From positions 1 through 23,318 of the IMG/VR virus record IMGVR_UViG_3300010391_000103: a stretch of 23,318 nt of DNA; one strand, given 5' to 3'. Position numbers and translations under genes: made by a program. The notes beneath the pieces were generated by a model. That model ran no database searches. It saw only the letters and a program-made list of their open reading frames with translations, and had not been told where the DNA came from. Source of the DNA: a virus. This document shows positions 1 to 23,318 of this stretch, in pieces (the stretch's first letter is position 1; the number at the start of each line of letters is the position of its first letter).

Positions 1-1377
1 CCGCTGCGCGGCGACGAGATCGTCCGTGCCCTTAACCCCTGCGGCGATCTCGGTCCCGAACTTCTCGACCCCGAGCGAGATGCTCTGAACGAGTGCCCCG
101 GCGGTGGTGAGGCCGGCGGCAACGGATTGGAACTTCGCCCCCTCTACGCGGAGCCGGTTGAACTCGATTAGTTCCTTGTTCCACGCCCGGAACTCCTCGA
201 CGCGCTGCGAGACGGCGAAGTCGTCGACGGCGTCGGCGGCCTCCTTCGCGGCCTTCCGGAAGTCCTCAAGACCCTCCGTGCCGGGCGCGAACTTCTGCGC
301 GTCCGCAACCTTCGCGACCAGGGCGTCGATGTCGGGGAAGAACTTGCGAACCCCGAACGCATCCGCGAGGAACACGCCCGTCTTCGCAACCTCTTCCTGC
401 ACGACGGTGAACTGCTCGACGACCGCCTTCCCGAACGCCTCGGCCGGCCCCGGGCGCCGAGTGAAGATGGTGTCCTTCTGGAACTGCTCCGCGCCTCCGG
501 GAAACTCCCGCGCGATCTGCGCCTCTCTCGCGGCCTTGAGTTGGGGCGTGTCGAGTTTTTCGAGGAGTCGGACGAGGACGTTCGATTCCTTGGCGGCCTC
601 GGCAGCCTTCGACGCGACGACGCCGAGGCTCTCGGCGAAGCCCTGGGCGAAACCTCCGACCTCGCGGAAGAGGAATCCGAGCCCGCGGAAGACAGGGACG
701 ATCGGCAGAGCGATGATCGCGCCGATGCCCTCCTTCAGTTCGGAGAAGGAGTTCGAGAGTTCTCGGCTCCCCCCTGCCGCCGAGGCGAGCGCCTGGGCCG
801 TACCCCCCATCGTTCGCTCGACGATCGCTATCGGGTCCTCGCCCTCTTGAAAGGCGACGCCGAGACGCCGGAACGCTGCCGTCGACTCGTCGGCGCGAGC
901 GAGCAACCTTGCCGCGCTCCGGATGTCAGTCTCCATCGCCTCGGCCAGATCCGCCGCGGCGCGCGTCGCCCGTTCGAGCCCCTCGCCGCGAAGGCCGCGC
1001 AGCGTGGCGAGGAGGGCCGCCGCTCCCGCGATCTGTTCGTCTGTGAATCGGGTGACGCGCGAGAGCGCATCGGAGAACTCCAAGACCTTCCGCGTCGCCG
1101 CCCCCGCCTCTTCGCCCTCCGACTTGAATGCGATCCGCACGCGAGCCGCAGCCTCCCGGCTCTGCTCGAACTCTTTGACGAGGGAGGAGACGGCCCCGGT
1201 CACTGCCGCAAACGCGGCCCGCACGCCCGCAGCGGCGACCGTTATGTCTCGTAGAGGGCCGAGGATTCCCTTCGCGCGCTCGCCGAAGTCCGAGACCGCC
1301 CTTCCGGCGGTCCGCATCGCGCCCGAGGTCTGGTCCTCGGCGGTGATCCGGATTCCGATGTCGCGCGGCTCGACCAC
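1..1377 (-). CDS. Tape measure protein, N-terminal part (runs off the left edge)
   Basis: An open minus-strand frame runs from a GTG at 1377 to the window edge with no stop, giving at least 459 residues. The start reads MVEPRDIGIRITAEDQTSGA, and the rest is rich in Ala, Glu and Lys with helical stretches and few cysteines. It lies immediately downstream of a G/GT-type tail chaperone pair, which is where long-tailed phages keep the tape measure gene. The tape measure sets tail length and is wrapped by the chaperones during assembly. The identification rests on position, length and composition, since no enzymatic motif is visible. The C-terminal end, where membrane segments or a peptidase domain may occur, is outside the window. 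No strong ribosome binding site precedes the GTG, so translation may be coupled to the upstream chaperone gene, which stops at 1387. Confidence 0.8.
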   Translation of the reverse strand, partial: MVEPRDIGIRITAEDQTSGAMRTAGRAVSDFGERAKGILGPLRDITVAAAGVRAAFAAVTGAVSSLVKEFEQSREAAARVRIAFKSEGEEAGAATRKVLEFSDALSRVTRFTDEQIAGAAALLATLRGLRGEGLERATRAAADLAEAMETDIRSAARLLARADESTAAFRRLGVAFQEGEDPIAIVERTMGGTAQALASAAGGSRELSNSFSELKEGIGAIIALPIVPVFRGLGFLFREVGGFAQGFAESLGVVASKAAEAAKESNVLVRLLEKLDTPQLKAAREAQIAREFPGGAEQFQKDTIFTRRPGPAEAFGKAVVEQFTVVQEEVAKTGVFLADAFGVRKFFPDIDALVAKVADAQKFAPGTEGLEDFRKAAKEAADAVDDFAVSQRVEEFRAWNKELIEFNRLRVEGAKFQSVAAGLTTAGALVQSISLGVEKFGTEIAAGVKGTDDLVAAQR

Positions 1378-1386
1378 GGCGCCGTT

Positions 1387-1892
1387 CTACCAGCCCAGGA
1401 ACGCCCCCGCGACCGGGTCGTGGACCCCCCACGTCTTCGACGAGGTGCGGCCCCGCGCGACGAAGGCGCGGCGGTCGTAGTCGAGTTGCCGCTGGCGCAG
1501 AACCTCCCACGCCAGCGCGAACGGGATCAGGAGGGCGTCTCGGTATCCGAGGCCGACGCGGGCGAGGGCGTAGACGTATTCCGGGACGGAGTCCGGCGTC
1601 CGAAAAAATCGGCGAACGCTTCTCCTGCTTCCGTGATGGCGACGAGGGGGATGAGGTCGAGGAACTCGTCAACCGTCGCCGGCCTGGGGCGGCCGTCGAA
1701 CCGCGCGCATTCGTAGAGGAGGCGGTAGACGAACTCCGAATTCCCCGTCGCGTTCGGGTCCGGGTCGTTCACCTTGATCCCGGCCGCGCCAAGGGCGTTC
1801 ATCACCCGCCTCTGGTCGCCCAGGGTGGGAGGGCGGATCGGCAAGGCGGTTCCGTCCGCGAGGTTGAGGACGAGGTCTGCGATCGGGTTCAT
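1387..1892 (-). CDS. Tail assembly chaperone, frameshifted long form (GT-like)
   Basis: The long form reads the first 97 codons of the short chaperone, slips back one base on the heptamer at 1602-1608, and continues 71 codons in the minus-one frame to a TAG at 1387. The product is about 168 residues. After the slip the reading is RTPDSVPEYVYALARVGLGY, followed by a Trp- and Arg-rich tail ending in AFLGW. This extension looks like folded protein, whereas the zero-frame tail is low-complexity Ser/Thr/Pro. In lambda-type phages the long form bridges the tape measure and tube proteins, and it sits exactly between those two genes here. The slip site, frame geometry and position agree. Slippage efficiency cannot be read from sequence. 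Confidence 0.85.
1527..1892 (-). CDS. Tail assembly chaperone, short form (G-like)
   Basis: This 121-residue protein starts at ATG 1892. The AGGAG seven bases upstream fits this ATG better than the GTG just before it at 1895. It begins MNPIADLVLNLADGTALPIR and contains an acidic helical region around residues 70-95 (the VDEFLDLIPLVAITEAGEAF stretch). Beyond the slippery site the zero frame ends in about 25 Ser/Thr/Pro-rich residues, as is usual for G-type proteins. The short form is expected in excess over the frameshifted form and to coat the tape measure before tail tube polymerisation. It lies between the tube gene (stop at 1918) and the tape measure start. The family is called from gene order and the frameshift signal rather than from a strong sequence motif. 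Confidence 0.85.
   Translation of the reverse strand: MNPIADLVLNLADGTALPIRPPTLGDQRRVMNALGAAGIKVNDPDPNATGNSEFVYRLLYECARFDGRPRPATVDEFLDLIPLVAITEAGEAFADFFGRRTPSRNTSTPSPASASDTETPS
1602..1608 (-). promoter_or_regulatory. Programmed minus-one ribosomal frameshift site
   Basis: The minus strand reads T TTT TTC in register with the chaperone codons GAT TTT TTC. This is a perfect X XXY YYZ slippery heptamer. Slipping back one base opens a 71-codon frame that ends just before the tape measure gene. Confidence 0.85.
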
Positions 1893-1917
1893 CACGGTTC
1901 TCCTCTAACGGGGGACT

Positions 1918-2991
1918 CTAGACGTCGGCGCCCGACGTCTTGTTCTGGATCTGAATCACGAGCGGCCCGGTATCGGCCGGAAGGGGATCGTCGGAGCCCA
2001 GGTCGGCCCTGGAGGCGGTGCCACGCAGGTTCAGCATGGCGGGCTCGCCCAGGCGCGGCAGGACAGGATCTCCTCCGGCGTCGATGGAACTCCTCGGCAT
2101 CGTGAAGCGGATGAAGTAGCGATCCGTCTGTCCGGCGATGACGGGACCGTCGAGTTGCAGGGTGACGGCGGGAAGGAATCCGGCGGGAGTGGACCTCGGG
2201 TTGTTGAGCATCGAAGCCAGCACGACGACGTCCGCCGTATCTCCCTCCGCGTCTGCCTCCCACTCGATCTCGTAGGGACCGGAGCGGATCGGCTCCGCCC
2301 TTTCCAGGTCGTTGATGGTCGGGTCGTAGTGGCGGACGCCGCTTCGGACCGCAAGGGAGAAGCGCCTCACCCGCAACGCGGTGGTCGTGGCTCCCACTAC
2401 GTTCAGAATCGGGGTGGCCCCGAACTGGTTCGCCGCGATCTTCGGCTGCGTCGTGAAAACGTAGGTCGTCGGGACGGAAGCCTCGGAGAGCACGTTCTTT
2501 CCGAGGAAGGAGAGGTCGGCGAGCATGACGCCGCCGGCCTCGATTGAGAGCCTCGCCTCGGAGATCTTGCAGCCGCGGTATCGGGATCGCGCGCCTCCGC
2601 CCGAGGACAGAAGGGGGACCTCGACGGTGAGCCCGCGACCTTCGACGGCGGTGTGGGTCGGGTCGACGATCCACTTGTGCAGGAAGCCTGCGACTCCGAC
2701 CGCCGTTGGCGCAGGGGAGGCCGCGCCCATGACGTGCTTCAGCCACCGACCGTTCTGGGCGTAGTCCATCAGGACCGTGGCCCGGCCCTCGACGTGTGTC
2801 GCCCCGGGCACGAGGCCGAGCGCCATCTGGACCCCCTCCGAGGCGGACGCATTCTTGCCTCGCCCCGTGACGGTCTTGAAGTCGAGGGCTCCGTCCGGGG
2901 TGTTGTAGAAGCGGTCCGGCGCGACCGCGGTCCCCCACGCCGTCTCGTCTCCGAGGGCAAGGGCGGAACGAGTCGTTCGCGGAACGGGCAT
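1918..2991 (-). CDS. Tail tube (major tail) protein
   Basis: This 357-residue protein starts at ATG 2991, three bases after the stop of the upstream small gene. The N-terminus contains GDETAWGTAVAPDRFYNTPD (residues 14-33), a pattern I associate with phage tail tube proteins (an ALG.E..WGT..P...f beginning). The body is rich in beta-strand-like segments, for example RGLTVEVPLL and PAVTLQLDGPVIAG. Its place between the tail terminator region and the chaperone pair supports a tube role. In the virion it would polymerise around the tape measure to form the DNA conduit. Length is in the usual range for tube proteins carrying an extra domain. No sheath gene lies beside it in the window, which fits a siphovirus-like tail. 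Confidence 0.8.
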   Translation of the reverse strand: MPVPRTTRSALALGDETAWGTAVAPDRFYNTPDGALDFKTVTGRGKNASASEGVQMALGLVPGATHVEGRATVLMDYAQNGRWLKHVMGAASPAPTAVGVAGFLHKWIVDPTHTAVEGRGLTVEVPLLSSGGGARSRYRGCKISEARLSIEAGGVMLADLSFLGKNVLSEASVPTTYVFTTQPKIAANQFGATPILNVVGATTTALRVRRFSLAVRSGVRHYDPTINDLERAEPIRSGPYEIEWEADAEGDTADVVVLASMLNNPRSTPAGFLPAVTLQLDGPVIAGQTDRYFIRFTMPRSSIDAGGDPVLPRLGEPAMLNLRGTASRADLGSDDPLPADTGPLVIQIQNKTSGADV

Positions 2992-2994
2992 GTG

Positions 2995-3198
2995 CTACTC
3001 CTGGTCTGCGACCTTGCGCCGCCGCGGCGGCGGGGGAGCGGAGTCGTCCGAGGAGACGGGGCACTCTTCCCAGTCCGGAGGGCCGAGTCCGCAGTCGGAC
3101 CGAATCTCGATTTCGTCCCCCTCGGCCACGGATCGGTTCAACTCCTGAAGGAAGACCGGGTTCGGCGAGACGCGACGGAACTTTCGGGTCTCGGTCAA
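2995..3198 (-). CDS. Small protein of unknown function between tail terminator and tube genes
   Basis: This is a 67-residue reading if it starts at TTG 3198, which overlaps the upstream TGA as TTGA. A GTG at 3222 would add eight residues. Neither start has a clear ribosome binding site, and TTG is preferred because stop/start overlaps are the rule in this phage. It begins MTETRKFRRVSPNPVFLQEL. The middle is acidic (EGDEIEIRSD), with two cysteines around residues 35 and 46, and the tail is Pro/Arg-rich (PPPPRRRK). I do not recognise the family. Position suggests an accessory tail or neck part, but that is inference only. Confidence 0.6.
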   Translation of the reverse strand: MTETRKFRRVSPNPVFLQELNRSVAEGDEIEIRSDCGLGPPDWEECPVSSDDSAPPPPRRRKVADQE

Positions 3199-3704
3199 AA
3201 GCGTTGGGTGTAGAGGCGGCACCGAACCGTTACGACCCCTCCGACTATATCGGCCCGGCCCGTCGCCACAAGCGCCTCGACCTCGGGGGGGCGGTAGTCG
3301 ATCGCGGAGGTCCAGGCGAGGAGGAGTTGCGCGGAGGAGATCGTGGGCTCGCCCAGGGAGATGTCGTCGAGGAAGACGTGGGCGAGGGTGTTGATCCGTC
3401 CGATGAGGTTCTTCTCGACGTTCGCGCCGGGCGCGAACTTTTCGAGGTAGAGGACGCGGGCGAGGAAGTCGAATCGGAAGGCGGTCCCCCCCACGTCTCG
3501 GAGGTCGATCTCGGCCAGGGCGGGGAGGACGAAGATGGCGGGCAGGTCGATGGAGAGGTCGGCGCGCGCCGGGAGCATTCCGAGGCCGCCCACCTCGTAG
3601 ACGGCAGCGGCGCCCGCGCCCAGGTTCGGGGGCGTGCCGAGGACCGTCGTGATCCGGGCCAGGATCGCGTTCAGGACCTCGACCGTGGCGAGGTTGACCG
3701 GCAT
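3195..3704 (-). CDS. Tail terminator or tail completion-like protein
   Basis: This 169-residue protein starts at ATG 3704, overlapping the upstream gene's TGA by one base (TGATG). It begins MPVNLATVEVLNAILARITT, an amphipathic helix as often seen in tail terminator proteins. Alternating hydrophobic segments follow, such as ADLSIDLPAIFVLPALAEID and TRGADIVGG-like strands near the end. It lies after an HK97 gp10-like gene and before the tube gene, the usual place for the protein that caps the tail tube and joins it to the head. The specific family is not certain from sequence by eye. A neck protein of another fold is the main alternative. Confidence 0.6.
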   Translation of the reverse strand: MPVNLATVEVLNAILARITTVLGTPPNLGAGAAAVYEVGGLGMLPARADLSIDLPAIFVLPALAEIDLRDVGGTAFRFDFLARVLYLEKFAPGANVEKNLIGRINTLAHVFLDDISLGEPTISSAQLLLAWTSAIDYRPPEVEALVATGRADIVGGVVTVRCRLYTQRF

Positions 3705-4201
3705 CAGGCGCCGCGCCGGAACTCGGCGATGGAAAGGTCGACGACCCGCTGCGCCGCCGCGGCGGCCAACGCCATGTAGGGGCGGGGGCGGATTCCTCGC
3801 CGGGCGATGGCCCGGGCCAGGACGAAGGCGGCGGACCGGATCGCGGAGGCCGACGCCCTCCGGCGGGACGACTTGCCTCCGAGGAAGCCGTGGCGTAGGA
3901 CCCACTTTTCGAGCGCCTGGGGCGGAGGCATCCTCTCCCCGGCGGCCCGCCCCAACTCCACCCAGGGGGCGTAGGAGACCCCAGGCGCGACGAGGGCGGT
4001 GAAGCGCGGCCCCTCCTGAAAGGTCGCCACGATGCTCGCCCGCAGCGCCCCCGTATCGACGGGCGAGAGGAGGCGCGCCTGCCGGAGAGCCTCCCCGGCC
4101 GCGCGTCGGACGACGCGGTTGATGAAGGGACCGACGACCTTCCGCGCCCGTTCCGGGATCGTCTCCCGGGGCAGGCGGACCTCGATGTTCCAGCCCGCCA
4201 C
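3704..4201 (-). CDS. HK97 gp10-like head-tail joining (tail completion) protein
   Basis: This 165-residue protein starts at GTG 4201, sharing one base with the upstream TAG (TAGTG). The core reads SPVDTGALRASI (about residues 48-59), followed by YAPWVELGR and PPPQALEKWV. That pattern of 'vDTGaLr.Si ... Yap.vE.Gr ... P...l..w' is the signature of HK97 gp10 and related minor tail or neck proteins. The C-terminal half is Arg/Ala-rich and contains RPYMALAAAA, matching the usual 'RPfl.pA' ending. It would act at the head-tail interface during neck assembly. Gene order (connectors upstream, terminator and tube downstream) agrees. Confidence 0.8.
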   Translation of the reverse strand: MAGWNIEVRLPRETIPERARKVVGPFINRVVRRAAGEALRQARLLSPVDTGALRASIVATFQEGPRFTALVAPGVSYAPWVELGRAAGERMPPPQALEKWVLRHGFLGGKSSRRRASASAIRSAAFVLARAIARRGIRPRPYMALAAAAAQRVVDLSIAEFRRGA

Positions 4202-4605
4202 TACGTCGCCCTCGTGACCACGCCCAGGGCGCGGCGGAACAGGGGGGTCTTGTCGGGGGCGCGCATCTGAAAGGAGGCCGTGATGGTATAGGTCTCGCCC
4301 GTCTTTGCCGAGGAGACCTCGTCGTTTTCGGTCAGCGCGGAAGACTCCTCCGCGAGAAGTTCGACCTCGGCCCCGGCGACTCGCCCTATCTCGGCCGGAA
4401 GGAGGAACCCCCCGACCTCCATCACGAGACCCTTGAAGGTCCCTACGGCGGCCTCGGCGAAGTCCTTCACGCCGGAGGCGAGGCTTTGCGCGGAGCGCCG
4501 CACGGTGAGGGTGTCGGTGAGTTGCAGAAGGACGTCCGCCTTGAGGCGGGAGATTTCCGCGGGCAGAAGACGGAGGGTCGTCGGGATCGGCAGGTCGGGA
4601 GGCAT
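4201..4605 (-). CDS. Head closure-like or neck protein (unassigned family)
   Basis: This 134-residue protein starts at ATG 4605, three bases after the upstream TAG. It begins MPPDLPIPTTLRLLPAEISR. The C-terminal half carries TGETYTITASFQMRAPDKTP, a small beta-rich section like head-closure (stopper) proteins. Its place between a connector-type gene and the gp10-like gene supports a role in sealing the portal after packaging. I see no catalytic residues or cysteines. The role is inferred mainly from synteny, and a minor capsid accessory protein is possible. Confidence 0.55.
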   Translation of the reverse strand: MPPDLPIPTTLRLLPAEISRLKADVLLQLTDTLTVRRSAQSLASGVKDFAEAAVGTFKGLVMEVGGFLLPAEIGRVAGAEVELLAEESSALTENDEVSSAKTGETYTITASFQMRAPDKTPLFRRALGVVTRAT

Positions 4606-4608
4606 CGG

Positions 4609-5010
4609 CTAGAACCGATCCTCTTCCTTCTCCTCGCTCAGGGCGCCCGTGACGATCTTCGCCCACTTCGTGTCCTCGTCGGTCCAGTCGACCATCGCCG
4701 TCTCGGCCACCTCTTCGAGCCGCTTCGAGTAGGACTCGGCCGACGCCCGGTAGGCGGCGGCAACCTCCTCGCGGCGAAGGGTGAAGGCGCCCATCGTGAC
4801 GGTTCCCGCGCCCAGGGCGCGGCCCGCGGCGATCGAGTTGCACCCGAGGATGGCGGCCTCCAAGACGGCGAAGCGGCCCGTGAGGTCGGAGGTGAGGGCG
4901 AGGAAGGCGTCGACGTCGGCGTCCTGAAAGATCGCCACGGTCGAGTCCGTGTCGAAGAGGAGGAGCCGGACCCGGCCCCTATCCGTGGTCGGGTCGTAGG
5001 TGAACGCCAC
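4609..5010 (-). CDS. Head-tail connector (adaptor) protein
   Basis: This 133-residue protein starts at GTG 5010 with an AGGGG just upstream. It begins MAFTYDPTTDRGRVRLLLFD, closely matching the common start of phage adaptor proteins ('maytydl.td.g.vRlligDtd'). Next comes AIFQDADVDAFLAL, the usual 'sDeel..fl' helix, then Ala-rich helices with an AAGRA segment. Such proteins form a ring beneath the portal and connect it to the closure protein. The C-terminus is acidic (SEEKEEDRF). It follows two paralogous small proteins and precedes a closure-like gene, consistent with the neck module. Confidence 0.75.
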   Translation of the reverse strand: MAFTYDPTTDRGRVRLLLFDTDSTVAIFQDADVDAFLALTSDLTGRFAVLEAAILGCNSIAAGRALGAGTVTMGAFTLRREEVAAAYRASAESYSKRLEEVAETAMVDWTDEDTKWAKIVTGALSEEKEEDRF

Positions 5011-5015
5011 GGCCC

Positions 5016-5303
5016 CTAGTCGAAGGCGACGTTCGCCCTAGCGGCGACGCCCGCAAGGATCAGGTGGATGTCGGTCTTGAATTCCAGACCTGCGGGGAAG
5101 GTCGCCACGACGGGAATGGCGGACGGACCCGTCGCGAGGGTCCATCGCAGCGTGCCGCCCGCGCCGCCGTCGCGGAGTTCCGCAGACGCGCTCGCGGTGC
5201 CGTCGAGGGAGACGGCCCAGACCCGACCCCCTCGGGCGAGAACGGTTCCCGAGCCGGAGAAGGTCGCCGACTTCGATCCCTGGCCGTATTCGCCGCCCGA
5301 CAT
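5016..5303 (-). CDS. Small beta-rich structural protein, paralogue 2
   Basis: This 95-residue protein starts at ATG 5303 with AGGAG nine bases upstream. It begins MSGGEYGQGSKSATFSGSGT and is rich in Gly, Ser, Ala and Val. Its second half contains LRDGGAGGTLRW, then FPAGLEFKTDIHLILAG, and ends in ANVAFD. These blocks align in the same order with the neighbouring paralogue at 5313-5609 (LRDGGSGGAIKW, GLEFDTDI, ASVVFI), so the two genes arose by tandem duplication. Position between the major capsid and connector genes suggests a capsid surface or head fibre component, which is inference. No enzymatic motif is visible. Confidence 0.7.
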   Translation of the reverse strand: MSGGEYGQGSKSATFSGSGTVLARGGRVWAVSLDGTASASAELRDGGAGGTLRWTLATGPSAIPVVATFPAGLEFKTDIHLILAGVAARANVAFD

Positions 5304-5312
5304 TTCCGTCTC

Positions 5313-5609
5313 CTAGATGAAGACCACGGACGCCTTCGTGCCGGCCCCGGCGATTTCGCAGAAGATGTCGGTGTCGAACTCAAGGCCGAAGGAGCCTCCA
5401 AGGGCGCAGGGAATCGAGGAACCCAGAGCGACCGTGTCGCACTGCCACTTGATCGCGCCGCCCGACCCTCCGTCGCGCAAGGTCACCCTTCCCGCGGCGG
5501 AACCCTGGACGACCAGAACGGAAAGAACCTGCCCCGCGGTCCCCTTCACCGACGCAGAGGCGGTGAGGAGAACTCCGTCGCTTCCGACTCCTCTCGAACC
5601 TGAAGCCAT
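5313..5609 (-). CDS. Small beta-rich structural protein, paralogue 1
   Basis: This 98-residue protein starts at ATG 5609, preceded by AAGGAAAG. It begins MASGSRGVGSDGVLLTASAS. The shared core with the downstream paralogue is LRDGGSGGAIKW, then SFGLEFDTDI, then a hydrophobic C-terminus ASVVFI. It has two cysteines (about residues 57 and 68) and a third near 84 that the paralogue lacks. It is the first gene after the hairpin that follows the major capsid gene. Small paired Gly/Ser-rich proteins at this position are often capsid decoration or virion surface proteins, but I do not recognise a named family. Confidence 0.7.
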   Translation of the reverse strand: MASGSRGVGSDGVLLTASASVKGTAGQVLSVLVVQGSAAGRVTLRDGGSGGAIKWQCDTVALGSSIPCALGGSFGLEFDTDIFCEIAGAGTKASVVFI

Positions 5610-5632
5610 CGACTTTCCTTACTCAAGAACCG

Positions 5633-5663
5633 CCCCGCCCCGGCGGTGTGGTCCGGAGCGGGG
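5633..5663 (-). terminator. Strong GC hairpin after the capsid gene (terminator or attenuator candidate)
   Basis: In the 129-base gap between the capsid gene and the next gene, arms at 5633-5643 and 5653-5663 form an 11-pair stem. All pairs are Watson-Crick except one G-T, and the loop is 9 bases. On the minus strand the following bases are CGGTTCTTGAG, so there is no true U-tract. It may pause or partly terminate transcription, or protect the abundant capsid mRNA 3' end. Confidence 0.5.
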
Positions 5664-5738
5664 CTGAGGAGAACCGCGGCGGGGTGATGGTCCGGCCGCG
5701 AGGAAAGGTTCGTTTCGCTACGCCTCCTGCGCGCGCCT

Positions 5739-6863
5739 CTAGGCGCTCGCCTTGACGATGGGACGGAAGTCGAGGATGGCGCCCCCGAAGATGGTGCGCG
5801 CCTTCACGCGGGTCGCGTCCGTCTCGAACTCGTGGCCCGTTCCGGCCGGCTCCTGGAAGACCTCGGGCTCCTCGATGCCGCGCCAGAAGTCGACCTCGGC
5901 CAGCGCCGTCTCGGCGGGATCGGTCACGACGTACCAGACGCCGGCCGTGGTAAGGAACGGCGAGGCGACCACGCCGCGGAAGAGGCCGCGGACGACGTTC
6001 ACCGTCGCCTCCCCGGGGAGGATGGCCGCGGCGCCTCCGGTGAGGAGCATCTCGGTGGCGAGCAGGCGCAGGGCGGCCCACTCGTCGTCGAGGTTGCAGA
6101 GGAGGTACCGGGGCGTGAGGTAGATCTCCGTCTCCGCCGCCGTCGCGCCCGGGATCGTCGCCCGGCCCTTCTGCTTGCGCATCTTCGCGACGACCGCTTC
6201 GAGGTTCTTCGCGTTGATCGCCGCCGCGGAGGTGACGGTGTTGTTGTGTCCCGCCGCGAAGAGGGCGGCGCCGTTGTAGATCGTGGGGTTCGCCTGGATC
6301 AGGTCGTTGAAGACGAACCGGCCGATGGTTCTCTGCGCGGCGCGGCCGAACCGTCCGCCCGTGTCGGTGAGGAGGCCGAGGTCGTCGTTCGCCCTCGACT
6401 CCAGGTCGATGGCGAAGATCGCCCCTCTCTTCTCGACGGAGAGCGTCGCCTTCTCGTCGGAGAGGGTGATGTTCTCGTAGGTCGAGCCCTTCGGCACCTT
6501 CGGAAGGTCGGCGAACTCGGACGCGGCGATCTTGTTCTGGACCTTGAAGTCCGGCGCCACGCCGACCTTCACGACCTGCCGCCAGTTCGCGGGCACGGCC
6601 ATGTACCCGTCGATCACCGCCTTGTGGGCGGCGTCGAGGGTGATGTTCGGGAAGTAGTCGATTCCGAGTGCCTCGGTCGCGACCACGACGTCCGCGTTCT
6701 TGCGGAGGAGCCAGCAGTACTCCTCGAAGCCCTCCGCGCCGAGCGCCTCGTACATGCGCGTGAGGTTGTGGACCCGGGTCTGCTTCCGCAGGGACTCGGA
6801 GGTGACCTTGACGCGCCGAAGGCGTCCCGACTCCGGGTCCCTCCTCGTGACGTACATGACCAT
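5739..6863 (-). CDS. Major capsid protein
   Basis: This 374-residue protein starts at ATG 6863 with AGGAG seven bases upstream, a strong site suited to high expression. It begins MVMYVTRRDPESGRLRRVKV. Features typical of Mu gpT/HK97-fold major head proteins are visible: an acidic helical region (NLTRMYEALGAEGFEEYCWL), a central LFAAGHNNTVTSAAA segment, LTPRYLLCN, and a C-terminal WYVVTDPAETALAEVDFWRG that matches the common 'l.dp....i.v.fl.G' block of gpT-type subunits. It follows the protease/scaffold and decoration-like genes, the standard order. It assembles the procapsid shell and is probably matured by the upstream protease. Confidence 0.88.
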   Translation of the reverse strand: MVMYVTRRDPESGRLRRVKVTSESLRKQTRVHNLTRMYEALGAEGFEEYCWLLRKNADVVVATEALGIDYFPNITLDAAHKAVIDGYMAVPANWRQVVKVGVAPDFKVQNKIAASEFADLPKVPKGSTYENITLSDEKATLSVEKRGAIFAIDLESRANDDLGLLTDTGGRFGRAAQRTIGRFVFNDLIQANPTIYNGAALFAAGHNNTVTSAAAINAKNLEAVVAKMRKQKGRATIPGATAAETEIYLTPRYLLCNLDDEWAALRLLATEMLLTGGAAAILPGEATVNVVRGLFRGVVASPFLTTAGVWYVVTDPAETALAEVDFWRGIEEPEVFQEPAGTGHEFETDATRVKARTIFGGAILDFRPIVKASA

Positions 6864-6886
6864 CGGAAATCTCCTGCGCCCTCGGC

Positions 6887-7263
6887 CTAGAGGGTCTTCA
6901 CCGCGCCGGTGACGACGGAGTTGAGCGAGAAGCGGATGCGGCCGCCTGCCGCGTCCTGGGTGGCGATGCCGATCTGCTTGTTCGTCGCCGTTCCGGCGAT
7001 CACCTGGACCGACGTGGAGAACATCAGCGCGTCGCCCGAAGCGGGCGTGCCGGAAACGTCGGCCTCGAACATGCCCACGATCCAGACCGTCACGAGGTCG
7101 CCCGTCACGGCGTCCTCGGAGACGATTCCGTAGGTCTCCTGCGTGGCCGCGGTCTGGACGCCACGCCGCCGGTTCCCTTGATGACGAAGGTCCCGGCCGT
7201 CAGGGTGCCGGCCGCTTCGAAGACCTCGCCGCGGACGTTCGCCTTCGGGACGATCTTCGCCAT
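6887..7263 (-). CDS. Capsid decoration-like protein, frameshifted
   Basis: The gene starts at ATG 7263 (GGGAG seven bases upstream) as MAKIVPKANVRGEVFEAAGT and reads in frame for 34 codons. The remaining 91 codons, starting at about 7162 with GVQTAATQETYGIVSEDAVT and ending at 6887, are in the minus-one frame. Joined, they give about 125 residues resembling small capsid cement proteins (DUF2190-like: repeated 'G..v.v...G.f......a.sGd.l......' pattern). The break is at GGCGTGGCG (7161-7169), where one added G would restore the frame. The site is not a standard slippery heptamer, so a sequencing error or real mutation is likelier than programmed shifting. The joined protein fits its place between scaffold and capsid genes. 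Confidence 0.65.
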
Positions 7264-7266
7264 CTC

Positions 7267-7839
7267 TTACTCCCTGCCCGTGCGGGCTGCGCGGCGACCA
7301 CCGGAGGCGCTCGCGGACTCGGCCGCTCCGTCTCCCTCCTCGTCTTCCTCGGCCGGCTTCTGGCCGAAGACGACACGCCGAACGATCGCGTCCGCCGCCG
7401 TTGCGGACTCGGACCATTCCCCGTCCTCCGTCTCGGTCCCGGTGCCCGGCCCGGCGCCCTTCACGGCGCTGCGGCCTCCCGTTTCCTTGCGGAGGGAGTC
7501 GAGGAACGTCTTCTCGCCGAGGATCGCCTTCCCGATCGACTCGGCCGTGACGACGATCCCGTCGCAGGCCGCCAGGATTCGCTCCCGGCTCACCTTCGGG
7601 AGGCCGCTCTTTTCGAGGGCGGCCTGGGCGACGCCGCGGCTCTCGGCGGAGGCGACCTTTTTCCGCAAGGTCTCCGTCTCGGCCCTCGCCGCGTCGCGCT
7701 CCTTAGTCGCGGCCTCCGCCGCGGCCTTCAGCGACTTCCCCTCCTCGCTGGCGCGGAACTGCACGATCGTCTCGGCGGCGAGTTCCTGAACCAGCGCGGG
7801 GAAGTTCGCCTCGAGATCGGCGAGTGTTTTCGGGTCCAT
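7267..7839 (-). CDS. Possible nested scaffold protein (internal start)
   Basis: An in-frame ATG at 7839 (residue 204 of the protease gene) is preceded by GGAG about eight bases upstream. It falls exactly where the protease domain ends and the coiled-coil scaffold begins (MDPKTLADLEANFPALVQEL). A separate 190-residue scaffold would be made, as lambda Nu3 is made from within gene C. The 200 or so residues are rich in Ala, Glu, Lys and Arg, with a predicted coiled coil at about 30-80 of the nested product. This is inferred from start signal and domain boundary only. Confidence 0.5.
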   Translation of the reverse strand: MDPKTLADLEANFPALVQELAAETIVQFRASEEGKSLKAAAEAATKERDAARAETETLRKKVASAESRGVAQAALEKSGLPKVSRERILAACDGIVVTAESIGKAILGEKTFLDSLRKETGGRSAVKGAGPGTGTETEDGEWSESATAADAIVRRVVFGQKPAEEDEEGDGAAESASASGGRRAARTGRE

Positions 7840-8448
7840 CTTTTCGTCTCCGTCCGACTGGGTGCTCTCGGCGAGGCTGCCCGTGGTAGCAGGTTCCGTC
7901 ACGATGTCAACCGACCGCACCTTCCGGACGTGCTGGATCGTTCCAGACGCCTTGTCCAGGGTGAGGTGGTGGAAGGGAGAGATTCCGATGAGGCCGGGGA
8001 ACTCCGAGGCGATGGAGAGGACGCGCATGGCCCGGTCCGTTTTCCCCAGGCGGATGTCCGCCCTGATCCTCTTCGTGGTCGGGTCCCATCGCGCATTCTC
8101 GGTGACGCCGACGAGGTCCTCCGTGTCTCGGACCTTCTTCCCGCGAACGGCGTCGAGATCGTGGTCGACGAAGACGCGCACGCCCCCGTACTTCGGTGCC
8201 TCCCGCTCCATGAGAGCCTCCGGGAAGCGGTACCGCACGCCGCCCTCGTCGTTGCGGGAGATCGGCCCGAGGATCGCCACGTCCTTGAGGACGTTCCCGT
8301 CGATGGCGAATTCCGCGGCCCGCTTCTCCTCGCCCTTCTTCGGATCGGCCCTCGACTCGGCCAGAACGAGGAGAGCCTCGTAGACGCCCTCCTCCTCCGG
8401 CTCCTTGGCTTCGGCAAAGGCGTCGGTCTGGAACAATTCCGGCCGCAC
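7267..8448 (-). CDS. Prohead protease with C-terminal scaffold domain
   Basis: This 393-residue reading starts at GTG 8448, with no strong ribosome binding site nearby. The N-terminal half resembles phage prohead serine proteases: FVDHDLD (residues 93-99) carries a likely catalytic His, GLIGISPFHH (152-161) a candidate Ser at 157, and RSVDIVTEPATTGSL (178-192) matches the conserved 'sVdiV..Pa...s' block. From about residue 204 the protein becomes a charged Ala/Glu/Lys coiled coil, then an acidic low-complexity end, as expected for a scaffold. Proteases of this type degrade the scaffold and trim the capsid protein. The fusion of both functions in one gene, upstream of the capsid gene, is well known in phages. 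Codons before 8448 also look protein-like but offer no start. Confidence 0.82.
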   Translation of the reverse strand: MRPELFQTDAFAEAKEPEEEGVYEALLVLAESRADPKKGEEKRAAEFAIDGNVLKDVAILGPISRNDEGGVRYRFPEALMEREAPKYGGVRVFVDHDLDAVRGKKVRDTEDLVGVTENARWDPTTKRIRADIRLGKTDRAMRVLSIASEFPGLIGISPFHHLTLDKASGTIQHVRKVRSVDIVTEPATTGSLAESTQSDGDEKMDPKTLADLEANFPALVQELAAETIVQFRASEEGKSLKAAAEAATKERDAARAETETLRKKVASAESRGVAQAALEKSGLPKVSRERILAACDGIVVTAESIGKAILGEKTFLDSLRKETGGRSAVKGAGPGTGTETEDGEWSESATAADAIVRRVVFGQKPAEEDEEGDGAAESASASGGRRAARTGRE

Positions 8449-8493
8449 GGCAAGGTGGTACTCGCCAGCCCGAGAGGAGTCAAGCGCGGCGGA

Positions 8494-9618
8494 TCAGTAG
8501 CCGAGGGACGCGATCAGGTCGCGCACCGCCCCTCCGAACCGACTCTTCAGGTCGGCGAGGGAGAGGATCGAACCGTGCGAGACGAAGTCGCCGAGGTCGA
8601 GGAGACCCTTCTTCCAGAGCGAGTACCGCGTCGCGCCGAGAACCTCCTTCTGCACTCCGGCGGGTTGCTTCGAGACCCAGGAGTCGAAGGTGACGCGGCT
8701 CGGCACGTCGGGCCGGCCCGGAGAGCCGGACGCCCTCTTCTCCCCGACGAGTGGGAAGTCGTCGAAGACGGGCACGTAGACGCACCGGCAGTTGAGGTGC
8801 CGCGGAAGGCGAGGCCGATCTCCGTCCTCCGGGAAGACCTCTCCGTCGTCTGGGGCACAGATCGGACAGGTCCGATCGTCGAGCGTGGCGACGTATTGGA
8901 CCTTCGCGATCAGGTCGGTGTTCTGGTCGAAAAAGTCCTCGGTGACCTGCGCGCTCCTCTCGGCGAGGGCCGTACGCGCGAGCGTTTCGAGGTCCGGCCC
9001 GAGGTCGCCGAAGAGGTCGGCCAGGGCGCGTTCCGCGGCGGCGACGCCGGCCCCCTCTCCCTGAAGCCGCGCCAGGAGGGCGTCGGCCTTGTCGGTGACG
9101 TCGAACGAGAACTTCGCCCTCCATCGGTCGAGGCCGCGGCCGAGAGCCTTCACGTTCCCGAGCGCGGCGAGGGTCGCGGGCTCGGGCCGGGCCAGGACAC
9201 CCGCGGCCAAGTCCTTCGGAGAGGCGACGGCGCGCACCGCGTTGAAGACGGCCCCGTTCACGAGGCGCGCCTGTTCTCGGCCCAGGACTTCGGCCCCGGC
9301 CTGGATCGTGGCGGAGGCGCCGTTGAGTGCCACGGCCAGGGCGCGGTTCACCGCATCGAGCAGGCTCGCGCGCAGGCCGGGCGTGAGGTCTTCCCCGCCG
9401 GAGTCCCGAATGGCCCGGATCTGCGCGAGGAGCCCGCGCTTCGCGTCGAGGAGGGCCGTCGCGACTCGGTCCGCGACGTCGTTTTCGAAGCCGATCCCCG
9501 CCACGCGCGCGCGCAGGAGGGCGTTGAAGACCTTGTCGTTGAGAGAGTCCGCAGGCGAGACGAACGGCTGCGCCTCGGCGGCCCTTATCCGGGCGCGGAG
9601 GGCGAGGCTAGAAGCCAA
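8494..9618 (-). CDS. Minor head (head morphogenesis) protein, Mu F/SPP1 gp7-like
   Basis: The best start is TTG 9618, eight codons inside the end of the portal gene, giving 374 residues. Upstream in-frame residues are an Arg-rich shadow of the portal gene. The diagnostic block is TLDDRTCPICAPDDGEVF, followed by LPRHLNCRCVYVPV (roughly residues 245-290), the 'tl.d.rtc..C...dG......P..Hp.CRC...p' motif of the head morphogenesis family. The Cys and His residues may bind a metal. The N-terminal two thirds is helical and Ala-rich. Members of this family are minor capsid proteins needed for procapsid assembly near the portal, and the gene follows portal directly. Exact start is the main uncertainty. 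Confidence 0.8.
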   Translation of the reverse strand: MASSLALRARIRAAEAQPFVSPADSLNDKVFNALLRARVAGIGFENDVADRVATALLDAKRGLLAQIRAIRDSGGEDLTPGLRASLLDAVNRALAVALNGASATIQAGAEVLGREQARLVNGAVFNAVRAVASPKDLAAGVLARPEPATLAALGNVKALGRGLDRWRAKFSFDVTDKADALLARLQGEGAGVAAAERALADLFGDLGPDLETLARTALAERSAQVTEDFFDQNTDLIAKVQYVATLDDRTCPICAPDDGEVFPEDGDRPRLPRHLNCRCVYVPVFDDFPLVGEKRASGSPGRPDVPSRVTFDSWVSKQPAGVQKEVLGATRYSLWKKGLLDLGDFVSHGSILSLADLKSRFGGAVRDLIASLGY

Positions 9619-11119
9619 AGCGCCGGGCCATCGCTCTCGGCGCCGGCCTCTTTGTGGCGCCCTTCTTCGGCGCTCCCTTCCCGTTCCCGCCCTTCTCCTC
9701 CTCCGGCTGGTCCTGGGGTGCGCCCTCTTCCGGCATGGGCGACCCGGTCTCCGGCGGGCCAAGCCCCATCTCCCTCTCCCTCTCGATCCGCGCCCTCTCG
9801 CCGTCGACGCCCTCCCACTCGAAACCCATCTCGTCGCAATAGGTCTGCCGCGAGATCGCGCCGCGGTCCCGGGCGGAGGCGAGAGCCTGGGAGTCGTCGT
9901 TGCGGTCCCTTCGGATGATCGGCGAGGGAGTGACCTTGATCTTTTCCTCGTGGAACCACGCCAGCATCTTCGTGAGGCGTCGGGCGATCCGGCTCTGAAG
10001 GGACTTGAAGAGGTGGTGGGCGGGCGACTCCGCGACGATGGTCGAGGAGTAGTTCGAATTCGAGGCGTCCATCACGACGAGGTACTCGGGCAGGGAGACG
10101 GCCGAGGCGATGCGGAGGACGAGGACGCGCCAGTCCTCCCAGACGTCGCCGCTCCCGATGTTCAGGGAGGGGAAGTGCCACGTCACGTTCCCCTTGTCGA
10201 AGAACATCGTCCCGGGCGGGGGGAGTTTCTGCCACTTCACGTCCTTGGCTTCCTTGTCCGCGCTGGTCCCGCTCGGCCCCTGCGCCTGCCGGATCACGGG
10301 GAAGCGGGCGCGGACGAAGTTGAGCCAGTACCTATTCTCCGCGAACTTCTCGATCTGGTTCAGCGGAACGATCGCGGGGAAGAGGAGGGGCGCGGCGTGG
10401 ATCTGCCGGCAGGGCCGGCGGAAGGAGACGTGAATCACGTCGTCGGGATGGACCCAGACCCCGTGCGCTCCCGTCGTGGCGAGGAGGTAGCCCCAGACCT
10501 CTTTCGAGTCGTCGGGGTTCGTCGCGATCTCCGTCACGGCGAAGGGGTCGAGGATTCGAAACGACTCGTAGGAGCGTTCCGCATCCGAGTCGGGCCGCTT
10601 CGTGGGGCGCCTCTCTCCCAGGGGCCGGAATTCGTAGCCGACGATGAAGGACTCGCCGAAGAGGGCGGTGGTGTAGACCATCTCCTCGATCGCCTCGTGG
10701 AGGTCCACCTCCTCGGCCCAGGCGTCGAACTCTTCCTTGGCCCCGTCGTCCGCAAGGTCGAAGGAGAAGCCGGGGCCGGAGATGAAGTAGCAGTAGTTGT
10801 TTACGATGTTTGTCGCGATCGGGTTCCGGTGGACCATGCCTCCCAGGAGGCGGAGAACCTGCCAGCGGTCCGTGAGGGCGATCCCTCCGTAGGCGAAGGA
10901 CCCGCCTCCGTTGAGGGCGATCCATCCGAGGTCTTCCTGCTCCGTGAGGACGTCGAGGTCTTCGCTCGGGCCGATGACCGTGGTTCCAGAGGGGTCCCAC
11001 AGGATCGACTCCTGCGTCGCTAGGAAGGCGGGGCTCGTCTCGCGCCGGACCGAAGGGAGGAGGTAGCGGTCGTACTCGCCCCGGCCGACGCGCGCGGGAA
11101 GGGTCTCGATTCTTTTCAC
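9608..11119 (-). CDS. Portal protein
   Basis: This 503-residue protein starts at GTG 11119, overlapping the terminase TGA as GTGA. It contains the expected mixed alpha/beta pattern: NPIATNIVNNYCYFISGPGF near residue 110, then a helical wing segment, a region with DDVIHVSFRR, and NQIEKFAENRYWLNFVRARF followed by RIASAVSLPEYLVVMDASNSNYSST, the conserved 'lgvP...l.......n.ss' block before the long crown helix. The C-terminus is Pro/Glu/Lys-rich. The portal forms the dodecameric ring through which DNA enters. Position directly after the large terminase and before the minor head gene is canonical. Confidence 0.88.
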   Translation of the reverse strand: MKRIETLPARVGRGEYDRYLLPSVRRETSPAFLATQESILWDPSGTTVIGPSEDLDVLTEQEDLGWIALNGGGSFAYGGIALTDRWQVLRLLGGMVHRNPIATNIVNNYCYFISGPGFSFDLADDGAKEEFDAWAEEVDLHEAIEEMVYTTALFGESFIVGYEFRPLGERRPTKRPDSDAERSYESFRILDPFAVTEIATNPDDSKEVWGYLLATTGAHGVWVHPDDVIHVSFRRPCRQIHAAPLLFPAIVPLNQIEKFAENRYWLNFVRARFPVIRQAQGPSGTSADKEAKDVKWQKLPPPGTMFFDKGNVTWHFPSLNIGSGDVWEDWRVLVLRIASAVSLPEYLVVMDASNSNYSSTIVAESPAHHLFKSLQSRIARRLTKMLAWFHEEKIKVTPSPIIRRDRNDDSQALASARDRGAISRQTYCDEMGFEWEGVDGERARIEREREMGLGPPETGSPMPEEGAPQDQPEEEKGGNGKGAPKKGATKRPAPRAMARRFGF

Positions 11120-12828
11120 GTCAGGTCGCCGGAGAGATCCTGCGGCCAGCCTTCGTCGGCCACAAGCGCCTTTTCGATCTTGCGCGTTTCGCCCCGGGTC
11201 GAGAGGGCGTCGGCGCGGTCCTGGGGCCAGTCTCGGCCCGGGTCCTCCTCGGGAAGGGAGGTGCCGGCGACCTCGTTGTACGCCGCGGCGTGCGCGAAGT
11301 GGTCCGCGCCAGAGGACTCGTACCGAGCCTCCTCGTTCCCCTTCGCCTCGTTCATCTGGACGACCCTCTGAAGGGCGCGGTGGTGCGGCATGTACTCCGC
11401 GGGGGCGTCCCGGGGCACGCCCACGCGCCGCGCCATGAAGCGAGAGACGACCTTGTCGAGGATCTCCGTCCGGTTGATCGAGACGGTCCCGTTCTCGGGG
11501 TGCCACCGGATCGCCTCTAGCATTCCCTTCGCGTAGAAGGCGAGCCAGACGCTGTTGCCCAGGCGGTTCTGAAAGGCGCGCGCCGCCTCGGTGTTCGGGT
11601 TCGCGTCGACCACGATCGAGCGGGGCCGGAAGCGACGGACGAGGTCGTAGATCTCGTCGAAGTTCCGGACCACGCGAGCGAGGAGGACGTTCTTGAATCC
11701 GTCACCGGCCCAGGAAGAGACCTCGACGAAGTGGTGGTTCACGCCCACGTCGACGCCGAAGGTGACGGGGACGCCGCGGGGCGGGCCGGGCGCGCTCTCC
11801 GAGAGGCCGGCCCGGAAAGCGTCCTCGACCATGCCGTCGTCGATGCGGACTCCGGCCGGGACGTAGGGCTCCGCCGCGCATGAGCGCCAGAACTCGGCGA
11901 CGGCCTCGGGGCGCCCTTGCGCCTCGCGCCAGCGCCGCGCGTGATCGGCCGCGGTCCGAACGGGCGAGAGGAGTTGCGGGACGTGGTAGCCGCGGAGCTC
12001 GGCCGACGGGCGATCGGGTTCCCACCATCCCCGGTCCACGGCGTCTCGCTTCTGCTCCTCGGTCCACCTCGAGCCGCAGGCGAGGCAGCGCCAGGCGACC
12101 TCGGAAGCGGATGCCATGAGGTCCCCGTCGAGAGAGTCGGGGAATCGCAGAGGCTCGCCGGAAGAGCACCGAGCACACGGCACGCGCCATCGACGACGAT
12201 CGGAGGCGAGGAAGGCCGCGTCGATGCCGAGTCCCGGAAGACTCGGCTTCGAGATGTCGATCCGCGTCCACCACGCCTGCCCGCCGAGGCGCTGCGATGC
12301 GAGCTCGACCGAGCGGTCGGCCATCAGATCGTATTCGTCGAGGATCACGAGGGCGACGGGGATCGAGGTGAGGCCCGCCTCGGACTGGGCACCGCGGAGG
12401 TAGAGGTTCGCCTGGCCGGCACGCTTGTGATGCACGTTGTCGGTCGCGCGGAAGAGATGAGCGAGCGCGGGCGAGGTCTCGAGCGTGCGGGCGAAGCGGC
12501 CGGCCGAGAAGTCTCGCACATCCCCATCGGTCGGCATCGCGTAGAGCACGTCAAGGTTGTGGGCCGCGAGGGCGTGGAAGGCCCGGTTGAGCGCCGTCTC
12601 GGAGAGCCCGACTTGGGTTCCTTTCTCGACGACGATGCGGGGTCCTAGGTCGTCGTGGATCGCACGCAGGTATTCGCGGCCGAGGAATCCGTAGGCGACG
12701 AGGACGCCTCGCTCGTCCACGATGGTCCGGCGTCTCGAGGCCCACGCCGAGGGGAGAAGCGCGTCCTCGAGGAGGTCGAGTGAGGCGGGAGAGTAGCCGG
12801 CAAAGAGATCCTCGACGCGCAGGTCCAC
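11116..12828 (-). CDS. Terminase large subunit, GpA-like
   Basis: Starting at GTG 12828, 11 bases after the upstream stop, it has 570 residues. The ATPase half shows a variant Walker A, EKGTQVGLSE (68-77), and Walker B VILDEYDLM (161-169). A likely zinc site has Cys218, Cys221, Cys248 and Cys251, as in GpA-type subunits. The nuclease half has GVDVGVN (358-364) and IVVDANPNT (405-413), consistent with the RNase H-like metal-binding acids. GVD plus 'YAMPTDGDVRDFS' also match the GpA family by eye. The enzyme drives DNA into the procapsid and cuts genome ends. The reading frame stays open upstream of 12828, so a longer N-terminus overlapping the previous gene cannot be ruled out. Confidence 0.88.
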   Translation of the reverse strand: MDLRVEDLFAGYSPASLDLLEDALLPSAWASRRRTIVDERGVLVAYGFLGREYLRAIHDDLGPRIVVEKGTQVGLSETALNRAFHALAAHNLDVLYAMPTDGDVRDFSAGRFARTLETSPALAHLFRATDNVHHKRAGQANLYLRGAQSEAGLTSIPVALVILDEYDLMADRSVELASQRLGGQAWWTRIDISKPSLPGLGIDAAFLASDRRRWRVPCARCSSGEPLRFPDSLDGDLMASASEVAWRCLACGSRWTEEQKRDAVDRGWWEPDRPSAELRGYHVPQLLSPVRTAADHARRWREAQGRPEAVAEFWRSCAAEPYVPAGVRIDDGMVEDAFRAGLSESAPGPPRGVPVTFGVDVGVNHHFVEVSSWAGDGFKNVLLARVVRNFDEIYDLVRRFRPRSIVVDANPNTEAARAFQNRLGNSVWLAFYAKGMLEAIRWHPENGTVSINRTEILDKVVSRFMARRVGVPRDAPAEYMPHHRALQRVVQMNEAKGNEEARYESSGADHFAHAAAYNEVAGTSLPEEDPGRDWPQDRADALSTRGETRKIEKALVADEGWPQDLSGDLT

Positions 12829-12839
12829 GGCACCCGGCT

Positions 12840-13331
12840 CTACCAGAGCGGCGAGGCCGATGCGAGCCGATCTCCGTTTCGGCCCCGCGGCCGCACGATG
12901 GTCCAGGTCGAGGGACCGAAGTCGAAGGGAACTTGGAGCGAGCGGTAGAAGGCGCCGACGCGAAGCCGCAGATCCATCGAACCGCGGCGCGCGAAGAGGC
13001 CGAAGAGGTTCGCCACCGACGCTGCCTCGGCCTCGAAGGAGCAGGCGAAGAGAGGAGTCCGCCACGCGAGCGAGAGGCCCGGAGTCGAGAGTTGCGCGTT
13101 GAGGGAGAGCATCCCGATTCGCTGATCGTCGCGGCGCGTCCCGGCGAGTACCCACCACCGCACGTCCTCGGACGCGAGCCGTCCCGCCCACGCTCCGAGA
13201 TCCTCGATCGCGATGGAAGGATCGTAGACGCACTCGACGACGGGCCAGGGGATGCCCGCGCGGACCTCCGGACCGAAGCGCACCGAGGGAGTCGGGAGGG
13301 CTAGGAGGACGGGATCGTTTCGCTGCTGCAT
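12840..13331 (-). CDS. Unknown protein between the terminase subunits
   Basis: This 163-residue protein starts at ATG 13331, overlapping the end of the small terminase gene by 31 bases. It begins MQQRNDPVLLALPTPSVRFG. Middle segments alternate hydrophobic and charged residues (VVECVYDPSIAIEDLGAWAG, VRWWVLAGTRRDDQRIGMLS). It has two cysteines and several Trp residues and looks soluble. The frame is well supported because neighbouring frames give Arg/Pro-rich junk. No motif is recognised. Being embedded between the terminase subunits suggests a packaging or late-regulation role, which is only inference. Confidence 0.65.
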   Translation of the reverse strand: MQQRNDPVLLALPTPSVRFGPEVRAGIPWPVVECVYDPSIAIEDLGAWAGRLASEDVRWWVLAGTRRDDQRIGMLSLNAQLSTPGLSLAWRTPLFACSFEAEAASVANLFGLFARRGSMDLRLRVGAFYRSLQVPFDFGPSTWTIVRPRGRNGDRLASASPLW

Positions 13332-13924
13332 GGGGGATTCCCGTTCGGTGCCGTTCCTCCATTCCCGGAGGGAAGGGCGAGAGGGCGAGGAGCGAGAGCG
13401 GCGGACCGCGCGCGCGCGAAGGCGGCGCGGAGATCGTCGGGCGGGATCTTCTCGAGCCGCTCGATCAGCGAGGAGAGATCCGAGAGCGCGCGTCCGGCGC
13501 TCGCGCCCGTGCCGAAGTTGACGCTCTGCTGGCGGTTGTCGATGAAGACGTTCGCGAGGCCGTAGCCGAGAAGTTTCGCCTGGCTGTTTGCGATCTCGGC
13601 GACCTTCGCGTAGTCGGGAGGGGTGCGATCCATCGCCTTGCGGATCGCCCAGTCCATTCGCTGCATGTTCAGGACGAGCCGGCGGTGCCCCTTCCCCTCC
13701 TCCCACCGGAGCCAACGACGCTGAACGAGGTTGATGTCCCTCCGCACCAACCGGCTCGAGACGCCCATCTGCCGCGCCACGTCGAGCGCGATGCGGAACC
13801 GAGCCTCCCCGCGAAGAAGAAGTTCCTCGACGAGTCGCCGGCGCTGACGGCGCAGATCCGGGTGAACCGGCGCAGAGTTTTCGGAACTGCTCGGAAAGTC
13901 GCTTCGGCGAGCCGGCGTCGTCAC
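13301..13924 (-). CDS. Terminase small subunit-like DNA-binding protein
   Basis: This 207-residue protein starts at GTG 13924 with GGAAG about 11 bases upstream. An N-terminal helix-turn-helix is visible at about residues 46-70: ALDVARQMGVSSRLVRRDIN. The middle (RRLVLNMQRMDWAIRKAMDR) is helical and would mediate oligomerisation. NSQAKLLGYGLANVF at about 108-126 matches a 'a..Lr...a.llGl' segment frequent in small terminases. The C-terminus is Ala/Pro-rich. It lies two genes upstream of the large terminase and next to a gap with short direct repeats that could be its binding sites. A general regulator with a similar fold is the alternative. Confidence 0.7.
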   Translation of the reverse strand: MTTPARRSDFPSSSENSAPVHPDLRRQRRRLVEELLLRGEARFRIALDVARQMGVSSRLVRRDINLVQRRWLRWEEGKGHRRLVLNMQRMDWAIRKAMDRTPPDYAKVAEIANSQAKLLGYGLANVFIDNRQQSVNFGTGASAGRALSDLSSLIERLEKIPPDDLRAAFARARSAALAPRPLALPSGNGGTAPNGNPPCSSETIPSS

Positions 13925-14111
13925 CGAGGCATCTTCCGTCCCGGCCGAGGGACATGCAAACTTCGCCCGAGCGGAAGAGGCGGAAAGAGGCGAAGGACGG
14001 AGGTTACGGAGGGCGACTTGCGAAATGGGCGCGCGGTTGCTATCGCGGGCGCGCTACCGGGGATCGAGCGGGCCGTCGGGGTGCTCCGGAGGTAACGAGG
14101 TAACAATCAGA
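13925..14111. repeat. Non-coding gap with short direct repeats (packaging or regulatory site candidate)
   Basis: This 187-base gap before the small terminase gene contains the plus-strand repeats CGGAGGTTAC (13998-14007), CGGAGGTAAC (14087-14096) and CGAGGTAAC (14096-14104). No convincing minus-strand promoter was found by eye. A 61-codon minus frame across it (13921-14106) is Arg/Pro-rich and looks non-coding. The place next to the terminase genes is where cos or pac sites often lie. Confidence 0.4.
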
Positions 14112-14471
14112 TCAGCGGGTTTTATCCCCGTGGAGTGAGCCGCGCTGGATCTCGGTCTGCCGGACGATCTCCTTCAGGGTTCCAGCCCGATCGAACATGA
14201 GGACGAGAGAGCGTCCACTCACACCCCGGCCGAACGCCCAGCGCCCGTGAACCCACGCCAGGAAGTGATCGCCTGGCTCCCACGATGGAGGATTCCCGTC
14301 ACTCAAGTAGGACTGCCGGTGCGTCGGGGGACGGCCGAGGAGGATCGCGGCTTCGGCCTCGGTCGTGATGCCGGGCTTCAGGTCCGCGACCGCATCGGCG
14401 CGGTAGGGGCGGCCCACGGAGACGCAGGCCGCGAGCACGAGGACCAGGACGACGATGGCGGTTCGGTTCAC
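14112..14471 (-). CDS. Lipoprotein with BamE/SmpA-like domain
   Basis: This 119-residue protein starts at GTG 14471, overlapping the upstream TGA as GTGA. It begins MNRTAIVVLVLVLAAC: a short basic N-terminus, a hydrophobic core and a lipobox LAAC with Cys16 as the predicted lipidation site. After it, DLKPGITTEAEAAILLGRPP (about residues 30-49) matches the 'l.pGmt..ev...lG.P' opening of the SmpA/OmlA (BamE) fold. A Trp-containing strand and LMFDRAGTLKEI follow, like the fold's last strand. It would sit on the periplasmic face of a membrane. BamE-like folds are typical of diderm bacteria. Phage lipoproteins can block superinfection, which is inference here. It is the last gene before the gap preceding the packaging genes. 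Confidence 0.7.
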   Translation of the reverse strand: MNRTAIVVLVLVLAACVSVGRPYRADAVADLKPGITTEAEAAILLGRPPTHRQSYLSDGNPPSWEPGDHFLAWVHGRWAFGRGVSGRSLVLMFDRAGTLKEIVRQTEIQRGSLHGDKTR

Positions 14472-15073
14472 GCGACGGTCTCCTTTCGTTTCGTCAGGGG
14501 CTTGGGGAGGTAGTCGTCGACCTCGGTCCAGACGATGCGACTCCGTTCGTCCTCCGGAATCCACCCAGCCCTGCTCTCCGGAGTGATCGGGACAGCGACC
14601 TGGAGCTGCGCTCGCCACGCTCTCCACGGCTTCCGGTCGGCTCGAGCGTGGACCTCGCAGGCCCATCCGAAGCGGATGAGTTCTTCGGCTCGCGCGCCCA
14701 TCTTCTTGCGGCGTGCGGCGACGTTCGTGAGGGTGGTCACGGAGACGAGGAGGTGGCGCTGGCCCGCGTAGAAGGTAGCCGCCGGAGTGTCAAGGATGAT
14801 CCGCCCCGGCTCCCAGTTCGCCGGATTCCAACTCGGGGTTTCCGGGATGGACTTCTTCACGACGAACCTCGGCACGTCCGAGGCGGGCAACTTCCACGAG
14901 ACGAGGAGATCGGCGACTCCGAAGAAGTCGGCCGAGGTCATGATCCAGTCGTCCTTGCCGGGGCCGATGCGGACCATCTTCATCGGGGCGCGCAGGACGA
15001 GCGCACCCGCGGCCTCGAACTGGCGCTGGCGTTCGAGTTCCAGGCGGTTCCCCTTCGCGCGCGTGCCCTTCAT
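14468..15073 (-). CDS. Putative PD-(D/E)XK-type nuclease (Holliday-junction-resolvase-like)
   Basis: This 201-residue protein starts at ATG 15073 in an ATGA overlap. It begins MKGTRAKGNRLELERQRQFE, resembling the 'KG...E.e....L...G..v.r' opening of Hjc/RecB-like nucleases. The next block, SADFFGVADLLVSW (about residues 46-59), fits the catalytic 'D.fG..Dl' strand. Later, RHLLVSVTTLTNVAARRKKM fits the strand where phage members have 'fiQvTt...s.R..K' in place of a classic E-x-K. An insertion of roughly 40 residues separates the two blocks. It may act on DNA junctions or ends during replication or packaging. The fold call is moderate, and activity is unproven because the E/Q residue is not evident. 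Confidence 0.5.
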   Translation of the reverse strand: MKGTRAKGNRLELERQRQFEAAGALVLRAPMKMVRIGPGKDDWIMTSADFFGVADLLVSWKLPASDVPRFVVKKSIPETPSWNPANWEPGRIILDTPAATFYAGQRHLLVSVTTLTNVAARRKKMGARAEELIRFGWACEVHARADRKPWRAWRAQLQVAVPITPESRAGWIPEDERSRIVWTEVDDYLPKPLTKRKETVA

Positions 15074-15339
15074 TTTCCTCTCCACGCTCGCCAGCATCCG
15101 ATGAGCTCTTCGAGGTTTTCGTCGGTCCGTTTCGCGTTCCACTCCTCGAGGGCGGCGAGGAACCAGTCGCGGGTAAATCGCTTCACGTCATCGCGTCCCT
15201 TCGCGGTCGCGGCCGCACGGATGAGGCGGATCTCGGCGGCGCGTTCGGGCGTCATCGCCCCGAGGTAGGCGCCACCGGATGCGGCTCGCATAGGAGTGAG
15301 GTGTTTCCTCTTACCGAGGCCCAAGGGGACGCCGGTCAT
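15070..15339 (-). CDS. Small unknown protein
   Basis: This 89-residue protein starts at ATG 15339 (ATGA overlap with the preceding gene). It begins MTGVPLGLGKRKHLTPMRAA. The rest is helical and charged, for example TPERAAEIRLIRAAATAKGR and DWFLAALEEWNAKRTDENLE, with Trp-rich ends (GCWRAWRGK). There is one cysteine and no membrane segment. I recognise no family. It is translationally coupled to the nuclease-like gene downstream, also by ATGA. Confidence 0.65.
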   Translation of the reverse strand: MTGVPLGLGKRKHLTPMRAASGGAYLGAMTPERAAEIRLIRAAATAKGRDDVKRFTRDWFLAALEEWNAKRTDENLEELIGCWRAWRGK

Positions 15340-15446
15340 GGGCGGAGCCTCCTCGCCTCCTCACGGGCCTGGGTCCAGGGGATGCGGTAGGTGGCGGCGA
15401 GGCGGTAGGCGTCCCAGAGGCGGAGGATCCACAAGAGAAGTCTCAT
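15336..15446 (-). CDS. Leu/Arg-rich small protein A
   Basis: This 36-residue protein starts at ATG 15446, in an ATGA overlap with the preceding gene. It begins MRLLLWILRLWDAYRLAATY. An in-frame ATG at 15491 would add 15 charged residues but would overlap the preceding gene by 49 bases. The sequence forms an amphipathic Leu/Trp/Arg helix, not a clean membrane span. Its first half resembles the 20-residue ORF at 15684-15746 (MILWLLRLRDALRLS), suggesting duplication. Function is unknown. Confidence 0.5.
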   Translation of the reverse strand: MRLLLWILRLWDAYRLAATYRIPWTQAREEARRLRP

Positions 15447-15682
15447 CTCCCGAAGCAGTTCCTCTCTCTCGTCTTGTATCCGCACGGGCATCGGACGGCG
15501 ACCGTGCGGTCGAGTCGGGTGAGCCAAGACGGGTGGCGTCGGGGCACCTGGTCCTCGTGGTGGCATCGGTGACGCGACCCGTGCTCGCGGGCGACATGGC
15601 TGCACTGCTCGCAGGGGTAATCGAGCGGGTTGTCGCCGAACGTCCAGCGGCGGGGGGCGGTTGCTCGGTCAGCGACGTTCAC
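15443..15682 (-). CDS. Small Cys/His-rich, probably zinc-binding protein
   Basis: This 79-residue protein starts at GTG 15682 with GGGAGG six bases upstream. It contains CEQCSHVAREHGSRHRCHHE (residues 24-43) and later RCPCGYKTRERNC. The CxxC, the clustered histidines and the second CxC are a likely zinc ribbon or knuckle. The start lies inside the downstream copy of the 24-base direct repeat that brackets the methyltransferase cassette. Many small phage proteins of this kind bind nucleic acid or host proteins, but no specific role can be assigned. Confidence 0.65.
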   Translation of the reverse strand: MNVADRATAPRRWTFGDNPLDYPCEQCSHVAREHGSRHRCHHEDQVPRRHPSWLTRLDRTVAVRCPCGYKTRERNCFGR

Positions 15683-15702
15683 CTCACCCTCCCCGCTTCT
15701 TC
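15679..15702. repeat. Direct repeat, left copy, bracketing the methyltransferase cassette
   Basis: The stretch matches 17362-17385 at 23 of 24 bases and shares CTCCCCGCTTCTTC after a single mismatch. In both copies it covers the end of one gene, the one-base gap and the GTG start of the next. Confidence 0.75.
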
Positions 15703-15746
15703 GATAGCCGCAGGGCGTCGCGGAGTCTCAAGAGCCAAAGGATCAC
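15684..15746 (-). CDS. Leu/Arg-rich micro-ORF B
   Basis: This 20-residue reading, MILWLLRLRDALRLSKKRGG, starts at GTG 15746 in a GTGA overlap with the methyltransferase stop. Its end, one base before the GTG of the next gene, lies in the direct repeat. Its hydrophobic/Arg pattern resembles the start of the protein at 15336-15446. It may be a real peptide or just a coupling ORF that carries ribosomes to the next start. Translation is unproven. Confidence 0.4.
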   Translation of the reverse strand: MILWLLRLRDALRLSKKRGG

Positions 15747-17365
15747 GCGCATTCGGGAAACGGCGCGGTGAGCGCGGCCGTCCTCCTCGTCGCCATCTCC
15801 AGGTACTTCGCAGAGAGGTCAAGGCCGACCCCTCTCCTGCCCTCCTCGACGGAGACCCGGACCGTCGTCCCGGACCCGACGAAGGGGTCGAAGACGATGC
15901 CGCCTCGGGGACACCCCGCGAGGATGCACGGCTTGATGAGGTCGGGCGGGAAGGTGGCGAAGTGGGCCTCGGGGTAGGGCTGGGTGGCCACGGTCCAGAC
16001 GGAGCGGCGGTTGCGGGTGTCGCCGACGAGGCGCTCGCCCCTCAGTAGCGTCCGCTGGCGCTCAGGGTCAAACTCCTTCGTGCTCCCCAGGCCGTGCTTG
16101 ACATCGCCCGCATAGGTAGCCGGCTCGCTGATTGCGCTCGCGTCGTAGTAGTACCGCTCCGCCTTGGCCAGCAGGAACAGGTACTCGTGCGCCTTGGTGG
16201 GCCGGTCGGTCACGCTCTCCGGCATCGGATTCGGCTTCGCCCAGATGATGTCCGAGCGCAGGTACCAGCCGTCTGCGCGGAGGGCGAAGGCCAGCATCCA
16301 CGGGATCCCAACTAAGTCCTTTGGCTTAGGGGGCGCGATGCTTATACTTGGGTATGCCAAGCGCGAAGAAGACGTGTCCGACGTGCCGCGGACCGATGCA
16401 CCCGCGAGCGAGCCAGTGCCGCAAGTGCAAGCCGTCGTATCAGCGGACGCCGGAGCACAACGCGCGAATGAGCGAGCGCACAGCCGGCATAAAGCGTCCG
16501 GGGTGGAAGCCTGCGAGCGCGAGTCGCGCGACGGCTGAGCGCATTCGACGCTGGTGGAGTCCTGAGCGCAGCGAGGCTGCGCGCTTACGCGGGATGGCGC
16601 TGTCGCAAGATCCTGCGTGGCGTCTGCGCTGTGGCCAGCCTGCGGAGCGGAATCCGATGTGGGAGGATGGGAGGACGCAGATTCCGTATGCGCGAGGGTG
16701 GACGCGGACTGTGAAGCGTCTTGCGTGGGAGCGGGCGGGATACCGCTGTGAGAGATGCCTAGGCGATACGCCGCGCGACACGCATCACAGAGACTTCCGC
16801 AAAGACAATCACGATCTGGCGAATCTCCAGGTGCTTTGCCGCGCGTGTCACAAGCGACTGCACGCCGAACGCCACCGCGGAATGAGCCGCCACGCCCGCC
16901 CGGCGTCTCACGACTAGTGTCGTTGCGCCCCGTCTGCCTCGGCCCGCCCCCCATGTACGAGTCGCCGATGTTCAGAAAAAGAGTTCCGTCGGGTTTGAGG
17001 ATTCGCCGCACTTCGCGGAACACGGCGACCATCTCGGCGACGTACTGCTCGGGCGTGGATTCGAGGCCGAGCTGGGAGTCGATACGCTTGGCCCCGCACT
17101 TGGCGCATTCGGATTTGAACTGGCGTTCTAACGCGCGGAATGCGGCATTGTCGGGCGTGAGGCCGTCGCGCTTCGGCCCGAGGGTGCTTGACGCATGGAC
17201 CGACGCGGCTGTGCGCTCAACGTGATCGCACGCATCGTCCCCACCTTCCCACTTCGCCGTCCCGTAGTCCCGCAGGCCCCAGTAGGGGGGCGAGGTCACG
17301 CAGCAGTTCACGGACTCGTCCCGGAGAGGGATCTCGCGGGCGTTGGCTCGGATCAGGAGTCTCAC
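15743..17365 (-). CDS. Beta-class DNA N4-cytosine/N6-adenine methyltransferase carrying an in-frame insert
   Basis: Starting at GTG 17365, it has 540 residues. The catalytic motif TSPPYW is at 24-29 and the AdoMet-binding motif DPFVGSGTT at about 493-501; this order defines the beta class, and SPPY favours N4-cytosine. Typical blocks include QLGLESTPEQYVAEM, LFLNIGDSYMGGG and KPKDLVGIPW. Between the last two lie about 195 extra residues (roughly 145-342) that are Ser/Thr/Pro/Cys-rich and correspond to an HNH gene on the opposite strand. Family members are usually about 300-370 residues, so the insert accounts for the excess. It would methylate phage DNA, probably against host restriction. Whether the insert leaves it active is unknown. 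No stop or frameshift interrupts it. Confidence 0.85.
   Translation of the reverse strand: MRLLIRANAREIPLRDESVNCCVTSPPYWGLRDYGTAKWEGGDDACDHVERTAASVHASSTLGPKRDGLTPDNAAFRALERQFKSECAKCGAKRIDSQLGLESTPEQYVAEMVAVFREVRRILKPDGTLFLNIGDSYMGGGPRQTGRNDTSRETPGGRGGSFRGGVRRAVACDTRGKAPGDSPDRDCLCGSLCDACRAAYRLGISHSGIPPAPTQDASQSASTLAHTESASSHPPTSDSAPQAGHSADATQDLATAPSRVSAQPRCAQDSTSVECAQPSRDSRSQASTPDALCRLCARSFARCAPASADTTACTCGTGSLAGASVRGTSDTSSSRLAYPSISIAPPKPKDLVGIPWMLAFALRADGWYLRSDIIWAKPNPMPESVTDRPTKAHEYLFLLAKAERYYYDASAISEPATYAGDVKHGLGSTKEFDPERQRTLLRGERLVGDTRNRRSVWTVATQPYPEAHFATFPPDLIKPCILAGCPRGGIVFDPFVGSGTTVRVSVEEGRRGVGLDLSAKYLEMATRRTAALTAPFPECA
16321..16349 (+). promoter_or_regulatory. Candidate sigma-70-like promoter for the nested HNH gene
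   Basis: TTGGCT at 16321-16326 and TATACT at 16344-16349 are separated by 17 bases, matching 4 of 6 and 5 of 6 consensus bases. Transcription would start at or just after the ATG at 16354, so a leaderless transcript or a different start is implied. The -35 lies in the conserved methyltransferase coding part. Confidence 0.3.
16354..16917 (+). CDS. HNH homing endonuclease nested antisense in the methyltransferase gene
   Basis: This 187-residue plus-strand protein starts at ATG 16354; TTG 16348 would add two residues. The N-terminus has paired zinc-type motifs, CPTCRGPM and CRKCK. The middle has MWEDGRTQIPYARGWTRTV, similar to DNA-binding segments in phage HNH proteins. The C-terminal nuclease domain is clear: WERAGYRCERC, then HHRDFRKDNHDLANLQVLC, then CRACHKRLH, giving H-N-H residues plus CxxC/CxxC structural zinc. 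Such proteins cut at a target site and spread their own gene. It runs opposite to the host methyltransferase gene, whose frame stays open across it. It would spread into methyltransferase genes lacking the insert, by inference. Confidence 0.85.
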   Translation: MPSAKKTCPTCRGPMHPRASQCRKCKPSYQRTPEHNARMSERTAGIKRPGWKPASASRATAERIRRWWSPERSEAARLRGMALSQDPAWRLRCGQPAERNPMWEDGRTQIPYARGWTRTVKRLAWERAGYRCERCLGDTPRDTHHRDFRKDNHDLANLQVLCRACHKRLHAERHRGMSRHARPASHD

Positions 17366-17385
17366 CTCACGCTCCCCGCTTCTTC
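17362..17385. repeat. Direct repeat, right copy, bracketing the methyltransferase cassette
   Basis: The stretch matches 15679-15702 at 23 of 24 bases. It covers the last codons of the upstream 68-residue gene and the GTG of the methyltransferase. Recombination between the copies would delete the methyltransferase and micro-ORF B but keep a complete junction. Confidence 0.75.
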
Positions 17386-17573
17386 TTCTTGGGGGCCTTG
17401 GTCCAGACGACGGCGGTCCAGGTTCCCTCGCTCGACTTCGGGGTACCACGGATTCGCTTCATCGGGACGCCCGCGTAGGTGACCGAGGAAACGGTGGACG
17501 GAGGAGTAACGCTGACGCTCACGGATAGAACCGTCTCGTGGAGGGGGCGGCGGGGCTTCTTGGGGGGCTTCAC
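17367..17573 (-). CDS. Small basic protein of unknown function
   Basis: This 68-residue protein starts at GTG 17573 (GTGA overlap). It begins MKPPKKPRRPLHETVLSVSV, a Lys/Pro-rich basic start followed by alternating Ser/Val strands, and ends KAPKKKKRGA. The tail lies in the direct repeat and resembles the end of micro-ORF B (SKKRGG), as expected from the shared bases. Basic termini suggest nucleic-acid contact, but there is no recognised domain. Confidence 0.6.
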   Translation of the reverse strand: MKPPKKPRRPLHETVLSVSVSVTPPSTVSSVTYAGVPMKRIRGTPKSSEGTWTAVVWTKAPKKKKRGA

Positions 17574-17809
17574 GTCTTCGCCTCCTGTCCGAGGGCGGAG
17601 CGGATGCGCGCTGCCAGATCATCCACCCCGTTCATGTAAGCGATCGACTCGTTCAGACGGAGTGCGTCACTCTCTTTCGCGCACGCCTCCCCGAACTCGG
17701 CGAGCGCGCGGCGGATCTTCGCCTCGATGGCCGTCGGGGAGGTCGGACCCTCGTAGAGATCCCGCTCGGTCTGGTGGGCGATGCGGTCCAGGTCGTCCTT
17801 CAAGTTCAC
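17570..17809 (-). CDS. Small helical protein downstream of the structured RNA
   Basis: This 79-residue protein starts at GTG 17809 with a perfect AGGAGG (17815-17820) five bases upstream, unlike most neighbours, which rely on stop/start coupling. It begins MNLKDDLDRIAHQTERDLYE and is helical and acidic, with ALAEFGEACAKESDALRLNE in the middle and one cysteine. No motif is recognised. It is the first gene after the structured RNA region, so translation may be controlled by that structure. Confidence 0.7.
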   Translation of the reverse strand: MNLKDDLDRIAHQTERDLYEGPTSPTAIEAKIRRALAEFGEACAKESDALRLNESIAYMNGVDDLAARIRSALGQEAKT

Positions 17810-17829
17810 GTCAGCCTCCTAGTTGAAAA

Positions 17830-17960
17830 GGACCCCGCGGCCGGGTTCGAAACCGGCTTTGGCCCTTACTGGTGGTGGGTGTCCAGTCGTACCATGAGAG
17901 TCCGTAAGCCCACCGGCCCCTGGACTTGTCTAGCACGTCCTTCCGTGCTGCGCGGGGTCC
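17830..17960. ncRNA. Cloverleaf-like structured RNA candidate (strand unproven)
   Basis: The only large gap in the right-hand operon (17810-17964) folds as a closed multi-branch structure. A perfect 10-pair closing stem joins GGACCCCGCG (17830-17839) and CGCGGGGTCC (17951-17960). Inside are a 5-pair hairpin GCCGG/CCGGC (17840-17844, 17853-17857), a 6-pair stem GTCCAG/CTGGAC (17881-17886, 17920-17925) and a 5-pair hairpin GCACG/CGTGC (17933-17937, 17944-17948). CTTAC/GTAAG and GGTGGG/CCCACC offer competing or pseudoknot pairings across the middle. A canonical tRNA is not supported. On the minus strand it lies nine bases before the Shine-Dalgarno of the next gene, fitting a leader element, but an independent RNA is possible. 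Confidence 0.6.
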
Positions 17961-17964
17961 CAAA

Positions 17965-18072
17965 TTAGTGAATGCCTCCGCCCTTGTGACGGTCCCGTGT
18001 CTGGACCCATCGGAGTCGGATCTTTGGCTTCTTGCGCTTTCGGCGCTTATTAGGTTTGGGTCCCACGTTCAC
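17965..18072 (-). CDS. Small Lys/Arg-rich protein
   Basis: This 35-residue protein starts at GTG 18072 (GTGA overlap) and ends at TAA 17965, just before the structured RNA. It reads MNVGPKPNKRRKRKKPKIRL and ends in a Lys/Gly/His tail. More than a third of residues are basic, so it probably contacts nucleic acid. It is too short for a family call. It may be a peptide with a regulatory role, or simply the last coupled ORF before the gap. Confidence 0.5.
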   Translation of the reverse strand: MNVGPKPNKRRKRKKPKIRLRWVQTRDRHKGGGIH

Positions 18073-18299
18073 GTCTTCCTCCCCGCAATCCGCCACGCCT
18101 GTTTCTTGATCCACATGAGCCCGGACTTGCTCCACCGCTCGATGATCGCCTTGTTGACCGCGTGCCAGCCCACCGTCTCGCGGGCTACCAGCGCCATCGC
18201 GTAGGTGAGGGCAACGTCTCGGCGCTTCATCTCGTCGTCGGCGATCTCGGCGAGCAGGACGTTTGTGCAGTCGGTCAGTTCGATAGTGTAGTGGATCAC
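18069..18299 (-). CDS. Small unknown protein
   Basis: This 76-residue protein starts at GTG 18299 (GTGA overlap). It begins MIHYTIELTDCTNVLLAEIA and continues with an Ala-rich helix and SGLMWIKKQAWRIAGRKT at the end. The predicted secondary structure is mostly helical, with a basic C-terminus and one cysteine. No membrane segment or motif is evident. It is coupled to both neighbours. Confidence 0.6.
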   Translation of the reverse strand: MIHYTIELTDCTNVLLAEIADDEMKRRDVALTYAMALVARETVGWHAVNKAIIERWSKSGLMWIKKQAWRIAGRKT

Positions 18300-18568
18300 G
18301 ACCCCTCCCTCTCCTCCGCGAGGAGGAGGGCGCGGATCTCGGAGACAATCTCAGCGAGCAGCCCCTCGTTCTCTCCCTTGAGGTCGCCGTAGTGTTTTCG
18401 GAGCACAGCGCACGCCTCCTCGATCGCCTCGCGCCTGGCGTTCTCGCAGTCGGCGAGTAGGAAAACTACGTCGGCGAGCATCTGATCTCTTTCGTAGCGA
18501 GAACCCCCAAGCGTCGTGGTTTCTTCGAGCCGATCCCGGATCTCCCTCAACCTCTCCTCGGGCGTCAC
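18296..18568 (-). CDS. Small helical unknown protein
   Basis: This 90-residue protein starts at GTG 18568 (GTGA overlap with the preceding gene); the frame is open further upstream but overlaps that gene. It begins MTPEERLREIRDRLEETTTL, continues DQMLADVVFLLADCENARRE and ends in an acidic helix. It looks like a coiled-coil or helical bundle protein. It shares its MTPE-type start with the 149-residue gene at 18783, though the rest differs. Function is unknown. Confidence 0.6.
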   Translation of the reverse strand: MTPEERLREIRDRLEETTTLGGSRYERDQMLADVVFLLADCENARREAIEEACAVLRKHYGDLKGENEGLLAEIVSEIRALLLAEEREGS

Positions 18569-18786
18569 TTGGTCTCCTCCTTCTCCTTGGGCCTTGTTCC
18601 GCACATGTTCCACCCGCCTTCGTGATGGTCCATGGCGCAGTTGTCACAAAAGGAAACTGTCATCCCACAAAGCGGCTTAGGCTCCTTAACATCCCAAGGA
18701 CCGTAACACTCGTGGCGGTTTCCAAGAGGGGTTTCCATCTTCTCTCGGAAGGTCCAGCATGGTTGTCGTCCGACGGTGAAGTTCAC
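18565..18786 (-). CDS. Small Cys-rich, probably zinc-binding protein
   Basis: This 73-residue protein starts at GTG 18786 (GTGA overlap). It begins MNFTVGRQPCWTFREKMETP. Six or more cysteines and clustered histidines occur, including HECYGPW, LCGMTVSFCDNCAMDHH and NMCGTRP. The CxxC and DHH group suggest a metal site. The Lys/Glu-rich end (PKEKEETK) resembles that of the preceding gene (APKEKE). A zinc-stabilised small protein is likely; partners are unknown. Confidence 0.6.
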   Translation of the reverse strand: MNFTVGRQPCWTFREKMETPLGNRHECYGPWDVKEPKPLCGMTVSFCDNCAMDHHEGGWNMCGTRPKEKEETK

Positions 18787-19232
18787 TCCTTCTCCTTGGG
18801 CGCGGAGAGGGCAGGCCCCAGTAGAGCGCCCGCCATCGCGTCGATGATCCCAAGCCGCTTCGCCTCAACGTAGGGGATCTTCGAGACGCAGGCTTCCCAC
18901 TTGGCAAGGAACTCCTCCAGCGCCTTCACCCTCTCCCTCGCCTCGTCCCGCTGGCACCGGACGCACGGCCCGGGGTCCCCGCACCCGCCCGCGCCCTGGT
19001 AGTGCGTCACGCCCGAGGCGACCTCCGCGACGAGGTTGCGGGCGTCGTCGCGCTCGCGGAGGATCCGGGTCGTCTTCTCTCTGCGGACCGCCTTCGAGGG
19101 GCGAGATTGGGTCGCCTCCGCCCTCGCCGCAGCCGCGACCTTGCGGGCGAAGGCCGCCCGTTCTGCGGGACCGTGGGTGCCTCGACCGTTTCGGGCTTCG
19201 TCCCACCACCGCTCGACGTCCTCGGGCGTCAC
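18783..19232 (-). CDS. Unknown helical protein with a Cys motif
   Basis: This 149-residue protein starts at GTG 19232 (GTGA overlap). It begins MTPEDVERWWDEARNGRGTH. Ala/Arg/Glu-rich helices follow, then GGCGDPGPCVRCQRDEARER (about residues 82-101), where three cysteines could contribute to a metal site, then a helix ending near SAPKEKE. It may form a coiled coil. No family is recognised. It sits in the block of small accessory genes. Confidence 0.6.
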   Translation of the reverse strand: MTPEDVERWWDEARNGRGTHGPAERAAFARKVAAAARAEATQSRPSKAVRREKTTRILRERDDARNLVAEVASGVTHYQGAGGCGDPGPCVRCQRDEARERVKALEEFLAKWEACVSKIPYVEAKRLGIIDAMAGALLGPALSAPKEKE

Positions 19233-19414
19233 TTCCCTGCCTCCTTCCTCTCCGATGCGATTGCGGCCTTGACCGTCTTTGCGATCTCGCGCGCCAGCAC
19301 CCGGTCACGGCGCAGGTTGCCCGAACTCTTCACGGTGAACGAGACCACGAAAACTCTGCTCCCTCCAACCGGAACGGAGTGGCTCCACGACGGAGGGTCA
19401 TTCCTGCGGACCAT
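19229..19414 (-). CDS. Small basic unknown protein
   Basis: This 61-residue protein starts at ATG 19414 with AAGGAG five bases upstream, and overlaps the preceding gene by 17 bases. It begins MVRRNDPPSWSHSVPVGGSR. A strand VFVVSFTVK is followed by a helix rich in Arg, Lys and Ala (REIAKTVKAAIASERK). Longer upstream frame is Arg/Ser-rich shadow, so the ATG is preferred. No function is recognised. Confidence 0.6.
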   Translation of the reverse strand: MVRRNDPPSWSHSVPVGGSRVFVVSFTVKSSGNLRRDRVLAREIAKTVKAAIASERKEAGK

Positions 19415-19760
19415 GCTTCTCCTTCTTCGCGTCCTCGACGGCGCGCTCGGCGGCATTGATCTCGTCGCACCCCGAAGCCCCATCCTTGCAGTACCGCCTG
19501 TAGGCCGCGAAGAACCGCTCGTGGAGGGCGAGGAGGGACTCGGCCTCTCGCCGTTCCTGCTCGATGCGCGCGCTCTGGTTGAGCCGCGCCTGGCGGAGAG
19601 CCTCCTCCGCCCGCTCGGCGCGATCCTGCCAGTCGATTCCGCCACTCGCGCTTCCGCCTGCGGTCACGTTGAAGGCTCCCGGAGGGCAGATGTGCCCAGC
19701 CGCGGTCGTCTGCGGAAGCGGCCACCCGCAGTAAGGACAGTTTCCGAACGGGCTGCTCAC
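19398..19760 (-). CDS. Zinc-ribbon-like plus coiled-coil protein
   Basis: This 120-residue protein starts at GTG 19760 (GTGA overlap with the HNH gene). The N-terminus carries GNCPYCGWPLPQTTAAGHIC (about residues 6-25), a CxxC...HxC metal site. The rest is a long charged helix from DWQDRAERAEEALRQARLNQ to AERAVEDAKKEKHG, a likely coiled coil, with two further cysteines. Zn-ribbon plus coiled coil could support protein or DNA binding. No specific family is recognised. Confidence 0.65.
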   Translation of the reverse strand: MSSPFGNCPYCGWPLPQTTAAGHICPPGAFNVTAGGSASGGIDWQDRAERAEEALRQARLNQSARIEQERREAESLLALHERFFAAYRRYCKDGASGCDEINAAERAVEDAKKEKHGPQE

Positions 19761-20230
19761 GCCTCGCTCCTCACGGCGGAGAGGGCGGTCCTTTTCCTCT
19801 CGGCTCTCACGCGGTTGCGCTTTCTCCAGTAGGCGGAAGTGCACGGGCGGCATCTCCGTTCGCCCCCAGAGATGAAAAGATGAGGCTCATCCTTAGGATG
19901 GCCACACTTGAAGGTGGGCTTGTAGTGTTGCCAGTTCCTGTAGCGTCCTTTGCGAAGGCAGTCGCGCACGTTGTCGGTATGGGTGCCAAGAAATAAGTGG
20001 TCAATCCTTACACAGGAAGGGTTGTCGCACTTGTGGAGAACGAACAAGCCTTTCGGTATAGGGCCGTTGGCAATCGTCCAGAAAACGCGATGAGCAGTAG
20101 TATGGCGCCCGTCGAATGTGATTGCACCGTAGCCCCAGGAAAAGTTTCCGCCAGTCCATTCCCAGCAAGAAGGCGTGAGCCTGACCTTCTTCCAGATGCG
20201 CTCGTGCAACGGCTTGAGCTGCGCGCTCAT
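19757..20230 (-). CDS. Free-standing HNH endonuclease
   Basis: This 157-residue protein starts at ATG 20230 (ATGA overlap). It begins MSAQLKPLHERIWKKVRLTP. The nuclease domain is visible: SCWEWTGGNFSWGYGAITFD (about residues 21-40), a helix with HRVFW, then LHKCDNPSCVRIDHLFLGTH, the H-N-H core. The C-terminal part has KCGH and CRPC, likely a small zinc finger. Such HNH_3-type proteins are phage homing endonucleases. The local DNA is less GC-rich than its neighbours, a sign of recent transfer. It sits between small genes rather than in an obvious intron, and its target is unknown. Confidence 0.85.
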   Translation of the reverse strand: MSAQLKPLHERIWKKVRLTPSCWEWTGGNFSWGYGAITFDGRHTTAHRVFWTIANGPIPKGLFVLHKCDNPSCVRIDHLFLGTHTDNVRDCLRKGRYRNWQHYKPTFKCGHPKDEPHLFISGGERRCRPCTSAYWRKRNRVRAERKRTALSAVRSEA

Positions 20231-20280
20231 GGCAGTTTGTCGTCCTCCAGCCTCGCCCTGATCTCGGCCTCGCGGGTCAT
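20227..20280 (-). CDS. Micro-ORF of 17 codons
   Basis: The reading MTREAEIRARLEDDKLP starts at ATG 20280, overlapping the previous stop as ATGA, and ends in an ATGA overlap with the HNH start at 20230. It is a charged helix. It may be a real peptide or the remnant left by HNH insertion, since it bridges two coupled starts. Translation is unproven. Confidence 0.4.
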   Translation of the reverse strand: MTREAEIRARLEDDKLP

Positions 20281-20387
20281 CGGGCGATCCTGTCCAAACG
20301 ACGCAACGCAGCGCACCCGCACAGAACAAGGAAGTAGATGATGACGGGCCAGTTCAGGCGCCGCTCGCGGGCAGGGGGGGTGGTCAT
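20277..20387 (-). CDS. Small single-pass membrane protein
   Basis: This 36-residue protein starts at ATG 20387 (ATGA overlap). It reads MTTPPARERRLNWPVIIYFL with the hydrophobic run NWPVIIYFLVLCGCAAL (about residues 12-28), flanked by Arg-rich ends (ARERR and RRLDRIAR). It would insert once in a membrane. Its role is unknown; small phage membrane proteins often affect host functions. Confidence 0.55.
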   Translation of the reverse strand: MTTPPARERRLNWPVIIYFLVLCGCAALRRLDRIAR

Positions 20388-20596
20388 CGCGTCACCAGTC
20401 TCGGCTTCACGTCGGCGGTGAGCGATAACACGCACTCGACTATCACGATGTCCTCGTGTGGCTCGGCGTACATGGCGTCGAGAGCGACCTTGGCAGCCGC
20501 GGCTGCGCTGAGCCAGCGGCCGTTGCCGACATTGATCCACTCGACGGTTCCGTCGCCGGAAACAACCTTCTTCAATGCCATGCGGTTCTTCTTCAA
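20384..20596 (-). CDS. Small unknown protein with TTG start
   Basis: The best start is TTG 20596, preceded by AAGGAG eight bases upstream and forming TTGA with the end of the micro-ORF before it. The result is 70 residues. A GTG at 20635 would add 13 residues but has no binding site. It begins MKKNRMALKKVVSGDGTVEW and continues with INVGNGRWLSAAAAAKVAL and a C-terminal beta segment (IVIVECVLSL). A small mixed alpha/beta protein is likely, function unknown. Confidence 0.6.
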   Translation of the reverse strand: MKKNRMALKKVVSGDGTVEWINVGNGRWLSAAAAAKVALDAMYAEPHEDIVIVECVLSLTADVKPRLVTR

Positions 20597-20655
20597 GGTG
20601 TAATCTCCTTCGCGGTCCTCCAGGCGGACCGCCACGTCATCGGGTGGCCGTTCAT
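20593..20655 (-). CDS. Micro-ORF of 20 codons
   Basis: The reading MNGHPMTWRSAWRTAKEITP starts at ATG 20655 in an ATGA overlap with the micro-ORF before it, and its TGA overlaps the following TTG as TTGA. It contains the AAGGAG that serves the next gene. Translation is unproven; it may be a coupling ORF. Confidence 0.35.
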   Translation of the reverse strand: MNGHPMTWRSAWRTAKEITP

Positions 20656-20696
20656 CGCTCCCCGCGCGCGGTCCAGAGGCGCAGGAGGGGGTTCAC
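20652..20696 (-). CDS. Micro-ORF of 14 codons
   Basis: The reading MNPLLRLWTARGER starts at GTG 20696 in a GTGA overlap with the gene before it and ends in an ATGA overlap with the next micro-ORF. It is Leu/Arg-rich like the two small ORFs around 15.4-15.7 kb. Translation is unproven. Confidence 0.3.
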   Translation of the reverse strand: MNPLLRLWTARGER

Positions 20697-20854
20697 GGCT
20701 TCTCCTCCTCCTCCCGCGCCGCGACGCAGGAGGGGCAGTCGCAATCGCAGCCCTCGGAACAGCAGCCGCTAGAGGTCTGATGGAGCCTGGCCTTGGGATG
20801 AACGCCGCAGTGCTCCGCGACGGGGCGGGGATCGGGAGCCTTGTCTAGCGGCAT
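20693..20854 (-). CDS. Small Cys-rich peptide
   Basis: This 53-residue protein starts at ATG 20854, overlapping the preceding gene by ten bases. It begins MPLDKAPDPRPVAEHCGVHP. Eight cysteines occur within 28 residues, including SGCCSEGCDCDCPSC (29-43), with nearby His residues. A compact metal-binding peptide is likely, possibly binding more than one zinc. It ends in REEEEKP. I know no named family for it. Confidence 0.55.
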   Translation of the reverse strand: MPLDKAPDPRPVAEHCGVHPKARLHQTSSGCCSEGCDCDCPSCVAAREEEEKP

Positions 20855-21210
20855 GGGGTCACCACCTTCTTGTGCTTCGCCTCGCAGTGCCGTGCGAGGT
20901 TCCCGAACGTCCGCTTACACCACGGGCAGACACCGCGGCCGATGCGCCGCTCGATTCGGCGTGCGCGCTCCTCGGCTGAAGCCTTCTCTGAGAACAGGCG
21001 GTTACGCTCCGCGGCGAGGTCGGCGACCTGCTTCTTCAGCCGATCGACCTCGCTCGTTACGTAGGCGCGCGGATGTCCGTTGGGGCAGTAGAACGTCTCG
21101 CCGTTATCCAGCTTGTCCGAGCGGAAGCGGCTAGGCACTCCGAAGTGGGTGCCGCACTTCCCGCACTCCATCACGTCGAGGGTGATCGTCTCCTGAATCT
21201 GGGTCGTCAT
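20845..21210 (-). CDS. Double zinc-finger protein
   Basis: This 121-residue protein starts at ATG 21210 (ATGA overlap with the ATPase gene). It begins MTTQIQETITLDVMECGKCG. The first metal site is CGKCGTHFG with YCPNGH about 20 residues later. A charged helical middle (residues about 45-85, DRLKKQVADLAAERNRLFSE) is a likely coiled coil. A C2H2-like finger, CPWCKRTFGNLARHCEAKH, lies near the C-terminus. This arrangement (Cys/His ribbon, coiled coil, finger) occurs in small phage proteins and suggests DNA or RNA binding. Its partner could be the ATPase it is coupled to. Confidence 0.75.
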   Translation of the reverse strand: MTTQIQETITLDVMECGKCGTHFGVPSRFRSDKLDNGETFYCPNGHPRAYVTSEVDRLKKQVADLAAERNRLFSEKASAEERARRIERRIGRGVCPWCKRTFGNLARHCEAKHKKVVTPCR

Positions 21211-22463
21211 CGCGTCTCCTTCACCGCCCCGTCCTCGATCAGGACGGAGACCTCCGGGCCGTCCCCGACGCGCTCGAGCCAGACCTGCATGTCCGCCCGC
21301 TTCGCCCAATCGGCGATGAACGCGACCGCCTTCGCGTCGAGAAGCGAGCCGTCGCGGCATCGGATGACGCGGAGCTTCGGGTTGAGCGCCGCCCCGATCG
21401 CAAGGGACACCTTGAGCGCCTCCGCCTGCGACGCCTGCTCGAGTGGGAGCCCGCCGAAGGTGACGCGCTCGTTCTCCGTGTCGAGCCCGAGTCCCTCGAC
21501 GGGGAAGGCTGCGCCCGCGAGCCGCCGCGCGCGCTCCTCGTCTGCGGCGTCGATCTGCCCGACGAGTTTCGCCGCCTCGTTTCGGATCACGGCAAGTTCC
21601 ATCTCCGCCGCGATCCGCGCTCGCTTCTGACGGACCCGCGCGTTCACCGCCTCGACCTCCTCGACGGCCTTACGAAGCGGCTCCTCGTCCACGACGGCGA
21701 TCTTGGCGATCCGCCCCTCAACGAGCGCCAGATCCTCCTCCCAGTGCCTGAGCTCCATCTGCTCCCCTGCGAGGAAGCCCTCGTACTCCGCGATGTTGTC
21801 CAGGGCTCGCTTGATCTGCGCCTCTACGCCCCGCTCGCGTTGGATCTCGTCTTCTCTCTTGCGGTTGTTCGCGCGTGCCGCCTCGAGCGCGGTCATGCGG
21901 TCCTTGAGGGCCACCTCCGTGTCCGGCGTTCCGGGCGGTGGCGCGGGCATCCGCGCGACGGCGCCGGCAAGCTCGCGCTCCTTCCGGTTAACGAGCGTCC
22001 TCTCGTCGAAAGCCGCCTTCCGCGCGGCGTCGAGGTCGGCGAAGTCGAGCCCAGCGATCTTCCGTAGCGTCTCCGCCTGCTCCTTCGGCGCGAGACGCAG
22101 GAAGTCGAGCGGCTCGAACGAGAGCCGGCCGAAGAGCGAGTCGAGAAGCGCCTGCGGCGACGTGACTTTCCCCTTCCCCTTCGCGTGGACCTCGAGCGTC
22201 GACCTCCCGTCCGAGGTCCAGCTCCGCGAGACGACCAGTTCGTCGAGATCGAGGACGACGCGCGCCGTCTTCTCTCCGCGCCTCACCGGTTCCGGAGGCG
22301 CGTGCGCGGCGCCGCCCATCGCCATCTCGATGCTGTCGAGGACGGCGGACTTGCCCGCTCCGTTCTCCCCTCCAACCACGATGAGGTTCCCGTTCGGGTC
22401 TGGGCGGATGGACACCGCCCGCAACCTTTTCACGTTCTCCGCTTCGAGCTGCACGATCTTCAC
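21207..22463 (-). CDS. SMC/RecF-like AAA ATPase
   Basis: This 418-residue protein starts at GTG 22463 with AAGGAG eight bases upstream. It begins MKIVQLEAENVKRLRAVSIR, the 'l.aeNvKrl.av.i.P.g' start of RecF/SMC ATPases. Walker A is GGENGAGKS (31-39). The middle (about 150-300) is a charged coiled coil from DLDAARKAAFDERTLVNRKE to EVNARVRQKRARIAAEMELA. LEQASQAEALKVSLAIGAAL followed by LRVIRCRDGSLLD near residue 340-385 fits the signature and Walker B region of a phage subfamily. It likely acts in recombination or repair with a nuclease partner, possibly the protein at 14468-15073. Confidence 0.85.
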   Translation of the reverse strand: MKIVQLEAENVKRLRAVSIRPDPNGNLIVVGGENGAGKSAVLDSIEMAMGGAAHAPPEPVRRGEKTARVVLDLDELVVSRSWTSDGRSTLEVHAKGKGKVTSPQALLDSLFGRLSFEPLDFLRLAPKEQAETLRKIAGLDFADLDAARKAAFDERTLVNRKERELAGAVARMPAPPPGTPDTEVALKDRMTALEAARANNRKREDEIQRERGVEAQIKRALDNIAEYEGFLAGEQMELRHWEEDLALVEGRIAKIAVVDEEPLRKAVEEVEAVNARVRQKRARIAAEMELAVIRNEAAKLVGQIDAADEERARRLAGAAFPVEGLGLDTENERVTFGGLPLEQASQAEALKVSLAIGAALNPKLRVIRCRDGSLLDAKAVAFIADWAKRADMQVWLERVGDGPEVSVLIEDGAVKETR

Positions 22464-22475
22464 TTACGTTCTCCT

Positions 22476-23180
22476 TCAAAAAGGGCAATCGGGATCCACG
22501 GCGGCGGCCTCCGTGGGGCCTTCTGGTTCCTCGCGTTCGCCCGCCGCGCGCTGGCGGAAGTCGAGCGTCGGCGTCACGTTCGAGATCGGCACGGGCCCCT
22601 TCTCCGGCATCGCCGGCGGTGTCCAGCGCATCTCCGCCGTCACCTCACCACGACCTTGCGCCCCACGCCTCGACTCGTCCCACCGCGCGAGCACCTCGTG
22701 CATCCTGCGAAGGTCTCCCTGCCCGTAGAACGAAGACCGGTCTACCCGCCCGGCCCATCGCGTCGCCGCGACTCCCCACGAAGGGAGACCCGTCAACTTC
22801 CCCGCGTCGCACTCGCACGCATAGGCCTGCGGCTCGATGTTCCCATGCGGAAGCGAGACGAGGAGGAGGAGGGCCCCGCCCATGCACGATCCGCACCCTG
22901 GCGGCGAGCCGATCGCGGTCCTCATCCTCCCAGCCGTGATCCGAAGATCGTCGGCGAGCCGGAGCCAGATCCCGAGCGGCGGTAGTCCTTGCCTATCCCA
23001 CTTCCGCAGGACCGACCCCGCGATCCCGCGGATGAACTGCGGCTCGAGGTCGGCCACCGTCTCCGCGATCCGCGTCCGCGCATCGTTCGTGTACCGGCGC
23101 GGCGCCTGTCCCTCGACGGCGAGCGCGCGCTCGACCTTTGCGATTTCCTCGTAGACCGGCGGATCAGAGGGGATAGTCAC
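22476..23180 (-). CDS. Unknown protein with a zinc-type Cys cluster
   Basis: This 234-residue protein starts at GTG 23180, overlapping the partial gene before it by 17 bases. It begins MTIPSDPPVYEEIAKVERAL. An N-terminal helical part is followed by PPGCGSCMGGALLLLV and QAYACECDAGKL (about residues 91-125), where CxxC and CxC could form a zinc ribbon. The C-terminal third is Pro/Glu/Arg-rich and ends in VDPDCPF. Neighbouring the ATPase, it may belong to the DNA metabolism group. A replication-loader-associated protein is one guess, unsupported by motif. Eight or more bases separate it from the ATPase gene. Confidence 0.6.
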   Translation of the reverse strand: MTIPSDPPVYEEIAKVERALAVEGQAPRRYTNDARTRIAETVADLEPQFIRGIAGSVLRKWDRQGLPPLGIWLRLADDLRITAGRMRTAIGSPPGCGSCMGGALLLLVSLPHGNIEPQAYACECDAGKLTGLPSWGVAATRWAGRVDRSSFYGQGDLRRMHEVLARWDESRRGAQGRGEVTAEMRWTPPAMPEKGPVPISNVTPTLDFRQRAAGEREEPEGPTEAAAVDPDCPF

Positions 23181-23318
23181 GTTCCTCCGCGCGCAGTTTC
23201 GCCCTACCAGCTTCAGCCTTCGCGTTCAGCTCGGCGACGTACCGCTCCTCGTCCTCCTCGGTCCTTCGTCGCGGTCCTGCAGCGTCCCCTTGAACGATCG
23301 CCCGCAGGAGCGCGTGCC
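23164..23318 (-). CDS. Unknown protein, C-terminal fragment (cut by the right edge)
   Basis: An open minus-strand frame enters from the right edge and stops at TGA 23164. The last 50 or so residues are charged and helical, including RTEEDEERYVAELNAKAEAG and ending RAEERDYPL. Its upstream part is outside the window, so no function can be given. It overlaps the next gene by 17 bases. Confidence 0.5.
   Translation of the reverse strand, partial: HALLRAIVQGDAAGPRRRTEEDEERYVAELNAKAEAGRAKLRAEERDYPL

Follow-up and report, generated by a model that had tools for sequence, protein, structure and literature searches.

A candidate regulatory RNA with a predicted five-way junction fold in the only large gap of a phage accessory operon

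The RNA encoded by a 155-nt gap in the accessory operon of a phage is an orphan candidate regulatory element, which combines good single-sequence folding statistics with a neat position and a mechanism that can be tested. Folding models support a stable, well-defined and non-coding structure outside known families, and on balance we judge it somewhat more likely than not that a selected RNA structure of some kind is present. The window analyzed here, i.e. the whole stretch of DNA under study, is a linear 23,318-base IMG/VR virus record with a GC content of 67.7%, which carries terminase and portal-like phage genes. Almost all of its genes lie on the minus strand, so the gap is to be read as its reverse complement. 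To our knowledge, few structured RNAs within phage operons have been described. If real, the element would be a compact fold outside all known families with a testable role in setting the output of neighboring genes; if not, it would be a clean example of single-sequence folding misleading in GC-rich phages without relatives.

No match to the window was obtained at the DNA level among phage records, and its terminase reaches 22-28% identity at best to known terminases. The SbcC-like ATPase is closer, with about 40% identity to counterparts in Arthrobacter and Gordonia phages. Judging from such protein similarities, the host is likely actinobacterial; the best hint comes from a zinc finger-like gene at 20845-21360 (minus strand), which shares 25-36% identity with counterparts in prophages of Mycobacterium abscessus and in Gordonia phages. 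The operon that contains the gap also includes an HNH_3-type endonuclease gene (19757-20329, minus strand; Pfam E 4e-17). Its codon use is atypical (-0.12 bits per codon), and the gene is probably a recent import.

The gap spans 17810-17964, between the gene boundaries at 17,809 and 17,965 of a minus-strand operon. With this exception, genes from 17,367 to 19,232 overlap by 4 to 49 nt, and no other gap in the accessory operon exceeds 60 nt. Upstream lies a 35-aa ORF (17965-18072, minus strand), whose GTG overlaps the TGA of a 76-aa gene and is preceded by GGAGG. Its codon score is ambiguous (-0.02 bits per codon) and its peptide is very basic (seven lysines, seven arginines, no glutamate and one aspartate). 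Being encoded directly before the folded RNA, this peptide is a candidate RNA-binding peptide. The downstream 79-aa gene (17570-17809, minus strand) has a coding-like score of 0.46 bits per codon and belongs to no family, with no Pfam match and no clear PHROG match. Its translation start (17808-17820, minus strand) consists of a perfect AGGAGG at 17815-17820, located five bases before the GTG. No promoter-like or terminator-like site was detected between 17300 and 19300, which is weak evidence in a GC-rich phage. We also noted a 16-nt direct repeat (81%) at 17786-17801 and 17928-17943, which joins the P2 loop region described below to the start of the 79-aa gene; its two copies share a reading frame (KDVLDKS versus KDDLDRI).

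The minimum free energy structure of the minus-strand gap RNA is a five-way junction with a closing stem and four arms, in which most pairs have a probability above 0.9. The whole folded domain (17829-17961, minus strand) has a predicted energy of -65.7 to -66.1 kcal/mol. Its closing stem P1 (17951-17961 with 17829-17839) comprises 11 pairs, of which 10 are Watson-Crick pairs between GGACCCCGCG and CGCGGGGTCC (17951-17960 and 17830-17839) and the last is a G-U pair between 17961 and 17829. The P2 hairpin (17932-17949) has six pairs, AGCACG/CGTGCT, around a GAAGGA loop, with pair probabilities of 0.92-1.0. P3 (17899-17926) has 5+5 pairs, AGTCC/GGACT and GGGCC/GGCTT, separated by an internal loop and capped by GGTG (probabilities 0.64-1.0). 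P4 (17860-17894) has 4+5 pairs, TGGT/GCCA followed by ACTGG/CCAGT at 17868-17887, with the loop ACACCCACCA (probabilities 0.81-1.0). Finally, the T-arm-like P5 hairpin (17840-17857) has five pairs, GCCGG/CCGGC, around the 8-nt loop TTTCGAAC (probabilities 0.91-1.0), and its DNA forms an 18-bp near-perfect palindrome. P5 stacks directly on P1, resulting in a continuous 16-pair stack followed by TTTT. The fold begins 3 nt after the upstream gene and ends 9 nt before the next ribosome-binding site, the nine-base spacer between closing stem and AGGAGG being TTTTCAACT. A previous sequence-only reading had described a perfect 10-pair closing stem, a 6-pair stem, two 5-pair hairpins, nine bases between the stem and an AGGAGG, and a position in the only large gap of the operon. 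The folding recovers all of these helices on the minus strand as the closing stem and arms of the minimum free energy structure, the spacing is exact with respect to 17815-17820, and the other neighbors between 17.37 and 19.23 kb indeed overlap by 4-49 nt.

Comparison with shuffled sequences had been named beforehand as a test of this fold, and it came out in favor of greater stability. Only 9 of 1000 dinucleotide shuffles reach the energy of the whole 155-nt gap, and none of 500 is as stable as the 136-nt core. The core is also unusually well defined, with an ensemble diversity of 5.6 compared to a shuffle mean of 28.9 (2/500 shuffles as low). Its z-score of -3.65 is the lowest among 682 grid windows of the same length, although the core edges had been tuned to fit. 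Among 1000 shuffles of the gap, 4 contain a perfect helix that reaches 10 bp or more and spans 80 nt or more. Since inverted repeats of 10 nt or more within 170 nt occur 19 times in the window, a perfect 10-bp stem is unremarkable by itself in a GC-rich genome, and one further grid window (7413) is equally stable and well defined. What stands out is the combination of elements, together with how exactly it is fitted between a stop codon and a ribosome-binding site. Folding of a single sequence is not proof of a functional structure, as a section heading of one paper puts it: "Beware of single-sequence analyses" (PMC11234323).

The domain contains further, mutually crossing complementarity. GGTGGG (17914-17909) can pair with CCCACC (17879-17874), linking the P3 loop to the P4 loop across 17874-17914, and CTTAC (17908-17904) is complementary to GTAAG (17869-17865) across 17865-17908. 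Both cross as the sequence-only reading had proposed; absent from it was a third helix, GTCCAG (17925-17920) with CTGGAC (17886-17881), which spans 17881-17925 on the same minus strand and crosses the other two. The middle 74 nt contain nine pairs of mutually crossing helices, a number reached by 0/500 shuffles (mean 0.4), while over the whole core crossing helices are ordinary (138/500 shuffles). The suggestion that these pairings form a switch fares less well than the pairings themselves. When forced alone, the GTCCAG/CTGGAC, GGTGGG/CCCACC and CTTAC/GTAAG helices lie about 4.5, 6.4 and 10 kcal/mol above the nested fold, respectively, and switching among them is therefore not favored energetically. 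These costs apply to nested folds of the RNA by itself. Within the same set of folds, one structure dominates and no alternative is close in energy. GGTG of P3 might also touch CACC of P4 in a loop-loop (kissing) contact, which would fit alongside this fold.

In agreement with the earlier impression that the RNA resembles no known family, Rfam 15 covariance models gave no match in the window at the gathering threshold, and only two chance matches (10.6 and 10.3 bits) in the gap at E up to 10. ARAGORN found no tRNA in the window at default settings; with introns and relaxed thresholds, it returned only spurious folds that never used the P1 and P5 arms. Canonical tRNAs have a 7-bp acceptor stem, a 7-nt T-loop and an anticodon arm, and the 8-nt loop of the 5-pair hairpin departs from the T-loop. 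Hence, the proposal of a tRNA mimic was not borne out, with neither the putative acceptor nor the T-arm ever recognized. A tmRNA, in which tRNA-like ends enclose a tag reading frame, was likewise rejected: the single ARAGORN call, at a 60% threshold, was spurious, had different ends, and came with no identified tag.

Searches for relatives of the locus were similarly negative. DNA similarity in phage records was limited to a 24-nt chance match. The route through flanking genes (the 127-aa frame, the 76-, 105- and 79-aa genes, the terminase and the 374-aa gene) led to nothing or to distant kin of 22-27% identity that lack the accessory genes, and the many relatives of the methyltransferase have unrelated neighborhoods. 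Exact DNA patterns derived from the RNA had no match in IMG/VR, nor did the closing-stem pattern with a free interior; the latter had 67 matches in GTDB genomes, with unrelated interiors. A single-sequence covariance model, an approach of low sensitivity, recovered only itself plus weak chance matches in the loci compared; a sample of 794 genomes yielded no match at E up to 0.001.

Two sets of sequences that share the ends of the element deserve mention in their own right. Several Roseomonas genomes contain an interspersed repeat family of about 120-141 nt that shares the 10-bp termini GGACCCCGCG...CGCGGGGTCC and encloses a GCCTGAGGTC/GACCTCAGGC hairpin (loci L087, L088, L090-L093, L099, L106, L111, L117, L118, L122, L123, L129, L131, L133, L135, L142 and L143), the interiors of which are unrelated to the window. 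The closing-stem pattern also matches Gordonia asplenii at L114:7271-7405, a region that resembles the small SRP RNA by its GGAAGGCAGCAAGGGUC motif; this match looks like chance sharing of the terminal stem sequence.

Four explanations compete with a cis-acting RNA. The gap could be filled by a short protein gene with incidental structure, given that a 50-aa ORF (TTG at 17963 to TGA at 17811; 17811-17963, minus strand) has exactly the length of the gap, is spaced by 1 nt from both neighbors and has GGAGG 11 nt upstream of its TTG; its KDVLDKS segment is moreover similar to KDDLDRI, which the 79-aa protein carries near its start, with the frame shared. Against such a gene, which we regard as very improbable, codon statistics trained on the larger genes of the phage assign the frame -0.34 bits per codon, a value that falls below the first percentile of coding windows (-0.20) and is what wrong frames usually give. 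Its GC3 is 0.63 compared to about 0.85, the start codon is rare, the spacing from GGAGG is long, and searches for protein homologs gave no match. Codon scores are in fact negative in all six frames of the gap, which is thus disfavored as a gene and read as non-coding, with some reserve, since short imported genes can also score low. A more serious rival, although still on the unlikely side, is a chance fold in an ordinary or decaying spacer of a 68% GC genome. The abundance of inverted repeats in the window, the equal stability and definition of window 7413 and the lack of demonstrable conservation all fit a chance origin, and the element was picked by eye while 23 kb were scanned for structure, which inflates its significance. 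Such an origin sits less well with the energy comparison, in which the fold beats 991/1000 shuffles as the whole gap and 500/500 as the trimmed core, with its very low ensemble diversity (2/500), and with the fact that gene layout, and not the fold alone, singled out the gap.

The same structure could instead belong to a free-standing, trans-acting phage RNA, either processed from the message or transcribed alone, that serves as a small RNA or decoy. Its compact, self-closed shape, with ends 3 nt from a gene and 9 nt from a ribosome-binding site, would suit an independent molecule, as would the 16-pair P1+P5 stack before TTTT, the T-arm-like TTCGA in P5 and the GG in the P2 loop, as in a D-loop. 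We nevertheless consider a free RNA rather unlikely, because the region lacks promoter-like and terminator-like sites, Rfam yields nothing at E up to 10 beyond the two chance matches, ARAGORN never uses the proposed acceptor or T-arm, and no copy occurs elsewhere. Least probable is an element acting at the level of DNA, i.e. either a small inserted element bounded by inverted repeats of 10-11 bp or a palindrome at P5 that binds a protein. The repeats GGACCCCGCG and CGCGGGGTCC, with TTT on both flanks, are reminiscent of a mobile element, and the 18-bp near-palindrome at 17840-17857 could attract a protein; yet the window contains no second copy, IMG/VR contains no element with these ends, and the interiors of the 67 genome sequences that match the ends are unrelated.

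As a working model, put forward tentatively as possible, we propose that the gap encodes an intercistronic RNA that acts in cis and masks or bridges translation of the 79-aa gene. From the stop codon of the 35-aa ORF to the ribosome-binding site of the 79-aa gene, 132 nt show no codon bias and are predicted to form one dominant, highly stable five-way junction. Once P1 has formed, the stop codon of the upstream ORF and the AGGAGG of the downstream gene are predicted to flank the base of a single helix. The final 15 nt of the 35-aa ORF (17967-17981) are predicted to pair with AGGAGG and GTG across this base, with probabilities mostly of 0.7-1.0, dropping to 0.45-0.63 when one longer context is folded. 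Putative translation of the upstream ORF would open this outer pairing and permit initiation on the 79-aa gene, whereas the domain would keep both sites together, such that the 155-nt gap might behave like the 4-nt overlaps of the operon. The domain could also be the target of a ligand, for which the basic 35-aa peptide is a speculative candidate.

Several observations argue for the cis-acting model: the stability and definedness beyond shuffles, the non-coding codon statistics in all six frames, the way the fold fits exactly into the space from the stop codon to the ribosome-binding site, its placement in the only large gap of an otherwise overlapping string of genes, and the predicted masking of AGGAGG. 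The lack of promoter-like or terminator-like sites, weak evidence as it is, favors the gap being part of the operon message. A precedent is provided by uS7, which acts on the structured rpsL-rpsG intercistronic region and represses coupled translation only (PMC10931766). Other results count against the model. AGGAGG has a mean unpaired probability of 0.10 when 200 nt of upstream sequence are included and of 0.49 with 120 nt, and its opening cost of 7.0 kcal/mol (200 nt upstream) ranks the 79-aa start about eighth among 22 starts in the window, which range from 1.3 to 11.7 kcal/mol. Masking is thus lower with the shorter context and not distinctive compared to other starts in the window, and we rejected it as proof of regulation. 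Furthermore, the perfect AGGAGG of the 79-aa gene might let it do without coupling, and no homolog was found that could provide evidence of selection. Coupling is reported to fall quickly with distance and to be lowered by structure just after the stop codon (reviewed in PMC12548453), which disfavors simple reinitiation and keeps bridging hypothetical. A bolder version, improbable in our estimate, would be a new class of phage RNA, in which a tRNA-like five-way junction with a loop-loop pseudoknot acts as an inter-cistron bridge bound by the 35-aa peptide, which would control its own operon, or else as a free mimic of a host RNA.

By arrangement, the closest known case is the rpsL-rpsG element of the Escherichia coli str operon, the target of uS7, which likewise consists of structured RNA between two cistrons of an operon, ahead of a small gene. 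The likeness is one of position and perhaps mechanism, not of sequence: there is no sequence or Rfam match, the genes are unrelated and no protein ligand is known for the phage element. In addition, rpsL-rpsG is tied to coupled translation of its flanking genes (PMC10931766), whereas coupling across the phage gap is only hypothesized. The predicted pairing of the downstream ribosome-binding site with the end of the upstream frame recalls translational coupling through RNA unfolding, as in phage MS2 coat-lysis and E. coli rpmI-rplT (PMC12548453). In contrast to these systems, where the spacing is -50 and +52 nt, the phage genes are 155 nt apart, the spacing is filled by an independent folded domain, and masking is no stronger than at the other starts of the window.

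In outline, the fold resembles the cloverleaf of tRNA (RF00005), tmRNA and bacterial Y RNAs, with a closing stem, a D-arm-like hairpin whose loop contains GG, two arms in the middle, and a 5-pair hairpin that resembles a T-arm and adjoins the closing stem. This is a resemblance only, as several defining features of tRNA fail: the closing stem has 11 pairs, the T-like loop has 8 instead of 7 nt, and there is neither a usable anticodon arm nor CCA. Similar to riboswitches and leader-peptide attenuators, the element forms a junction of several branches, lies close to a ribosome-binding site and follows a short ORF; unlike them, it is located inside an operon rather than in a 5′ leader, matches no family and shows, among nested folds, no alternative of near energy. 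A riboswitch, a regulatory leader and an independent RNA would each be compatible with the present analysis.

A separate observation concerns the DNA methyltransferase ORF at 15743-17449 (minus strand), which contains an HNH endonuclease-like ORF in antisense orientation (16348-16917, plus strand). It matches PHROG HNH families with E-values down to 9e-10 and fills an insert at about residues 180-370 of the methyltransferase. This insert is apparently absent from other methyltransferase relatives such as L005, and our literature search returned no description of an antisense HNH ORF inside a methyltransferase gene. Homologous antisense HNH ORFs are found inside the methyltransferase genes of L002, L003 and L004, and the antisense HNH reading outmatches the sense insert (85 versus 33 bits in L004).
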